A stretch of DNA of 64,000 nt from Hyphobacterium indicum (GTDB lineage Bacteria > Pseudomonadota > Alphaproteobacteria > Caulobacterales > Maricaulaceae): assembly GCF_003129605.1 (NCBI RefSeq), contig NZ_QBDX01000002.1, forward strand, positions 471,501 to 535,500. The letters run 5' to 3'. Below the pieces are notes generated by a model. It was not told where the DNA came from. It saw only the letters and a list, made by a program, of their open reading frames with translations, and did not search any database. Below are positions 1-64,000 of the stretch, piece after piece. A program made the position numbers and the translations under genes. Position 1 is the stretch's first letter, and each line of letters begins with the position of its first letter.

Positions 1-685
1 CGATCTGCTCCAGCATGTGATCATAATATTCAACACCGGTCGCAATGCGGACCGGGCCGGACTGATCCAGGTTCAGCGACACAAGAATATCTGTTTCCTT
101 GGTGGTGCGCCGGACACTCGCAGCACGCAGCGAAGGGACGGCCAGCCGGTCCGCCAATGCCCGTGCTTCTTCAACGCTCAGGACGCGGAATTGTCCGCTG
201 TCGGGTAGATCCAGCCCGATGCCGGCGAGCCGCGCCCGGGCCGCCACTTCATCTGCCCAGGTCAGGGATATCTGGTCGCCGTCTGCGCGCGCTGATTCTA
301 TCTCATCCCACGCCCCGAACTCCCAAATCACTACCTTAATATTTTCTCCTATTTCACTGTTTTCTTTTTCCTTTGATGCTATTGATACGGGCAAAAGCGC
401 AGTCAGTCCGGCCTCCACCAGCCCGTCGCTCAACAGCGCCTCCCAACGGGAGACATCCGGGTTGGGCGATGCCAGTCTGACCGCCGTGATCGGTGCCTCC
501 ACCGGACCCAGTTGTTCAATGTCCGCGCCGTCAATGCCAATCAGATCCACCGCGTCCGGGCTTGGCAGGAACACCACGCCAGACGGCGCGCATCCCGCCC
601 GTGCCGAATAACGCCGGCGCAGCATTTCGAGGCGCGATCTCCGCGCCAGCCCGACCCGTTCAAATGACAAAAGATCGCTATTCAT
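1..685 (-). CDS. hisB: Imidazoleglycerol-phosphate dehydratase with unusual N-terminal extension (partial)
   Basis: Reads off the left edge of the window. The last ~37 visible residues are the start of the HisB dehydratase domain: RRTTKETDI, then LDQSG, then [13 protein letters not shown], which carries the first metal-binding histidine. HisB converts imidazole-glycerol phosphate to imidazole-acetol phosphate. About 190 residues precede this domain. They show no DxDGT motif, so this is not the HAD phosphatase half of enterobacterial HisB, and I do not recognise the family. A stretch near 330-390 is strikingly AT-rich (encoding [13 protein letters not shown]). The ATG at 685 overlaps the hisD stop by 8 bases; a GTG at 688 is an alternative. 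The frame is open throughout. HisB identity is firm; the function of the extension is unknown. Confidence 0.85.
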
Positions 686-1976
686 CACCGCCTCCCGTGC
701 GGCGCAGGCGCATCGCCGTGGCGTGTGCGTCCAGCCCTTCCAGCGCCGCAAGCCGTTCCACAACGGGTGCAATGCCTGCCGCGCCGCTGCGGCTAGCTTC
801 GATCAGTGTCGTGGTCCGCTGGAAGGCTTCGACCGTGACGCCGCTATAGGCACGGCCCGCCCCGCCCGTGGGCAGGGTGTGGTTCAGCCCGGCGGCATAA
901 TCGCCCATCGATTCCGGTGTCCATGCGCCCAGGAAGATCGACCCGGCGGTGGTGATATCGCGCGCCAGTTCACCCGGCGCGTCGGTCTGAAGGATCAGAT
1001 GCTCCGGACACGCCCGTTCGGCGATGGCCATGGCCTCGCGCCGGTCGCCCGCTTCGATCATCACGCCCTGCGACAGCGCCTGCTCGGCTATCGCCTTTCG
1101 CGGCAGCGCACTCAGCTGGCGCGCCAGCTCGGCCTCGATCGCGGAAATATCCGCACCGATGGAGACGAGGCAGACCTGCGCCATCGGATCGTGCTCGGCC
1201 TGTGCCAGAAGGTCCGCCGCGACAAAGTCCGGACGCGCGCCGGCATCGGCAATCACCATGACTTCACTGGGCCCGGCTGGAAGATCAATCGCCGGTCCGC
1301 CCGGCAAGGTGCTGACATGGGATTTCGCCGCCGCCACCCAGGCATTGCCCGGCCCGAAAATCTTGGCGACACGCGGCAATCCCGCCGCGCCGAAGGCCAG
1401 CGCGGCAATCGCCTGTGCCCCGCCAATGGCAAAGATATCCGTAAGGCCCAGAAGGCTCGCCGCGGCGAGCACGGACGCATTCACCCTGCCATCCGATCCC
1501 GGCGGCACGGTGACGGCAATCTCCGGCACACCGGCGATCTGCGCTGGCACGGCCAGCATGATCAGCGTCGAGACGAGCGGTGCAGAGCCCGCGGGCACAT
1601 ACAGCCCCACCGACCGGATCGCATCGACGCGGCGGCGGCAGGTCACGCCCGGCCAGGTCTCGATCTCATAGCCGCCCAGTCCTTGCTTGGCATGAAAGGC
1701 GCGCACGGCGGCAATCGCGGCCTCCATCGCGGCGATATCCTCCGGATCAGCCGCCGCCCGCGCGGCATCAATGTCGGCGGACGAAACACGGAAGCTCTCG
1801 CCGGAAAACCCGTCCAGACGGCGCGCATATTCAAACACGGCCCTGTCGCCCTCGCGGCGGATGGCCTCGACAATCTCGATGGCGGCGGCGCGCGCCGTAT
1901 CCGACTCCGGCGAGGCCGAAAACAAAGCTGTGCGGGCGCCATCGCCCAGATCTTTCCAAATGACCCGTTTCATCAC
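678..1976 (-). CDS. hisD: Histidinol dehydrogenase
   Basis: Full-length (432 aa) NAD-dependent enzyme that oxidises L-histidinol to L-histidine in two steps, the last reactions of the pathway, in the cytoplasm. Family hallmarks are visible: [11 protein letters not shown] in the middle of the protein, [12 protein letters not shown], the zinc/substrate region LLAQAEHDP, the catalytic ACPEHL, and the C-terminal [16 protein letters not shown], whose Asp and His bind zinc and substrate. The ATG at 1976 overlaps the end of hisG by 4 bases and the end of hisD overlaps hisB by 8, so the three genes look like one coupled operon. No missing residue was noticed. Confidence 0.97.
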
Positions 1977-2860
1977 GCCATCATCTTTTCGATCGGCAGC
2001 ACCAGAATGGCCCGCGCACCGGCGCCGCGCAGCTTCTCCAGCGTCTCCCAGAACACCCGCTCGCGGCAGACGGCATGGACGGCCACCACATCATCGCGAT
2101 CCGCGATCTGCGCGATGGTGGGCGCGTCAGAGCCCGGCAGGAGCGCCTTGATCTCGGCCAGCCGGTCCTTCGGCGCATTGAGCAGGATATATTTCGTCTG
2201 CGCCGACGCGATCACGCCCTCCGCCCGCTCGATCAGCGTATGGGCCACACCGTCGACATCTTGATTGCGGCCGGTCGTGCGCCGGACCAGCACGGCCTGG
2301 CTTTCCAGCACGGTTTCGAACGCCGCCAGTCCGTTGGCTTCCAGCGTCGCGCCGGACGAAACCAGATCGCAGATCGCATCGGCAATGCCCATGCGCGGAG
2401 CGACCTCGACCGAGCCGCGCATCTCCACGATTTCCGCCTCAATGCCCCGTTCGACAAGATATTTTCGCGTCAACCCGGGATAAGACGTTGCCACGCTGCG
2501 CCCGGCGAGATCCGCGACCGACCCGATTGCGCCGCCCTTGGGCGCGGCCAGCTTCAGCGTACAGCCCGCAAAGCCCAGCGGCAGGGCCACTTCCAGATTG
2601 GCATAGCGGCTTGAGCGCGCCTGCATTTCATAGAGCACATTCTCGCCGACAATGCCGTAATCGCACGCCCCGCCCGCGACAAAGCTGGGGATGTCGTCAT
2701 CGCGCACCAGCATCAGGTCCAGCGGCAGGTTCTCGGCCCGGCGGTGCAATTGATCACGCCCATAGGCAAATCGCACACCGGCGCGTTTCAACAAATCCAT
2801 ACCGCCTTCGGAAAGGCGGCCCTTGGATTGAACGGCAAGCTTCAGGCGGGCATCAGACAT
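1973..2860 (-). CDS. hisG: ATP phosphoribosyltransferase, long form
   Basis: First and committed step of histidine biosynthesis: joins ATP and PRPP to form phosphoribosyl-ATP. At 295 aa it is the long form, with a catalytic bilobal part (AVQSKGRLSE at the N-terminus, YGIVGENVLYE near residue 70, a PRPP-binding segment around DLVSSGATLEANGL) and a C-terminal ~75-residue regulatory domain (IAQIADRDDVVAVHAVC to VLPIEKMMA). In the family this domain is the ferredoxin-like histidine-sensing module that gives feedback inhibition. It overlaps the upstream regulator gene by 8 bases and hisD by 4 bases, so it is the first enzyme gene of the operon. Confidence 0.96.
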   Translation of the reverse strand: MSDARLKLAVQSKGRLSEGGMDLLKRAGVRFAYGRDQLHRRAENLPLDLMLVRDDDIPSFVAGGACDYGIVGENVLYEMQARSSRYANLEVALPLGFAGCTLKLAAPKGGAIGSVADLAGRSVATSYPGLTRKYLVERGIEAEIVEMRGSVEVAPRMGIADAICDLVSSGATLEANGLAAFETVLESQAVLVRRTTGRNQDVDGVAHTLIERAEGVIASAQTKYILLNAPKDRLAEIKALLPGSDAPTIAQIADRDDVVAVHAVCRERVFWETLEKLRGAGARAILVLPIEKMMA

Positions 2861-3167
2861 CGGTTTTCTGTTTCATCCTGTCGAGCACAAGGCGATAACC
2901 CTGCGCGGCTTCCTGGGAGAGAAAGCGCGCCACACGGGTCACAGTGGCCGTCGACGCGCCGGTTTTTTCGGAAATCTGCCGGTAGGTGAGTTCATTTTCA
3001 TCAAGCAGGCGCGCCACCCGCCAGCGCTCGGCCAGGGTGGTCAATTCGCCCGGCGTGCACAGATCGGTCAGGAACCGCTCCATCTCGCCCGAATCCTTCA
3101 AAGACAGCAGCGCCTCGATCAGCTTGCTGCGCTCTTCCGGACCGTCATTTCGAACAGGTTTTCTCAT
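2853..3167 (-). CDS. TrpR/YerC-family transcriptional regulator of the his operon
   Basis: A 104-residue all-helical DNA-binding protein of the TrpR-related YerC/YecD family. The helix-turn-helix is clear: LTTLAERWRVARLL, then LTYRQISEKTGAS and TATVTRVARFL. I chose the ATG at 3167 over the GTG at 3176 because a strong GGAGG sits 8 bases before the ATG. It is the first gene of the his operon and overlaps hisG by 8 bases. An 18-base palindrome lies about 30 bases upstream of the start, which suggests autoregulation and control of the whole operon. The ligand is not visible from sequence; histidine or an intermediate is an inference from context. Confidence 0.88.
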   Translation of the reverse strand: MRKPVRNDGPEERSKLIEALLSLKDSGEMERFLTDLCTPGELTTLAERWRVARLLDENELTYRQISEKTGASTATVTRVARFLSQEAAQGYRLVLDRMKQKTDV

Positions 3168-3197
3168 GGCTCTCACCTCCGTGAGCGCCGATATATC

Positions 3198-3215
3198 GTT
3201 TTAACATGCTAAAAC
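3198..3215. promoter_or_regulatory. Probable operator palindrome for the his-operon regulator
   Basis: GTTTTAACATGCTAAAAC is an 18-base inverted repeat with 16 of 18 symmetric positions. It starts 30 bases upstream of the TrpR-like regulator ATG. On the minus strand it overlaps a plausible promoter (TTGTTT, 17 bases, TATCGG), so a bound dimer would block RNA polymerase. No second copy was noticed in the window. Assigning the adjacent regulator as the binding protein is an inference from position and symmetry. Confidence 0.7.
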
Positions 3216-3257
3216 AAGTGGGCAGGTGCATTCGAATAGCACGTCAGTGACTCGGAG

Positions 3258-3704
3258 CTATGCGCGACCGCGCATTTCTTCGACCGGCACAAAGTCCAGC
3301 GGGACGATGACATGGCCATAGCCGGGCGGCAGGTCCTCACCGGCCAATCGCGGCCTGCTGGTAAATTCGCGCGCGCGATTGCCCTGCGTGATGAAGAAAG
3401 CGCCGTCAGATGTTTCAACAAGTCGGAAGCCCGAAAGCTGCAAGGCGTGATCCAGAGCCGCTGGAATGTCGGAAGGCGCAAGAGGACGTGCTGAGCGCAA
3501 AGTGACATTGCCGGAAACCTGTGGATCGATCACATATTGCGCACCAAGAATATCGCCCAGCACAGCCGATGCGATCTCGGCAATCGGCGCATTTTCAAAT
3601 GCCAGCGTTACGCCGTCCGGACCGGAGGCCGCATAGGCCTGGTTGGCTCGCTGCGTATCCAGAAACCGGCCATCTCCGTTGGTGCGAAATCTCTCGGCTC
3701 GGCT
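3258..3704 (-). pseudogene. gspD: Remnant of a type II secretion secretin (GspD N-terminal region)
   Basis: An open frame of 148 codons with no convincing start (a TAG precedes it at 3705-3707) encodes the N0/STN-type domain of a secretin: VTLAFENAPIAEIASAVLGD, then YVIDPQVSGNVTLRSARPL, then PAALDHALQLSGFRLVE, and PLDFVPVEEM. This is where the N1 domain of GspD would begin, but the frame stops five residues later (RGRA). All of the pore-forming secretin domain is missing (family members are usually above 600 aa). No other gsp gene is nearby. I read it as a decayed, doubly truncated fragment, with base composition like the core genome rather than the AT-rich patch beside it. Confidence 0.75.
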
Positions 3705-3707
3705 CTA

Positions 3708-3908
3708 ATCACAGCTGGGGGAAAGCAAGGGGTCACGTCAACCTCTGTAAATCCACCTTCAGCCAAGCCATACATGTAAATTTGCAACCTTCGTGACGGG
3801 CCTTCAACAATGATTCATTTTGCGGAAAGGAGAAAAATTAATTAAATCTATAAATTCAACATATACACATTGCTTACATAAATTCATAAATTTCGGTAAA
3901 ATAATGAA
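3708..3908. other. AT-rich gene-free stretch at the edge of the accessory patch
   Basis: About 200 bases between the secretin remnant and the 184-aa reading frame. From roughly 3820 it is very AT-rich (TTAATTAAATC, repeated TAAATTC-like runs), in sharp contrast with the surrounding ~60% GC DNA. No start with a ribosome site, tRNA, inverted terminal repeat or integrase was seen. It probably marks one junction of the horizontally acquired segment. Confidence 0.5.
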
Positions 3909-4463
3909 TTAAAATATCCATTCTACAGGCAAATGACCATTGAAGTTATCATTGCCGACAGCCAACCTCAAAATTCTTTGATCTTGCTCAGGTGCTAAAG
4001 GAGTTAGTACACCATTTCTACTTATTGAAATACTATCAATAATGTATGAATCTTCAAAAATATGATATTGTACAGAATATAATATATTATTATTTATTAA
4101 TGCATTGCTGATCACACCCCCTCCGTCTAGGCTAGCACGACAGTTATGTAATATATCATATATTGAGTAATAAACACTTTCATATTGTTGCTGATTTGAT
4201 AATTCATCACAATTTCTTTGAAAAAAGAATTCAACTCCAGGGGCAACATTTAAATACGCGCTTCCAGCTGAGGTTGTGATCTCTATTACATTAACACTCG
4301 CGCTAATATTTAATGTCTGTGTTACATTATCCTCTAGACGAGCCTCAACAAAATCACCCACGGCGTAGAAGCATAAACGACTTGCATCATTCGAATAACA
4401 TATTGCTTCCTGATCGTTACCGCCTGCCAAAAACACTGTTGCTGATATTAGAAGTATATTCAT
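3909..4463 (-). CDS. Hypothetical protein, possible immunity protein of the RHS toxin tip
   Basis: A 184-aa protein I do not recognise. It starts with a short hydrophobic segment (NILLISATVFLAGG) that could be a signal peptide or anchor, with no lipobox cysteine, followed by a beta-rich body rich in Asn, Ser and Ile with several cysteines. Its ATG overlaps the stop of the RHS reading frame in an ATGA, so translation is probably coupled. Codon use and composition are strongly AT-rich, as in the RHS tip and unlike the rest of the window. In polymorphic toxin loci the gene directly after an RHS C-terminal toxin usually encodes its immunity protein. That role is inferred from position only. Confidence 0.55.
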   Translation of the reverse strand: MNILLISATVFLAGGNDQEAICYSNDASRLCFYAVGDFVEARLEDNVTQTLNISASVNVIEITTSAGSAYLNVAPGVEFFFQRNCDELSNQQQYESVYYSIYDILHNCRASLDGGGVISNALINNNILYSVQYHIFEDSYIIDSISISRNGVLTPLAPEQDQRILRLAVGNDNFNGHLPVEWIF

Positions 4464-5287
4464 TGTAAACTCAGAGGGTCAAAACTCTCAGGAATCCGCT
4501 CTAATGCGCGGAGGTACGGTATGCCTTCGTATGAATTTCCAATATACCCCTGTCGCTGAAGGAGCTCTATGGCATTAGTCTCTACCCTGTTTTCTAGCCT
4601 GGCGCTAATGTTTCGGTATGATGCGAGCGTTGCGGTGGACATTTCGCCAAACTGCTGTTGAATTCGCAATTGGCCTTCGAGTGATTTAAGTTGTCGAGAC
4701 ATTTCCAGTCCACGTAAAGTCCCATGGCCAACTTCATGAACTGTTGTTTCTGCGACCTCCTCTAAGGTTTCGAAAGCACTCTGACCAAAGGTACTTGGCC
4801 CCAGCGTAATGGATGATCCAATCGGAGAGTTTGGGTCTAGCGAAACTGAGTTCAGACCGCTTTGCACTTGGTTTGGGTCATAAGAAATGCTATTCGCGCT
4901 AGCCCACGACCGCTGTAGCTGTGAATCGCCCCCAGACTCAATCGCAATGCCGGCTGCCACAACTGCCGAATTGACAGTCTCTCTTTGCTCCTCAGGGAAT
5001 GACTCCAGCTCAAGGTAGTCTACAGTTGAACCGCCGCTTTCGCGCGAAATGACTGCGCACATCCCACTCGGATCCGTCATATTCAGCGGATCATTTCCGA
5101 CATAGGCATAGAGGTTGAACTGGTCAGCATAGAGCACCGGGTCTGTCTGGTAGAAGCGGCCGAGGGCGGGATCCTCCGGGTCTTGCCTTTGGCAATCCCG
5201 AGGGCAGGCTCCATAACGGGCGCGATAGTTGAAGAGGCCCCATTCGGCCTCCAGACGCCGCCCTCGAGCCGCGAGCGAAGGGCGCCC
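4460..5287 (-). pseudogene. Orphan RHS core end plus C-terminal toxin domain with HExxH motif
   Basis: The frame has no start codon with a ribosome site; a late GTG at 5137 would cut through the RHS core and is unlikely to be real. It begins just after the rhodanese stop codon, in the same frame. The first ~70 codons are the last part of an RHS repeat-associated core: LFNYRARY, DPALGRFYQTDPV, then DQFNLYAYVGNDPLN and the DPSG hinge after which variable toxins begin. The following ~200 residues are an AT-richer domain with TTVHEVGHGTLRGLE (4724-4738 codes for HEVGH), a zinc-metallopeptidase-type motif. The several-hundred-residue RHS shell and any secretion signal are absent, so it is either a displaced orphan tip or a remnant. 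The toxin domain itself is open and undamaged. Confidence 0.7.
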
Positions 5288-5638
5288 CTACCCGCCCTTG
5301 ACCTGCCCGGTCAGGGGATCGGTTTCGATCAGGGGAAGCTGTGCCTCTTTCCAGGCACCGAGCCCGCCGGCGAGATGGGCATCGACATTCACGCCTTCGT
5401 CCTGACAGCGCATCGCCGCCATGGCCGAGCGGCGGCCGGCCGCGCAATGAAATACCACACGCTTGGGCCCGCCCACCGGAATGGCTTTCGGGTCCAGCGT
5501 CGAGAGCGGATAGAGCAAGGCACCGGGAATGCGTTCCAGCCCGTATTCATTGGCCTCGCGCACATCAATCAGCAAAATATCCCCTGACTTCAGGGCGTCG
5601 GCGACGGCTTTGGGCGACATATCTTCCAGCTGGCTCAT
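5288..5638 (-). CDS. Rhodanese-like sulfurtransferase
   Basis: A single-domain rhodanese of 116 aa. The active-site loop HCAAGRRS gives the persulfide-carrying cysteine (about residue 65), and the CH2A-like segment LLIDVREANEYGLERIPGA is intact. It would move sulfane sulfur between thiosulfate, glutathione persulfide or a protein partner. Start chosen at the ATG at 5638 (MSQLEDMSP), preceded by GAGGA; the longer frame reading back to 5740 adds residues unlike the family and overlaps the neighbour. It diverges from a persulfide dioxygenase-type gene 85 bases away, a common pairing in sulfide detoxification. An RHS fragment follows immediately after its stop. Confidence 0.9.
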   Translation of the reverse strand: MSQLEDMSPKAVADALKSGDILLIDVREANEYGLERIPGALLYPLSTLDPKAIPVGGPKRVVFHCAAGRRSAMAAMRCQDEGVNVDAHLAGGLGAWKEAQLPLIETDPLTGQVKGG

Positions 5639-5723
5639 GAATCCGGTGTCCTCTGTGCTGTTTTGTCCACTTATCAAAGATGTAGTCTGTCGCCATATCT
5701 CTTGGCAATAACAGGAGCACACC

Positions 5724-6587
5724 ATGAAGACGCCGGACATTCTCAGCTTCTTTCATGAAGACACGAATACTTTCACCTATCTGGTGATCGATCCCGCGAC
5801 ACGGCGAGCCGCCATCGTCGATTCCGTGCTGGATTATTGCGCCGCCTCGGGCCGCACCCACACGACGGCCGCCGATGAGGTCATCGCGACGGTTGAGGAG
5901 CGCGGCCTGACCATTGACTGGATTCTGGAAACCCATGTCCATGCCGATCACTTGTCCGCTGCGCCCTATCTGCAGGAAAAACTGGGCGGCCAGATCGCCA
6001 TCGGCAGCCATGTCCGCGATGTGCAGACGATTTTCACCAAACTTTTCAACGCCAATGGCGTCGCCACCGATGGCTCGCAATTCGGGGCGCTGTTCGAGGA
6101 TGGCGCGATCTTCAATATCGGAGAGCTGGAGGCAAAAGCCATACATACGCCCGGCCACACCCCGGCCTGCATGTCTTATCTGATCGGAGATGCCCTGTTT
6201 GTGGGGGATACGCTGTTTGCAGCGGACTATGGCACAGCGCGGTGTGATTTCCCCGGCGGCGATGCCCGCGCGCTCTATCAATCCATCCAGAAACTCTTCG
6301 CTCTGCCGGATTCCACGCGCGTTTTCCTGTGCCATGACTACCTGCCCGAAGGCCGCGAGCAATATATCCACGAAACCACGATTGGTGAGGAGAAGGCGAA
6401 CAATATCCATGTCGGACACGGCGCATCGGAAGACGAATTCGTGAAAATGCGCACCGAGCGTGATGCCACCCTGTCCATGCCGAAACTCATCCTGCCATCG
6501 GTGCAGGTGAATATGCGCGCTGGCCATCTGCCCGAGCCGGAAGACAATGGTATCCGCTATATCAAGATCCCTGTTGATGCGGTTTAG
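5724..6587 (+). CDS. Persulfide dioxygenase-like MBL-fold hydrolase (ETHE1/Blh type)
   Basis: A 287-aa metallo-beta-lactamase-fold protein. Metal ligands are visible in THVHADHLSA (H71, H73, D75, H76), with HTPGHTPACMSY, the DTLFAADYGTARCDFPGGD stretch and FLCHDY further on. The DTLFxxDxGTxRxDFPGG pattern is typical of ETHE1/Blh persulfide dioxygenases, which use one Fe(II) to oxidise glutathione persulfide to sulfite, rather than glyoxalase II. Divergent pairing with a rhodanese supports sulfur detoxification. The ATG at 5724 follows AACAGGAGCACACC, a good ribosome site. No BigR-type regulator gene is adjacent. Confidence 0.9.
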   Translation: MKTPDILSFFHEDTNTFTYLVIDPATRRAAIVDSVLDYCAASGRTHTTAADEVIATVEERGLTIDWILETHVHADHLSAAPYLQEKLGGQIAIGSHVRDVQTIFTKLFNANGVATDGSQFGALFEDGAIFNIGELEAKAIHTPGHTPACMSYLIGDALFVGDTLFAADYGTARCDFPGGDARALYQSIQKLFALPDSTRVFLCHDYLPEGREQYIHETTIGEEKANNIHVGHGASEDEFVKMRTERDATLSMPKLILPSVQVNMRAGHLPEPEDNGIRYIKIPVDAV

Positions 6588-6698
6588 ACCGCGTCCCGCA
6601 TATTCGGCAGTTTACCTTTCCCCTTATTCCATCGCATGATGACCGCAGACATGATCCGGCCGGGCCATCGCCCGCCATCTGGATATGCGGGGAACACC

Positions 6699-7244
6699 AT
6701 GTTGAAAAAAATCCTGGCCGGTGCCGGCCTGACCCTCACCATCGCCCTGTCGGCCTGCCAGACCGTGGCCGAACCGGTCACGCTCGCCTGCCGCGCCCCG
6801 ACGGGCGAGGAGTTCGAGATTTTCCGCGCCGTCGTCTCGCGCGACCGCGACACACTGATCCGCCTGTCGGCTGACGGGCCTGCCCGCGCTGCCATGCAAC
6901 GCCGCGATCCTTATGTCGCCGGACATCTCTGGGGCAATCAGGGCTATACCGGCGGTACGCTGGTGGGCGTTTTGACCCAGCCCCCGCCCTGCGTTATTGA
7001 TCTGCCGCGCCGCGTGGATGCTGAAGGCAATGTCATCGCCAGCCAGCGCTCGATCGCCGTCTATCAGGAAGATCGTTTCCGGGCGCTCACCGGCGGCAGC
7101 ATCACCTTCGCCCCGGAACAGGCCGTTCGTCTGCCCGGTGTAGCGCGGCAGGATTATTTCCGCTGTGACCTGGTCCAGACCGGTCAGGGCTGGCGCATGA
7201 GAGATCTTTGCGCCCTGCCGACCGTCGGTGGCGTCACCGGCTGA
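6699..7244 (+). CDS. Putative lipoprotein of unknown function
   Basis: A 181-aa protein starting with a lipoprotein signal: MLKKILAGAG, a hydrophobic core and the lipobox ALSAC (C20), so it is probably anchored in the periplasm or outer membrane. The mature part contains paired cysteines (TLACRAP, PPPCVIDL, YFRCDLVQ, RDLCALP), consistent with disulfides. I do not recognise a family. The ATG at 6699 has GGGGA just upstream and is preferred over earlier in-frame codons because it starts the signal peptide. The next gene, an M28 peptidase lipoprotein, begins 22 bases after its stop, so the two are probably co-transcribed. Confidence 0.75.
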   Translation: MLKKILAGAGLTLTIALSACQTVAEPVTLACRAPTGEEFEIFRAVVSRDRDTLIRLSADGPARAAMQRRDPYVAGHLWGNQGYTGGTLVGVLTQPPPCVIDLPRRVDAEGNVIASQRSIAVYQEDRFRALTGGSITFAPEQAVRLPGVARQDYFRCDLVQTGQGWRMRDLCALPTVGGVTG

Positions 7245-7266
7245 AACTGAAATCGGAGAAACCGTA

Positions 7267-9027
7267 ATGAAAACCCTTTATGTCGCATCCATCCTGGCTG
7301 CCTTCACGCTCGCCGCCTGTTCGGAGCCCGTCACGGATCCGGACGCGGATGCCACGGGCGAAGCCGTAACATCCGATGATATGTCTTCCGGGGACGCGGC
7401 CCAGCCCGAGCGCATTGATCCCAATGCCCGTCCGGCACCGCAGGAGACCAGCGCGGCGATCACCGGCGATGATCTGGCCTGGCGGATCCAGACGCTGGCG
7501 TCTGACGAATTCGAGGGCCGCGCGCCGGCAACGCCGGGCGGCATCATGGCCAGCCAGTGGATTGCCGACGAAATGGCCAGCGCGGGTCTGGAGCCCGGCG
7601 GCGAGGCCGGGACCTGGTTCCAGCGCGTCCCGCTGGTCGAAGCCACGCTGCAGACAACCGCGTCCAGCTTCGACATTTCCATCAATGGCGAGCCGATGGA
7701 CCTGACCTATCTGGAAGACGTGGTCTATGGCACGCGCCGCATCGAACCCGTGGTCGAGATCGAAAATTCCGATCTGGTTTTTGTCGGATACGGCATTGTC
7801 GCCCCGGAATATGGCTGGAATGATTATGAAGGTCTGGATGTGGAAGGCCGCACAGTGGTCATGCTGATCAATGATCCCGGCTTCGCCTCCGGCGATCCAG
7901 ATCTCTTCAATGGCAATGCCATGACCTATTATGGCCGCTGGACCTATAAGTACGAGGAAGCGGCCCGTCAGGGCGCTGAAGCCGTCATCATCATCCACGA
8001 AACCGAAGCTGCCAGCTATGGCTGGAACGTCGTCTCCGGATCCTGGTCTGGCCCGCAATTCGACCTGCAGCGCCCGGAAGGCTCGACACCCTTTGTCGGA
8101 TCCGAAAGCTGGATCACCAATGACCGCGCCCGCGAACTTTTCGCGGCAACGGGTCTTGATTTCGATGCTCTGGTTGAAGCTGCGCATCAACCCGGTTTTG
8201 AACCGGTTGAGATTCCCGGCGCAGAAGTGAACGCCACGCTGGTCACCAGCCACGAATTCCTCGATTCCCGGAATGTCGCCGGCATTGTCCGCGGCACGGA
8301 ACGTCCGGACGAATATGTGCTCTACATGGCGCACTGGGACCATATCGGCACGCGGCTGAGCGATGATCCCGAAGAAGACGTCATCTATAACGGCGCGGTG
8401 GACAACGCCACGGGAACAAGCTCGATTCTTGAAATCGGTCAGGCTTTTGCCGCCAATCCGCCGGAGCGTTCGGTCATCATCGTCGCCGTCACGGCCGAGG
8501 AGTCCGGCCTGCTGGGCTCTGAGTATTACGCGACCGATCCGCTGGTGCCCTTCTCGCAGACCGTAGGCGGCCTCAACATGGACGGCATGCTGCCCACCGG
8601 CCCGACCAGCGACATCGTGGTGATCGGCTATGGAGCCTCCGAGCTGGAGGACCATCTCGCCGCCGTCGCCGAAACCCAGAACCGGACATTGTCACCGGAT
8701 CCCAATCCGGAAGCCGGTTATTTCTACCGTTCGGATCACATTTCACTCGCAAAACGCGGCGTGCCGATGATCTACGCGGATACCGGTTCGGTAAATACCG
8801 AGCTCGGCGCCGGTCATGTCGAGGAGTTGAGCGCTGCCTATCGCGCAACGGCCTATCACGGTCCCGAAGACGAATTCAGTTATGACTGGGATTTCGACGG
8901 TCTCGCCCGCGACGCCACCCTGCTCTATCTTCTGGGTGAGCGCATCGCGAACAGCGAGGAATGGCCAAACTGGTATGAGGGCAATGAATTCCGCGCCCTG
9001 CGGGATGAACAGCGCTCCGCCGACTGA
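7267..9027 (+). CDS. Secreted lipoprotein M28-family zinc aminopeptidase
   Basis: 586 aa. The N-terminus is a lipoprotein signal with lipobox LAAC (C18), then a low-complexity Asp/Glu/Ala linker. The M28 peptidase fold carries the zinc ligands in order: YMAHWDHIG, VYNGAVDNATG-like region (YNGAVDNATGTSS), the catalytic TAEESGLLGSEYY, LNMDGM and SDHISLAKRG. Between the N-terminal part and the second half of the catalytic domain there is a PA-like insertion (about residues 170-330), as in many M28 enzymes. It probably trims peptides in the periplasm. Start at 7267 is set by GGAGAAACCGTA before the ATG and by the signal peptide. A terminator was not obvious before the convergent cupin gene, whose stop abuts it. 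Confidence 0.93.
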   Translation: MKTLYVASILAAFTLAACSEPVTDPDADATGEAVTSDDMSSGDAAQPERIDPNARPAPQETSAAITGDDLAWRIQTLASDEFEGRAPATPGGIMASQWIADEMASAGLEPGGEAGTWFQRVPLVEATLQTTASSFDISINGEPMDLTYLEDVVYGTRRIEPVVEIENSDLVFVGYGIVAPEYGWNDYEGLDVEGRTVVMLINDPGFASGDPDLFNGNAMTYYGRWTYKYEEAARQGAEAVIIIHETEAASYGWNVVSGSWSGPQFDLQRPEGSTPFVGSESWITNDRARELFAATGLDFDALVEAAHQPGFEPVEIPGAEVNATLVTSHEFLDSRNVAGIVRGTERPDEYVLYMAHWDHIGTRLSDDPEEDVIYNGAVDNATGTSSILEIGQAFAANPPERSVIIVAVTAEESGLLGSEYYATDPLVPFSQTVGGLNMDGMLPTGPTSDIVVIGYGASELEDHLAAVAETQNRTLSPDPNPEAGYFYRSDHISLAKRGVPMIYADTGSVNTELGAGHVEELSAAYRATAYHGPEDEFSYDWDFDGLARDATLLYLLGERIANSEEWPNWYEGNEFRALRDEQRSAD

Positions 9028-10215
9028 TCAGGCTGTGAAGAGGCATCGGAAGACCGGTGCCTCTTCCATCGCTTCGAATGCTTCGCCAACAAACTGGCTA
9101 TGCGCATCCAGCAAGGGCGCGCCCGCCGCCTGTGTGCGCATGGCGGCAATGGCATTCCGGACATCTCCGGTTAACGCCGCTTCACCCAAAGCCTGCACCA
9201 GATAATCCGGCGGCAATTCGCCCGCCTCATCATCGACAATCAGCGCCGACAAGACGCGTCCGGATTCGATAACAGGATCGGCAAAACCGGCAATTCGCAG
9301 GGTCTCGTTTAACTCACGGCGGCTTTCGCTGTGAAACAGGGCACAGATGAAGGTGCGGATTTTCGGATGATCATGCTCACCGAGCAATTCACGCGTCTTG
9401 TCACTGCGTTCGATGTCGTTCAGCGACGCCAGGATCAGCCCACCATCGGGCAGACGATTCAGGGTGGTTTCGATAACCGTTTCCGGGATCGGCAGGCTGT
9501 CGAAAGCGGCGGCATCCAGCAGGCGGATCAACCCGGCCTCGTCCAGCCCTTCCGCGAGGGCGGAGAATTTGTCCTCATACGCCGCCGGATCAACCTGTAA
9601 TGCCTGCGACAGGAGGTCGAGCTGCGCGGCGCTGGCATCCCTGCGGCGATGTGACGGGCTCCGCAGGCCGGGCCGCAGATATTCATACGCGCCCCTTGGC
9701 CCCTCACCCGCCACCCTCAGGCTGATGGCGAATCCGGGCTTTTCACAGTAAACAACGCTGTGTATGAGCGACCTTCCCTCTTCGACAGGCTGGATATGGC
9801 CGGGAGTGAACACGTCGAAGGTACGCCGCGACAATGTCCCGGCCGAAAATTCGTCAATCTCGCGTGCCGCTTCGAAATCATAAACCGAGTTGAAGGATTG
9901 GCCCTCCAGGACCTGAAATGCGCCTGTCCAGTCATGCTGGTGCAATCGGTCGGCGGCGTCACTCCACAGATGACCGACAATCCTGACATTGGTCCCGCTA
10001 AAAAGCGGAACCAGGCCGGGCTTCGATTGATCGCCCAGGCCCGCCAGATCTCCCGAAGCCGCTGCCTCCCAGACCTCTGCAAGCGACAAACGGTTGGGTA
10101 AGTCCCATTCATCAAGAAGTGCGGCGGCGATCTGCGGGAAAGCCGTTGGAGACTGCCCCACGCCCGCAAACCGTGCTTCGGCGTCAGCCCCGAGTCCGGC
10201 GAATAAAGTGCGCAC
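9028..10215 (-). CDS. Cysteine-dioxygenase-like cupin protein linked to a short peptide gene
   Basis: 395 aa, no signal peptide, so cytoplasmic. Residues ~85-170 look like a thiol-dioxygenase-type cupin: HQHDWTGAFQVLEG supplies the H-x-H pair (H92, H94), and IHSVVYCEKPGFAISLRV supplies a third histidine (H152), the arrangement of the three-histidine iron site of cysteine dioxygenase. The first ~80 and last ~200 residues are helical and unfamiliar to me. The GTG start at 10215 has GAGGAG five bases upstream. A hairpin terminator and then a 21-codon gene lie directly upstream on the same strand. Acting on that peptide is an attractive inference; acting on a free thiol is the alternative. Annotation as a known enzyme is not justified. 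Confidence 0.8.
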   Translation of the reverse strand: MRTLFAGLGADAEARFAGVGQSPTAFPQIAAALLDEWDLPNRLSLAEVWEAAASGDLAGLGDQSKPGLVPLFSGTNVRIVGHLWSDAADRLHQHDWTGAFQVLEGQSFNSVYDFEAAREIDEFSAGTLSRRTFDVFTPGHIQPVEEGRSLIHSVVYCEKPGFAISLRVAGEGPRGAYEYLRPGLRSPSHRRRDASAAQLDLLSQALQVDPAAYEDKFSALAEGLDEAGLIRLLDAAAFDSLPIPETVIETTLNRLPDGGLILASLNDIERSDKTRELLGEHDHPKIRTFICALFHSESRRELNETLRIAGFADPVIESGRVLSALIVDDEAGELPPDYLVQALGEAALTGDVRNAIAAMRTQAAGAPLLDAHSQFVGEAFEAMEEAPVFRCLFTA

Positions 10216-10230
10216 GGTGTCTCCTCAAAC

Positions 10231-10266
10231 AAAAACGCCCCGCAGCCGGGTGGAGACTGCGGGGCG
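10231..10266 (-). terminator. Rho-independent terminator between the peptide gene and the cupin gene
   Basis: On the minus strand the arms CGCCCCGCAG and CTGCGGGGCG (10257-10266 and 10236-10245) form a perfect 10-bp GC-rich stem with an 11-base loop, followed by TTTTT. It lies 16 bases before the cupin start. Partial read-through would give much more peptide transcript than cupin transcript, as is common when a substrate peptide precedes its modifying enzyme. An attenuation role is the other reading. Confidence 0.9.
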
Positions 10267-10281
10267 CTTGATAGAAAACCG

Positions 10282-10347
10282 TTAGTCCCAGTACAGAACG
10301 CGCTTGGCTTTCGGAGCGGACTTCCGCAGAGCTTTGATCTTCAACAT
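10282..10347 (-). CDS. 21-residue basic peptide, candidate precursor peptide
   Basis: A very short gene with excellent signals: GAGGAG lies 7 bases before the ATG at 10347 (a second in-frame ATG at 10353 is too close to the ribosome site), then 21 codons and TAA at 10282. The product begins MLKIKALRK, has a central SAPKAK and ends KRVLYWD: five Lys, two Arg and an aromatic-acidic tail. It is too small for a folded domain. A strong terminator follows, then the cysteine-dioxygenase-like cupin gene. The set-up resembles precursor peptides of ribosomally made modified peptides (leader-like basic part, YWD core), but a regulatory leader peptide or small antimicrobial is possible. No homolog is known to me. 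Confidence 0.65.
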   Translation of the reverse strand: MLKIKALRKSAPKAKRVLYWD

Positions 10348-10452
10348 ACTCATCTCCTCTTCTGAGTTGTACAGCCTTTCTGGCCGTTACAACCCATGTT
10401 TGAAGTGAGTCGCGGGCTGACGTAAACCTTTTGTTCAGAATGATTAAAAGCC

Positions 10453-12282
10453 TCAGGCAGCGGAGGCGCGTCCGGCCTTCTTCCGCTCGTGCTCCTTCAG
10501 CCAGCGTTTCCGGATCCGGATCGACTCCGGCGTCACTTCGACCAGCTCGTCATCATTGATGAATTCCAGAGCAAATTCTAGTGTCGTCCGGACCGGCGTG
10601 GTCAGAACCACGGCCTCGTCCGTACCGGCCGCCCGGATATTGGTCAGCTGCTTGCCCTTGGTCGGATTCACCGGCAGGTCATTATCGCGGCTGTGAATGC
10701 CGATGATCATGCCTTCATAGACTTCTGTGCCATGCCCGATGAAGAGCTTGCCGCGCTCCTGCAGGTTCCACAACGCATAGGCCAGCGCCTTGCCGTCCAC
10801 CATCGAGACCAGCGAGCCATTCCGGCGCTGACCGATCTCACCCGGCGCCCGGGGCGCATAATGGTCAAATGTGTGGAACATCAGACCGGCTCCCGACGTC
10901 GCCGTCAGGAAGTCTGACCGGAAGCCGATCAGGCCGCGGGTCGGGATTTCGTAATCAAGACGCACCCGGCCCTGCCCGTCCGGTGTCATGTTTTTCAGCT
11001 GGCCCTTGCGTTCGCCCAGCTTTTCCATGATCGCGCCCTGCGACTCTTCCGGAAGATCCACAACCAGCGTCTCCCATGGCTCGCACAGAACACCGTCGAT
11101 TTCCCTGGTCAGGACCTGGGGACGCGAAATGGCCAGCTCAAAGCCCTCGCGGCGCATATTCTCGATCAGCACCGAGAGATGCAATTCGCCACGGCCTGAA
11201 ACCTTGAACTTGTCAGCATCGTCAAGCTGTTGCACGCGCAGGGCTACATTATGGATCAGCTCACGCTGGAGACGTTCACCCAGATTGCGGCTGGTGACGT
11301 ATTTACCTTCCCGGCCCGCAAACGGGCTGTCATTGACCTGGAACGTCATGGCAATGGTCGGCTCATCCACCGTCAGCGGCGGCAATGCCTCCACCTGTTC
11401 GGGCGCACAAACCGTGTCCGAAATTTTCAGCGGATCGAGTCCGGTGAAGGTGATGATATCGCCCGCGCTCGCGCTGTTCATCTCGATGCGCTCCAGCCCG
11501 TGAAATCCGAACACCTGCTGGACTTTGCCGCGGCGCGTCTTGCCCTCCGCATCAATGACCATGACCGGCTGGTTCTTGGACAGTGTCCCTCGGCGGATCC
11601 GGCCAATGCCGATCACCCCGGTATAGCTGGAATAATCCAGCGCGCTGACCTGAAGCTGAAGCGGCCCGTTGAGATCGACAGGCGGCGGCGGTGTATGATC
11701 GACAATCATCTGGAAGAGTGGCGTCATGTCGGCGTCAGGGTTTTCGGCATCCAGGCCGGCAAACCCGTTCAGGGCCGACGCAAAAACAACCGGGAAATCC
11801 ATCTGTTCGTCATTGGCTCCGAGCCGGTCGAACAGATCAAAGGTCTGGTCGACCACCCAGTCGGGGCGTGCCCCCGGACGGTCGATCTTGTTGACGACAA
11901 CGATCGGGTTGAGTCCCCGTTCCAGAGCCTTGCGCGTCACAAAAGCGGTTTGTGGCATCGGTCCGTCGACAGCATCCACCAGCAGGAGCACCGAATCCGC
12001 CATAGACAGAACGCGCTCGACTTCACCACCGAAATCCGCGTGCCCGGGCGTATCAATGATGTTGATCCGCCAGTCCCGCCACGTCACAGCCGTGTTCTTC
12101 GCCAGAATCGTGATCCCGCGCTCTTTTTCGATATCGTTGGAATCCATCATCCGCTCGGTGGTTTCGACGCGGTCGCCGAAGGTTCCCGATTGTTTCAGGA
12201 GTTGATCGACGAGTGTGGTCTTGCCATGGTCGACATGCGCGACAATGGCGATATTACGCAGTTTTTCCGGTGCAACGGACAT
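10453..12282 (-). CDS. typA: Translational GTPase TypA/BipA
   Basis: 609 aa, the normal length for BipA, a ribosome-binding GTPase that helps 50S assembly and stress adaptation. The P-loop [10 protein letters not shown] is near residue 16, followed by the switch region [22 protein letters not shown], and [10 protein letters not shown]. Domain II and the C-terminal BipA-specific part ([31 protein letters not shown]) follow, with a basic tail. The ATG at 12282 is where family homology starts ([18 protein letters not shown]); the open frame continues upstream to 12447 without family similarity. The ribosome site is weak. It ends about 100 bases upstream of the short-peptide gene on the same strand. 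Confidence 0.97.
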
Positions 12283-12373
12283 GGGCAGAACTCGAAAAGG
12301 GCCAGAGGGATTGCGCGCGCCTCTTAGCCTTGTCCTGCCCGCCCGGCTACCCCCAAAAACGCAAAGCCGCTCG

Positions 12374-13573
12374 TCAAACGCCTGCCAGATGGCCGCCCGA
12401 GCGGAGCTGGGTCCGGGTCCGGCGTCTTTGCCAGCGATAGATCGCAAGAATGATCGCCTGGGTGAAGACCCCCAGGAAGGAAAAGGCGAAGATCAATGCC
12501 GCCACCTGCGAAGCACGCGCATGAATCAACCAGGCCGGACGCGTGATAACAAAATACCAACCCGGTGTTTCGATACGCGCAAAGGCAACCAGCCGTCCAT
12601 CATCGGTCTGGAACACGCCCGAATCGCGCCCTGAATTGCGTATGGCTTCGGCAATCGGCCTAGGATGGGCGATCGATTCCGCAGCAGTCACCGCTTCCGG
12701 CGTCAGGACATCCTGGAACAGCAAGGCCTGGTGCGCGATCAGGCTGCCATCCCGCGTCATGATCATGTTGCTGGCATTAACCTCGGCGTCGATGATGGCA
12801 TTGGCCAGATAATTCTGCATAGAGATCGTGATCCCGAACGCGCCCATATGACGTCCCGAAACCCGGACCGGGAAATGGCAGCCGGTGGTCAGTGCAACGC
12901 CATCACGCACATAAAGCAGGCGCGACAATTGCGTACAGCGCGTCACCCCCATGGGGTTATTGGCGGGAGATACGATCCGGGCGAGATCTTCCGACTGGAA
13001 ATCAAAATCAGCCGGCGCATCGCGGCGGTAGAATTCCAGGCGATCATCGCGCTGCGGCGCATAGATGATCAGATCATTGTCCGGCGTCACGAAATTCAGA
13101 TTGTCGAAATGCCCGGCATTGGCTTCGCCATGCTGACGCACTGTATGATAGGCGGCAATCAGGCGCCGTTGACGCTCCGGTGAAACAACTGCATCCGATA
13201 TGAAGGCACCGACACCATAGACATAATCACCGTCCTCATCGCGATATCCATCAAACAATTCTGGCCGCGAACGGCGGGTGCCATCACCAAATTCCGGAAA
13301 CAACCAGTTGAATTCGGCAGAAACATCCAGCCCCTCCATCGCAGCCAGCCGCCGCGCGAAGCTGCGCCCCGTGGCGTATTCAATGGCCTGCACATCGGAA
13401 AACAGGGCTCGCTGGCGATTGGCGCGCTCCTCGATATGCAGAGCGCTGCTCTCCATCACCTTGCGCTCGAAATAGGGCTCAAGGCTTATATATCCGGCAA
13501 TGGCAGCAAATGACGCGATAAAGACCGCGACAAGAAATGTCATTCCCGCTGATTTCCAGTTGATCCGGTTCAT
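12374..13573 (-). CDS. Membrane protein with Cache-like periplasmic sensor domain and no output domain
   Basis: 399 aa. A transmembrane helix near residues 10-30 (FLVAVFIASFAAIAGYIS) is followed by a ~320-residue periplasmic region. A second helix near residues 350-375 (ALIFAFSFLGVFTQAIILAIY) leads to a ~25-residue basic tail. The periplasmic part has the look of a double Cache ligand-binding domain (helical start with ERANRQRALF, FGDGTRRSRPELFDGYRD, VSGRHMGAFGITISMQNYLA, GWYFVITRP). No HAMP, kinase, GGDEF, EAL or MCP domain follows, so it lacks an output module. The ATG at 13573 was chosen because it starts the first helix. Ligand and partner are not visible. Confidence 0.7.
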   Translation of the reverse strand: MNRINWKSAGMTFLVAVFIASFAAIAGYISLEPYFERKVMESSALHIEERANRQRALFSDVQAIEYATGRSFARRLAAMEGLDVSAEFNWLFPEFGDGTRRSRPELFDGYRDEDGDYVYGVGAFISDAVVSPERQRRLIAAYHTVRQHGEANAGHFDNLNFVTPDNDLIIYAPQRDDRLEFYRRDAPADFDFQSEDLARIVSPANNPMGVTRCTQLSRLLYVRDGVALTTGCHFPVRVSGRHMGAFGITISMQNYLANAIIDAEVNASNMIMTRDGSLIAHQALLFQDVLTPEAVTAAESIAHPRPIAEAIRNSGRDSGVFQTDDGRLVAFARIETPGWYFVITRPAWLIHARASQVAALIFAFSFLGVFTQAIILAIYRWQRRRTRTQLRSGGHLAGV

Positions 13574-13701
13574 CAGGCGTCCCGTCCGATATTGTTTCCC
13601 ACCTGAATCCAATCCTAGACCTCCTAGGTTAAATTCTCCCCAACGCGGCAACCGTCATCGGCGCTTGATCCCGGTAGTGTGGTGCGGCTAAACCCGCCAG
13701 T

Positions 13702-13792
13702 GGAGAGGTGGCCGAGTGGTCGAAGGCGCTCCCCTGCTAAGGGAGTATACGTCAAAAGCGTATCGTGGGTTCGAATCCCATCCTCTCCGCCA
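13702..13792 (+). tRNA. tRNA-Ser (anticodon GCU)
   Basis: The acceptor arm GGAGAGG (13702-13708) pairs with CCTCTCC (13782-13788), with a G discriminator and an encoded CCA. The D arm contains GCCGAGTGGTC. The anticodon loop CTGCTAA gives GCT. There is a long class II variable arm (TATACGTCAAAAGCGTATC), and the T arm GTGGGTTCGAATCCCAT is standard. This reads AGC/AGU serine codons. No duplicate of the 3' end was found nearby, so there is no sign of an integrated element. Confidence 0.98.
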
Positions 13793-14144
13793 CTATTCTT
13801 CCACTTTTGGTGGAAATCATTTTCCGCCTGATCACCACGATCCTTCGGGCGAGCATCAAAATAAGTTTAGACGGATGTGCATATCCTGCGGGCTACCGCA
13901 CCACCGAATCCGTATTGTCACGCCGCGGCACCCATTACACGCACGCTTCAATACCAACAGGCCCATGCGTGAGATGAACTGAATGCTGAAGGGCGCGCGT
14001 CCGGCAAAAATGGTCCGCTCACATGAACGAGCGCAGCGTTTGCAATCCTTCTTCAAATACTTTGGCTGAACCGGCTGGTGATTATGCCTCCGCGTGTTAC
14101 ATGTTGAACGCTGCCACACCGGTAGCGTACCCGCATGGATTCAA
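13793..14144. other. Gene-free interval after tRNA-Ser
   Basis: About 350 bases between the tRNA and the CNNM transporter gene. Short open frames cross it, but none has a ribosome site or recognisable product. It presumably holds the end of the tRNA transcript and the promoter of the transporter gene. I see no clear hairpin terminator, repeat or regulatory palindrome. Confidence 0.5.
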
Positions 14145-15209
14145 ATGACTCTTCTAATTCTATTCGTGCTTCTCGCAGTGGGCGTTTCGTTCCTGTGTTC
14201 GATCCTTGAAGCGGTGTTTCTTTCCGTCACGCCCGCACATATAGCCGCGCTCGAAGAACGCTCGCCCCGCATCTCGGCACGGATCAAGGCACTGAAGCTT
14301 GATGTGCACCGGCCGCTGGCCGCTATTCTCAGCCTGAACACCGTCGCCCACACCGTGGGCGCTACGGCAGCCGGCGCGCAGGCTGCTCATGTTTTCGGGG
14401 ATGCCGGAGTCGGCGTATTTTCAGCGGTCCTCACACTGTTGATTCTGGTGGTTTCAGAGATCATCCCGAAAACGCTTGGCGCGACCTATTGGAAAGCGCT
14501 CACACCACTCACGACACGGCTTCTGCCCCCTTTGATCTGGTCAATGTGGCCATTGGTGAAACTGTCCGAAGCGATCAGCTGGATGATTGCGCACCGCCAA
14601 CACGACAAGGTCAGCCGCGAGGAAATCGTGGCGATGGCCCGCATCAGCCAGCAACAAGGCGTGATTGCGAAAAACCAGTCGGCAATTGTGGCCAACCTTC
14701 TCCGCTTCGACGCGCTGACCGCACGTGACATCATGACGCCGCGTACGGTAGTGGAAGCGTTTGATGAAACGGAAAGTGTTGAATCCGTCGCCGAAAAACT
14801 CGCGTCGATTCCCTTTTCACGCCTGCCCATATATGATGAGGATGTCGATACGATTTCCGGCTTTGTGTTGAAGACCGACATTCTGCTGGCCGCTCTGGAA
14901 GACCGGTTGGATACGCCGCTTTCCGCTTTGAGACGCGATATCGCCCATGTCGATGAAGCAGACAGTCTTCAGGCTTTGTTCGAGGTCTTGCTCAGCAGCA
15001 ACCGGCATATTGCCGTTGTCTCGGACGATTTTGGTGGCACTGCGGGTGTGGTGACAATCGAGGATCTTGTCGAAACACTTCTGGGGCTCGAGATTACCGA
15101 TGAGGCCGACAGCATCGAAGACTTGCAGGCGCTGGCGCGTGATCAATGGCGCAAACGGGCCTCGCGAATGAACACCAATGCGGGCGAACCGAGATCAAAG
15201 ACGAAATAG
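14145..15209 (+). CDS. CNNM/CorB-type transporter with CBS pair
   Basis: 354 aa inner-membrane protein. The N-terminal half is a DUF21 (CNNM) domain with hydrophobic helices starting at LLILFVLLAVGVSFLCSILEAVF and the family segment ILSLNTVAHTVGATAAGAQA. The second half is a CBS pair (MTPRTVVEAFDETES and IAVVSDDFGGTAGVVTIEDLVE) that binds nucleotides in relatives. These proteins are linked to Mg2+/Co2+ efflux or homeostasis. It ends shortly after the second CBS, without the CorC/HlyC C-terminal domain found in many relatives. The ATG at 14145 starts the first helix; a start at 14094 is possible, and the ribosome site is weak for both. Confidence 0.88.
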   Translation: MTLLILFVLLAVGVSFLCSILEAVFLSVTPAHIAALEERSPRISARIKALKLDVHRPLAAILSLNTVAHTVGATAAGAQAAHVFGDAGVGVFSAVLTLLILVVSEIIPKTLGATYWKALTPLTTRLLPPLIWSMWPLVKLSEAISWMIAHRQHDKVSREEIVAMARISQQQGVIAKNQSAIVANLLRFDALTARDIMTPRTVVEAFDETESVESVAEKLASIPFSRLPIYDEDVDTISGFVLKTDILLAALEDRLDTPLSALRRDIAHVDEADSLQALFEVLLSSNRHIAVVSDDFGGTAGVVTIEDLVETLLGLEITDEADSIEDLQALARDQWRKRASRMNTNAGEPRSKTK

Positions 15210-15237
15210 CGACGCCCTTCTTCCCATTCAGAAACAA

Positions 15238-15266
15238 TTGACGACAACCGCCCTGCTCCATATGCA
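15238..15266 (+). promoter_or_regulatory. Predicted sigma-70-type promoter of the RND efflux genes
   Basis: TTGACG (15238-15243), a 17-base spacer and TATGCA (15261-15266) lie 62 bases upstream of the adaptor gene start, in the intergenic region after the CNNM gene. The -35 is near consensus and the -10 is moderate. No operator palindrome or TetR gene is adjacent, so control of the pump is not explained locally. Confidence 0.5.
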
Positions 15267-15328
15267 GCGCCGCGGCTATCTGACTTGATATTCCGCATTA
15301 TTGGCGCATCTTCGGTGCCGGAGGATCC

Positions 15329-16450
15329 ATGAAACGCGCAGCTACCCTTATCATCGTCTTTGGCGTTTTTATCGCCATGACCGCCATCATTGTCGTCCGG
15401 TCGATCAGCCATACAGATTCTGCCGATAGCGGTTTCCGCGGCAGCGCGACACCAGTGGCCGCGCACACGGTGAACCATCAGACCTTTGCCGATATTGTCG
15501 AAGCGCTTGGCACAGCCGGAGCCAATGAAACGGTTACGGTGACGTCGCAAGTCGCCGATACGATTTCACGCGTCAATTTCGAGTCCGGACAGCAAGTGGC
15601 AGAAGGCGATATTCTTGTCGAACTCACCGACACCGAGGAATCCGCTGACCTCTCGGAAGCCCGGGCGACACTGCGCGAAGCCCGTCGCGAACTGGAGCGG
15701 GTCGAGGGACTGATCGAACGCGGCATTGCACCACGTCAGCGACTGGATGAAGCCAATGCAGCCGTCGAGCGGGCCGTTGCCCGAGTCAATTCGATTGAGG
15801 CACGGCTTGCCGACCGGATCATCCGTGCCCCATTCTCGGGCGTCGTCGGATTGCGCGAAGTCAGCCTGGGCAGTCTGGTCCGGCCCGGCGATCCGATCAT
15901 AACGCTGGATGACACCTCGATAATCAAACTTGATTTTTCAGTGCCGGAGCGCTTCCTGTCGGTGCTGGCACCGGGGCAGGAAATCACGGCCGGGACATCC
16001 GCCTACCCGAACGAAGTGTTCACGGGCACAATTGCCCAGATCGGCAGCCGGATTGATCCGGTCACGCGCACGGTGACAGTTCGCGCCGAAATCAATAATG
16101 ACGACGGGCATTTGCGGCCCGGGCAATTGATGACGGTCGAAATGCGCCAGGACGTCCGCTCGCGGCCGGCCATTCCCGGGTCTGCGATCACACGTTATCT
16201 GGATCAGAGCTTTGTTTTCGTCATTGATGAAACCGGAAGCCCACCCGTTTTGCGGCAACAAACCGTCGAACTCGGTGGCCGCATCGGTAATTGGGTGGAA
16301 GTGACAGATGGCTTGTCTGTCGGCGATCTGATCGTCGCGGAAGGCGTTCACCGGGTCCGCGACCGCATGCCTGTCGAGATCGTTGAGCGGGCCGCCCCCG
16401 CCCGGCCGCGATCCGGCGAGGCGGCGAGCGCGCTGGTGAGTCAGCCATGA
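15329..16450 (+). CDS. RND efflux periplasmic adaptor (membrane fusion protein)
   Basis: 373 aa. An N-terminal membrane anchor/signal (ATLIIVFGVFIAMTAIIVV) is followed by a split lipoyl/barrel-sandwich domain (VNFESGQQVAEGDILVEL and IRAPFSGVVGLREVSLGSLV) around a coiled-coil hairpin (about residues 110-155). A beta-barrel domain (VPERFLSVLAPGQEI) and a membrane-proximal domain (PAIPGSAITRYLDQSFVFVI) come next. It would bridge the inner-membrane pump encoded by the next gene to an outer-membrane channel; no tolC-like gene is in the window. GGAGGATCC precedes the ATG, a strong ribosome site. The stop overlaps the pump start in ATGA. Confidence 0.94.
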   Translation: MKRAATLIIVFGVFIAMTAIIVVRSISHTDSADSGFRGSATPVAAHTVNHQTFADIVEALGTAGANETVTVTSQVADTISRVNFESGQQVAEGDILVELTDTEESADLSEARATLREARRELERVEGLIERGIAPRQRLDEANAAVERAVARVNSIEARLADRIIRAPFSGVVGLREVSLGSLVRPGDPIITLDDTSIIKLDFSVPERFLSVLAPGQEITAGTSAYPNEVFTGTIAQIGSRIDPVTRTVTVRAEINNDDGHLRPGQLMTVEMRQDVRSRPAIPGSAITRYLDQSFVFVIDETGSPPVLRQQTVELGGRIGNWVEVTDGLSVGDLIVAEGVHRVRDRMPVEIVERAAPARPRSGEAASALVSQP

Positions 16451-19400
16451 CTCTTTCAGATATCGCCGTCCGGCGCCCGGTTCTGGCCTTTGTGGCCAGC
16501 GCCCTGATCATCGTGTTCGGCGTATTGGGATTGAGGCAATTGCCGCTGCGGGAGTTGCCCGATGTGGATCAGCCGATCGTCTCGGTTCAGGCCGAATATC
16601 CTGGTGCAAATGCCGAAGTCGTTGAGAATCGCGTCACACAGGTCATCGAAGACCAGCTGTCCGGAATCGATGGTATCGAGCTGATCCAATCGTCGTCGCG
16701 CGATGGCAATGCCAACATCTCGATCACCTTTGATCTCAGCCGTGATATCGAAGCGGCGGCGAATGATGTGCGCGATGCGGTTTCACGTATATCGGACCGA
16801 TTGCCGCCGGAAGTCGAGCAGATCGAGATCCAGAAACAGGATTCCGATGCCCGTCCATTCATGTGGTATGCGCTGATGTCGGACCGGCTGACGTCGGAAG
16901 AGTTATCCGATTTTGCCGAACGCACCATGCTGGACCGCTTCAGCGTGATCGATGGCGTCGCCCGCGTCCGTATCGGCGGTCAACGGCGTTATGCCATTCG
17001 CATTTGGCTCGACCCCCAGGCCATGGCTGCACGCGGCGTGACCGTGGCCAATATCGACACCGCCTTGAGAACACAGAATGTCGAAGTGCCGGGTGGCTCC
17101 ATCGAAACACCGGACACCCAGATTGTCGTGCGTGTCGAGCGGCTCTTTTCGGAGCCTGAGAGTTTTGAACAACTGCCCATCGGGCGCGGCGAAGGCGGGC
17201 ATATCATCCGCCTCGGTGAAGTCGCGGATGTCTCGCTCGAAGCCGAAGAACCCCGCACGCTTTTCCGCGGCAATGGCAATAACATGATCGGTCTCGGCTT
17301 TGTCAGGCAAAGCCAGGCGAACTCTGTTCAGGTGGCGCAGGATGTGGCCGCTGAGGTTGAACGCATTCGCGCCAGCCTGCCGGAAGGCATGACCATGATT
17401 GTCGCGTCCGATGATACGGTCTTCATTCAAGAATCGATCCGGGAAGTCTGGCGCACACTATTTGTTGCCGCGACGCTCGTCGTTTTGGTGATCTATCTTT
17501 TCCTGGGCAGCTTTCGCGCCGCCATCATCCCGGCGGCTGTGGTGCCGGTTTGCCTTATTGGCACTTTTGCGGGCCTCGCAGCGGCCGGATTCTCCATCAA
17601 CATCCTGACGCTTCTGGCGCTGGTTCTGGTCATCGGGCTGGTGGTGGATGACTCCATCGTTGTCCTGGAAAACATTCAGCGCCGCGTCGATATGGGCGAA
17701 GGTCCGGCGCTCGCCTCGTTGCGGGGTGGCCGCCAGGTGTTTTTCGCCGTGATCGCCACCACCGCCGTGCTCGTTGCGGTCTTTGTGCCACTGGTTTTCC
17801 TGCCCGGCTTTATCGGCCGCATTTTCAACGAGTTGGCCCTGACCATTGCGGTTGCCGTAATGCTGTCGAGCTTCGTGGCGTTGACGCTGTCTCCGATGAT
17901 GGCTTCAAAGCTGATCAAGCCATCAGGAGAGGCCCGGGGGCCGGCCCGCTGGGTGAATGAAATCGTCCGCCGCGCGCGCCGTAATTACCGCTCCAGCCTT
18001 GAAATCGCCGTCAGAACACCCTGGATGATTATCCCGGTTGTGCTCGTGGCGCTGGGCGGCTCGGCCTATCTGCTCGAGCGGCTGCCCGGCGAACTGACTC
18101 CGCCGGAGGACCGCGGGTCATTCTTCGGATTTTTCTCCGGTCCGGAGGGGGCCAGCTTCGACTATATGACCGGGCAGGCCGCCGAGGTCGAAGACATCAT
18201 GATGGAATATGTCGAGAATGGTGAATTGCGGCGGGTGCTCGTGGTCGCCCCGGGCTGGGGCGGATCCGGCTATAATTCCGGCATCGTCATCGGAACCATG
18301 GTGCACTGGGATGAGCGCCGCAGCGGCAGCGATATCATTGGCGAGATCAATGCCCGCTTTGGCCAGCTGACAGGCGTTCGTGCCTTTGCCTCCATGCGCT
18401 CGGCGATCCGCGGCGGCGGAGGCGGAGACGATATCCAGTTTGTCCTTCAGGGACCGGACTATGAAAGCCTCGATGCCGAAGCCGAACGATTGCTGGCCGC
18501 GATCCGTGAAGGCAATCCGGATCTGATGCGCGCCCGCAAGGATTATGAGCCCACGAGCCCCCGCCTGGTTGTCGATATCGATCGCAACCGCGCCGCGGAT
18601 CTTGGCGTTTCCGTTGCCGACATCGGCCAGACCCTTCAAACCCATCTCGGTTCGCGCCGCGTGGGACAATTCATCGAACAGGGCGAAGCCTATAATGTGA
18701 TTATGGAAAATCGCCGGGATGAGCGATCGAGCGCACAGGACCTCGAAACGCTTTACGTATCCGGCCGTGAAGGGAATCTCATTCCGCTTTCCAACCTTGT
18801 CTCGATAACGGAAATCGGTGAGGCCTCGTCCCGCAACCGTGTGGACCGGCAGCGCGCCATCACGGTTTCCGCGACGCTGGCCGAAGGCTACACGCTGGGA
18901 GAAGCCGTGGAATGGCTCGATGGCTGGGCCGCGCGTGAACTCGCGCCGGGCTTTTCCACGACTTATCTGGGAGGAGCCAAGGAGTTTCTCGAAGCCAATG
19001 CCGCCCTGCTTTTCGCTTTTGGCATGGCCCTGCTGATCGTTTTTCTGGTGCTGTCCGCGCAGTTTGAAAGCTTCATCCAGCCCCTGATCATCATGCTGAC
19101 GGTTCCGTTGGCGGTTACGGGGGGCCTTTTCGGGCTTGAAGTCATTGGTTCGAGTCTGAACATCTATTCCCAGATCGGACTTGTCATCCTGATCGGGCTG
19201 GCTGCCAAGAACGGCATTCTCATTGTCGAGTTCGCCAATCAGCTGCGGGAAGAAGGCCGGGATGTCATGACCGCAACACTAGATGCCGCCGAGATCCGCT
19301 TCCGCCCCATTCTCATGACCGGTCTGTCGACTGCGATTGGCGCATCACCGCTCATGCTCGCCAGCGGCCCCGGTGCGGAAAGCCGCATCACCATCGGGGT

Positions 19401-19569
19401 TGTCATCTTCACCGGCGTTACGGTCGCAACCCTGTTTACCCTGTTTGTGATCCCGGTGGCCTACAGCGTTCTGGGACGGTTTACCAAGACACCGAACTGG
19501 ATGGCAGGACGGCTTGAAGCCGAGGCCGCAGATGCCGGTGACGAACCTGTCGCCGGCGGTCAGCAATGA
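16447..19569 (+). CDS. RND family efflux permease (AcrB/MexF-like)
   Basis: 1040 aa, full length for a proton-driven RND pump. The architecture is canonical: N-terminal helix and porter loop starting SDIAVRRPVLAFVASALIIV, a transmembrane block with LVIGLVVDDSIVVLENIQRR (proton-relay Asp pair in helix 4), a second large periplasmic loop, and a second block with GLAAKNGILIVEFANQLREE. The porter segments carry typical SSSRDGNANISITFDL and NRVDRQRAITVSA features. The substrate cannot be read from sequence. It is translationally coupled to the adaptor gene by a 4-base overlap. The RND family also includes metabolite exporters, so a drug-resistance role is not assured. Confidence 0.95.
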   Translation: MTLSDIAVRRPVLAFVASALIIVFGVLGLRQLPLRELPDVDQPIVSVQAEYPGANAEVVENRVTQVIEDQLSGIDGIELIQSSSRDGNANISITFDLSRDIEAAANDVRDAVSRISDRLPPEVEQIEIQKQDSDARPFMWYALMSDRLTSEELSDFAERTMLDRFSVIDGVARVRIGGQRRYAIRIWLDPQAMAARGVTVANIDTALRTQNVEVPGGSIETPDTQIVVRVERLFSEPESFEQLPIGRGEGGHIIRLGEVADVSLEAEEPRTLFRGNGNNMIGLGFVRQSQANSVQVAQDVAAEVERIRASLPEGMTMIVASDDTVFIQESIREVWRTLFVAATLVVLVIYLFLGSFRAAIIPAAVVPVCLIGTFAGLAAAGFSINILTLLALVLVIGLVVDDSIVVLENIQRRVDMGEGPALASLRGGRQVFFAVIATTAVLVAVFVPLVFLPGFIGRIFNELALTIAVAVMLSSFVALTLSPMMASKLIKPSGEARGPARWVNEIVRRARRNYRSSLEIAVRTPWMIIPVVLVALGGSAYLLERLPGELTPPEDRGSFFGFFSGPEGASFDYMTGQAAEVEDIMMEYVENGELRRVLVVAPGWGGSGYNSGIVIGTMVHWDERRSGSDIIGEINARFGQLTGVRAFASMRSAIRGGGGGDDIQFVLQGPDYESLDAEAERLLAAIREGNPDLMRARKDYEPTSPRLVVDIDRNRAADLGVSVADIGQTLQTHLGSRRVGQFIEQGEAYNVIMENRRDERSSAQDLETLYVSGREGNLIPLSNLVSITEIGEASSRNRVDRQRAITVSATLAEGYTLGEAVEWLDGWAARELAPGFSTTYLGGAKEFLEANAALLFAFGMALLIVFLVLSAQFESFIQPLIIMLTVPLAVTGGLFGLEVIGSSLNIYSQIGLVILIGLAAKNGILIVEFANQLREEGRDVMTATLDAAEIRFRPILMTGLSTAIGASPLMLASGPGAESRITIGVVIFTGVTVATLFTLFVIPVAYSVLGRFTKTPNWMAGRLEAEAADAGDEPVAGGQQ

Positions 19570-19677
19570 TCGCGTAACGCAAATCATCCCCCGCGCACCT
19601 GCCGGCGGGTGGTAATCTGATCGGGTCTTTCCCATATACGCCACCGACAATGACCAGGTATGCACAGGAAATCCGCC

Positions 19678-20127
19678 ATGCCCCGCACCTACAAGAAAGC
19701 GGCTGACGCCGTCGCCAGGCTCACACCCGAGCAGTATCGGGTGACGCAGGAGAACGGGACCGAGCGGCCCTTTACCGGCGCGCATACAGACAACAAGGCG
19801 GCGGGCCTATATGTCGATATCGTTTCGGGCGAACCGCTTTTTACGTCCATGGACAAGTTTGACAGCGGCTGTGGCTGGCCGAGCTTCACCCGTCCCGTGG
19901 ACGGTGAATACGTCAAGGAATTGCGCGACATGTCTCATGGCATGATCCGGACTGAAGTCCGGTCGGCACATGGCGACAGTCATCTCGGCCATGTTTTCCC
20001 CGACGGGCCGGCGGATCAGGGCGGCTTGCGGTATTGCATCAATTCGGCTTCGCTCCGTTTCATTCCTGTCGCGGAACTCGAAGCGCAAGGTTATGGCGAG
20101 TACGTCCACCTTTTTACCGGCAAATAG
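19678..20127 (+). CDS. msrB: Peptide methionine-R-sulfoxide reductase
   Basis: 149 aa. MsrB reduces the R form of methionine sulfoxide in proteins. The signature [10 protein letters not shown] (resolving Cys near residue 66) and the catalytic [11 protein letters not shown] (Cys near residue 120) are present, with [11 protein letters not shown] between. The two CxxC pairs that bind structural zinc in many MsrB proteins are absent: the first site reads [13 protein letters not shown]. This is the zinc-free form. The ATG at 19678 follows AGGAAATCCGCC; the in-frame ATG at 19660 is less well placed. It stands alone between the RND genes and the sulfotransferase. Confidence 0.95.
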
Positions 20128-20205
20128 CGGATATCGCCTGCAGACCATGTATTGCCTGCGGCAAACCCCGGCGGCTTTATAGCCAAATGAAACGCCCGGC
20201 CTGTC

Positions 20206-21756
20206 ATGACTTCTGAAGAAACACTGCGCCTGCTTCCACAATTATTGCGCGATGGCGATTTCCGTGGTGCCGAACAGCGTGTCCTGACGGCGCTGGAAAG
20301 CGATCCCGTTCATCCCGGCCTCAACGCATTCGCGGCCTTCATTTCTGCCAATCTGAACAAGCGGGACGAGGCCATCCGCTTTGCCCGGAAAGCGGCTGCC
20401 CAACCCGGAAAGTTTCCCCGCCCTGCGGCTCAAGCCGCAAATCTGCTGGCGCAATTCCGCCTGTATGATGAAGCTTTGAGTGCCGCGCGTTCAATTGACA
20501 TCGAAACGACAAGCGACCCGGTTATTCTTGATCAGATCGGAGCCTGTTTCACGACAAGCAGCGCGCATCAGGAGGCCCGGGAAGTCTATGCCCGGCTGAC
20601 CCAGATAGTCCCTGACGAGCCGCGCTGCCGTTTCAATCTGGCAGCGGCACAGCGCTATAATGGCGAGCTTGAAGAAGCGGCCCGCAATTTCGACCTCGCC
20701 AGCAAGGCAGGGCCACAGGCGGCCGAAGCCGCCTATGCCCGGTCGCTGCTGACAAAGGCGGCTCCGGACAGGAATTATATTGACGAGCTTGCTGTTCGCT
20801 TGAGCTCACCCGGTCTGGATGACCTCTCGCGCGCCGCACTCAGCTACGCAATGGGCAAGGAATTCGAAGATCTCGGAAAATGGTCTGAGGCTTTCGACGC
20901 CTGGACAAACGGAGCCAGAGCTATGCGGCAGACGCGGCCTTACTCTGTCGAGCCTGAAATCAATGCCATCGACGAAACCATCAGGGCCTGGCCATCTATC
21001 TCCCGCGACTATCAGCGGTCGGAACTGACGCCGGTTTTTATTGTCAGTCTGCCGCGCGCCGGTTCAACCCTTCTGGATCGAATATTGTCAAACCGGAATG
21101 ATGTGGTTTCGGCGGGCGAAACCGAGGATTTCATCGTCAGCCTGCTCGAAGATCCTGTATTCGCCGGTTTGCGTGACCCGGTTGAAATTGCACAGCAGAC
21201 TCCGGCTGCCGATATGAGTGGCGTGGGTCAACGATATCGCGACGCACTGCATCGCCGTGGTCACAGGCATGGATATGTGATCGACAAGACGCCCACAAAC
21301 TTCCTCTATGCGGGACTGATCGCGGACGCCTTGCCGGAAGCCAGGATCATTCATCTGGACCGCGACCCGCGAGATGCGGCCATCGCGACCTACAAAACGC
21401 TGTTCCGGGACCGGTATTTCTGGTCATATGACTTGCAGTCTATCGCGGCTTACCTCTCTGCCGTTCAGCGCCTCATGCAGCATTGGCTGTCTGGCGCGGC
21501 CGGGCGTATCGAACGGCTTGCGTATGAGGACCTGGTGCAGAATACCGAGGCTGAAGCCAGGCGCCTGACAAGGTTTATAGGCATGGATTGGGACCCGGCC
21601 TGCCTGGATTTTGCCGGCAATCGTGCGGCGGTTGCGACAGCAAGCGCCGAACATGTCCGCCGCCCGGTCTATGCTTCGTCGATCGGACATTGGAAACATT
21701 TCAAGGATCAGCTGGCAGCAACTCTGCCAGCACTGGATGCAATGGTCCCCAACTAG
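20206..21756 (+). CDS. TPR-containing sulfotransferase
   Basis: 516 aa. The first ~250 residues are helical repeats of TPR type (AAAQPGKFPRPAAQAANLLA, AQRYNGELEEAARNFDLAS). The C-terminal half is a sulfotransferase domain: the 5'-phosphosulfate loop VSLPRAGSTLLDRIL (residues ~278-292) and the 3'-phosphate motif HLDRDPRDAAIATYK (~380). It would transfer sulfate from PAPS to a sugar, lipid or peptide acceptor. TPR-sulfotransferase fusions of this kind are common in Caulobacterales-like genomes. It lies about 1.1 kb before the holdfast locus, so a polysaccharide acceptor is possible but unproven. Confidence 0.9.
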   Translation: MTSEETLRLLPQLLRDGDFRGAEQRVLTALESDPVHPGLNAFAAFISANLNKRDEAIRFARKAAAQPGKFPRPAAQAANLLAQFRLYDEALSAARSIDIETTSDPVILDQIGACFTTSSAHQEAREVYARLTQIVPDEPRCRFNLAAAQRYNGELEEAARNFDLASKAGPQAAEAAYARSLLTKAAPDRNYIDELAVRLSSPGLDDLSRAALSYAMGKEFEDLGKWSEAFDAWTNGARAMRQTRPYSVEPEINAIDETIRAWPSISRDYQRSELTPVFIVSLPRAGSTLLDRILSNRNDVVSAGETEDFIVSLLEDPVFAGLRDPVEIAQQTPAADMSGVGQRYRDALHRRGHRHGYVIDKTPTNFLYAGLIADALPEARIIHLDRDPRDAAIATYKTLFRDRYFWSYDLQSIAAYLSAVQRLMQHWLSGAAGRIERLAYEDLVQNTEAEARRLTRFIGMDWDPACLDFAGNRAAVATASAEHVRRPVYASSIGHWKHFKDQLAATLPALDAMVPN

Positions 21757-22709
21757 CTTTCGCCGGCGGCAAGCGGCCCCTCCACATGGGTACGCGGATT
21801 CTGACAGAGATCGTGGGCCAACACCCCCATCAATTCGCCATCAGCGCGCCGGATATGTTCGATCGCCCGGCAATCATTCGCCTCGGGTTCAGCCGTCAAG
21901 AACACGGTCCGGCCTTCATTCAGGTGAACTTCCGTCACATCCAGCTCGCGGACAGACGCCAGCCGGAGATCCGCATTGACAATCACACACTCGAACCGGC
22001 TCTGATCATCGGTCAGGACACGCACCGCCGTATTTTCCTCACTCGGTGAATAGGCGTCGATGGCGGCGACCGCTCCCGGCACTTCTTCGAGGCATAACAG
22101 GATCTGATCGTACCGCGTCAACAGATCCCGGCTCCAGTCCCACTGACCACCCTCTTCCCGGGCGCAGCCCTCATAAGTCACATCATCCACACGCACTGAA
22201 GCAAAGAATGGTCGCTCAATCCCGTCAAAATCGATGCAGGGACCAGCCTGGAACGCCGCCGACACCGGGACCGGATCAGGCGTTGTTGAAATATAGCGCC
22301 GAAAGCCGTTCACGAGGTGATCAGGTGCCATGCGAAGGGTCGTAAGAATCGGGTCCTGCCCGGCGGCAATCAGTCGGAATTCGCCAAACACCTCCCCCTC
22401 GAGATCATAGAGTTCGATGGTGGATCGCCAGTAGGGAGACTCGCCCTGCGCGGCCATACCGTAAGGCGTTTCGGGCCGTGTGCCCGCAAAGGCTGTTCCG
22501 ATCGCCGGATAAACAAAGCCGGTCTGTGAAGCGCTGCCACCGCCGCCATCAGCGCCTGGAAAATCCATTGTGCCACTTTGTTCCGAGGCACCAGCGGGAG
22601 CATTCGCGGCCGAGGATCGCATATTGTCCGGACTGAGATCAGCGGGTGTGCTGGCACACCCGGCCAGTAACACAGCGGCCAATACTGTCATTGCTATCAG
22701 TCGAAACAA
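21753..22709 (-). CDS. Putative lipoprotein of unknown function
   Basis: 318 aa with a clear lipoprotein signal, MFRLIAMTVL and lipobox LLAGC (C18), then a Ser/Gly/Ala-rich linker to about residue 60. The mature part is acidic, with conserved-looking cysteines (AGPCIDFDG, YEGCAREE, LLCLEEVPG, RFECVIVN, NDCRAIEH, DLCQNP), probably disulfide bonded. I do not recognise a domain. It is convergent with, and overlaps by 4 bases, the sulfotransferase gene. It is divergent from hfsE with a 156-base gap that must hold both promoters. Confidence 0.75.
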   Translation of the reverse strand: MFRLIAMTVLAAVLLAGCASTPADLSPDNMRSSAANAPAGASEQSGTMDFPGADGGGGSASQTGFVYPAIGTAFAGTRPETPYGMAAQGESPYWRSTIELYDLEGEVFGEFRLIAAGQDPILTTLRMAPDHLVNGFRRYISTTPDPVPVSAAFQAGPCIDFDGIERPFFASVRVDDVTYEGCAREEGGQWDWSRDLLTRYDQILLCLEEVPGAVAAIDAYSPSEENTAVRVLTDDQSRFECVIVNADLRLASVRELDVTEVHLNEGRTVFLTAEPEANDCRAIEHIRRADGELMGVLAHDLCQNPRTHVEGPLAAGES

Positions 22710-22865
22710 TTCGCCCTCCCCGGCAATGCCTCATCAACCATACAGGCATTTCAGCGCGATAAGAAACAACCATCTTTCACTTTCTGCTAACCACGTCTGA
22801 CAACCGAATCTTTTCGTTATCCGTGCATTATCGCGGTCGGATCAATTTGATCGGGGACGGTGACC

Positions 22866-24371
22866 ATGAACAAGCGGCACTATGAAACGCGGCCCATTTC
22901 GCCGGCGAATGACGTCTCGCCCGGCTTTGCCGGTCTCGAAAACGGCCGCGGGCGCGCTGCCACCCTCGACATGATGCGCGAGTCCATCAACCCGCCAGCC
23001 AACCGTATCGACCGGGCAACGCTGAGCCGGGCCTTGCAGCTCGTCGACTTCGGCATCATGGGAAGCCTGACTGTGGCGGCCTTCCTGTCATTTGGCGCAG
23101 ACTTCTGGCCGATCCTGGTCTTTCTTGGCGTATCCCTCTGCTCATTCCGGCTCTCCGAACACTATGTCGTACGTGCGCGCAAGCCGGCCTGGCGCCATAT
23201 CGCCACGGGTATGATCGGTCTTGGACTGGGCGGCATGGCCAGCATTCTGCTGGTCCGCCTGTCCGACCCGTCCCTGACGCTGGCCGCGGCTCAGCAGGCC
23301 AGCGTTTCGGCCGCAGCCCTTCTGATTGTTCACACGATCTATGCCTTCTTCATGGAATACTGGGCGCGAAATGGCCGCCTCGCCGCCAATGTTGTTATCG
23401 TCGGCGCAACCGCAAATGCCCGCCGCCTGATTGATGCCAATTCGCGCAGCAAGGCAGTCAACATACTCGGCGTATTTGATGACCGGCGCACGCGCAGCCC
23501 CTCCATTCTGGCCGGCGCCCCCTATCTGGGAACGCTACAGGATCTGACAAGCTGGCCTCACCTGCATGAAGTTGACCGCATCATTGTCACCGTGACACCG
23601 CACGCCGTAGACCGCGTCAAATCGCTGCTCGCCGGCCTGTCAGGCCTTGCGCAGCCTGTTTGTCTGCTGCTCGATTTCGAGCACTTCAACCCGAAAAAGC
23701 AAACCCTCGAGGAAATCGCAAACGCTCCGGCAGCGCGCCTGTCCGGTAATTCGGCCACGCCGGGATGGATCATCACCAAACGGCTGGAAGACCTGGTGAT
23801 CGGATCGGTCCTGTTCGTCGCAGCCCTGCCCGTCATGGCCTTGCTGGCTGTGCTGATCCGGCTGGATTCGCCCGGCCCGGCCCTCTTCCGTCAGAAACGC
23901 GAAGGCTTTAATGGCCGCCTGATCGAGGTTCTGAAATTCCGTTCCATGCGCGATGAGCCGGCTGCGAAAGACGGATCAGTCCGTCAGGTCGAACGAGACG
24001 ATCCTCGTGTCACGCGGATAGGCCGCTTTATCCGCTCGACCAGCCTCGACGAGCTGCCGCAGCTGTGGAATGTGTTGAAAGGCGAGATGTCGCTGGTCGG
24101 CCCGCGTCCGCACGCACCGGGCATGAAAACCGGAGCCGCATTGACCTCCAGCCTGGTCGGTGAATATGCGCATCGCCACCGCGTCAAGCCAGGGCTCACC
24201 GGCTGGGCCCAGGTCAGCGGGTCGCGCGGTCCGCTTCATTCACCGGAAGCCGCACGCGAACGTATCCGCTATGATGTGGAGTATATCAGCAAGGCCAGCC
24301 TCTGGTTCGATCTCTGGATCATGCTGAAAACCGGACCAGCCCTGCTCGGTGACAAAATCAACGTCCGCTAG
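22866..24371 (+). CDS. hfsE: Holdfast polyprenyl-phosphate sugar phosphotransferase
   Basis: 501 aa inner-membrane initiating transferase (WcaJ/PssY family) that places the first sugar-1-phosphate on undecaprenyl phosphate. After a ~55-residue leader come four hydrophobic helices, a nucleotide-binding-like soluble domain ([19 protein letters not shown]) and the catalytic C-terminal bacterial sugar transferase domain: [63 protein letters not shown]. The name rests on this class plus the neighbouring hfsFGH and hfsCBAD genes in Caulobacter order. The ATG at 22866 is preferred (GGGGACGG upstream); a GTG at 22860 is possible. Confidence 0.9.
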
Positions 24372-25486
24372 GGCCGGACCGTATTTCTCGACCAGTAGCG
24401 GCGTAGCACGTCCACGATTGGCGGATTGATGACAGGCCGTGTTGCATCCGGATTCGGTCCGAAAAACGGATTCCATCCATTCTCGGCCTCCTCATAAGCC
24501 CGCCATCCCGACGGCCAGTTGAACCAGGCCGAGTTTGCGCACTGTTCTTCCATTGATTGCAGGCGCAAGGCGGCGAAGCGGGCGGCATCATGCGCCCATC
24601 GTCTGACTCCCCATTCCCCCACCATCCATCGCGCCGCCTGTGGCGGAGAAATTCGCGCCGCCTCCACTGAAAATGATGCGGCGCTGTTTGGATCGGAATG
24701 GGTATAGGCATAGGGCGCATAATCATGAATGGCCAGCACGGCCGGTCCAAGACCACTCAGCTCCAGGTCGCTCTCGTGAGCCACGCTGGCATAGCTGTCC
24801 GGGCTGATCAGCAAGGGCGTTTCGAGGTCCACCTCCCGCACCGCCTGGGCCATCCGGCGCGCCATTTGCGGCCAGGGGGAGTTCTGCACAATATGGCTGC
24901 CATTGGGTTCAACCATCAGGAGATAACCGGCAACGGCCGCGTTTGCGCGGAACTGCCCCGCTGTGTGCCGCCACATATCGGCCCACGCCGACTGCATTTC
25001 CGCATCCGACCAGACACGCTCATCAATCATCGAAGACGGAAACCAGCTATCACCATTGTCGCGATGGAAAGTGAATTCTGATCGCCCGGGTCCGGTACGG
25101 AAGGCAATCACGGTAAACAAGCCGTGACGCGCGCAACGCTCCACCAAATCGGCCAGATGATCTTCTATAGCCGGGTCAGTGCGGTATGGAGCGAATTCCG
25201 TAAAAACGCCCGGGTGAGACAGCACCGCCAGATTGGCACCCGCTTCGGCAAGACTGGCCAGCGCCCGGTTGCTGACCGGCGTGCCGACCGGCCCGGGCCC
25301 CAGAAAGCTGTCACCGTCAATGTCCGGATAGACCCGGCGTTGCGGAAACACCGCTCCACGCAGATGTGGCCCGCTCGCATTATCCCAGAGCGCTATCTTT
25401 CGCCGCGCGGCAGAACGCTGGCCACCCAAGAGCAGGGACGCACCGCCCGCAGCCAGAACTGTGCGGCGGTCCGGCCTGATCACCAT
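24368..25486 (-). CDS. GH5-like glycoside hydrolase in the holdfast locus
   Basis: 372 aa, with a twin-arginine-like N-terminus (RRTVLAAGGASLLLGG), so exported. The rest is a TIM-barrel hydrolase resembling GH5: VEPNG near residue 193 supplies the acid/base Glu, IHDY near 254 the conserved His/Tyr, and GEWG near 291 the nucleophile Glu. It should cut beta-linked glycans. It is convergent with hfsE (4-base overlap) and overlaps by 7 bases the start region of the FemAB-like gene upstream, so those two form a pair. Trimming or remodelling of the holdfast polymer is an inference from location; a polysaccharide lyase or unrelated cellulase role cannot be excluded. Confidence 0.75.
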   Translation of the reverse strand: MVIRPDRRTVLAAGGASLLLGGQRSAARRKIALWDNASGPHLRGAVFPQRRVYPDIDGDSFLGPGPVGTPVSNRALASLAEAGANLAVLSHPGVFTEFAPYRTDPAIEDHLADLVERCARHGLFTVIAFRTGPGRSEFTFHRDNGDSWFPSSMIDERVWSDAEMQSAWADMWRHTAGQFRANAAVAGYLLMVEPNGSHIVQNSPWPQMARRMAQAVREVDLETPLLISPDSYASVAHESDLELSGLGPAVLAIHDYAPYAYTHSDPNSAASFSVEAARISPPQAARWMVGEWGVRRWAHDAARFAALRLQSMEEQCANSAWFNWPSGWRAYEEAENGWNPFFGPNPDATRPVINPPIVDVLRRYWSRNTVRP

Positions 25487-26571
25487 GCGTAAAAGGACGC
25501 CAGCTTGTCGGCCCTGCGCAAGGCGCGCCTTGGCAGGCTGGCGATTTTCCCGAACGGCGCTTTTTCAATGGCACCGGCCAGAGATCTCGCTGCGCTTCGC
25601 AAGGTCGCCGGAGCGGATGCTGTCAGAATACACCCCTGCGCGAGTGGGACCTGCCAGCTGCCGAGATTGCGTTTGAAGTCATAATCCCCCGGCCCCAGCT
25701 CGACGCTGGCGCGTCCGGCTTCCGAGGCAAAACGGATTTTTTCCAATAGGAGCAACAATCCGGGACTCACCTTGTTGAAATCCGGATCATAGGCCGGAAA
25801 CCAGTAGTGACAGCGGGCTTCGCTCGTCATTCCGACATGCACCGCAGCAATGCGGCCAGCAATATTCAGCGTCGAACACACACCGCGGAAGCGATCAGAC
25901 TGCTTGTTCAGCACAGCCGCCAGCAAGTCCCTTGTCCACGCGACTGAAAAGACATCAAAAACACTGGTTCGGCGGTATTGCTCGCGTTTCCAGTCGATCA
26001 TGGCAGATAACGCTTCTGGGCGATCATCATCCATGCGGAATTCAAACCCGCCTTCCATCTCTTCGAGTTTCCGGCGCCGGGCGCGAATATTGCGGAATGC
26101 CTTGGGCTCGGCTTCCGACCGGGCCTGCTCGAATGCGTCATATCCACGGGACACATCAATGATCCATGAACCGTCAGACATGTGCGAAAAGGCGCTCCAG
26201 CAAGGCTGCAGGCCCAGTGCGCTGTGAAATTCGAACAACGGCACACCCCCTGCTCGCAGCCAGGCTTTCAGGTCAACACTCCGGTCTGGCTCGGCGATAA
26301 CGCCATGGACATCCGACAAAGGTCCGGCAATCGGGCGGGCATAACCGACCTTTCCCATCTGCATCGGAAGAAATCCGGCGATCTGACCACGCTCGCGAAC
26401 GACCAGCACACGTGTATCGGACCGCACCTCCTCGCAGCATTCGGCAAACTCCAGCCGGAAATAGGGGCTGGCCAGCGCCGGATCTCCGTCCGTGAACGCG
26501 ATCCATGCCTCCCGCTCGGCAACGGAAAGCTCGCTCGGCTTGATCAGGCGGGCATCTATCGAGTGGGCCAT
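25480..26571 (-). CDS. hfsK: FemAB/CelD-type N-acyltransferase, HfsK-like
   Basis: 363 aa cytoplasmic protein of the GNAT/FemAB-related COG5653 group. Segments typical of the group are visible: SPYFRLEFAECCEEVRSDTR, an inserted LKAWLRAGGVPLFEFH, RRKLEEMEGGFEFRM, HYWFPAYDPDFNKVSPGLLLL (acyl-CoA site) and FKRNLGSWQVP. In Caulobacter HfsK is a member of this group that modifies the holdfast polysaccharide, but its gene lies elsewhere there. Here it sits inside the locus, divergent from hfsF and coupled to the GH5-like gene. The symbol is by class and context, so treat it as provisional. Confidence 0.75.
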   Translation of the reverse strand: MAHSIDARLIKPSELSVAEREAWIAFTDGDPALASPYFRLEFAECCEEVRSDTRVLVVRERGQIAGFLPMQMGKVGYARPIAGPLSDVHGVIAEPDRSVDLKAWLRAGGVPLFEFHSALGLQPCWSAFSHMSDGSWIIDVSRGYDAFEQARSEAEPKAFRNIRARRRKLEEMEGGFEFRMDDDRPEALSAMIDWKREQYRRTSVFDVFSVAWTRDLLAAVLNKQSDRFRGVCSTLNIAGRIAAVHVGMTSEARCHYWFPAYDPDFNKVSPGLLLLLEKIRFASEAGRASVELGPGDYDFKRNLGSWQVPLAQGCILTASAPATLRSAARSLAGAIEKAPFGKIASLPRRALRRADKLASFYAW

Positions 26572-26671
26572 TCAATGCTCCGGAAATATGATCCCATAGC
26601 TAGCGCAATAGGGTTTCCGCTTCGTTTCAAAGCCCGCAGATATGTTCACGCGATTTTAGGTGCTTGTATGC

Positions 26672-28165
26672 ATGCTGTCGGGCTCGAACAGGGAGCTGCG
26701 CTCAGGAATGCTCGGCAAACACATTCTCGGATACTTGCCGGTGCAGATCGCCCGCGCGGTCGTCGGTTTTGGCGGCGTGGCCATTCTGACGCGCCTGATG
26801 CCAACCGAAATGTATGGTCAGTACGCGTTGGCGCTGGCGGCCATGCACATCACGGCTATGGCGTTTCATACATGGCTCGATGCCGCGGTCGCCCGTTTTC
26901 ACGCCCGGGCGGATGCGCGCGGGCATCTCGCTTCCCATCTTGCCACCATCTATTCCAGCTTCGCTTTCGTCGGAACCGGCGTGATCATACTCGGCGGTAT
27001 TGCCCTCTGGGCCGCACCGCTGAACATCGAGCTCAAGACGGCGCTCGGTTTCGGACTGGCCGCCCTGACCCTCCGCTCTATCCTTGCCATTGGCATTGAA
27101 TCGCGGCGCGCAGCCGGCCAGGTCGCGGCCTATTCGATATTCGAAACGGCCAATGTTCTGGGCGGGTTTGCGCTCGGAATCGCCATCCTCATGGCCACGC
27201 CGCTCGGTGCGGCCGGCCCGATCGCCGGAATGGCGCTCGCCAGCCTCATTACCCTGTTTTTCGAATTCCCATCGCAGGCTCGGAAATCAGCCACCGGAAA
27301 GCCACGCAAACGCCGCGCCATGCTCTATTTCGCTTACGGCCTGCCGGTTTCAATCTCGCTGGTTTTCGAACACTTGCTGTCTGCCGGCGACCGCTTTCTG
27401 ATCGCCGGGTTGATGAACGAGGCCGCGGTCGGGATTTATGCGGCGGGCTACGGGCTTGCCGACCGGACCATTGATATCCTGTTTATCTGGTTGGGAACGG
27501 CAGCAACCCCTCTGATGATCCGGGCGCTCGAAAAAGAAGGCCCCGACGCCGCCCGCCGTGTAGCGGGGCAATCTGCCCGCGTCATGGGGCTGATCGGATT
27601 TCCGGCGGCCACCGGGCTGGCGCTGGTGGCGGCCCCCTTGTCCACCGTCATGGTGGGCGAGGAATATCGCGCGGGGGCCACGCTGATCCTGCCCTGGATT
27701 GCTTTGGCCGGGCTGATGAAGGGGCTGATGACCTATTATTTCCACGAAAGCTTCATCCTGAAGCGCAAGACGCGCTGGATGGCGGCGATCATGGGTGGCG
27801 CTGCCGTCTTCAATATCAGCCTGAACCTGGTGCTGATCCCGGTGTTCGGTATCGCCGGTGCGGCAGCGGCGACACTCGTTTCCTACACGCTCAGCCTTGT
27901 TGCTTGCGCTGCAATCGGACGCGCCTTGTTTCCACTTCCCCTGCCCTGGCTGGACTGGGGACGCTCGGCGCTTGCCGCCGGCGTGATGGCACTGGTGGTC
28001 TATGCGCTGCCTGTTCAGGGGCCGGCCATCCTCGTCCTGCTGGCGAAGGCTGCGCTGGGCGGTGCCGTTTATGTAGTGATCGCTCTGGCATTGAATATTG
28101 CCGGTTGCCGAAGCTGGCTGGGTATAGCCCAAAGCTGGTGGCGTCCGGCGGAGGCGCGCCCATGA
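26672..28165 (+). CDS. hfsF: Holdfast polysaccharide flippase (Wzx-like)
   Basis: About 497 aa with some 12-14 hydrophobic helices across its length, in the MOP/Wzx flippase superfamily. The N-terminal helix PVQIARAVVGFGGVAILTRLM and the central LPVSISLVFEHLLSAGDRFLI are typical. It would move the lipid-linked repeat unit from cytoplasmic to periplasmic face. The start is uncertain: the ATG at 26672 has AGGTG eight bases upstream; the ATG at 26708 directly precedes the first helix. The stop overlaps the hfsG start in ATGA, so hfsF, hfsG and hfsH form one coupled unit. Confidence 0.88.
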   Translation: MLSGSNRELRSGMLGKHILGYLPVQIARAVVGFGGVAILTRLMPTEMYGQYALALAAMHITAMAFHTWLDAAVARFHARADARGHLASHLATIYSSFAFVGTGVIILGGIALWAAPLNIELKTALGFGLAALTLRSILAIGIESRRAAGQVAAYSIFETANVLGGFALGIAILMATPLGAAGPIAGMALASLITLFFEFPSQARKSATGKPRKRRAMLYFAYGLPVSISLVFEHLLSAGDRFLIAGLMNEAAVGIYAAGYGLADRTIDILFIWLGTAATPLMIRALEKEGPDAARRVAGQSARVMGLIGFPAATGLALVAAPLSTVMVGEEYRAGATLILPWIALAGLMKGLMTYYFHESFILKRKTRWMAAIMGGAAVFNISLNLVLIPVFGIAGAAAATLVSYTLSLVACAAIGRALFPLPLPWLDWGRSALAAGVMALVVYALPVQGPAILVLLAKAALGGAVYVVIALALNIAGCRSWLGIAQSWWRPAEARP

Positions 28166-29097
28166 GCCAGTACGCCGATTATTCCAATGCCGCCGCTACC
28201 GAGACGTCGGCCCGTCAATTGTCAATGCTGATTCCTTTTTACAAGGACGATCCTGTGCCGCTCGCACGGGCTTTGGCCCAGCAAATCGCGGCGGCCGGAT
28301 TGCCGGCTGAAATCATCCTGTTTGATGACGGCGAACCGGATCCTGAACTGAATGCATCGGTGGCAGCTGAAATAGATCGTCTACCGGCTCCGGCGCGCTT
28401 GCTGACGTCCCGCCGCAATGTCGGACGCGCCGCCGGCCGAAATCGGCTTGCATCCGCCGCCATTGGTGAATGGCTGCTCTTCCTCGACGCCGACATGACC
28501 GTCAGCGACGGCTTCCTTCAGACCTGGCTGGAACTGGTCGAGGGATATGAATTCGACGCCGCATTCGGCGGTTATTCAGCGGATCCGGTGCAACAGCCGT
28601 CCCACCATCTTCATGCTGCACTGGCCCGGTCGAGCGACGAGAATAACGCAGATGTCCGCAATCAGATCGGAGCGACAGCCTTTTGCACTAGCAATCTCCT
28701 CGCCCGGTCAACCCTGATGCGCAAAGTCGGATTTGACGAAAATTTCACTGGTTGGGGGTGGGAAGATGTTGACTGGGCAGTGCGCGCCGGCAAACAGGGC
28801 GAGCTGGCGCATTTTGACAATCCGGCCGGGCATTCGGGTTGGCAGTCACCGGATGTCCTGTTACGCAAATTCCGCGATGCTGCACACAATTATGCCCGCT
28901 TGCTGGAGAAACATCCGGAGCTGGCAAGCCTCCCGGGTGCGAAAGCGGCGCAGATATTGAAAGCCATTCCCGGTCAGTCATTGTTACGTGGCATATGGGC
29001 AATGATGGCGCAAACGCCGCTTGCGCCGATGAAAGCCCGTACAACCGCCCTGAAACTCTGGCGTGCCAGCTGGGCAGCCGATGCGATTGGAAAATGA
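28162..29097 (+). CDS. hfsG: Holdfast family 2 glycosyltransferase
   Basis: 311 aa, cytoplasmic GT-A fold. The nucleotide-sugar region starts SMLIPFYKDDPVPLARAL and IILFDDGEPDPELN. The metal-binding DxD is in LLFLDADMTVSD, and the acceptor/catalytic segment is FTGWGWEDVDWAVRAGKQG. It would add a sugar (in Caulobacter HfsG adds N-acetylglucosamine) to the lipid-linked primer made by HfsE. It is coupled by ATGA overlaps to hfsF before it and hfsH after it. The longer open frame back to 27904 lies inside hfsF and is not used. Confidence 0.9.
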   Translation: MSQYADYSNAAATETSARQLSMLIPFYKDDPVPLARALAQQIAAAGLPAEIILFDDGEPDPELNASVAAEIDRLPAPARLLTSRRNVGRAAGRNRLASAAIGEWLLFLDADMTVSDGFLQTWLELVEGYEFDAAFGGYSADPVQQPSHHLHAALARSSDENNADVRNQIGATAFCTSNLLARSTLMRKVGFDENFTGWGWEDVDWAVRAGKQGELAHFDNPAGHSGWQSPDVLLRKFRDAAHNYARLLEKHPELASLPGAKAAQILKAIPGQSLLRGIWAMMAQTPLAPMKARTTALKLWRASWAADAIGK

Positions 29098-29861
29098 CGG
29101 ACACTGCCTACATCCCCGCCTCCGGTCTGACCGGTAAGCTCAAGCGCCTGAAAGCCCGGTTTCTGGAGTGTAACCCGCTTCATTTTGCTCCGGATCAGCT
29201 CGTCGTCTCGATAACCTTTGACGATTTTCCGAAGTCGGCTTTCGACGTGGGGAAATCCGGGCTCGAAAAGCGCGGCTGGCGCGGCACATGGTATGCCTCC
29301 GCCGGATTTGCGGGGACAGACACGCATCACGGTCCGATGTTCGATGCCGACCATCTTCGTCAGCTGGAAGATTCCGGCCACGAGATTGCCTGCCATACGC
29401 TCAATCATACCGATCTCGGCCGGGCGTCAGACGAAGTGGCGTGTGCGCAGATAGAGGCCAATTATGAAGCGCTTGTGGATCTGGGCCTGAAATCAGGCCT
29501 TCCGGCTTTCGCCTATCCCTATGGTGAGGCATCGCCGGCCAGCAAACGCGTCCTGGCAACCCGGTTTGAAACCCTGCGCGGCGTTCGTCCGGGCATCAAC
29601 AGAAAGGGGGATGACCGGAATCTGCTGAAAGCCGTTGGTGTTGATGGCGGCGAAGCAGGTCTCGCGCGGGCACACGCTTTCGTCGACGAAGGCATGACCC
29701 GGCCCGGCTGGCTCATATTCTATACCCATGACATTCAGCCCTCGCCCACGGAGTGGGGCTGCACGCCCGATGAATTTGCAGGATTGCTGGATCATATCCA
29801 GGCAAGCGGGGCAAAAGTCCTGCCGGTTACGCAGGCCTATCGTTGGCTGACGGCATCATAG
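29094..29861 (+). CDS. hfsH: Holdfast polysaccharide deacetylase
   Basis: 255 aa, NodB-homology (carbohydrate esterase 4) fold. Metal and catalytic motifs are intact: TFDDF (D43/D44), HTLNHTDLG (H101 and H105) and FAYPYGEASP. In Caulobacter, HfsH removes acetyl groups from N-acetylglucosamine in the repeat unit, which is needed for adhesion and cohesion. No signal peptide is seen, so it probably acts in the cytoplasm on the lipid-linked unit, as reported for HfsH. The ATG overlaps the hfsG stop. Its last 25 bases overlap the end of the convergent hfsC gene. Confidence 0.93.
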   Translation: MTDTAYIPASGLTGKLKRLKARFLECNPLHFAPDQLVVSITFDDFPKSAFDVGKSGLEKRGWRGTWYASAGFAGTDTHHGPMFDADHLRQLEDSGHEIACHTLNHTDLGRASDEVACAQIEANYEALVDLGLKSGLPAFAYPYGEASPASKRVLATRFETLRGVRPGINRKGDDRNLLKAVGVDGGEAGLARAHAFVDEGMTRPGWLIFYTHDIQPSPTEWGCTPDEFAGLLDHIQASGAKVLPVTQAYRWLTAS

Positions 29862-31105
29862 CGCCGCGGCAAGGCCAAACGCGCAGCCGTTGCCACGAAC
29901 AAGACCCAGGTCAGCGCATTGCGCTGCAGCAGATTGCTTTCCGATATGCTGATCAAAACCACCAAAATCAGGAAAATCAGCGCCCAGAAGACTTCAGGTC
30001 CGCGAAATAGCCGGCCGCAAGCCCTTATGATTGATAGCAAGAGCGAAACCGCCATCAGGATAATCCCCGGCACACCGATACCGAGCGCAATTTCCAGCCA
30101 GCCATTGTGGGCCGTCGGCACCGGCCATTGCGTACGTTGCCGCACCCAGAAAGCCGGACCGTAGGGCGCATCCCAGAAGGCGCCGTAGCCATAACCCGTC
30201 CAGGGGCGCGCCTGAACCTGTTCGGCAAGCACCACCCAGATATCAGTGCGGCCGGTCAATGTCGGGTCCCGGCCAAGCGCCTCGATCACGGCGACAGGCG
30301 CAATGGACATCACCATGGCGGCGATGAAAGCGATCAGCCCGCCGCCGACAAGTATCAGCGCCGAAAACCCGAATCCGCGCCGTATCAGATGGATGGCGGC
30401 AATGCCGGCAATTGCCAGCATCAAGGCCAGCAGTGCCGTCTTCGATGTCGACATCAGGACCAGTCCGGCCTGGAATGCCGCCAGCCCCCACCAGATCAAT
30501 TTGTGCCGGGGCTGACAGACTGATGCTGCGAGCGCGGCCGTGGTGCCGAAGGCCATCATCGCACCAAGCGTATTTTTCTCCCACCAGATGCCTTTCCACG
30601 CACCAACATGGATGTCGTGATGAACAGCAATTCCCGGAAAGGCGAGCGACATCACTGTGCTCATTACCGCCAGAACGGAGAACACCACTGCAATCAATGT
30701 GATCAGTTCACGCCAATTGAAGCGCGACGCCAGCAACAGGCCGAACAGGGTTGTCATGATGAGCGCAAAGCCCCGCCTTTGAGACAGGCCGGAATCGACA
30801 GACCACAGGAATGACGCGAAGCACAACAAGGACAGGATCAGAATGATCGGCGTCCGCCACATGACGTCCAGCGTGCGGGCTGGTGTAATCGCCATCCAGG
30901 CAATCGTCAGGGCATAGACGGGCAACCACATCACCTGCAGCAATGTGCTCTCTTCGGATTCCGGCGAATTGGCCAGAAGCGGGCCAAGCAATCCCTGCGA
31001 CACCAGAAACAGCACGATACCGGCGAGGAAAAATTCCATTGGCCGCAGCACATTCATCCGCGGCGCTGCACGCAAATTGTGGATATGAGTGCTGACGTCC
31101 GTCAA
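29837..31105 (-). CDS. hfsC: Holdfast O-antigen-ligase/Wzy-like polymerase
   Basis: 422 aa integral membrane protein with about 10-12 hydrophobic helices and a long periplasmic loop before the C-terminal helices. That loop contains the O-antigen ligase/polymerase signature GRTDIWVVLAEQVQARPWTGYGYGAFW and the following TAHNGWLEIALGIGVPG. It would polymerise flipped repeat units in the periplasm. The start used here is a TTG overlapping the hfsB stop (TTGA); the first ATG is at 31057, just before helix one, and is an equally good choice. The 3' end overlaps hfsH by 25 bases tail to tail. Confidence 0.87.
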   Translation of the reverse strand: MTDVSTHIHNLRAAPRMNVLRPMEFFLAGIVLFLVSQGLLGPLLANSPESEESTLLQVMWLPVYALTIAWMAITPARTLDVMWRTPIILILSLLCFASFLWSVDSGLSQRRGFALIMTTLFGLLLASRFNWRELITLIAVVFSVLAVMSTVMSLAFPGIAVHHDIHVGAWKGIWWEKNTLGAMMAFGTTAALAASVCQPRHKLIWWGLAAFQAGLVLMSTSKTALLALMLAIAGIAAIHLIRRGFGFSALILVGGGLIAFIAAMVMSIAPVAVIEALGRDPTLTGRTDIWVVLAEQVQARPWTGYGYGAFWDAPYGPAFWVRQRTQWPVPTAHNGWLEIALGIGVPGIILMAVSLLLSIIRACGRLFRGPEVFWALIFLILVVLISISESNLLQRNALTWVLFVATAARLALPRRYDAVSQR

Positions 31106-31779
31106 GCGGCGCGCCGCGACACAATACGCGACCGGTTGCAGACAATTCCCGCGACAATGCCACCGCGGCGTTCAATCGCCTCCCGGCGCGCGGCGATGGA
31201 CCGTTCATTCCAGCTGCCTTCATCGGCAACCAGGATGACACCATCAGCATCCGCGGCCACAGGTAAGATGGCGCGGCTGGCCCCGGGCGCATCAATCACG
31301 GCAAGATCGATGCTGCCGCGAACCGCATTCCAGTACTCCCGGGCATTTCCGAATTCAAGGCGCTCCACCCCCGAACGGGCGCGTTGGAATTCGGTGACAT
31401 AGAGGTGCTTTGTTGAGCAATCCTTGGCCACCAGACGGGCACGGGCGCCATGCGGTTCAGCGCGCCAGAATGCATTGCGTCCGAAGGAGGCATCAAAAAC
31501 GTTTGCATCAGGACGCGCCAGCGCCCGTGCATGCGAATTGCGGGCAAAGTCGAGATCAAAGAGCCAGACACCGCGGCGCGACCTTTCCGCAGCGACGCGT
31601 GCAAATTCACGGGCGATGGTCGAGGTGCCGGCGCGTTTACTGGCCCCGAGAAACATCAGCACGCGCCCCTTGCCGCCGGGCCGTGCGATCGGCTCCAGCT
31701 GGTCCACCAGTGCCTGCATTTCAAAAGAAAGATCAACCATCGAATCGCCGCGAATCATTATTGAGACCGCAGCATTCAC
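31102..31779 (-). CDS. hfsB: Holdfast BY-kinase-like chain-length protein
   Basis: 225 aa, cytoplasmic, resembling the ATPase half of Wzc-type tyrosine autokinases. The Walker A is degenerate: GASKRAGTSTIARE keeps the early Lys but has Thr where the nucleotide-binding Lys of GKS/T is expected. A Walker B-like GVWLFDLDFARN and LAVIDAPGA follow. There is no C-terminal tyrosine cluster; the protein ends in SRRAA. Caulobacter HfsB likewise lacks kinase hallmarks, so a non-catalytic partner of HfsA in chain-length control is most likely. The GTG start at 31779 lies 8 bases after the hfsA stop. Confidence 0.85.
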   Translation of the reverse strand: MNAAVSIMIRGDSMVDLSFEMQALVDQLEPIARPGGKGRVLMFLGASKRAGTSTIAREFARVAAERSRRGVWLFDLDFARNSHARALARPDANVFDASFGRNAFWRAEPHGARARLVAKDCSTKHLYVTEFQRARSGVERLEFGNAREYWNAVRGSIDLAVIDAPGASRAILPVAADADGVILVADEGSWNERSIAARREAIERRGGIVAGIVCNRSRIVSRRAA

Positions 31780-31787
31780 CGCATCGG

Positions 31788-33314
31788 TTAACGGCGGCCC
31801 AACGCACTGCCCCTGTCCGGCATTCGGGCCAGAACCGGGACACCGGCAACACGGGACGGCATCGGACCGATGGCGTCCGTCAAATCCGCAGTCTGTGTGC
31901 GCTGCTGAACAGGGCGTGCCTGGGCACCCGGCCCGACATGGCGCGACCAGTAGCCACGCAGCAATCCCATCAGGATGGCGGTCCCAGCGGCAAAAACAAA
32001 AGCCGCGGCGACACCCAGTTTTTTCAGCGACGAACCCTCGGCCGGTGCGAATGCCCGCTCGACAATACGCACGGCGTCCGCACTGCCCGGTGCCAGCGAT
32101 TGCCGGGCTTCAGCCTCGGCCTGCTGGGTCGCCAGTGATGTCGCCGCGGCCGCCGTCGCCGCAACATCCTGCGCAAGCCGGCGATAGTCAGGCGCAAGGC
32201 TGCGCAGCCTGGAAATTTCGCTTTCGGCCGCCGATAGTTGTGCGGAAATGGCGCGGGCACGCGTAGCCTCGGCCGCGGCTACCGATTCAAGCCGCATTTG
32301 CTCCTGAACAAGGCCCTGCCGGACCGTATTCACGCCGGTCCGCCTCTGTCCGAGCCCCTCCACACCGCCCCCGGCGATGAAGTCTTCCAGTTCGGCAATT
32401 TCGCGATCCAGCGCGACAACGGGGGGAGCGGTTTCAAGATACCGCGACAACAGGCTTTCACGCTCCAGCCGATTCTCGATCAGGAGGTTTTCGGCGCTGC
32501 TTTCGACATAGAGGTCTATATTTTCCGGCATTTCCGCGACGCGCTGCGCGATCGCGGAAGCGGCTGCAGAGGCGGCCTGACGTTCCGACTGGGCCGTCGC
32601 CAAAGATGTTTGCAGTGCCGCTATTTGCGTCAGGAGCGCTGCAATATCGGATTCATATTCCGTGATATCGTTTTCCGTCAGAAACCGGTCGAGCGCGTCG
32701 AGCGCGGCAGTATAGGCCTGATCCGATTGTAGCCGGCGATCCGCGACGCCCGTCGCGCCATCACCGGTCAGAACGACCTGGCGATACTCCAGATAGGCAT
32801 CGACAATGGCGTTCAACACCGTTTCGGCGCGCTCGGGACTATCGGCTTCTAGAACCGGTATCAGCACCGAAGCATTGGGCGCACGAACGACCGAAAAGCT
32901 CTGCCGCATGGCCCGCAGGGCAAGGGCTTCCGAGCCCCCTTCCGGCAAAACAGCAGCCGGACCGATATTCTCAAGCGCGATCCGCCGCACGGTTTCCGAA
33001 TTCATGATTTCGGATTCCGACTGCATCACCTGTTCTATGATAAAGCCGTCCCCAGAGCCAGCCGCACCAGGTGTAAGATCCTCATCATCAAGCAGGACGA
33101 GCAACCGTGCCCGCGCCTCGTATGTCTTGTTCAGCAGGAGGAATGACGCGGCCGCACCTGCCACAAACAGGACCAGAAAAACCGCAATGATCATGCCACG
33201 TTGCGACCAGATCATTTCGATCAGATCATACAGGTCCAGCTCCCGCCTTTCATCCCGGGGATGAGGATGATCGCTGGGCGGTCTGGAACCGGTTCCGGTG
33301 TGGCTTCGACTCAT
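31788..33314 (-). CDS. hfsA: Holdfast chain-length determinant (Wzz/GumC-like)
   Basis: 508 aa. A cytoplasmic N-terminus leads to a transmembrane helix (GMIIAVFLVLFVAGAAASFLLL), a large periplasmic region with extended coiled coil (about residues 190-400, e.g. IAALQTSLATAQSERQAASA), and a second helix (LGVAAAFVFAAGTAILMGLL) with a Gln/Arg-rich tail. The Wzz domain start TYEARARLLVLLDDED is clear. It has no fused kinase; the ATPase-like part is the separate hfsB downstream. It is divergent from hfsD with 95 bases between, which must hold both promoters. Confidence 0.92.
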   Translation of the reverse strand: MSRSHTGTGSRPPSDHPHPRDERRELDLYDLIEMIWSQRGMIIAVFLVLFVAGAAASFLLLNKTYEARARLLVLLDDEDLTPGAAGSGDGFIIEQVMQSESEIMNSETVRRIALENIGPAAVLPEGGSEALALRAMRQSFSVVRAPNASVLIPVLEADSPERAETVLNAIVDAYLEYRQVVLTGDGATGVADRRLQSDQAYTAALDALDRFLTENDITEYESDIAALLTQIAALQTSLATAQSERQAASAAASAIAQRVAEMPENIDLYVESSAENLLIENRLERESLLSRYLETAPPVVALDREIAELEDFIAGGGVEGLGQRRTGVNTVRQGLVQEQMRLESVAAAEATRARAISAQLSAAESEISRLRSLAPDYRRLAQDVAATAAAATSLATQQAEAEARQSLAPGSADAVRIVERAFAPAEGSSLKKLGVAAAFVFAAGTAILMGLLRGYWSRHVGPGAQARPVQQRTQTADLTDAIGPMPSRVAGVPVLARMPDRGSALGRR

Positions 33315-33409
33315 GAAAGCGAGAAAAACGGTGTCCGGTTTAATTTTTCATTATCCGAACCGCGAAAGGTTCTTGTTCAGGTAAGAAATAGCCAAGTGAG
33401 TCTCCATCA

Positions 33410-34201
33410 ATGCGAATTTCCGTTCTGATACTGGCCCTCTGTCTTGCAGGTTGTGGGACGGCTCGAACGGTCACAAATGCTGTCACCTCCCCTTTCAGTG
33501 GCGAGCGCGAACCTGATTATTGGAGCTACGCAAGTGCGCGTCCGGAAGGGTCCGTCGCACCGGCCAGCTGGAACAATATCGAATTTGTGGAATGGCGGTC
33601 AGCGGATCCGGCCTTCCGGCTCTATCCGGGGGATGCCATTGATGTCACCGTCCATACCGCCAGCGAATTGAACCGCACCGCAACCATTGGCCCGGACGGA
33701 CGGGTCAATCTGCCATTGGCCGGACGTGTGATGGTGGCCGGGCGAACCGATTCCGAGGCTGCCAGCGTCATCGCTGACGCCTATACGACCATGCTTCGCA
33801 ATCCGATTGTGGAAGTGACCGCAACAAGCTTTGCGGCGCAGAACATAATTGTCGGGGGTCAGGTTGCCACACCCGGCATGTATGAGATGCCGTCGCGCAT
33901 CGGCGCACTTGAAGCCATAATGCTGGCAGGCGGTTTTCGCGATTCCGCCGCCCGTGGCGATGTCGTCATACTCAGACGCGCCCCGTCGGGCGATGGCCTG
34001 ATGATGCGCACGGTCAATCTGCATCGCGCCCTGCGGGGAGACGGTCAGGCTGACCCCTTCCCCCTGCAGCGCTATGATATCGTTTTCGTGCCACGCTCGA
34101 CGATCTCCGAAGTCACATTGTTCGTCGAACAATATGTCTACGGAATTCTGCCGCTCGACCAGGCGTTTTCATTCGCCATTGCGAACGCGATCAACAATTA
34201 G
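33410..34201 (+). CDS. hfsD: Holdfast polysaccharide export lipoprotein (Wza-like)
   Basis: 263 aa. The lipoprotein signal ILALCLAGC (C15) points to the outer membrane. The polysaccharide export domain begins FRLYPGDAIDVTVHTASELN and IGPDGRVNLPLAGRVMVAG, followed by an SLBB-like segment NIIVGGQVATPGMYEMPSR and MLAGGFRDSA. It would form the export channel for the adhesin polymer. The gene is divergent from hfsA, as expected if hfsD, hfsA, hfsB and hfsC assemble one export machine. The ribosome site is weak (GTGAG), and the ATG at 33410 starts the signal peptide. Confidence 0.93.
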   Translation: MRISVLILALCLAGCGTARTVTNAVTSPFSGEREPDYWSYASARPEGSVAPASWNNIEFVEWRSADPAFRLYPGDAIDVTVHTASELNRTATIGPDGRVNLPLAGRVMVAGRTDSEAASVIADAYTTMLRNPIVEVTATSFAAQNIIVGGQVATPGMYEMPSRIGALEAIMLAGGFRDSAARGDVVILRRAPSGDGLMMRTVNLHRALRGDGQADPFPLQRYDIVFVPRSTISEVTLFVEQYVYGILPLDQAFSFAIANAINN

Positions 34202-34211
34202 CCCAGTCAGT

Positions 34212-34484
34212 CTAGTGACGTGTGCTCAGCCATTCACGCGCCGCGCGCTGGGCCGCTGAAATCTGCATCATGTCCATCTCGTCCGAGATTTCCTGACGAT
34301 AGTATTTCGCGGCGTCACAGCCCATCAGTGTCGCGAGATTGAACCATTTGTGGGCTTCCACATAATCCACCGTACCACCCTGGCCGGTCGAATAGAGAAG
34401 TCCGAGTTTGCAGAGATCCTCGCCCGTCGGGTCTGTATTGACCACATTGTGCGCCTGCGCCGTTTCCACATCAGTGAAAGCCAT
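34212..34484 (-). CDS. Small Sel1-repeat-like protein
   Basis: 90 aa, cytoplasmic. One clear Sel1/TPR-like unit: LGLLYSTGQGGTVDYVEAHKWFNLATLMG, followed by a helical end (SAAQRAAREWL). Such single-repeat proteins are found in Caulobacterales and usually mediate protein contacts; the partner is unknown. The ATG at 34484 is preferred over 34496 because GGGGG lies six bases upstream. A long hairpin sits in the probable 5' leader. It is convergent with hfsD, with only 10 bases between stops. Confidence 0.8.
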   Translation of the reverse strand: MAFTDVETAQAHNVVNTDPTGEDLCKLGLLYSTGQGGTVDYVEAHKWFNLATLMGCDAAKYYRQEISDEMDMMQISAAQRAAREWLSTRH

Positions 34485-34501
34485 TTTGGCCCCCATTTCT
34501 G

Positions 34502-34541
34502 GCTCTCATGCCCGGCTTGGTGCCGGATTGGCTATGAGAGC
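34502..34541 (-). other. Stem-loop in the leader of the Sel1-like gene
   Basis: GCTCTCAT (34502-34509) pairs with ATGAGAGC (34534-34541), and inside it CCGGC pairs with GCCGG across a five-base TTGGT loop. The element begins 17 bases upstream of the start codon of the small gene. It lacks a T-run on either strand, so it is not a simple terminator. It could shape translation of the small gene or be a decayed palindromic repeat. Confidence 0.5.
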
Positions 34542-34865
34542 GATCCACCCAATGCCCTGAGCCTTCTGGCCTCGGACAGTCAGGAGAATCACCTCAGGGG
34601 TTTGCTATAAGGTTAAGAAAAGTCAGGGTTAATCGATTTATTTGGTTTATTTCCGTTAGGGAGTCTTGAGATCGGTTAAGCGGTCTGAATCAGGTCTGAA
34701 TCGCGCAACCGACTCCTTACCGGAGGCACCGGTCTTGTTAGGATTGGTCGCCAAATCCTTTCCGGCGGTCAGTGACTGAAGCTGCGGCAATCAGCGTAAT
34801 CGTGCCTGCGCTCTTGCACTGATTTATTCTGGCAGTATGAAAACGCGAATTCTCGCAGGTGCCCG
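34542..34865. other. Long divergent intergenic region with an AT-rich core
   Basis: About 320 bases between the Sel1-like gene leader and the 2-oxoglutarate oxygenase gene. It contains an AT-rich part near 34605-34655, a short direct repeat GGTCTGAATC (34682-34691 and 34693-34702), and an 11-codon frame at 34837-34869 (product MKTRILAGAR) whose stop overlaps the next start in ATGA. Promoters for both flanking genes must be here; none is clear enough to mark. Confidence 0.45.
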
Positions 34866-35810
34866 ATGACAGAGCAGATCATACCGCCCGTATCGCTGAC
34901 GCTGGACGACACGCATCCGGATGTATTCGCAGCAGAGCTGGGCGAGGAGTTTCGCCGCTTCGGTTTCGCTGTCATCTCGGATCACGGACTCGACCAGTCA
35001 CTGATTGACGAGGCCCTGGACAAGGCGAAAGCCTTTTTCGCGCTGCCGCCAGACGTCAAATCCCGCTACCACATCAAGGGCGGCGCGGGGCAGCGGGGCT
35101 ATACCCCCTTCGGACGGGAAGCTGCGAAAGGCGTCGAGGCGATCGACCTGAAAGAATTCTGGCATGTGGGACGGGACCTGCCACCGGGGCACCCCTACGC
35201 CGCCATCATGCCCGTCAATCTCGTGCCTGAGGAAGTCGATGGCTGGGAGGCGGTTATGCGTCTCTACACTGCACTCGACCAGCTGGGCATACGCCTGCTG
35301 CGCGCTGTCGCCCGCGATCTGGGCCTTGACGAGTATTTCTTTGATGATCCGGTCAGGGACGGCAATTCGATCCTGCGCCTACTCCACTATCCGGCCCAGG
35401 AGAGTGTATTACCCGAGGGATCGATCCGCGCCGCCGCGCATGAAGACATCAACGCGATCACACTTCTGCTGGGCGCCGAGGAAGCGGGCCTCCAGGTCAT
35501 CGACCGCCGGACCGGTGAATGGATTGACATCAATCCGCCCGCCGGCTGCCTCGTAATCAATGTCGGGGACATGTTGCAACGCCTGACGAACAACCGGCTG
35601 CCCTCAACCACACACCGGGTCGTCAATCCCGCTCCCGAGCGGCAGAAATACGCGCGGTATTCCCTTCCCTTCTTTCTGCATTTCCGGCCGGATTACAGGA
35701 TCCGGACGCTTGAATCCTGCATTAGCCCGGATCATCCGGATCAATATCCGGAACCGATCACGGCGCAGGACTATTTGCTGGAAAGGTTGCGGGAAATCCG
35801 CCTGCTCTGA
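34866..35810 (+). CDS. Isopenicillin-N-synthase-like 2-oxoglutarate/Fe(II) oxygenase
   Basis: 314 aa cytoplasmic oxygenase. The N-terminal DIOX_N segment (DVFAAELGEEFRRFGFAVIS, SRYHIKGGAGQRGYTPFGRE) is followed by the catalytic jelly roll. The iron site is HEDINAIT (His and Asp) and TTHRVVNP (second His), and the co-substrate site RYSLPFFLHF gives the Arg-x-Ser pair. The substrate is unknown; bacterial relatives act on amino acids, gibberellin-like or small secondary compounds. The ATG at 34866 has AGG seven bases upstream. It stands alone on the plus strand. Confidence 0.9.
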   Translation: MTEQIIPPVSLTLDDTHPDVFAAELGEEFRRFGFAVISDHGLDQSLIDEALDKAKAFFALPPDVKSRYHIKGGAGQRGYTPFGREAAKGVEAIDLKEFWHVGRDLPPGHPYAAIMPVNLVPEEVDGWEAVMRLYTALDQLGIRLLRAVARDLGLDEYFFDDPVRDGNSILRLLHYPAQESVLPEGSIRAAAHEDINAITLLLGAEEAGLQVIDRRTGEWIDINPPAGCLVINVGDMLQRLTNNRLPSTTHRVVNPAPERQKYARYSLPFFLHFRPDYRIRTLESCISPDHPDQYPEPITAQDYLLERLREIRLL

Positions 35811-35825
35811 TCAAGGCACATGCGT

Positions 35826-35963
35826 CTACAGGGTGGTTGACCACATGAGCAGGCCCAGGCCGATTGAGGATCCTGCACCGACAAGTGTCAGCGCCACACC
35901 ATTCTCTTTCCAGTCCTGACCGTTTTTGAGGCGGCGAGCTGAATTGCGAACCTTGTTGAACAC
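35826..35963 (-). CDS. Tiny single-helix membrane protein
   Basis: 45 aa with a GTG start preceded by GGAGGTTTCCC, a near-perfect ribosome site. A basic, amphipathic N-terminal half (FNKVRNSARRLKNGQDWKEN) is followed by one glycine-rich transmembrane helix (GVALTLVGAGSSIGLGLLMW). I do not recognise a family. The basic-inside pattern predicts the N-terminus in the cytoplasm. It is convergent with the oxygenase gene and lies downstream of no obvious operon partner. Confidence 0.7.
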   Translation of the reverse strand: MFNKVRNSARRLKNGQDWKENGVALTLVGAGSSIGLGLLMWSTTL

Positions 35964-36074
35964 GGGAAACCTCCATTGCTTTCGCAGGTGGAGATAGTCA
36001 CGCGGATTGTTGCAACAAGGGCTTTTTCTGACCTGATGAACCCCAATTTTCAAAAGGTTATTATCACAACCGCG

Positions 36075-36611
36075 TCAGGCTTGCGGCCTGTGTGGCAAGA
36101 TTTTGGGGTTACGCAGTATACCGGCTGAAATGAGCGAGATCAGCAATCCCACAGGCAGGATTTCCGCAAGCGTAAGCGGTATGCGGAACCACCAATGCGC
36201 GTAGTTGTCGGCCATTCCCTGCATTTGCGTCCGGAAAGCGGCGATCTCGGCGGCTGACGCACCTGCAGCCTCGCGCGCGGCGATCTCGGCTTCGATATAA
36301 TTCGCCATCCAGTTTCCGTCCGTGGTCGCCAGATAGGTCTCCCACGCAGCCACATAGAAAAGCCCGGCAACCAGCGACACCAGAATGCCAAGACCCAGCG
36401 CCGGCCAGAATTTTATGACGCCGCCATTTTCCTTGTCGCGATACCGCTTGACCGCGACAAATATGAAGGACAGTGCGATCAGCATGCTCAGATAGCCAAA
36501 CAGCATCGAGCCGCCGCCATTCTCTCCGGCCAGCAGCGTCACGCCCAGCCACAGCATGCCCGCAACCAGCATCCCCGAAATGCTCCCGAATATCAGAATG
36601 TACCGGATCAT
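36075..36611 (-). CDS. DUF4199-family membrane protein
   Basis: 178 aa with four hydrophobic helices (about residues 4-28, 35-57, 66-92 and 146-168) and a central helical hairpin rich in Ala and Glu. The pattern SMLIALSFIFVAVKRYRDKENGG and FKF/LGLGILVSLVAGLFYV matches DUF4199. Function is unknown. A membrane-anchored LuxR-type regulator gene lies 114 bases upstream on the same strand, and such pairs recur in related genomes, so the regulator may control this gene. Confidence 0.85.
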   Translation of the reverse strand: MIRYILIFGSISGMLVAGMLWLGVTLLAGENGGGSMLFGYLSMLIALSFIFVAVKRYRDKENGGVIKFWPALGLGILVSLVAGLFYVAAWETYLATTDGNWMANYIEAEIAAREAAGASAAEIAAFRTQMQGMADNYAHWWFRIPLTLAEILPVGLLISLISAGILRNPKILPHRPQA

Positions 36612-36725
36612 CGTGTTCCCCTTTCACGGCAGATGAAATGACAATGCCGGGCTTTCAGCCATACTTCTCGGCCGCACACATCACCCGAATGGGTGAATTC
36701 AGCAAATTCACCGCTTCGTACAGGC

Positions 36726-37139
36726 TCAGCGTATCAATGACAGGAAGCGGGCCTTCTCGATAGCGGCCACACGTCCGGCGACCTCCAGCTTGGAATACAG
36801 GCTGGAAATATGGCTTTTCACCGTGTTCGGGGACAGGCCAAGCTCACGCGCGATGGCCTTGTTCGATGCACCGCTGCAGAGCGCAGCCAGAACCTCAAGC
36901 TCCCGCCGCGTAATGCCCAGTGCTTTTTGAGCCGCGATATTGAGCTGAAAATGCGAAGCAGGTTTTGAACGGGTCAGTATGATTCCGAGCCACAATCCGA
37001 GCCCGGCGAATGCCACACCGGTCAGCAGCAACAGGAATTCCAAGCCGAACCGCCGGGCAAGATAGGCATATTGCACCCATTCCAGCGCAAACACACCGAT
37101 TGCCAGCAGGCCCGCATAGATCAGAACCGTCTTCCACAT
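36726..37139 (-). CDS. Membrane-anchored LuxR-type regulator
   Basis: 137 aa. Two transmembrane helices (about residues 4-23 and 33-56) are joined to a C-terminal LuxR helix-turn-helix: LGITRRELEVLAALCSGAS, KAIARELGLSPNTVKSHISSLYSKL, GRVAAIEKARFL. There is no receiver or ligand domain, so a signal would have to be sensed in the membrane or by a partner. It precedes the DUF4199 gene on the same strand. The start at 37139 fits the first helix. Confidence 0.88.
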   Translation of the reverse strand: MWKTVLIYAGLLAIGVFALEWVQYAYLARRFGLEFLLLLTGVAFAGLGLWLGIILTRSKPASHFQLNIAAQKALGITRRELEVLAALCSGASNKAIARELGLSPNTVKSHISSLYSKLEVAGRVAAIEKARFLSLIR

Positions 37140-37210
37140 GCGGATAATGTGTCAGCCTGAAGCTGAATTGGGAAGATGCCGGGTGGCAGGACGCCAACCC
37201 GGAAGGCGCG

Positions 37211-37348
37211 TCAGGTAACCGCCGTAAACACCAGATATCCGGCTCCGACCAACACAACAGCCGCGATCAGGGAAATAATCAGCGTGTGTTCCTGCCAGCG
37301 TTTCCTTTCTCCCTGGCGAGCTTCGGTTTTTTCGATCCGTTCGGTCAT
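37211..37348 (-). CDS. Tiny single-helix membrane protein
   Basis: 45 aa: a charged N-terminus (TERIEKTEARQGERKRWQEH) and one transmembrane helix (TLIISLIAAVVLVGAGYLVF). AAGGAG lies eight bases before the ATG at 37348; the ATG at 37354 is too close to it. No family is recognised. It lies between the LuxR-like gene and gatB on the same strand but is separated from both by about 60-70 bases. Confidence 0.65.
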   Translation of the reverse strand: MTERIEKTEARQGERKRWQEHTLIISLIAAVVLVGAGYLVFTAVT

Positions 37349-37408
37349 ATCCATAGCTCCTTTCACTAAAGGACCTAAGGACGAAACCAATAATATCAAC
37401 CGCAGTGG

Positions 37409-38902
37409 CTATAAACCGAGCTTCTGCCTGAGGATATCATTGACGGCTTTGGGGTTGGCCTTGCCCTGCATCGCCTTCATCACCTGCCCGACAAACCAGC
37501 CCAGCGCGCGCGGATTTTTCTCGATCGAGGTCACCTGTTCCGGATTTTCCGCAATCAGCTGGTCCACAACCGATTCGATCGCTCCGGTATCGGTGACCTG
37601 CTTCAGGCCACGCTTCTCGACGATTTCCGCCGGATCTCCGCCCTCATCCCACAGGATTTCGAACACATCCTTGGCGATCTTGCCGGAAATGACATCGGTC
37701 GAGATCAGATCGACCAGCTTGCCCAGCTGGCCCGCCGAAACCGGGCTCTCGGTAATGCCCAGATCTTCCTTGTTGAGGCGGCCAAACAATTCGTTATTGA
37801 CCCAGTTGGCGGCGATCTTGGCGTCATGCCCCGCGGCGACAACTTCAAAATAGTCGGCACGATCCTTGTCGGCCGCCAGCACCGAAGCGTCATATTCAGA
37901 CAGACCGAGTTCGTTGACGAAACGCTTGCGCTTGTCGGCCGGCAATTCCGGCAGTTCCGCCTTGATCTCGTCAATCCGCGCTTGCGGTATTTCCAGCGGC
38001 AACAGATCCGGACACGGGAAATAGCGATAATCGTGCGCTTCTTCTTTCGAGCGCATGGACCGTGTCACGCCCTTGTTGGCGTCGAACAGGCGTGTCTGTT
38101 GCTGCACAGTCCCGCCTTCTTCCACCAGATCGATCTGACGGCGGGCCTCGTATTCGATCGCCTGCTGGATAAAGCGCATGGAATTGACATTCTTGATCTC
38201 GCAGCGCGTCCCGAGATGCTTGAAATCGCCATCCGCACGGAATTTTTCATACTGTCCGGGACGGCAGATGGACACGTTCACATCCGCGCGCATCTGGCCT
38301 TTTTCCATATCGCCGCCGCACGTGCCGAGATAGCGCACAATCGTCCGCAGCGTTTTCATATAGGCCGCCGCCTCATCCGGCGTGCGGATATGCGGACGCG
38401 ACACGATTTCCATCAGCGCCACGCCGGACCGGTTCAGATCCACATAGGTCGCATTCGGATCCAGATCATGAATCGACTTGCCGGCATCCTGTTCCAGGTG
38501 CAGGCGTTCGATCCCGACCGTGAACAGCGACCCGTCATCGCGTTCGCACTCGATTTCGCCTTCGCCGACAATCGGAAACTGGAACTGGCTGATCTGGTAA
38601 CCTTGCGGCAGATCGGGATAGAAATAATTCTTCCGGTCAAAGCGCGAGTATTTGTTGATCTGCGCGTTCAGCCCCAGCCCGGTACGCACGGCCTGTTCCA
38701 CGCAATAGGCGTTGATCACAGGCAACATGCCCGGCATCGCCGCATCCACGAGGCTGACCTGGGTATTTGGTTCGGCACCATATTCTGTGGCCGACCCGGA
38801 AAACAGTTTGGACCGGGACGCGACCTGGGCGTGGACTTCCATCCCGACAACGATTTCCCAGTCGCCCGTGGTCCCTTGCAATACATAACTATGGTCGCTC
38901 AT
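37409..38902 (-). CDS. gatB: Asp-tRNA(Asn)/Glu-tRNA(Gln) amidotransferase subunit B
   Basis: 497 aa, full length. GatB binds the mischarged tRNA and activates its side chain with ATP. Typical segments: [64 protein letters not shown], and the C-terminal YqeY-like tRNA-binding part ending [14 protein letters not shown]. It forms the GatCAB complex with the products of the upstream gatA and gatC. The ATG overlaps the stop of a small membrane-protein gene in ATGA. Confidence 0.97.
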
Positions 38903-39150
38903 TCCTGTTCCTCAGTTTGAGCTGGAGATGTGTCTGAATTCGCCGCCACAACAATCCGCCAGGCCGCTTGCACAAACAGGCCGAAAATCACACCGCCAAT
39001 GCCGAGGCAGAGAACGATAATTCCGATAATCAAACCGTTCGCAATCTCGATCCGCCCCGTGACCAGCAAGGCCCCGGCCACAGCCATCAGGCCGCCTAAG
39101 AAAATCGACGGACGCGCGAGCTTGAGGGCAGGATGCGGGGTCACCACCAT
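38899..39150 (-). CDS. Small two-helix membrane protein inside the gat operon
   Basis: 83 aa with two or three hydrophobic helices ([43 protein letters not shown]) and an acidic tail. The start overlaps the end of gatA by 10 bases and the stop overlaps gatB by 4, so it is translated with the amidotransferase subunits. No family is recognised. A role in the amidotransferase is not implied; it may simply share the transcript. Confidence 0.75.
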
Positions 39151-40616
39151 TTCTCCGGCGTGTGCGAGAAGCCAGCTGCATCTTCCAGGGCCGCGCCGAC
39201 CGAGAACATCGTCGCTTCATCCAGCGCCGGCGTGATCACCTGCAATCCCAGTGGCAGGCCGGACGCATCCAGCCCCGCCGGAACAGACATGGCGGGCACC
39301 CCGGCAATGTTCGCCGTCACGGTGAAGATGTCATTGAGATACATGGAGATCGGATCCGCTGACTTCGAGCCCAGCTCGAATGCCGCAGATGGAGTTGACG
39401 GCGTCAGCAGCGCATCACATTGCGCGAACGCCTGATCAAAGTCCTCGAGAATACGGCGGCGGACTTTCAACGCCTTGAGATAATAGGCGTCATAATATCC
39501 GGCCGACAGAACATAGGTGCCCATCAGGATGCGGCGCTGGACTTCATGGCCAAAGCCCTCGCCGCGCGTCTTCTCATAGGTCTCGGTCAGGTCCTGGCCT
39601 TCAACCCGCAACCCGTAGCGCATGCCGTCATAGCGCGCGAGGTTGGACGAGGCTTCGGCGGGATTGATGATGTAATAGGTCGGCAGCGCATATTTCGTAT
39701 GCGGCAAGGAGACATCAACAATTTCGCAACCGGCGGCTTTCAGCCAGTCCACGCCCTGTTGCCACAGTGTCTCGATTTCCGCGGGCATGCCGTCCATGCG
39801 GTATTCCTTCGGCACACCGATCCGCTTGCCTTTCACCGAAGCGGCAGCAGCGGCCACGAAATCCGGCACGTCCAGCGGCAAGGAGGTCGATTCTTTCGGA
39901 TCATGGCCGGACATGGCCTGCATCAAAATGGCGGCATCCTTCACCGTTTTGGCAAACGGGCCCGGATGATCCAGAGAGGAAGCAAAAGCCACCGCGCCCC
40001 AGCGCGAGGCCCGGCCATAAGTGGCTTTCACGCCAACTGTGCCGGTAAAGGCCGCCGGCTGGCGGATGGACCCGCCTGTATCCGTGCCAGTGGCCCCGTA
40101 GCAGAGATGGGCCGCGACCGCGGCCGCCGACCCGCCGGACGATCCGCCGGGTGTCAGCTTCGCTTCGGATCCCTTTGCGCGCCACGGATTGATGACATTG
40201 CCATAATAGGAGGTCTCGTTCGACGAGCCCATCGCGAACTCGTCCATATTCGTCTTCCCGAGGAAAACACCGCCTTCGGCCCAGAGCTTCGACGTGACGG
40301 TCGATTCATAGGGCGGTTTGAACCCGTCAAGAATATGCGAACAGGCGGTTGTTGGCACGCCTTCCACCGCGAACAGGTCCTTTACGGCAATCGGCGCGCC
40401 TTCGAGCAGCCCGCCCTCACCTTTTGCGAGCTTTTGGTCCGACGCTTCTGCCATGGCCAGCGTCCTGGAGCGGTCAAACGCCGTGAAGGCGTTCAACTCA
40501 CCCTGCGAGGCTTCAGCCGCGGCCAGAGCAGCCGTTGCCACTTCGGTGGCAGAAATCTCGCGGGCCTTCAGCCTCGCCGTGATCTCGGCAAGCGAAAGGG
40601 TCAGAAAATCAGTCAT
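39141..40616 (-). CDS. gatA: Asp-tRNA(Asn)/Glu-tRNA(Gln) amidotransferase subunit A
   Basis: 491 aa amidase-signature enzyme that releases ammonia from glutamine for the transamidation. The catalytic Ser-cisSer-Lys triad is visible: [12 protein letters not shown] (Lys near residue 70), [13 protein letters not shown] (cis-Ser near 145) and [13 protein letters not shown] (nucleophile Ser near 170). The ATG at 40616 overlaps the stop of the GNAT gene in ATGA; the longer frame to 40646 has no family similarity. The order is gatC, GNAT, gatA, small membrane protein, gatB. Confidence 0.97.
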
Positions 40617-41092
40617 GCCATCGCCCCTTCCGGCTGCAGCCGGCATTCAAAGAAAATATTGTGCGCACTGCTGACTGGATACGCTGCAAATGCGCCGCAC
40701 GGTTTATACCCAGCCGATTGGTAGAGGCCGATCGCGGCCTTCTGTTGGTCGCCCGTCTCCAGCCGGATCAGGTCGAATCCGGCACGGGCGGCGTGATCAT
40801 GCGCGGCTTGAAGCAACAACCGGGCTACGCCTTGGCCACGTGCTTCGGCCATTACGAACATCCGCTTGATTTCAGCGAAATCCTCATAGGCCCGGACCGC
40901 CACGCAGCCGAGCGCCTTTCCGTCCGCATTACGGGCCAGAAAAAACGTGATCTCCGGACGCGCCAGCGTTTCCGGGCTGAGCGGAAAATTATATTCGGCC
41001 GGGTAGATCGATGCCATCTCCGCATCGAGCGCCGCGATCAAAGCGCGCGCGTCATCAGAAAGCGGGTCAGCGGGAGAGACCGTCACCGTCAT
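40613..41092 (-). CDS. GNAT-family acetyltransferase within the gat operon
   Basis: 159 aa. Acetyl-CoA-binding GNAT core: [20 protein letters not shown] followed by the pyrophosphate loop [15 protein letters not shown] and the C-terminal [19 protein letters not shown]. The substrate is not known. It touches gatC on one side (shared base at 41092) and overlaps gatA in ATGA on the other, so it is expressed as part of the amidotransferase operon. Related operons often place gatC directly before gatA, so this insertion is notable. Confidence 0.9.
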
Positions 41093-41379
41093 TATTCGAC
41101 GCTCTTCGGTACGACGAAGAAGCCTTCTTCAGAGCTCGGCGCATTGGCAAGAACCTTGTCGCGAATACCGCCATCCGTGACAGCATCTTCGCGCTGCGGC
41201 AGCGGGAATTTGACGGGTGTCGTCATCGGCTCGACGCCTTCGACATCGACCTCGTTCAACTGCTCGATCCAGTCGAGAATGCCGTTCAGCTCACCGGTCA
41301 ATGCGGCCAGACGGTCGCTTGGTTCGGCAATGCGGGCCAGCCGCGCAATGCGGCGGACATCGTCTTCGGTGACGGACAT
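41092..41379 (-). CDS. gatC: Asp-tRNA(Asn)/Glu-tRNA(Gln) amidotransferase subunit C
   Basis: 95 aa, the usual size. GatC is the belt that holds GatA and GatB together. The start VTEDDVRRIARLARIAEPSD, the LNGILDWIEQLNEVDVEGVEP segment and the C-terminal VLANAPSSEEGFFVVPKSVE are diagnostic. First gene of the minus-strand gat operon. It is divergent from ruvX, with 110 bases between that should hold both promoters. Confidence 0.96.
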   Translation of the reverse strand: MSVTEDDVRRIARLARIAEPSDRLAALTGELNGILDWIEQLNEVDVEGVEPMTTPVKFPLPQREDAVTDGGIRDKVLANAPSSEEGFFVVPKSVE

Positions 41380-41489
41380 GAAATGCGCCCTCTGTCATGG
41401 AGTTCATCCAGAAGCGTTCTGACTAGCAACGCCCATGCTGCAGCGCAAGAAAGCTTGACTGAAAACCGCCACAAGCGCACCCAGACAAA

Positions 41490-41933
41490 ATGACAGATGC
41501 ACCCGATTTTCCGGGCACCGGCCCGCTGCTCGCGCTTGACCCCGGGGAGAAAACCATCGGTATCGCAGTCTGCAATGCCGCCCGTACAGTGGTCACACCG
41601 GTCGAAACCATCCGCCGGACAAAATTTACGACCGATGCAAACCGCGTCTTCGAATTGTTCGACGAATTTGGCTGTAGCGGTCTGATCATCGGCCTCCCGG
41701 TCAATATGGACGGCTCCATCGGACCCCGCGCCCAGTCGGCGCGCGCGCTCGGCAACAATCTGAAACGTCTTCGTGATTTGCCCATCCGCTTTCAGGATGA
41801 GCGATTGTCCTCCGACAAGGCCGAAGACCGCTTGCGCGCAGCCGGCAAGCGCCGCGAGGAGATTGAAAAAGTGATCGATGCCCACGCCGCCGCCGTGATC
41901 CTCGAAGATGCCATAGAGGCCTTGAAGGCATGA
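41490..41933 (+). CDS. ruvX: RuvX/YqgF family pre-16S rRNA nuclease
   Basis: 147 aa RNase H-fold protein. Conserved acidic sites are visible: LLALDPGEKTIGIAVCN (first Asp), LIIGLPVNMDGSIGPRAQ, FQDERLSSDKAEDRL and VIDAHAAAVILEDAI (last Asp). YqgF proteins process the 5' end of 16S rRNA; the old name reflects a proposed Holliday-junction role. Coupled by an ATGA overlap to the downstream permease gene. Confidence 0.93.
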   Translation: MTDAPDFPGTGPLLALDPGEKTIGIAVCNAARTVVTPVETIRRTKFTTDANRVFELFDEFGCSGLIIGLPVNMDGSIGPRAQSARALGNNLKRLRDLPIRFQDERLSSDKAEDRLRAAGKRREEIEKVIDAHAAAVILEDAIEALKA

Positions 41934-42856
41934 CGACCATTCTCGGTGCACTTTTACCGATTTTCGCGGTCATCGGCGTCGGCTGGGGATTGCGGCGATC
42001 CAACCTGATGCCTGCGGAAATGTGGCCGGCCATTTCACGCCTCGCCTATGTCGGCCTGTCGCCTGCCTTGCTCTTCTCCGTGATCTCGCGTGCCGATTTC
42101 GACAGCATTACCCTTGCACCTGCCGTCCTGGCAGCCGTTCTGGGATTTATCAGCATGGGCTTGCTGGTGATTGCCCTGAAACCGCTGATCAAGACGGATG
42201 GCCCCGCTTTTACCAGCGTCTTCCAGGGCTCGGTGCGCTGGAACGGCCTTGTCATCCTCGCCCTTGCCACCCTGTCCTACGGCCTCGATGGCGAAGTCCT
42301 GGTCTCGCTCATCATGGTCGCCACCATCCCCATCGTGAACGTCATGGCGGTGACTGTGCTGACGGTCTGGGGCGCTCACGAGAAAACACCGGACATCAGG
42401 GCCGTGCTCTGGCGGATCATCTCCAACCCGCTGATCCTCGGCTGCATTGCCGGCGGCATCGCCAATCTCCTCGGCCTGTTCCAGACCGGCCCGATCGCGG
42501 ACGTGCTGGCATTGATGGGCCGCGCGGCCCTTCCTCTCATCCTGCTGGCGGTCGGTGCGGGACTGGATTTCACCGCGCTGAATGCCCGGCGCGGCCTTCT
42601 GGCGCTGACCGCGTTTAACAAGCTGATCATCGCGCCGCTGATATTCGGCGGCATTGCCTGGGCGCTCGGCGTGCGCGGCGAAGCATTTGCGATTGTGGTT
42701 CTGGTCGGCGCCTCACCGGGGGCCGCCTCGGCCTATGTTCTGGCCCAGCAGCTCGGCGGTGACCGGCGGCTTTCCGCGGGGGATGTCACCGCAACGACGC
42801 TGCTCTCTTTTATCACGCTTCCGGTGGCCGTCTGGATCGCCACGCAGGTGGGTTAA
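41930..42856 (+). CDS. AEC (auxin efflux carrier) family permease
   Basis: 308 aa with about ten hydrophobic helices in two five-helix halves. Family features include ILGALLPIFAVIGVGWGLRR at the start, ISNPLILGCIAGGIANLLG in the middle, the LILLAVGAGLDF segment and the C-terminal VLVGASPGAASAYVLAQQLGG and LSFITLPV. Bacterial relatives export or import small organic acids such as malate; the substrate is not readable here. It overlaps ruvX by 4 bases. A palindromic repeat follows about 80 bases after the stop. Confidence 0.92.
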   Translation: MTTILGALLPIFAVIGVGWGLRRSNLMPAEMWPAISRLAYVGLSPALLFSVISRADFDSITLAPAVLAAVLGFISMGLLVIALKPLIKTDGPAFTSVFQGSVRWNGLVILALATLSYGLDGEVLVSLIMVATIPIVNVMAVTVLTVWGAHEKTPDIRAVLWRIISNPLILGCIAGGIANLLGLFQTGPIADVLALMGRAALPLILLAVGAGLDFTALNARRGLLALTAFNKLIIAPLIFGGIAWALGVRGEAFAIVVLVGASPGAASAYVLAQQLGGDRRLSAGDVTATTLLSFITLPVAVWIATQVG

Positions 42857-42936
42857 CGGTTCAGGGCCTTCATAAAACTCCGTCTTCCTCAGGCTTGCCT
42901 GCCCTCGCGAAAGCGGGGGGCCGGAGGACCTCAGAG

Positions 42937-42959
42937 ATCCTCCGATTAAATCGGAGGAT
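42937..42959. repeat. Intergenic palindrome, terminator-like
   Basis: ATCCTCCGATT and its exact complement AATCGGAGGAT are separated by one A, so at least 9 bp of stem can form around a short loop. It is preceded by a G-rich GCGAAAGCGGGGGGCCGGAGG run and followed by GACGGAATT. It lies between two genes that converge (permease and PqqB-like) and could stop transcription from both sides. The wording resembles the dispersed palindromic units of alphaproteobacterial genomes; only one copy was noticed in the window. Confidence 0.6.
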
Positions 42960-42975
42960 GACGGAATTAAGAAGC

Positions 42976-43884
42976 TCAAAGGCATATCGTCTCGCCCTCG
43001 CGGGCAATGCGGTACCCCCGCTCCAGCACCTCCAGCGTTTCCGCACTGTCCTCGAACCGGATCGGATTGGTGTGATTGTAATGGATGAAGCGAATCCGCT
43101 GACGGATCTCGTCCGGATAATCCTGGAACAGATCCATTGTTTCGGTGACGCGCGGATGCGGAATGGCGCTCATATCCCGGCCGGGCAATTCATTGTCATC
43201 AAAGAAGGTCGCATCGACATAGATGACATCGTTTTCCATCACGACATCCTCGATGTGTATTCCCTGCTCCGCCCATTCCTCCCAGCTGTCGATATCCGGA
43301 ATGAAGACCACGGACAGCTCCAGTCCTTCAATCCGGAAGCCGGCCGTCTCGGCATATTCGCGGCGGTGCGGCACATCCCAGGCAGAAACGGCAAGGTGCG
43401 GCGTCAATTCGACCGGCGCACCCGGCGCCATGACCTGCAAATCGATATTCTCGTATCGGACCAACTGATCCCACGGTCCATTGGTCGACAGGAATTCTGC
43501 CATTAATGGCAGGGTATGAACCGGCACCTCTGATGCACTCATGGATTCAAAGCCGAGGAACATCAAACCGGTATAATGGCCGATATGCGCATGGGTCAGA
43601 AAAACGCCATCCGGCGCGCCTTCGGTTCCCGCCATCTCGTTCAAATCGTGCAATTGCTCACGAAAATCCGGCGTCGCTTCGAACATGTACCGCGTTCCAG
43701 CCTCATGATCGATCAGGCCCAGCGACACCACGCGGCGGCGCAAACGCGCATCCTCCCAGGCCAGATCGTCCTGCACATTGACTTGCGGCGTGCCGCCATC
43801 CTGCGACACGCCAAGAACGACGAGTTCAACAGAGCATTGGGCAGGCGAAGCCGCCTGTATTGCCGCCGCAAGAATTGTAAGCAT
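42976..43884 (-). CDS. PqqB-like MBL-fold hydrolase
   Basis: 302 aa. The N-terminus (LTILAAAIQAASPAQC) looks like a short signal peptide, so it may be exported. Then the MBL fold: VVLGVSQDGGTPQ (PqqB-type start), FLTHAHIGHYTGLMFLG (H98, H100, H103 with Gly at the position of the usual Asp), the pattern SAWDVPHR, YVDATFFDDNELP and FIHYNHTNP. It belongs with PqqB-like proteins rather than true PqqB, since no pqqA, pqqC, pqqD or pqqE is nearby. The reaction is unknown. The next gene on the strand starts upstream, one base away from its ATG. Confidence 0.85.
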   Translation of the reverse strand: MLTILAAAIQAASPAQCSVELVVLGVSQDGGTPQVNVQDDLAWEDARLRRRVVSLGLIDHEAGTRYMFEATPDFREQLHDLNEMAGTEGAPDGVFLTHAHIGHYTGLMFLGFESMSASEVPVHTLPLMAEFLSTNGPWDQLVRYENIDLQVMAPGAPVELTPHLAVSAWDVPHRREYAETAGFRIEGLELSVVFIPDIDSWEEWAEQGIHIEDVVMENDVIYVDATFFDDNELPGRDMSAIPHPRVTETMDLFQDYPDEIRQRIRFIHYNHTNPIRFEDSAETLEVLERGYRIAREGETICL

Positions 43885-44391
43885 TCAATCCACTCCCACC
43901 GTCTGGCTGCGATATTCCATCAGTGCGACATCGCGCCATTGTCCGGCCATCGGACCAAAGGTCATTTTGCCCAGGGCCTTGCGGACCCCCACCATGCGGT
44001 AGCCGCACGCCTCGTGCAATCGGATGGAAGCCGTGTTCTCGACAAATATCCCTGCATTCAGCGTCCAGATGCCTGCCGCCTCCGCCGCTGCGACAAAGGC
44101 CAAAAGCAGGCGCTTGCCGACACCCTGCCCGCGCGCTTGAGCGCTGACATAGACGGTACCTTCTGCCACCCCGCCATAGACGCAACGGTCCGATACGCCC
44201 GACGCCGCTGCCCAGCCGACAACATCGCCGGCTTGTTCCGCAACCAGTCGCGGTGCGTTCAATCGTTTCCGGTCAAAACCGGCCCAATCCGGCGGCTCCG
44301 ACTCGAATGTGGCATGCCCGGTCGCAATTCCCTCACCGTATATCTCCAGCACAGCGGACGCATCGCTCACCTGCATCTCCCGGATAATCAT
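43885..44391 (-). CDS. GNAT acetyltransferase (phosphinothricin acetyltransferase-like)
   Basis: 168 aa. The N-terminus IIREMQVSDASAVLEIYGEGIATGHATFE and the acetyl-CoA loop VSAQARGQGVGKRLLLAFV are characteristic of the PAT/YwnH group, followed by NTASIRLHEACGYRMVGVRK. Members acetylate toxic amino acids such as methionine sulfoximine. Resistance to the herbicide is not implied. The ATG at 44391 is preferred over the GTG at 44403 because GGAG lies at the right distance before it. It directly precedes the PqqB-like gene. Confidence 0.92.
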   Translation of the reverse strand: MIIREMQVSDASAVLEIYGEGIATGHATFESEPPDWAGFDRKRLNAPRLVAEQAGDVVGWAAASGVSDRCVYGGVAEGTVYVSAQARGQGVGKRLLLAFVAAAEAAGIWTLNAGIFVENTASIRLHEACGYRMVGVRKALGKMTFGPMAGQWRDVALMEYRSQTVGVD

Positions 44392-44476
44392 GACCTTCTC
44401 CACATGCGCCTGACGCTCACGACTTGCCGTTAATCAACTCTCACCCTATACCGCCCGAAATCAGCTGGGAATTCAC

Positions 44477-45445
44477 ATGGGCCGCGCTGACTTCAGTTAT
44501 GACTTTCCTCATGACCGTCTGATCACGGTCGATGACCTCAATCCATTGGACATCCAGATCCTGTTTGATCGCGCCGATCACTGGCTCGCGATCAATCAAT
44601 CGCCGGACAAGAAGCACGACGCGCTCCGCGGACTGACGCAGATCAATCTGTTTTTCGAGCCTTCGACCCGGACCCTTGCTTCCTTCGAGCTCGCCGGCAA
44701 ACGCCTTGGCGCGGATGTCGTCAATTTCTCCGCCGCCAATTCCTCGACGAAAAAGGGCGAAACCCTTGCCGACACGGCCCGCACGCTCGCCGCCATGCGG
44801 CCGGACCTGATCGTGGTGCGCCATGAGACGTCGGGCGCCGCGGACTTCATCCACCGCGAAACCGGCATAGCAACCGTCAATGCCGGCGACGGCATGCATT
44901 CCCACCCCACACAGGGCTTGCTGGATCTGTTCGCGCTCACTCGCCGCATCGGCGATGTTGGCGGCAAGCGTGTGTTGATTGTCGGCGATATCCTCCACAG
45001 CCGCGTCGCCCGCTCCGATGTCGGCATGCTGAACTTGCTCGGTGCCGAAATCCGCCTCTGTGCACCGCCAACGCTGCTCCCAACTGATGTGGATCGCTGG
45101 GGCGCGGAAATCTTCCATGACCTCGACGACGCGCTCGATGGCTGTGATGCGGTGATCACGCTGCGCCTGCAGAAGGAGCGCATGAGCGGCGCCCTGATCC
45201 CGTCCACCCGCGAGTATTTTCACTTCTGGGGGGTGACCTCGCGCCGGTTGGAGCTTGCTCATCCCGATTGTGTGGTCATGCATCCCGGGCCGATGAACCG
45301 CAATGTCGAGATTGAAAGCATGCTGGCAGATGACGGCAATCGCAGCCTCATCCTCGATCAGGTCGAAGCCGGAGTTGCTATCCGCATGGCTGTACTCGAA
45401 CAACTGGGACAGCGCGCCCGCAAGAATACGAGACCGGGTCTATGA
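44477..45445 (+). CDS. pyrB: Aspartate carbamoyltransferase catalytic subunit
   Basis: 322 aa. Second step of pyrimidine synthesis: carbamoyl phosphate plus aspartate. The carbamoyl-phosphate loop FFEPSTRTLASFELAGKRLG, the second-subunit loop SSTKKGETLADTARTL, HSHPTQGLLDLFALTRRIG and HPGPMNR are all present. No pyrI regulatory subunit is nearby. The next gene overlaps by 4 bases and is a dihydroorotase-like protein that lacks metal ligands. In Pseudomonas-type enzymes such a pseudo-subunit is needed to assemble active PyrB, so the pair probably forms one complex. Confidence 0.97.
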   Translation: MGRADFSYDFPHDRLITVDDLNPLDIQILFDRADHWLAINQSPDKKHDALRGLTQINLFFEPSTRTLASFELAGKRLGADVVNFSAANSSTKKGETLADTARTLAAMRPDLIVVRHETSGAADFIHRETGIATVNAGDGMHSHPTQGLLDLFALTRRIGDVGGKRVLIVGDILHSRVARSDVGMLNLLGAEIRLCAPPTLLPTDVDRWGAEIFHDLDDALDGCDAVITLRLQKERMSGALIPSTREYFHFWGVTSRRLELAHPDCVVMHPGPMNRNVEIESMLADDGNRSLILDQVEAGVAIRMAVLEQLGQRARKNTRPGL

Positions 45446-46719
45446 GCGCCATCACGATCCGCAATGCCCGCGTCGTCGATCCGGCCAGTGGCCGCGACGA
45501 ACTGGCCAGCCTGCGCGTTGAAAACGGCCTGATTGCGGAGATCGGCGAGGGCATTGCGCAGGATGAGGATCACATTATTGACGCCGGTGGCGCGATCCTC
45601 GCGCCGGCCCTCATCGATCTGCGCACCGCCATCGAACCGGCTTTCACACCCGGCGGTGAGACGCTTGACAGCCTCGCCCGTGCCGCCGTTACGAGCGGCA
45701 TAGGAACAATGGTGATATCCCCCACCCGCGACATGCCGATGGATCAGCCGGAGGCCATTACCAGCCTGCGCGCAGCGGCCCTGCCGCTTCCGGTCCGGGC
45801 CCTGTTCTGCGGTGGGGCAACCATGGGCCTTGCAGGAGAAACACTCTCCGAACTCGGGCTGATGGCGGCCTGCGGAGCAGCATTCGTTTCGCAAGGCGAT
45901 TGCCCCATTACCGATACCGTCACCTTGCGGAACCTGCTCAGCTACGCATCGGGCTTCGAGCTCTGGGTGGCTTGTCCACCGCGCGATTCCGGTCTCTCCC
46001 GGCAAACCGTTGCCACCGAAAGCGAGGCGGCTGCCCGTCTCGGGCTCGCGACCGAGCCGGCCGTTTCCGAGCGCATGGCGATTGACCGCGATGCTTCCCT
46101 GGCCGAGTTGACCGGCGCGCGCCTGATGATTGACCGCGTCTCGACACGTGATGGGGTTGAGGCCATTTCCCGCGCCCGTAAACGCGGAATCGAGATTTGC
46201 GCCACGGCATCCATCGCCAGTCTTGTTCTGAATGCCGTCGATGCAGACGGCCTTGATCCCGCCTTCCGGCTGTCACCCCCTTTACGTCACGAGGAGGATC
46301 GCCAAGCGCTTGTCGCCGCTATTGAAAACGGGATCATCAACGCTGTGGTCTCCGACCATCGTCCCATGGACCTGGACCGGAAAGCCCAGCCTTTCTCAGA
46401 TGCCGCATCGGGCTCGATCTCTATTGAAACCCTTCTGGCGGCGATGCTGGGCCTGGTGCATGAGGAAGAGCTGGATCTGGTCTCCGCCTTGCGCCCCCTG
46501 ACGATCGGCCCGGCCGAATTGCTGGGACTGCCGCAGGGCCGTCTTGAAACCGGTGCCCCGGCCGACCTGGTATTGATTGACGGCGATGCGCCCTGGGTTT
46601 TCGACGCCGGAAACAGCGTTTCGGCGCGCCGCAATTCCGCCTGGCACAACCGGCGCTTTCAAGGCCGGGTCTTGATGACAATGGTCGATGGGGGCATTGT
46701 ATACAACCTGAAAGGGTAA
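45442..46719 (+). CDS. pyrC: Dihydroorotase-like protein lacking the zinc site (pseudo-DHOase)
   Basis: 425 aa amidohydrolase-fold protein. The fold is clear (AITIRNARVVDPASGRDELA, AILAPALIDLRTAIEPA, SDHRPMDLDRKAQPF, LTIGPAELLGLPQG). The DxHxHxR metal motif after strand 1 is replaced by IDLRTAIEPAFTPGGE (residues ~58-73), so the two zinc-binding histidines are gone. It is the same kind of change seen in the non-catalytic PyrC' of pseudomonads, which supports PyrB. An active dihydroorotase should therefore be encoded elsewhere. Overlaps pyrB by ATGA. Confidence 0.9.
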   Translation: MSAITIRNARVVDPASGRDELASLRVENGLIAEIGEGIAQDEDHIIDAGGAILAPALIDLRTAIEPAFTPGGETLDSLARAAVTSGIGTMVISPTRDMPMDQPEAITSLRAAALPLPVRALFCGGATMGLAGETLSELGLMAACGAAFVSQGDCPITDTVTLRNLLSYASGFELWVACPPRDSGLSRQTVATESEAAARLGLATEPAVSERMAIDRDASLAELTGARLMIDRVSTRDGVEAISRARKRGIEICATASIASLVLNAVDADGLDPAFRLSPPLRHEEDRQALVAAIENGIINAVVSDHRPMDLDRKAQPFSDAASGSISIETLLAAMLGLVHEEELDLVSALRPLTIGPAELLGLPQGRLETGAPADLVLIDGDAPWVFDAGNSVSARRNSAWHNRRFQGRVLMTMVDGGIVYNLKG

Positions 46720-46723
46720 TTTG

Positions 46724-47329
46724 ATGACCGGTTGGGAAATAATCGCAATTACGATCGCCGCCATTGGCGGCTATTTTCTGGGGTCCATTCCCTTCGGTCT
46801 GGTGCTGACCCGGATCGCCGGTCTGGGCGATATCCGCGAGATCGGTTCGAACAACATCGGTGCCACAAATGTCCTGCGTACAGGCCGCAAGGATCTGGCC
46901 GCTGCAACGCTTGTGCTCGACGCTGCAAAGGCCGGGATCGCAGCCCTGATCTTCAGCGCGCTGTTCGGCACAACCGAAGGCCTTGTCGCCGGTGGCGCGG
47001 CCTTTCTGGGCCATTGTTTTCCGGTCTGGCTGGGGTTCAAGGGTGGCAAGGGCGTTGCCACCTTCTACGGAACGCTGTTTGCCGTGGCCTGGCCGGTCGC
47101 AATACTGACCGCGCTCACCTGGATCGGCATGGCACTGATGGCGCGGATTTCATCCCTTAGCGCCCTGGTGGCCGCCGCCACTGCACCGCTCATCGCCTAT
47201 GCCTTCGGGCGGCAGGACGTCGCCCTGCTCTGTCTGTTTCTGGCGCTCCTCATTTTCTGGCGGCATCGCCCGAATATCACTCGCCTTCTGGCCGGCGAAG
47301 AGCCAGCCATCGGCGCAAAGAAGTCGTGA
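46724..47329 (+). CDS. plsY: Acyl-phosphate glycerol-3-phosphate acyltransferase
   Basis: 201 aa inner-membrane enzyme that makes lysophosphatidic acid from acyl-phosphate, the first step of phospholipid synthesis. The three conserved loops are present: GSIPFGLVLTRIAGLGDIRE, GSNNIGATNVLRTGRK and FPVWLGFKGGKGVATFYG. About five hydrophobic helices. The ATG at 46724 lies five bases after the pyrC stop, and its end overlaps the dprA start in GTGA, so it belongs to the pyrB-pyrC-plsY-dprA run. Confidence 0.96.
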   Translation: MTGWEIIAITIAAIGGYFLGSIPFGLVLTRIAGLGDIREIGSNNIGATNVLRTGRKDLAAATLVLDAAKAGIAALIFSALFGTTEGLVAGGAAFLGHCFPVWLGFKGGKGVATFYGTLFAVAWPVAILTALTWIGMALMARISSLSALVAAATAPLIAYAFGRQDVALLCLFLALLIFWRHRPNITRLLAGEEPAIGAKKS

Positions 47330-48447
47330 AGCGCTGTGAACTCACCCACAGCGAGCGCATCGATTGGCTCCGCCTTGCCCGCACACCGCAAGTTGGTCCG
47401 GTCACTTTCACCAAACTGATTGAACGATATGCCTCACCCGCCGAGGCTCTCGAATCCCTGCCCGGACTGGCCGCCAAGGGCGGACGCGTCAAAGCCTTGA
47501 ACATCGTCAGCCGTGATGAGGCCGAGGCCGAATTGACCGCCACAGAGGATTTCGGGGCGCGCGTGCTGATGGCGTGCGAACCGGACTATCCGTCATTGCT
47601 GGCTGTGCTCGATCCGCCGCCGCCAGTGATCTCAGTTCAAGGCGTTCTGGACCCCGATGCAGCACCCTGCTGCGCACTCGTCGGCTCCCGCAACGCCTCG
47701 GCCATCGGCGTCCGTTTCGCGCGCGACCTTGCCAGAGAACTCGGACTTGCCGGGATCACGATCATCTCAGGCCTGGCGCGCGGAATAGATGGCGCAGCTC
47801 ACGCGGGCGCTATCGAAACCGGAACCATTGCCGTGCTGGCCAGCGGGCTTGATCATATATACCCGCCCGAGCACGCAGACCTGCATCATGACATCGCACG
47901 CCGCGGGCTTCTGGTGACAGAATCGCCGTTGGGCGCGGTGCCAACCGCCCGCGATTTTCCCCGCCGTAACCGGCTGATCTCGGGCCTTTCGCTAGGCACG
48001 GTCGTCATTGAGGCTGCGATGCGCTCCGGCTCATTGATCACCGCTCGGCTGGCCGCCGAACAGGGGCGCGAAGTCATGGCCACACCGGGCTCCCCGCTGG
48101 ATCCACGCGCCAAGGGCAGCAACCGCTTGATCCGAGAAGGCGCAGCGCTGATCGAGAGCGCGGATGATGTGCTGGATATATTGCGTCAGGCCAAGCGGCC
48201 GGTCGCGGCGGAATCTGAATCGCCCGAATATGAATCCGGGTTGGATGACGAACCCGATGCAGACGTCCGCGCTCGTGTTGCGGACCTGCTTTCCCCCTCA
48301 CCGGTAAGTATTGACGAGCTCGTACGCCAATCCGGTGCCCGCGCGGGCGAGGTTCACGGCGTGCTTATCGAACTGGAACTGGCAGGGCGGGCGACGGTTT
48401 TGCCCGGGGGGCAGGTCCAGTTGCGCTATGCCGATGATCAGGATTGA
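47326..48447 (+). CDS. dprA: DNA-processing protein DprA
   Basis: 373 aa. DprA protects incoming single-stranded DNA and loads RecA in natural transformation. Rossmann core: VGSRNASAIGVRFARDLARE, ISGLARGIDGAAHAGAIETG, VLASGLDHIYPPEH, FPRRNRLISGLS, VIEAAMRSGSLITARLAAEQ, and REVMATPGSPLDPRAKGSN. A SAM-like N-terminal helical part and a C-terminal winged helix (PSPVSIDELVRQSGARAGEV) flank it. GTG start overlapping plsY. Its last 10 bases overlap the end of a small convergent gene. Confidence 0.96.
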   Translation: MKRCELTHSERIDWLRLARTPQVGPVTFTKLIERYASPAEALESLPGLAAKGGRVKALNIVSRDEAEAELTATEDFGARVLMACEPDYPSLLAVLDPPPPVISVQGVLDPDAAPCCALVGSRNASAIGVRFARDLARELGLAGITIISGLARGIDGAAHAGAIETGTIAVLASGLDHIYPPEHADLHHDIARRGLLVTESPLGAVPTARDFPRRNRLISGLSLGTVVIEAAMRSGSLITARLAAEQGREVMATPGSPLDPRAKGSNRLIREGAALIESADDVLDILRQAKRPVAAESESPEYESGLDDEPDADVRARVADLLSPSPVSIDELVRQSGARAGEVHGVLIELELAGRATVLPGGQVQLRYADDQD

Positions 48448-48620
48448 TGACGATCGGACTCCATCGCCAGTAACGGGATTGCCGCCTCGATCAGCTCGCC
48501 GGAGCGATTCAACCCTGCCTGACGGGACAAGACGGCCAGTTCACTCAGCATTTCAGCGACAAAATCTGCTGCCTGTTGGGGCGGCAAGGCCTCGCACTCA
48601 CTTACCGATTGCGATTTCAT
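48438..48620 (-). CDS. Small soluble protein of unknown function
   Basis: 60 aa, predicted helical and acidic (QQAADFVAEMLSELAVLSRQ, RSGELIEAAIPLLAME). GGGGAG four bases before the ATG at 48620 is a strong ribosome site. An AT-rich promoter-like stretch (TTGCAA, TATATT) precedes it on the minus strand. It is convergent with dprA (10-base overlap) and divergent from topA. I do not recognise a family. Confidence 0.7.
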   Translation of the reverse strand: MKSQSVSECEALPPQQAADFVAEMLSELAVLSRQAGLNRSGELIEAAIPLLAMESDRHQS

Positions 48621-48775
48621 GGAACTCCCCAGATCTCGCTAAAGGCGAATATATTGCGTAAGCGACTTATAATTGCAAGCTCAAGTGGTGTGTTGACACG
48701 TCTGTTAGCCTCCATCAGTTTCCGCCGCCATTTACCGGGCTATCTTCCCGGCCAGAATTATCCGGAAGTGATTGA

Positions 48776-51349
48776 ATGAACGTCGTTGTCGTCGAATCGC
48801 CTGCCAAAGCCAAAACCATCGGGAAATATCTGGGGAAGGACTTTGAGGTCTTTGCCAGCTTCGGCCATGTCCGCGATTTGCCGCCAAAGGACGGATCGGT
48901 AAAACCGGACGAGGATTTTGCGATGAGCTGGGAAGTTGATGCCCAGTCGCAAAAACGCGTTAAAGCCATTGCCGATGCGGTCAGGAATGCCGACCGTCTG
49001 GTTCTGGCAACCGACCCGGACCGGGAAGGCGAAGCCATTTCCTGGCATTTACTGGAAGCGCTGACAAAGCGCCGCGTCCTGAAGGGCGTCGAAGTCCAGC
49101 GCGTCGCGTTCAATGCCATTACCAAGACGGCCATTCTCGAAGCCATGAAACATCCTCGCGCGGTCGACATGGAGCTGGTCGAAGCCTATCTCGCCCGCCG
49201 CGCGCTCGACTATCTGGTCGGCTTTACCCTTTCGCCCGTATTATGGCGCAAGCTGCCGGGCGCACGTTCTGCCGGACGTGTGCAGTCGGTTGCTCTGCGG
49301 ATCGTCTGCGACCGCGAACTGGAAATCGAAAAATTCCGCACCGAAGAATACTGGACCGTCGATGCCGATCTGGTCTCGGGTGGCAGCCAGCCTTTCCGCG
49401 CGCGCCTGGTCCAGTTTGATGGCAAAAAACTCACAAAGCTGTCCATCAACGACCGCGCCACAGCAACAGCGGCGGCCGAAGCCATCAAGGCAGCCCAACT
49501 GACAATCTCGGCGGTCGAGGCCAAGCCCGCAAAGCGCAATCCGCCGCCGCCTTTCACAACTTCAACGCTGCAGCAGGAAGCCTCACGCAAGCTGGGCTTC
49601 AATGCACAGCGCACCATGCGGACGGCGCAGAAACTCTATGAAGGCGTGAATATCGGCGGGGAGACCGTCGGGCTCATCACCTATATGCGGACCGATGGTG
49701 TTGATATGGCGGCAGAAGCCATCACCCAGGTCCGCGATGTCATCAGTGCCCGCTATGGCAAGCTGTATTCGCCCGGCAGCCCACGTATTTACAAATCCAA
49801 ACAGCGCAATGCGCAGGAAGCGCACGAAGCGATCCGCCCGACCAGCTTCTCGCGGGCACCGGAAGACCTGCGCCTTGATGAGGATCAGCGCCGGCTTTAC
49901 GAGCTGATCTGGAAACGCGCCGTCGCCAGCCAGATGGAAAGCGCGCGTTTCGAGCGCACGACAATCGATATCGAGGCGGCCGGCAGAAAGCTCGCGCTTC
50001 GGGCAAACGGTTCGGTCCTGCTGTTTGACGGATTTCTGACGCTTTATCAGGAAGGCCGCGATGATGAGGACGAGGAAGGCGAAACACGCCTGCCGAAAGT
50101 GACCAATGGCGCCTCTGCAGAGGCAAAGAAAACGCATGCGGATCAGCACTTTACCCAGCCCCCGCCGCGCTATACGGAAGCTTCCCTGGTCAAGCGCCTT
50201 GAAGAGCTGGGCATCGGCCGGCCATCGACCTATGCCTCCACGCTTTCGGTCCTGCGCGAACGCGAATATGTCCGCATGGACAAGAACCGCTTCATTCCCG
50301 AAGACAAGGGCCGCGTCGTCACCGCTTTCCTTGAGAAGTTCTTCGAGCGTTATGTGGAATATGATTTCACGGCAGGGCTTGAGGATCAGCTTGACCGGGT
50401 CTCCCGCGGCGACCTCGACTGGAAAGCCCTGCTGCGTGAATTCTGGACCGAGTTTTCCGGTGACGTCGAGAAAATAGGCGATCTGCGGATTGGCGAAGTG
50501 CTCGAGGCCCTGAATGACGCCTTGGCACCACATATCTTCCCCGAGAAGGAAGACGGGACTGACCCCCGCCTCTGCCCGTCCTGCAACAAGGGCCGGCTCT
50601 CTATCCGTCTTGGCAAATTCGGAGCTTTTCTGGGCTGCGATAATTATCCCGACTGCAAATTCACACGGCCTCTGGGCGCGACGGAAGACAACGGTGCCGT
50701 TGAGGGCGATGGCGCCCTCGGTGAGGATCCGGATAGCGGCGAAACCGTCTATCTGAAAGATGGCCGCTTTGGCCCATACGTCGAACTGGCACTGCCGGGT
50801 GAAGAAAAGCCGAAACGCTCCTCTATCCCCAAAGGCTGGGCAAAGGACGAGTTGACACTCGAAAGCGCACTCAAACTGCTGTCCCTGCCCCGCACGGTCG
50901 GCGCGCACCCGGAAGATGGCGAAATCATCGAAGCAGGGCTGGGCCGCTATGGCCCGTTTGTGAAACATGGCCGCCTGTATGCGAACCTGCCGAATATCGA
51001 AGAAGTCTTCGAAATCGGTCTCAATCGGGCCGTCACCGTGCTCGCTGAAAAGAAGGCCACGCGCGGCGCGCCTCAGGCACTCAAAGAACTGGGCGAGCAT
51101 GAAGGCGAACCGGTAAGGGTTATGAGCGGCCGTTATGGTCCCTATATCAAATTCAAGAAAATCAATGCGACCCTGCCCAAGGATGCTGATCCGGAAACCA
51201 TTGATCTGGAAACAGCGATGAAACTGGTCGCGGAAAAGGAAGCCAAGGGCGGCAAGAAGGCGGGGGCCCGCAAAGCGCCCGCGAAGAAGAAACCGGCGGC
51301 GAAGAAGAAAGCGCCGGCAAAGAAAAAGGCGGCAGCGAAGAAAGCGTGA
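48776..51349 (+). CDS. topA: DNA topoisomerase I
   Basis: 857 aa type IA topoisomerase that relaxes negative supercoils. Toprim start VVVESPAKAKTIGKYLGKDF and LATDPDREGEAISWHL (acidic metal site), the 5'-phosphotyrosine site in GLITYMRTDGVDM, and GIGRPSTYASTLSVLREREY. A zinc-ribbon repeat (CPSCNKGRL, GCDNYPDC) and two further topo C-terminal repeats (DGRFGPYVEL, SGRYGPYIKFKK) follow. The protein ends in a ~30-residue Lys/Ala tail of AKKK-type repeats, a DNA-binding tail. It overlaps rnr in GTGA. Confidence 0.97.
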   Translation: MNVVVVESPAKAKTIGKYLGKDFEVFASFGHVRDLPPKDGSVKPDEDFAMSWEVDAQSQKRVKAIADAVRNADRLVLATDPDREGEAISWHLLEALTKRRVLKGVEVQRVAFNAITKTAILEAMKHPRAVDMELVEAYLARRALDYLVGFTLSPVLWRKLPGARSAGRVQSVALRIVCDRELEIEKFRTEEYWTVDADLVSGGSQPFRARLVQFDGKKLTKLSINDRATATAAAEAIKAAQLTISAVEAKPAKRNPPPPFTTSTLQQEASRKLGFNAQRTMRTAQKLYEGVNIGGETVGLITYMRTDGVDMAAEAITQVRDVISARYGKLYSPGSPRIYKSKQRNAQEAHEAIRPTSFSRAPEDLRLDEDQRRLYELIWKRAVASQMESARFERTTIDIEAAGRKLALRANGSVLLFDGFLTLYQEGRDDEDEEGETRLPKVTNGASAEAKKTHADQHFTQPPPRYTEASLVKRLEELGIGRPSTYASTLSVLREREYVRMDKNRFIPEDKGRVVTAFLEKFFERYVEYDFTAGLEDQLDRVSRGDLDWKALLREFWTEFSGDVEKIGDLRIGEVLEALNDALAPHIFPEKEDGTDPRLCPSCNKGRLSIRLGKFGAFLGCDNYPDCKFTRPLGATEDNGAVEGDGALGEDPDSGETVYLKDGRFGPYVELALPGEEKPKRSSIPKGWAKDELTLESALKLLSLPRTVGAHPEDGEIIEAGLGRYGPFVKHGRLYANLPNIEEVFEIGLNRAVTVLAEKKATRGAPQALKELGEHEGEPVRVMSGRYGPYIKFKKINATLPKDADPETIDLETAMKLVAEKEAKGGKKAGARKAPAKKKPAAKKKAPAKKKAAAKKA

Positions 51350-53607
51350 GTGGTAAAGACAAATCCGAAATAACCGGATTGACGCGCGAAGCGCTGATCG
51401 AAGCCATAAGGCTGGGCCGCGGTGAATTTGGAAAACGCGAAATCGCACGCGCGCTCCGCCTGAAAGGCGATGACAAGATTGCGCTTAAATTTGTGCTCCG
51501 CGAAATGCTGGACGAAGGTCTTATCCGCAAGGAGGGCCGCAACGCCTTTGCCCTGACCGAAGCTCTTCCCAGCGTCATGGTTGTCGTCATTCATGATCGT
51601 GACACTGATGGCGAACTGCTCGCCCGGCCTGATAAATCGCGAGATAATCCGCCCGTCATCCGCCTGGCGCCCGGTGAAGGCGCAGGCGGCAGAGGCAGCG
51701 CAGCGCTTGGTGTGGGGGACCGGGCGTTGGTTCGCCTGGTCCAGGAAGAGGATGGCAACTATGAGGCCCGGCTCATCCGCAAGCTGGGCCAGAGCGCACA
51801 CAAGGTTTTGTGCGTGCTCTCAAAGGGCAAGGGCGCGCCGCGTCTCAAACCGGTGGACCGGCGCAGCCGCCACGAATTGGTCCCTGCCAAGGGCGAAGCG
51901 GAAAAAGCGAAAGATGGCGACCTCGTGCTGTGCCGAATCGCAAAGGAACATCGCCACGGCTTGAAAACCGCGATTATCGAAGAGGTGGTTGGTGATGTGA
52001 ATTCGCCTGGTGCGGGGAGTCTGATCGCCCTGCATTCCCATGGCATCGAGACCGGATTCAAGGACGAGGAGCTGGCCGAGATCGCCAGACTCGAACCCGT
52101 CACCATGGGCGATCGGACGGATCTGCGCAGTGTGCCTCTGATCACCATCGATCCCGAAGATGCGCGTGACCATGATGACGCCGTCTGGGCCGCAGCCGAT
52201 GACAACGCCAAAAATCCAGGCGGTTGGGTGGTGCTCGTCGCCATTGCCGATGTCTCCGCTTATGTGACAGCAGGTTCGGCCCTCGACAGGGGTGCGCTGC
52301 GCCGGGGCAATTCCACCTATCTTCCGGACCGCGTCGTTCCCATGCTGCCCGAGCGCCTGTCGAATGATCTGTGTTCGCTGCGCGAAAAAGAGGAACGCCC
52401 GTGCCTGGCGGTCCGTATGGTCTTCGACAAGGACGGTAACAAGCGGTCACACACTTTCATTCGCGGCTGGATGCGGTCCGCCGCCAAGCTGGCCTATGGC
52501 GAGGCACAAGATGCCATAGATGGACGCGACAGCCCGAAGGGTGAGCCGCTTCTCGAAGATGTGTTGAAACCGCTCTGGGGCGCCTACAGGGCTCTTTCGG
52601 CCGCACGCGAACGCCGGGGGGCGCTGGAAATCGACGCACCGGAGCGCAGAGTGCGCGTCGGCGAGGATGGCAAGGTATTAGGCATAGAGGTCCGCGAGCG
52701 CTTTGATGCCCACAGGCTGATCGAGGAATGCATGATCCAGGCGAATGTCTGTGCTGCGGAAACACTGGAACAGAAAGGCCGGCCGCTGATCTACCGGGCG
52801 CATGAACCCCCCAGCCTCGAAAAAATGGATGCCCTCGCCGACTTCCTGCAGACCATTGATATGAAATGGTCGCGTGGCGAACCGCCCCGTCCCGACCGGT
52901 TCAACCGCCTGCTCGAACAGGCCAAGGACGGCGACCACTACGAGACGGTAAATGAGGTCGTGCTGCGCTCGCAGTCACAGGCCGTCTATTCCACAGAAAA
53001 TCCGGGGCATTACGGTCTGAACCTGCGCCGATACGCCCACTTTACGTCGCCGATCCGCCGCTATGCCGACCTGACAGTCCACCGCGCTCTTATTCGCGCC
53101 TGCAAGCTGGGCAAGGATGGCCAGACCGACTCCGAAGCCAGCCAGCTCGACGCGATCGCCGAGGATATCACGGCTCTGGAACGCCGCGCCATGGCCGCCG
53201 AAAGAGACGCCACCGACCGCTATATCGCCCTTTACCTGGCGGAAAGGGTCGGCACCGAATTCGACGGCCGCATCACCGGCGTGACCCGTTTCGGCCTGTT
53301 TGTGCGACTGCAGGAAACCGGGGCCGACGGTCTTGTTCCGATCAGCCGTCTGGGCGACGAACGTTTCATTCATGACGAAGCGCTGCATGCTCTGATCGGA
53401 CAGCATTCCCGCGACATGTACCGGCTGGGACGATCTGTGACGGTGCGTCTCGAGGAGGCCACACCGGTGACCGGCGGCCTCCTGTTCGAGATGCTCACAC
53501 CGCCGGAAAAAGGCCCGCGGCAGTCACCGCGCGGCCGTGGAAAGCCCCAGGGCCGGCCGCAATCGACCTTCAAGCGTCAGCCACGCAAGAAGGGCCGCCG
53601 CAGATGA
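51346..53607 (+). CDS. rnr: Ribonuclease R
   Basis: 753 aa 3'-5' exoribonuclease able to degrade structured RNA. A winged-helix-like start (TREALIEAIRLGRGEFGKRE), cold-shock domain, the RNB catalytic domain with IDPEDARDHDDAVWAA (four metal Asp) and NSTYLPDRVVPMLPERLSND, then an S1 domain (FDGRITGVTRFGLFVRLQET). It ends in a basic tail (RGRGKPQGRPQ, RKKGRRR). GTG start overlaps topA. The stop overlaps the Nudix gene in ATGA. Confidence 0.96.
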   Translation: MSGKDKSEITGLTREALIEAIRLGRGEFGKREIARALRLKGDDKIALKFVLREMLDEGLIRKEGRNAFALTEALPSVMVVVIHDRDTDGELLARPDKSRDNPPVIRLAPGEGAGGRGSAALGVGDRALVRLVQEEDGNYEARLIRKLGQSAHKVLCVLSKGKGAPRLKPVDRRSRHELVPAKGEAEKAKDGDLVLCRIAKEHRHGLKTAIIEEVVGDVNSPGAGSLIALHSHGIETGFKDEELAEIARLEPVTMGDRTDLRSVPLITIDPEDARDHDDAVWAAADDNAKNPGGWVVLVAIADVSAYVTAGSALDRGALRRGNSTYLPDRVVPMLPERLSNDLCSLREKEERPCLAVRMVFDKDGNKRSHTFIRGWMRSAAKLAYGEAQDAIDGRDSPKGEPLLEDVLKPLWGAYRALSAARERRGALEIDAPERRVRVGEDGKVLGIEVRERFDAHRLIEECMIQANVCAAETLEQKGRPLIYRAHEPPSLEKMDALADFLQTIDMKWSRGEPPRPDRFNRLLEQAKDGDHYETVNEVVLRSQSQAVYSTENPGHYGLNLRRYAHFTSPIRRYADLTVHRALIRACKLGKDGQTDSEASQLDAIAEDITALERRAMAAERDATDRYIALYLAERVGTEFDGRITGVTRFGLFVRLQETGADGLVPISRLGDERFIHDEALHALIGQHSRDMYRLGRSVTVRLEEATPVTGGLLFEMLTPPEKGPRQSPRGRGKPQGRPQSTFKRQPRKKGRRR

Positions 53608-54272
53608 CGGCAAAGTCCGGGCTGTCGCTCAGGCCAAAACTGGCCGGAACGCTGATCCTCACGCGCCAGTCCAAGCGCGGCCGGGAAATCCTTATGGGCA
53701 AGCGCTCGACGCGTCATGTTTTCATGCCTGAACAATATGTTTTTCCCGGGGGCCGGGTCGATCGCGCCGACAGCTATGCTCCCCTTGCCGGGATGATGGA
53801 AGGCGAGGATCTGGCCTGCATGTGCCGGGTCATGTCCGAGAGGCGTGCCCGTGCGGCAGCGGCTGCCGCCATCCGCGAAACCGCCGAAGAGGCAGGATAT
53901 CTTGTCGGCTGCGAGGGGAGGATCACATCACGCCATCCCAACTGGACCGCATTTCGCAAATCGAGCCTCCAGCCGGATGCGCGTCCGCTTCGCCTGATCG
54001 CCCGCGCCATAACCCCGCCTCGCCGCGTCCGCCGCTTCGACGCCTGGTTCTTCCACGCCGATGCTGACGAAGCGGTTGCCGGCATCGTCAAACGCGAATC
54101 TGACGAGCTCACCGATGTCCGGTGGGTGACGCGCGAGGAAGCCGAAGCTCTGCCCTTGCCGCATGTGACACGCTTTGTACTGGGCGAGCTGGACCGGCGG
54201 CTGCAGCAGCCCGCATCGCGGCCGCGTCATATCCGAGAATTGGCAAGACGGATGCAGATTGATCCGTTATAG
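53604..54272 (+). CDS. Nudix hydrolase
   Basis: 222 aa. The Nudix box is present but split by an insertion: FPGGRVD then, about 45 residues on, AAAAAAIRETAEEAGYL, which carries the REXXEE metal site. Substrate (a nucleoside or CoA diphosphate) is not readable. Such NUDIX proteins are frequent in Alphaproteobacteria next to rnr. Overlaps rnr by 4 bases and is followed by the MFS gene 9 bases later, so topA, rnr, nudix and MFS are probably one transcript. Confidence 0.9.
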   Translation: MTAKSGLSLRPKLAGTLILTRQSKRGREILMGKRSTRHVFMPEQYVFPGGRVDRADSYAPLAGMMEGEDLACMCRVMSERRARAAAAAAIRETAEEAGYLVGCEGRITSRHPNWTAFRKSSLQPDARPLRLIARAITPPRRVRRFDAWFFHADADEAVAGIVKRESDELTDVRWVTREEAEALPLPHVTRFVLGELDRRLQQPASRPRHIRELARRMQIDPL

Positions 54273-54281
54273 CCGCGGGCG

Positions 54282-55460
54282 ATGTTTTCCGAATGGCTTC
54301 TCCACGAGCGGCATGGCCGCCTTCGATCGCTCATAGCCGCGATCATTTGCGCATCGCTTTGCGGCTGCGGATTCACACTTCTCATGCCGGTCATGGCCCT
54401 CAATCTGGAAACGATGACAGGCTCGGGCCTGATCGTAGGATTGAACGGCGCTGCTGCTGCGCTATCCACAATCGCCGCGACGCCCTTCATTCCACGATTG
54501 CTGTCACGTTATGCCGGACGGTCACTGATTATCGGCAGCCTTGCATTCACCGCCCTCTGCATTCCGCTTTTTCCACTGTTTCCGGATGTGATCGTCTGGT
54601 TTGCCCTGCGCTTTGCCATGGGGCTCAGCATCACCATCATCTTTGTCTCGTCCGAGACATGGATCAACCAGATTGCGCCGGCAGAGAAACGCGCCACCAT
54701 TCTCGGTCTTTATGCCACAGCGCTGGCATCCGGCTTCGGCGCAGGCGGGTTATTGCTGGCAGTTTTGGGATCGACCGGCCCCGACCCATGGATTGCAGGG
54801 TTCTGCCTGTTTTCGATCGGCACACTGCCCATCATTCTTCTCCGGGGGCCGGGCATTGAACAGCCCGACGCCGAATCCGCCAGTTTCAAAGCCATGATCC
54901 GTGCCGCAGGATATGCGCCGGCCGCTATCGGAGCCGGATTGTTATTCGGTGCCACCGAGACCATCTTTTTCTCGCTCTTCCCGGTTTATGGCGAACGCAT
55001 TGGCCTGCTGGATTCATCCATCGGATTCATGATGGCCGCCGGCGCGCTCGGCGGTATCGCACTTCAGACACCGCTTGGCCGCCTTGCCGACCATGCCGGC
55101 CGGCTTCGCATCACGGTATTGGCGACTCTCGTCTGTATTGTCGGACCCGGTCTTATCTTCCTGGCGGGAGCCAATACTCTGGCCTTATACGCCGTGATGT
55201 TTGCCTATGTCGGCACGGCAACCGGCATGTACACACTGGGTCTCGCCATGATCGGCGAGCGGTTTGATGGCGGATCCATGGCAGCGGCAAACGCCGCTTT
55301 TGTGATGGCCTATGGTGTCGGGTCCCTTGTGGGACCTGCCGCAGGTGGCGTTGGTATGGACGCCATGAATCCGCAAGGCGTGCTGATCGTGACCAGTGGT
55401 ATCGCCGTCATCTACCTGGTGTTCCTGGCAGTGCGGCAAATACAGCGAAGACCCGCTTGA
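54282..55460 (+). CDS. MFS transporter
   Basis: 392 aa with about 12 hydrophobic helices. The loop motif between helices 2 and 3 is present as RLLSRYAGRSLIIGSLAF, ETWINQIAPAEKRATILGLY marks helix 4-5, and GRLADHAGRLRITVLATL repeats the motif in the second half. It resembles YcaD/sugar-efflux-type major facilitators; substrate unknown. It sits 85 bases before rpmG, and ATG at 54282 has a weak ribosome site. Confidence 0.9.
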   Translation: MFSEWLLHERHGRLRSLIAAIICASLCGCGFTLLMPVMALNLETMTGSGLIVGLNGAAAALSTIAATPFIPRLLSRYAGRSLIIGSLAFTALCIPLFPLFPDVIVWFALRFAMGLSITIIFVSSETWINQIAPAEKRATILGLYATALASGFGAGGLLLAVLGSTGPDPWIAGFCLFSIGTLPIILLRGPGIEQPDAESASFKAMIRAAGYAPAAIGAGLLFGATETIFFSLFPVYGERIGLLDSSIGFMMAAGALGGIALQTPLGRLADHAGRLRITVLATLVCIVGPGLIFLAGANTLALYAVMFAYVGTATGMYTLGLAMIGERFDGGSMAAANAAFVMAYGVGSLVGPAAGGVGMDAMNPQGVLIVTSGIAVIYLVFLAVRQIQRRPA

Positions 55461-55545
55461 CACTTTGCGGAGCGTGCGTATGTTCCGCGCCTCTTGCGAC
55501 CGGGCTTTTCCGGCGTGACAGTCATGTGCATCAGGGAATTTCGTC

Positions 55546-55713
55546 ATGGCCAAGCCGACAACCATCAAGATCCGTCTGAACTCCACGGCGGGAACCGGCT
55601 ATTTCTACGTGACCAAGAAAAATGCCCGGACCATGACCGAGAAAATGGTCGTCCGGAAATATGATCCGGTCGTCAAAAAACACGTCGAATTCAAAGAAGG
55701 CAAAATCAAGTAG
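55546..55713 (+). CDS. rpmG: Ribosomal protein bL33
   Basis: 55 aa, the standard length. The sequence runs [20 protein letters not shown], then [13 protein letters not shown], and ends [10 protein letters not shown], typical of the alphaproteobacterial form without zinc-binding cysteines. It is a component of the 50S subunit. A GGGAATTTCGTC leader precedes the ATG. It is convergent with pleD, with 19 bases between stops. Confidence 0.97.
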
Positions 55714-55732
55714 TCTTGCGACTCTTGTGCTT

Positions 55733-57109
55733 TCAGGCCGCCTGACTGGCCTTCTGATCTGTCATCACGCAGTTACGGCCCGCCGCCTTGGCGCGGTAGA
55801 GCGCATCATCCGCGCAGCGTAGCACCGTATCGACATCATCTCCCGGCTGGATTTCAGCAACGCCTATTGAAACCGTAACAGCAAGCACACCGCTGTCGCC
55901 CGGCAATCTGAACGGCGTATCCGCAATCGCGGCCCGCAAACGTTCGGCGCCGGCCTTGGCTTCGGTCAGCGGCGCATCCGGCATCAGGATCACAAATTCC
56001 TCACCGCCATAACGCGCCGCCAGATCGACCGCCCGCAAACGCGCCTTCAGCCGTTCGGAAAACTCGCGCAGGATAAAATCTCCCGCCTCGTGGCCGTAAG
56101 TGTCATTGACGCGTTTGAAGTGATCCAGGTCTGCGATCACAACAGATGCGGTCGTATCACCAGAGGCCACAATCTCTGCAACCTGTTGCAGGCGTGAGGA
56201 GATATAGCGCCGGTTGTGCAGGCCGGTCAGCGGATCTGTGACCGCCATCTCCAGACTGTCTTCCAGGCGCTCGCGCAGTGTGTCCGCATAGCGCTTGCGC
56301 CGAAGCTGCGTCCATATCCGGGCATTCAGCTCCCCCCGGTCAACCGGGCGGTGAACAATATCATTCACGCCGAGGTCGAGCGCACGGACCGAGCGGCTGA
56401 CCTCGTCAGGGTCCACAATGGCCAGGATTGGTATTTGCCGGGTCTCGGAATTGGCCCGGATACGCGCGCAGACACGCAAGGCATCAAATGCCTTTGTCGT
56501 GAGGTCGATCAGTATCAGGTCATACCCGTCAGCTGACCGGGTAATCGCCCTGGCCGGATCAATTTCCACATCGGCATTCGTCTGTGGCGGCAGCTTGCTG
56601 GCGAGATGGCTGGCGATCCGGTCTTCTCCGGCAACGAGCAGGATGTTCACGTCCTGTAGCGCTTCCGATTCGGCATCAACCGGTGCCAGCCCGCGCTCCT
56701 CGGCCTTTTCCTCGCGCAGCCGTAATTCGTCGAGCAGGACTTTCAGGCGTAGCAAGGAACGAATGCGGGCAAACAGCGGCAGATTATCCACCGGCTTGGT
56801 CAGGAAATCGTCCGCACCGGCCTCCAGCCCGCGAACGCGGTCGTCGGGCTGATCCAGCGCTGTGACCATTACAACCGGAATATGGCGCGTCCGGCGATCG
56901 GATTTGAGGCGGCGGCAGGTTTCAAAACCGTCCATACCGGGCATCATGATATCCAGTAGGATAACGTCGGGTTGCTGCGCAATGGCGCAATCAATCGCGG
57001 ATTGGCCACTAAAGGCCGTCACAACATCAAAATACTCCGCCCTCAGCTTGGCTTCGAGCAGTCTGACATTGGCTTCCTGGTCATCAACAACGAGGACCCT
57101 GGCGCTCAT
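55733..57109 (-). CDS. pleD: PleD response-regulator diguanylate cyclase
   Basis: 458 aa with the full REC-REC-GGDEF order. REC1 (residues ~3-120) has [15 protein letters not shown] with phospho-acceptor Asp and the KPVDNLP end. REC2 (~150-270) is an adaptor-type receiver. GGDEF (~290-450) has [34 protein letters not shown] and the catalytic ARYGGEEF. Makes c-di-GMP at the stalked pole during the swarmer-to-stalked transition in Caulobacter. A conventional RxxD feedback site was not confirmed. Overlaps divK in ATGA. Confidence 0.96.
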
Positions 57110-57483
57110 GCCGCCTCCTCGCCGAGAAAGCCCCTGATGGTGTCGATGAAAACAGAAATACTGATCGGCTTGGACATATAGGCTTCACAGCCGCCCTCGC
57201 GAATACGCTCCTCATCACCCTTCATGGCAAATGCAGTCACAGCGATCACGGGAATCGACGACAGCTCATCATCGTCCTTCAGCCATTTGGTGACTTCAAG
57301 CCCGGAGACTTCGGGCAGCTGGATATCCATGAGGATGAGGTCAGGCGAATGTTCCCGTGCCAGATCCAGCGCATTCAGACCATTATTCGTGCCAACGGTC
57401 TCGTAGCCATGCGCTTCGAGCAGATCGGAAAAGAGCTTCATGTTGAGCTCGTTGTCCTCGACGATGAGAACCTTTTTGGGCAT
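57106..57483 (-). CDS. divK: Single-domain response regulator DivK
   Basis: 125 aa: a stand-alone receiver. [40 protein letters not shown] with the phospho-acceptor Asp, [20 protein letters not shown] and [11 protein letters not shown] are nearly identical to the Caulobacter protein. DivK binds DivL and controls CckA, and so CtrA activity and cell-cycle asymmetry. The ATG at 57483 gives the expected N-terminus ([10 protein letters not shown]). Overlaps pleD by ATGA, the conserved divK-pleD operon. Confidence 0.97.
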
Positions 57484-57666
57484 GACCTGAAGCATGACGC
57501 CGCCGCATTCCCGTAGCTTGGGCGCGTCATTGCGCACCCGGTTTCACCCCGCGATGATTAGAGCAGATGATCCTTAATCAAGGATGAGTCGGCGCCGAAC
57601 TTTTCTCCCTTTCTGGAACAAGATAAGAACGGCAATGTTAACCATAACCCGGACTGGGGCGGAAGC

Positions 57667-58569
57667 ATGTTTCGAATCGGAGTGGATCTGGGCGGCACCA
57701 AAACCGAAGTCGCCATTATCGATTCGGTCGGCCACACACGCTATTCCAGACGCGAAGCGACGCCGGAACATTATGAATCAAAAATCCGGCTGATCACGCA
57801 TCTGGTCGGTTTGGCTGAAAAATCTGTGGAAAGTGATTCGCTCCCTGTTGGCGTCGGCCATCCCGGATCGCTCAATCCGGTCTCGGGTCTGATGCGCAAC
57901 TCAAACTCGGCCGCACTCAATGGACGCGCACTCGACAAGGACCTTGAAGCGGCGCTGGGCCGCCCTGTGCGGTGCGCCAATGATGCCAACTGCTTTGCCC
58001 TCTCTGAATCGGTGGATGGTGCAGGCAAGAGCGCAAAATCAGTATTTGGCGTCATCCTTGGAACCGGCGTCGGCGGCGGACTGGTTGTCGATAGCCGGAT
58101 ACATGAAGGCCATGGCCTGCTGGGAGGCGAATGGGGTCATACCTCCCTGCCCTGGCCCTCGATTGGGGAGGTGCCCGGCCCCGACTGCAAATGCGGCCTT
58201 AGCGGCTGTGTCGAAAGCTGGATCTCCGGACCGGCTTTTGCGGCCGATCACACACGCGAAACCGGCAGAACCTTAACGGCTGACCAGATTGTAACCAATG
58301 CCGAAGCGGGCGAAGCCGACGCCAAAGCCGCGCTCGACCGGTTTCAGGACCGCCTGGCGCGCGGACTGGCGACCGTGATCAATATCGTTGATCCGGAAGT
58401 GATCGTTTTGGGTGGCGGTCTGTCAAACATCCCGCTGCTCGCAGAGGAAACCGCACGCCGCCTGCCCGGATATGTCTTCAGCGACCGGATGACGACGCGC
58501 ATCGTCAGGAATCTGCATGGCGACAGCTCCGGTGTTCGCGGTGCCGCCTGGCTCTGGCCACTGTCATGA
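57667..58569 (+). CDS. ROK-family sugar kinase (fructokinase/GlcNAc kinase type)
   Basis: 300 aa. ATP site RIGVDLGGTKTEVAII at the N-terminus; sugar-binding NDANCFALSE with the catalytic Asp, GTGVGGGLVV and GGEWGHT; and the ROK zinc site CKCGLSGCVESWISGPAF. It phosphorylates a free hexose, with fructose or N-acetylglucosamine likeliest, but the substrate is not determined by these motifs. It is divergent from divK across 183 bases and overlaps dinB in ATGA, an unusual coupling. Confidence 0.93.
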   Translation: MFRIGVDLGGTKTEVAIIDSVGHTRYSRREATPEHYESKIRLITHLVGLAEKSVESDSLPVGVGHPGSLNPVSGLMRNSNSAALNGRALDKDLEAALGRPVRCANDANCFALSESVDGAGKSAKSVFGVILGTGVGGGLVVDSRIHEGHGLLGGEWGHTSLPWPSIGEVPGPDCKCGLSGCVESWISGPAFAADHTRETGRTLTADQIVTNAEAGEADAKAALDRFQDRLARGLATVINIVDPEVIVLGGGLSNIPLLAEETARRLPGYVFSDRMTTRIVRNLHGDSSGVRGAAWLWPLS

Positions 58570-59828
58570 GCACCCTGCCGGGATATTGCCGGGCCTGTCA
58601 GACACCGCTGGAGCAAAGCGACACCTGCCCGGCCTGCGGCGCGCGGCGGCCACTGCGTCATCCGGAGCTGAACGCATTATCGATCGCCCATATCGACTGT
58701 GACGCCTTCTATGCGGCGATTGAAAAGCGTGACGACCCCTCCCTGGAAGACAGGCCCGTCATTATCGGCGGGGGAAAGCGGGGCGTGGTCTCGACGGCTT
58801 GTTACGTGGCCCGGCTTTACGGCGTCAGGTCGGCCATGCCGATGTTCAAGGCCCTGAAAGCCTGCCCCGATGCCGTCGTGATCCGTCCGCGGATGGATGT
58901 CTATGCCGAAGAGGGCGACCGTATCCGAAAGATGATGCAGGACGTCACGCCGGTTGTTGAACCTCTCTCCATCGACGAGGCTTTTCTCGATCTGACCGGC
59001 ACACAGCGCCTCCACCATGCACCACCGGCACTGACCCTGCTGCGTTTGCAAAAGCGCATCCATCAGGAAGTCGGCATTACGGTATCGGTCGGCCTCTCCT
59101 ATAACAAATTCCTCGCCAAGACGGCCTCTGACATGGACAAGCCAAACGGGTTTTTCGTTCTGGGCCGTTCGGAAGCTCCGGATTTTCTCAAGACCCGGCC
59201 AACCCGGGCCGTTTTCGGTGTAGGGCCGGTCTTCGCAGCCAGGCTGGAAAAGGACGGCATCAAAACACTGGCCGATGTCATCCGGGTCGGAGAGAAGACC
59301 ATGGCCGCCCGCTATGGCGATGGCGGCTACCGGCTCGCAAAGCTTGCCACGGGCGAGGATTACCGCACGGTCACCCCGGACCGCGAACGCAAGAGCGTGT
59401 CGTCAGAAACCACATTCTTCGATGATATCAGCGACCTGAAGGAGCTGGAATCCCGACTCTGGCGGCAATGTGTTCGGGTCGCAGACATGGCAAAGCAGAA
59501 AAACGTTTCAGGCTATGTCGTGACATTGAAACTGCGCACACAGGATTTCAAAATCATCACACGCCGCCGCACACTGCCCGATGCCACACAGCTTGCTGAC
59601 ACCCTGTTCCGGGTTGGACAGGAGCTTCTGAAACCGGAGGCGAACGGCCGCAAATTCCGCCTCATTGGTATCGGCATCTCCAGTCTCGTCGATGGCAGTA
59701 TGGACGCCCTGGATTTGCTGGACCCGGATGGGCCGAGGCGCGCAGCAGCCGAACGGGCGATGGACAAGGCCCGCGCAAAATTCGGTGACGCTGCCATCAT
59801 GAAAGGCCGCGTATTCAAACCGAAATGA
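58566..59828 (+). CDS. dinB: DNA polymerase IV with N-terminal zinc-finger-like module
   Basis: 420 aa Y-family translesion polymerase. The first ~30 residues carry CRACQTPLEQSDTCPACG, a possible four-cysteine zinc site, before the catalytic domain starts at SIAHIDCDAFYAAIEK. Also SIDEAFLDLTG (metal Asp/Glu), SVGLSYNKFLAKTASDMDKP and the helix-hairpin-helix FGVGPVFAARLEKDGI, then the little-finger domain. No beta-clamp motif was certain at the C-terminus. A LexA site was not found upstream, but the start overlaps the kinase gene. Confidence 0.95.
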   Translation: MSTLPGYCRACQTPLEQSDTCPACGARRPLRHPELNALSIAHIDCDAFYAAIEKRDDPSLEDRPVIIGGGKRGVVSTACYVARLYGVRSAMPMFKALKACPDAVVIRPRMDVYAEEGDRIRKMMQDVTPVVEPLSIDEAFLDLTGTQRLHHAPPALTLLRLQKRIHQEVGITVSVGLSYNKFLAKTASDMDKPNGFFVLGRSEAPDFLKTRPTRAVFGVGPVFAARLEKDGIKTLADVIRVGEKTMAARYGDGGYRLAKLATGEDYRTVTPDRERKSVSSETTFFDDISDLKELESRLWRQCVRVADMAKQKNVSGYVVTLKLRTQDFKIITRRRTLPDATQLADTLFRVGQELLKPEANGRKFRLIGIGISSLVDGSMDALDLLDPDGPRRAAAERAMDKARAKFGDAAIMKGRVFKPK

Positions 59829-59887
59829 CGGACCTCTTGCAGTGACACAGGCAGCGCGCTAGGCGATTAGAAGAACAGGAGAGTATT

Positions 59888-60349
59888 ATGTCCGAGGCAG
59901 AAAAACGTCTGGCGGATCTGGGGCTGAAACTGCCACAGGCCGCAGCACCCGTGGCCAATTACGTGCCCTATGTGCGTTCCGGCAATCAGCTTTTTGTTTC
60001 CGGCCAGATATCTTTTGGTCCCGATGGGCTGGTCACCGGCCGCCTGGGCGAAACCATGAATGTTGAACAGGGTCAGTCCGCGGCGCGCCTGTGCGCACTC
60101 AATCTGATTGCCCAGCTCAAGGATGCCCTGGATGGTGATCTCGACCGTCTTGTAAGGGTAGTGAAACTCGGCGGATTTGTCTGCGCAACGCCCGAATTCG
60201 AAGCCATCCCGAAAGTCATCAACGGGGCTTCCGATCTGATGGTCGAGGCATTCGGAGACGCCGGACGTCATGCCCGCTCCGCCGTTTCCTGCCCCGTGCT
60301 TCCGCTGGGTGCCGCGGTGGAAATCGACGCCGTTTTCGAGATTGCCTAG
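59888..60349 (+). CDS. RidA/YjgF-family protein
   Basis: 153 aa, close to the 150-aa subgroup of RidA proteins rather than the 125-aa core type. KRLADLGLKLPQAAAPVANYVPYVRSG-like start, then LFVSGQISFGPDG, LNLIAQLKDALDGDL and VKLGGFVCATPEF. It removes reactive enamine/imine intermediates or is a related enzyme; the catalytic Arg is at about HARSAVSCPVLPLGA. AGGAGAGTATT precedes the ATG. Convergent with the next gene (4-base overlap). Confidence 0.9.
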   Translation: MSEAEKRLADLGLKLPQAAAPVANYVPYVRSGNQLFVSGQISFGPDGLVTGRLGETMNVEQGQSAARLCALNLIAQLKDALDGDLDRLVRVVKLGGFVCATPEFEAIPKVINGASDLMVEAFGDAGRHARSAVSCPVLPLGAAVEIDAVFEIA

Positions 60350-60966
60350 CGCATCAGGCGGGCCTGCAATTTGCCAATGGCGACAAAAACAATACCTGTC
60401 AGCACGAAGGTGAAGATCAGGCCAGCAAGTTGCACCGCAACGCCGCCATATCCCAGATCATTCACATCCAGAAACGGATAGGGGTAAAACCCGGTGATCG
60501 ACCCCTTGATCAGGGTGTAGGCAGTATAGACCACCGGATAGACCTGCCAGGAGATGACCTGCGCAAACCGCGCCGAGCGCGCGCCGGACAGAAAAAGCCA
60601 GTCAAGGAACACGGCCAGCGGCACAATCGTGTGCAGGAGGTGATTGGCATACCATTCAAGGCCTTGCGGATCGTGAATGGACGCCAGCAAGACGTGATAG
60701 ATGACCCCCACCAGCACAATATAGCCGGTCACGGCGGTACGGATGCTGTCTTTCTGGAAAAATTGCCCCATTGCAGTCTGTGGCCAAAGGGCGGCGGCGC
60801 CCCAGCCCGCTGCGACAAGGCAATTGGTCATGATCGTGAAATAGCTGAAATAACGCAGCGTCGCGATGGCCACGCCGTCATCCGTACCACTCATAAAGGT
60901 CACGTACTGAATCAGGACAGCCACCAGTGCCGTCAGGGCAACCGTACCGCGGATCACCCGTATCAT
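60346..60966 (-). CDS. Pr6Pr-family membrane protein
   Basis: 206 aa with six hydrophobic helices. Segments YFSYFTIMTNCLVAAGWG, VIYHVLLASIHDP, HTIVPLAVFLDWLFL and YPYPFLDV are the hallmarks of the Pr6Pr family (related to the FAR-17a/AIG1 fold). Function in bacteria unknown; animal relatives are membrane hydrolases. Its ATG overlaps the stop of the SDR gene in ATGA, so the two are likely cotranslated. Confidence 0.87.
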   Translation of the reverse strand: MIRVIRGTVALTALVAVLIQYVTFMSGTDDGVAIATLRYFSYFTIMTNCLVAAGWGAAALWPQTAMGQFFQKDSIRTAVTGYIVLVGVIYHVLLASIHDPQGLEWYANHLLHTIVPLAVFLDWLFLSGARSARFAQVISWQVYPVVYTAYTLIKGSITGFYPYPFLDVNDLGYGGVAVQLAGLIFTFVLTGIVFVAIGKLQARLMR

Positions 60967-61706
60967 GCCGTCATCCCGCCACAGACCTTCAGCGTCGTGC
61001 CGTTGATGTAGGACGCTTCGTCACTGGCAAGGAAAGCCACCGCATTGGCCACTTCATCGGCTTCGCCATAACGGCCCAGCGGCACCATCATTTTCTGCAA
61101 TTCGGCGGTTTGGCCATCCGCCGGATTCATGTCGGTATCAATCGGACCCGGCTGAATGACATTGGCCCGTATGCCTTTGCGGCCGAATTCGCGGCCCGCA
61201 GCGCGAGTAATCAGTTCGGCAGCCGCTTTCGAGGATGAATAGACCCCGACACCCGCCATCTGGGCCGAATCTCCAGCCACCGACCCGATGGTCACGATGG
61301 AGGAACCCGGCTTCATCACCTGATAGGCCGCGCGCAGGCCTTCGAAGACAGCCGTCACATTGATCGCCAGCATTTCATCCCAGGTCTCGTCCGTGCATTT
61401 CGACAGCGAGGTCAACGGATAAACGCCGGAATTGTTGACCAGCACATCCAGCCGTCCGTATCGCTCTGCCACATCGGCCACCAGTTTCGCCGTCTCGCCA
61501 CGTTTCGAGGCATCGCAATGCACCGCTTCGGCTTTCCGGCCCATGGCGCGGATCTCTTCGGCAACCGCTTCGGCCTTGTCCTTCGAGCCGCCATAGGTCA
61601 GCACAATGTCCGCGCCTTCAGACGCCAGCCGGCGGGCAATAGCGGCCCCGATTCCGCGGGATCCGCCCGTGACCAGAGCGACCTTGCCTTCAAATCGTGA
61701 TGTCAT
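60963..61706 (-). CDS. Short-chain dehydrogenase/reductase
   Basis: 247 aa classical SDR. The cofactor loop GGSRGIGAAIARR, NNSGVYPL, catalytic Ser in ITIGSVAG-like (VTIGSVAGDSAQ) and YSSSKAAAE (Tyr/Lys) are present, with PGPIDTDMNP after. NADPH preference is suggested by the Gly-Ser-Arg loop. Substrate unknown. GGAGGG before ATG at 61706 fixes the start; the longer frame reaching 61814 is not used. It is divergent from the COG3146 gene. Confidence 0.94.
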   Translation of the reverse strand: MTSRFEGKVALVTGGSRGIGAAIARRLASEGADIVLTYGGSKDKAEAVAEEIRAMGRKAEAVHCDASKRGETAKLVADVAERYGRLDVLVNNSGVYPLTSLSKCTDETWDEMLAINVTAVFEGLRAAYQVMKPGSSIVTIGSVAGDSAQMAGVGVYSSSKAAAELITRAAGREFGRKGIRANVIQPGPIDTDMNPADGQTAELQKMMVPLGRYGEADEVANAVAFLASDEASYINGTTLKVCGGMTA

Positions 61707-61789
61707 GTTTGTATCCCTCCCGGTTTTGTACAGACATAGCCCGCCACCCGCCTTTCCCCAATGCCAAATTGCGCCTATCTCCAGATGCG

Positions 61790-62932
61790 ATGACCGGGAT
61801 CCGTTTTCGCTCAATTTCCAGCCTGTCCGATGTGGAGAGATCTGCCTGGGATGCGGCGGCTAATCCGGTCGGCGTGGAATACGATCCCTTCCTGTCCTGG
61901 GACTTCCTGCAGGCCCTGGAAGAAAGCGGCAGCGCCACCACGGAAACGGGCTGGCAGGGCGTTCACCTGATTGCTGAAGATGAAGGCGGCGCGCTCGTCG
62001 GCACCCTGCCCGGCTACGCCAAATCCCACTCCTATGGCGAATATGTCTTCGATCATGCCTGGGCCGACGCCTGGGAGCGGGCCGGCGGGCGGTATTATCC
62101 CAAACTCCTCAGCGCCGTGCCGTTCACACCGGTCACTGGCCGGCGTCTGTTGTCGTCTGAGGCGAATGTCCGCGAGGGACTGGCACGGGCCGCCATGTCG
62201 ATCACCGAGCAGAATGGCCTGCCGGTCTGGTCGATGAATTTCCCGGCGGCAGACGACCGGGAAATGGCTGAACGTCTCGGTCTCCTGCACCGCGTGGACC
62301 GGCAATATATCTGGGAAAATGCGGGCTATCAGACCTATGATGAATTCCTTGGCGATATGGCCTCGCGAAAACGCAAGGCGCTGAAGAAGGAACGCGCTGC
62401 CGCCAATGCCAACATCGAGATCGTGGGTCTGACCGGCGATGATCTGCGGCCCGAGCACTGGGACGTCTTCTTTGCCTGTTATCAGGACACCGGTGCCCGC
62501 AAATGGGGAACGCCCTACCTCAACCGCGAATTCTTCGATCTGATCCATCAGCGCATGGCCGACAAGGTCTGGATGGCGATGGCCAGACAGGACGGCCGCT
62601 TTGTCGCCAGCGCACTCAATTTCATTGGGTCAGACGCGCTTTACGGCCGCTATTGGGGATGCCTCGCCGACGCCCCCTTCCTGCATTTCGAGCTCTGCTA
62701 TCACCGGGCCATCGATTTCGCGATTGAACGCGGCCTGTCGCGCGTGGAAGCCGGCGCCCAGGGCGAGCACAAGCTGGCGCGGGGTTATCGTCCGCGCGCG
62801 GTCCATTCGGTGCATTACATTCCCGATGAAAATTTCCGGCGCGCGGTGGCAGACTATCTCGACTATGAGCGCGGGGCCGTGCTCGCCGACATCGAGGCGC
62901 AACAGGCGGAATTGCCTTTCAAGCAGGAATGA
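61790..62932 (+). CDS. COG3146-family FemAB/GNAT-like acyltransferase
   Basis: 380 aa cytoplasmic protein of the COG3146 (peptidogalycan biosynthesis/recognition) group, the FemAB-like fold of two GNAT domains. Typical stretches: VGVEYDPFLSWDFLQALEES, AWADAWERAGGRYYPKLLS, VPFTPVTGRRLL, WENAGYQTYDEFLGDMASRK, RKALKKERAAAN, and ERGLSRVEAGAQGEHKLARG. Substrate is unknown; acyl or aminoacyl transfer is likely by fold. ATG at 61790 gives the family start; it overlaps the divergent SDR promoter region. Unrelated in sequence to the HfsK-like protein in the same window. Confidence 0.9.
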   Translation: MTGIRFRSISSLSDVERSAWDAAANPVGVEYDPFLSWDFLQALEESGSATTETGWQGVHLIAEDEGGALVGTLPGYAKSHSYGEYVFDHAWADAWERAGGRYYPKLLSAVPFTPVTGRRLLSSEANVREGLARAAMSITEQNGLPVWSMNFPAADDREMAERLGLLHRVDRQYIWENAGYQTYDEFLGDMASRKRKALKKERAAANANIEIVGLTGDDLRPEHWDVFFACYQDTGARKWGTPYLNREFFDLIHQRMADKVWMAMARQDGRFVASALNFIGSDALYGRYWGCLADAPFLHFELCYHRAIDFAIERGLSRVEAGAQGEHKLARGYRPRAVHSVHYIPDENFRRAVADYLDYERGAVLADIEAQQAELPFKQE

Positions 62933-62978
62933 CTCTTGTTAGGCATGAATGCCAAAGCTGCTGAATGGAATGAATACC

Positions 62979-63410
62979 ATGAGCCTGTCCGGCACATATG
63001 ACGACCAGAACATCTTCGCGAAAATCATTTCGGGGGACGCCCCGGCGATCAAGATTTTCGAGGATGACGTCGCCGTGGCCTTCATGGACATTTTTCCGCA
63101 ATCGCCGGGTCATTGCCTCGTTGTGCCGAAAGAGCCCGCGCGTAATCTGCTCGACCTGTCAGACGACATGGCCGCCGCCGCAATCCAGCGCGTGAAGGCC
63201 CTGGCAAAAGCGGTCGAAACGGCCCTCGAACCGGATGGCATTGTGGTGACGCAATTCAATGGCGCGCCCGCCGGGCAGACCGTGTTTCATATCCACTTTC
63301 ACGTCATTCCGCGCTGGGAAGGCGAGCCACTTGGCCGCCATGGCGGCGGACAAGCGGATATGGACGAGCTGAAAGCCCAGGCCGACAAGATCAAAGCCGC
63401 CCTCGCCTGA
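62979..63410 (+). CDS. HIT-family nucleotide hydrolase
   Basis: 143 aa. The HIT triad is HIHFHVIPR near residue 110, with DDQNIFAKIISGDAPAIKIF and FMDIFPQSPGHCLVVPKEP at the N-terminus. HIT proteins cleave AMP-lysine, Ap4A-like or related nucleotide conjugates. Several in-frame ATGs exist (62949, 62970, 62979); 62979 is the best fit to the family start but the ribosome site is weak. Confidence 0.92.
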   Translation: MSLSGTYDDQNIFAKIISGDAPAIKIFEDDVAVAFMDIFPQSPGHCLVVPKEPARNLLDLSDDMAAAAIQRVKALAKAVETALEPDGIVVTQFNGAPAGQTVFHIHFHVIPRWEGEPLGRHGGGQADMDELKAQADKIKAALA

Positions 63411-63412
63411 CC

Positions 63413-64000
63413 TCAGACATGCGGGCTCCACATCATCGACCACGCACCGAACACGCCGAGTGCTGTCGCTGCAGTTGCCGCGAGCATCACGCCGGACGTG
63501 GCCAGCTTGATGCCGCCTGACCGGCTGTCACTGGCGAGGAAATAAAGCTCAAGCACGGCCAGTGGCAAAAGATAGCTGCCAAAAGCAATGAAGATATCGA
63601 AGGGCCCGTCCAGCGAACGGCTCATACCGGCCCCGCCCGTCAATATCGCCCAAGCCATATATCCGAGGCGCGTGAACCAGACGCCACTGAGCAGTATGAA
63701 GGTCCGCATCGCCCAACGCCGGTGCCGATCGATCTTGCGCCGCTTGGCGAAGTAGAAGGCAACAGCGATCGTCACCAGGGCCATAAGCCCGTTGATCGTT
63801 GTGCCCCAGCCGCCAATTTCGGTCAGGCGCGAACCGCGCCCCCAGATCATCCAGATACCGCCAATGGCCATAAAGGCGCCGACTGTCAGATAGGTCCGGC
63901 CGGTCCATCTGTGCAGGGCCGGGAACCGCTTCCGCACCGGCGGCATCAATTGCATTGTTCCGCCAATACAGATGACCGCGGTCAGCAAGGTGTGCGAGAT
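63413..64000 (-). CDS. DUF2306-family membrane protein (partial)
   Basis: Runs off the right edge; ~195 codons are visible. About six hydrophobic helices, with the family pattern GTMQLMPPVRKRFPALHRWT, GRTYLTVGAFMAIGGIW, FYFAKRRKIDRHRRWAMRTF and the FILLSGVWFTRLGYM stretch. The His and Arg in LHRWTGR and DRHRRWAMR are conserved and may bind heme or a quinone, but this is not shown. Convergent with the HIT gene, two bases between stops. Confidence 0.85.
   Translation of the reverse strand: MSHTLLTAVICIGGTMQLMPPVRKRFPALHRWTGRTYLTVGAFMAIGGIWMIWGRGSRLTEIGGWGTTINGLMALVTIAVAFYFAKRRKIDRHRRWAMRTFILLSGVWFTRLGYMAWAILTGGAGMSRSLDGPFDIFIAFGSYLLPLAVLELYFLASDSRSGGIKLATSGVMLAATAATALGVFGAWSMMWSPHV

Follow-up and report, generated by a model that had tools for sequence, protein, structure and literature searches.

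The window (the 64,000-nucleotide stretch of Hyphobacterium indicum DNA analyzed here, from a genome of 2.79 Mb) contains a compact minus-strand series in which a 21-codon open reading frame (ORF) is followed by a strong intrinsic terminator and then by a 395-residue cupin ORF. The typA/BipA gene (10453-12447, minus strand) comes before this series in the order of transcription. A candidate precursor peptide, MLKIKALRKSAPKAKRVLYWD, is encoded together with its stop codon at 10282-10347; a predicted stem-loop in the 5' UTR (10348-10410) encloses the Shine-Dalgarno (SD) sequence of the gene, with some of its inner pairs kept through changes on both sides; the terminator separating the two genes lies at 10233-10269; and the gene at 9028-10215, which starts with GTG, encodes a cupin resembling cysteine dioxygenase (CDO) with a helical C-terminal domain, a candidate peptide-modifying enzyme. 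All of these are on the minus strand. A plus-strand gene (7228-9027) encodes an M28 peptidase (PF04389) and is convergent with the cupin gene, the two ends lying one base apart. A search of the window with Rfam found only a tRNA, and a promoter scan of positions 9900-10700 found no sigma-70-like site, including ahead of the peptide, a result that favors neither side in the interpretations weighed below. Elsewhere in the window, an ORF at 4460-5137 (minus strand) opens with LYADQFNLYAYVGNDPLNMTDPSG, which we take to be a Rhs-core-like motif, contains HEVGHG in its C-terminal part and has no Pfam match; a second small ORF (3909-4463, minus strand) overlaps it, and together the two resemble an orphan Rhs tip and its partner. 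Genes for a Rhodanese protein (PF00581; 5288-5740, minus strand) and a metallo-beta-lactamase-fold protein (PF00753; 5724-6587, plus strand) have overlapping 5' ends when the starts are taken as listed, and their combination suggests a role in sulfur or persulfide handling.

The original prediction described a 21-codon gene with a strong ribosome-binding site, and the ORF at 10347-10282 (minus strand) fits that description, being preceded by the SD sequence AGAGGAG. An alternative in-frame ATG at 10353, six bases upstream, touches the SD sequence and is missing from two of the five genomes that carry the gene (G004 and G006), so 10347 is the better start. Conservation of the peptide at the amino acid level, on which the prediction depended, was found in the codon changes among four distinct Hyphobacterium lineages: 11 are synonymous and 3 non-synonymous, whereas only 24-31% of changes would be expected to be synonymous (P of 3.2e-5 and 3.0e-4). 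Peptide identity stays at 90-100% where that of the cupin drops to 59%. Residues 7-21, LRKSAPKAKRVLYWD, are identical in all five genomes, two of which (G006 and G007) have one further residue, Asn, at the end, so that the peptide ends in YWDN there and in YWD otherwise. From this pattern of substitution, the peptide is real and under selection at the protein level. The Hyphobacterium peptide is also strongly basic and nearly invariant, and it has no Cys, no variable core and no visible division into leader and core; this uniformity counts against the reading in which it is the substrate of a modifying enzyme. The same basic character and near invariance fit the idea of a finished small protein, such as a signal or a basic peptide that binds membranes or nucleic acids, with the cupin serving as its immunity protein, sensor or partner and carrying out no modification. 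Cupins are known from general background to act as sensors, although other properties of the cupin family, described below, make this explanation improbable.

Selection on the protein does not by itself explain the conservation of the peptide gene, and the RNA probably also matters, which need not exclude a role for the peptide as a substrate. Four-fold degenerate sites are unchanged at 78-90% in the peptide gene versus 32-49% in the cupin gene when G000 is compared with G004, G006 and G007 (Fisher P 0.0056 to 0.039 in the four pairs tested, which are not independent of one another; three of the values lie below 0.012). The same-codon test was weaker, with P from 0.004 to 0.20 over five pairs, the highest value being that of G007 with G004. 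The terminator (10269-10233) was present as originally predicted and is stronger than the 10-bp stem claimed for it, with 15 pairs, a folding z of -6.0 and a loop, TCCACCC, that is identical in five of five genomes. When 60 genomes were searched for the 31-base terminator element with up to 3 mismatches allowed, it occurred once in each of the five genomes with the cupin and in none of the other 55. Assignment of the terminator to typA was rejected because G001 and G003 have typA without it, and it was also ruled out by this confinement of the element to the cupin genomes.

These features bear on the main rival to the substrate reading, attenuation, in which the 21-codon ORF would encode a leader peptide with a regulatory role. 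The 5' hairpin that covers the SD sequence would control translation of the ORF, and translation in turn would determine whether the terminator can form and thereby whether the cupin gene is transcribed; CTG CGG of the ORF can pair as an antiterminator with the terminator 5' arm, CCGCAG. The position of the terminator between the ORF and the cupin, its invariant loop and the unusual conservation of four-fold sites all agree with such a switch. In predictions for the nascent RNA before synthesis of the terminator 3' arm, CTGCGG pairs with the 5' arm in four of five genomes (three of four distinct sequences), and the fold predicted from the alignment includes five pairs that survive changes on both sides. 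However, the antiterminator pairing is absent in G007, a 6-bp match could easily be due to chance in GC-rich DNA (a judgment rather than a computed value), and covariation contributes little to the alignment fold (a term of -0.92). Conservation extends over the full peptide rather than a stall motif alone, and the peptide end shifts by one residue in two of five genomes. The upstream ORF of a distant homolog (G094, below) moreover has an internal repeat under selection, which is unexpected for an attenuator. RNA-level regulation is a serious consideration, but we judge attenuation on the whole unlikely.

The cupin protein conforms to its predicted description, a 395-residue protein with H92, H94 and H152 in a CDO-like context followed by about 200 unfamiliar C-terminal residues. 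Searches with Pfam, NCBIfam, PADLOC and PHROGs yielded sub-threshold rows only (including TIGR00125 at E 0.098, GCD14 at 0.083 and a CARF model at 0.042), with no Pfam family at E 1; sequence searches of the PDB found no match, and the CDO_I profile matched none of 60 genomes, the source genome included. An AlphaFold2 model built from seven sequences (mean pLDDT 67) contains a β-barrel at residues 68-168 (9712-10014, minus strand), which holds the three histidines, and a helical C-terminal half. The top Foldseek matches of this model were cysteine, mercaptopropionate, ergothioneine and cysteamine dioxygenases; hydroquinone dioxygenases ranked lower, and thiol dioxygenase structures made up most of the best 50 of 721 matches (best E 4.2e-4; 8 matches at E ≤ 0.001). 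A viral fold library gave one match at E ≤ 0.001, an unnamed one among the cupin-like entries. In an alignment with human CDO and three bacterial homologs from a plasmid collection, H92, H94 and H152 align with the CDO iron ligands H86, H88 and H140. The modeled cupin fold and a putative iron site of three histidines are thus those of the CDO family. These histidines are invariant in seven of seven homologs, which argues against a finished small protein whose cupin partner does no chemistry.

Other hallmarks of CDO are missing from the sequence. CDO residues R60, C93, H155 and Y157 have no match in the cupin, and Y58 is also not kept; Y58, R60, H155 and Y157 are invariant in the four aligned CDOs, whereas C93 is not. 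The position of H155 is occupied by Arg in all seven cupin homologs. Profile comparison with CDO was weak (probability 33, E 4.6e-4, 58 columns), and this result, together with the modest confidence of the full-length model, counts against the substrate reading. Thiol dioxygenases (CDO, ADO and PCO) are known for small thiols and N-terminal Cys as substrates, but the absence of the CDO substrate residues argues against free cysteine as the substrate here. The same findings weigh on the possibility that the two genes are unrelated neighbors, the cupin oxidizing a small molecule while the peptide has a separate role. That CDO-fold enzymes in general mostly act on small thiols would suit this explanation, as would the terminator that separates the genes. 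The loss of the CDO second-sphere residues speaks against it, as do the repetition of the layout in G094 and the shared presence and absence of peptide, terminator and cupin, though the latter amounts to one event. We consider it the least probable of the explanations weighed here.

The C-terminal domain (residues 190-395; 9031-9648, minus strand) was modeled in isolation with a pLDDT of 83 as an all-helical structure of 13 helices, and it had no fold match in the PDB at E 1 or better (best E 1.3). As modeled, such a domain could bind a protein, which would suit a partner of a finished small protein as well as an enzyme with a peptide substrate. Within Hyphobacterium it is the better-kept half of the protein (66-96% identity versus 62-96% for the whole). 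In the two distant homologs, G094 and G516, it is instead less conserved, at 21% and 17% versus 26% and 22% for the whole protein, which leaves a leader-binding role shared across the family unproven.

The peptide (E < 1e-7) and the cupin were found in the same five of eight Hyphobacterium genomes (G000 and G004-G007), and the peptide in none of the three without the cupin. In two of these three, G001 and G003, the interval between typA and the M28 peptidase gene contains no peptide, terminator or cupin and is occupied instead by a gene of the glyoxalase family (PF00903, 1.7e-10 and 1.2e-15) on the opposite strand; the comparison covers these two genomes, and the interval after typA in G002 lies outside it. 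The C-terminus of TypA is 91-99% identical in pairs among the five cupin genomes, and those of G001 and G003 are 85-86% identical to that of G000 over 352-359 residues. Because the five genomes form one clade, the co-occurrence represents one gain or loss and not five; with that qualification, a candidate modifying enzyme is found both beside and together with its candidate precursor. Ten other relatives gave weak matches to the peptide (E 0.08 to 3.9; 8 of the 10 on the minus strand), which were rejected as homologs, and a scan of both strands at these ten loci, a test of the ending only, found an aromatic-aromatic-acidic-stop ending in none.

Beyond these genomes the cupin family appears to be rare. 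It was present in 7 of 398 genomes sampled from the order, namely the five Hyphobacterium genomes, G094 and G516, and in 1 of 385 from the class and 1 of 398 from the phylum, in both cases the source genome only. Samples around the distant homologs gave 1 of 105 genomes for the family of G516, 1 of 29 for its genus and 1 of 28 for the genus of G094. These wider samples were drawn from a larger pool with only first-look candidates scored, so the family may be more widespread. The cupin had no tblastn match among plasmids or phages, and the peptides had no match among plasmids. Among viral contigs, 12 pattern matches for the cupin included no relative, and 89 pattern matches among genome contigs contained three loci, those of G004, G005 and G006 again.

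The M28 peptidase was also considered as a member of the unit and rejected, since relatives of it are present in nine of nine searched genomes without the cupin; in G001 and G003 its gene adjoins typA. The original prediction had stated that no protease lies alongside. This does not hold, given a peptidase gene that ends one base from the cupin; judging from its distribution, the peptidase probably lies outside the peptide-cupin unit. An exporter or a protease gene dedicated to the Hyphobacterium unit is not known, the window offering only this peptidase, and that counts against the substrate reading.

The two distant homologs lie near peptide genes of their own. Directly upstream of the G094 homolog (about 25-26% identical) is a 44-residue ORF, MINLVSLLFSGSTNVGSTSFEYADSAQSCDFAAPQVGSTSFEYA, with the SD sequence GGAGG. 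It contains VGSTSFEYA twice, as a core-like repeat, and the copies differ at six nucleotides, all six of them synonymous (chance 3e-5 under uniform and 1.2e-4 under transition-biased substitution). With the 11:3 ratio in Hyphobacterium, this indicates that in both settings the short candidate precursor gene is genuine and selected as protein. An 11-bp hairpin, followed by a weak T-tract, lies between the 44-residue ORF and the cupin gene, so by gene order G094 has the same layout as Hyphobacterium with an unrelated peptide. A divergent ABC transporter adjoins the G094 cupin homolog; at this locus (L039 12436-13578) a D-serine dehydratase-like gene lies beyond the transporter. The G516 homolog (22% identical) is convergent with, and 62 bp from, a gene for a RamC-like lanthipeptide synthetase (PF25816 2.6e-40, LANC_like 1.5e-21, Pkinase). 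Ahead of the synthetase gene is a 77-residue ORF ending in SSSSCSC, whose sole Pfam row, FliG_C, is below the cut-off and which, by eye only, is likely a class III lanthipeptide precursor. No short ORF with an SD sequence was seen just before the G516 cupin, and the lanthipeptide genes are on the opposite strand; both facts count against the substrate reading. This lanthipeptide-like cluster (L040 1971-8147, same order) adjoins a 1002-residue frame with a sub-threshold match to family B DNA polymerase (E 0.0026), perhaps a mobile element.

An upstream short frame, sought beside each homolog as the original prediction proposed, was therefore found in the five Hyphobacterium genomes and in G094 but not in G516. 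The companion proposal of YWD as the target throughout the family is not supported: that ending occurs in a single clade within a single genus, where two members have YWDN, and the G094 peptide ends in FEYA. A looser theme, our own observation from the sequences, may be the placing of aromatic beside acidic residues (YWD, FEY and LDYIE). That the distant homologs sit near quite different peptides, one of them in a lanthipeptide cluster, is a further difficulty for the finished-small-protein explanation. Together with the Hyphobacterium pair, these associations suggest, but do not prove, that the cupin chemically modifies nearby small peptides.

Collectively, the evidence favors a RiPP-like system of peptide modification that involves a new enzyme family. 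The specific reading, in which the adjacent cupin acts on the 21-residue peptide as its substrate, is one that we hold with even confidence for and against. The basic N-terminal two thirds of the peptide would act as a leader bound by the helical C-terminal domain, and the aromatic and acidic tail (YWD or YWDN) would be presented to the three-histidine iron center, where the CDO-type cupin would oxidize it using O2 to give the presumed product. The terminator would allow much peptide to be made per enzyme, the cupin being produced by read-through. A broader claim, to which we give somewhat less credence, is that of an undescribed RiPP-type class whose only tailoring enzyme is a cupin of the thiol dioxygenase fold, repurposed through loss of the cysteine-binding residues and fusion to a new helical domain for peptide binding. 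This cupin would oxidize motifs of aromatic and acidic residues (YWD, FEY) in tiny precursors, of which one has tandem cores. If the substrate reading is right, the thiol dioxygenase fold is added to those used in RiPP tailoring, and a system of only two genes would make immediate reconstitution feasible, with a 21-residue encoded substrate for probing an iron cupin that lacks the CDO Arg, His and Tyr residues. If attenuation is right instead, the locus is an alphaproteobacterial switch in which a leader peptide controls an orphan oxygenase.

A full-text literature search, with subscription papers mostly outside its coverage, found no description of the peptide-cupin pair. A Nif11 domain/cupin is mentioned in passing in one paper (PMC10783134). 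The one close parallel in the literature searched is PbsQ, a cupin/JmjC-like RiPP hydroxylase of biphenomycin-like pathways that hydroxylates Orn of a ribosomal precursor (PMC12257519). As proposed for the window cupin, PbsQ is an oxygenase of the cupin fold whose substrate is a ribosomal precursor peptide, but it is JmjC-related and belongs to a multi-enzyme cluster in which an MNIO and an arginase act before it (PMC12257519). Leader-peptide attenuators of the TnaC and peTrpL type share with the locus a short conserved ORF that is separated from the next gene by an intrinsic terminator; they differ in that the antiterminator here is predicted in four of five genomes only and the G094 peptide bears a repeat. 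Class III lanthipeptide clusters (RamC/LanKC) resemble the G516 locus, with its nearby synthetase and candidate precursor, whereas no such synthetase occurs among the neighboring genes examined in the window. Thiol dioxygenases (CDO, MDO and ADO/PCO; CDO_I, PF05995) share with the window cupin the predicted fold and the three His positions, and differ from it in several respects: the cupin sequence is not credibly matched in Pfam, NCBIfam or the PDB, does not keep R60, C93, H155 and Y157, carries an extra helical domain of 200 residues, and in Hyphobacterium is paired with a peptide that contains no Cys.
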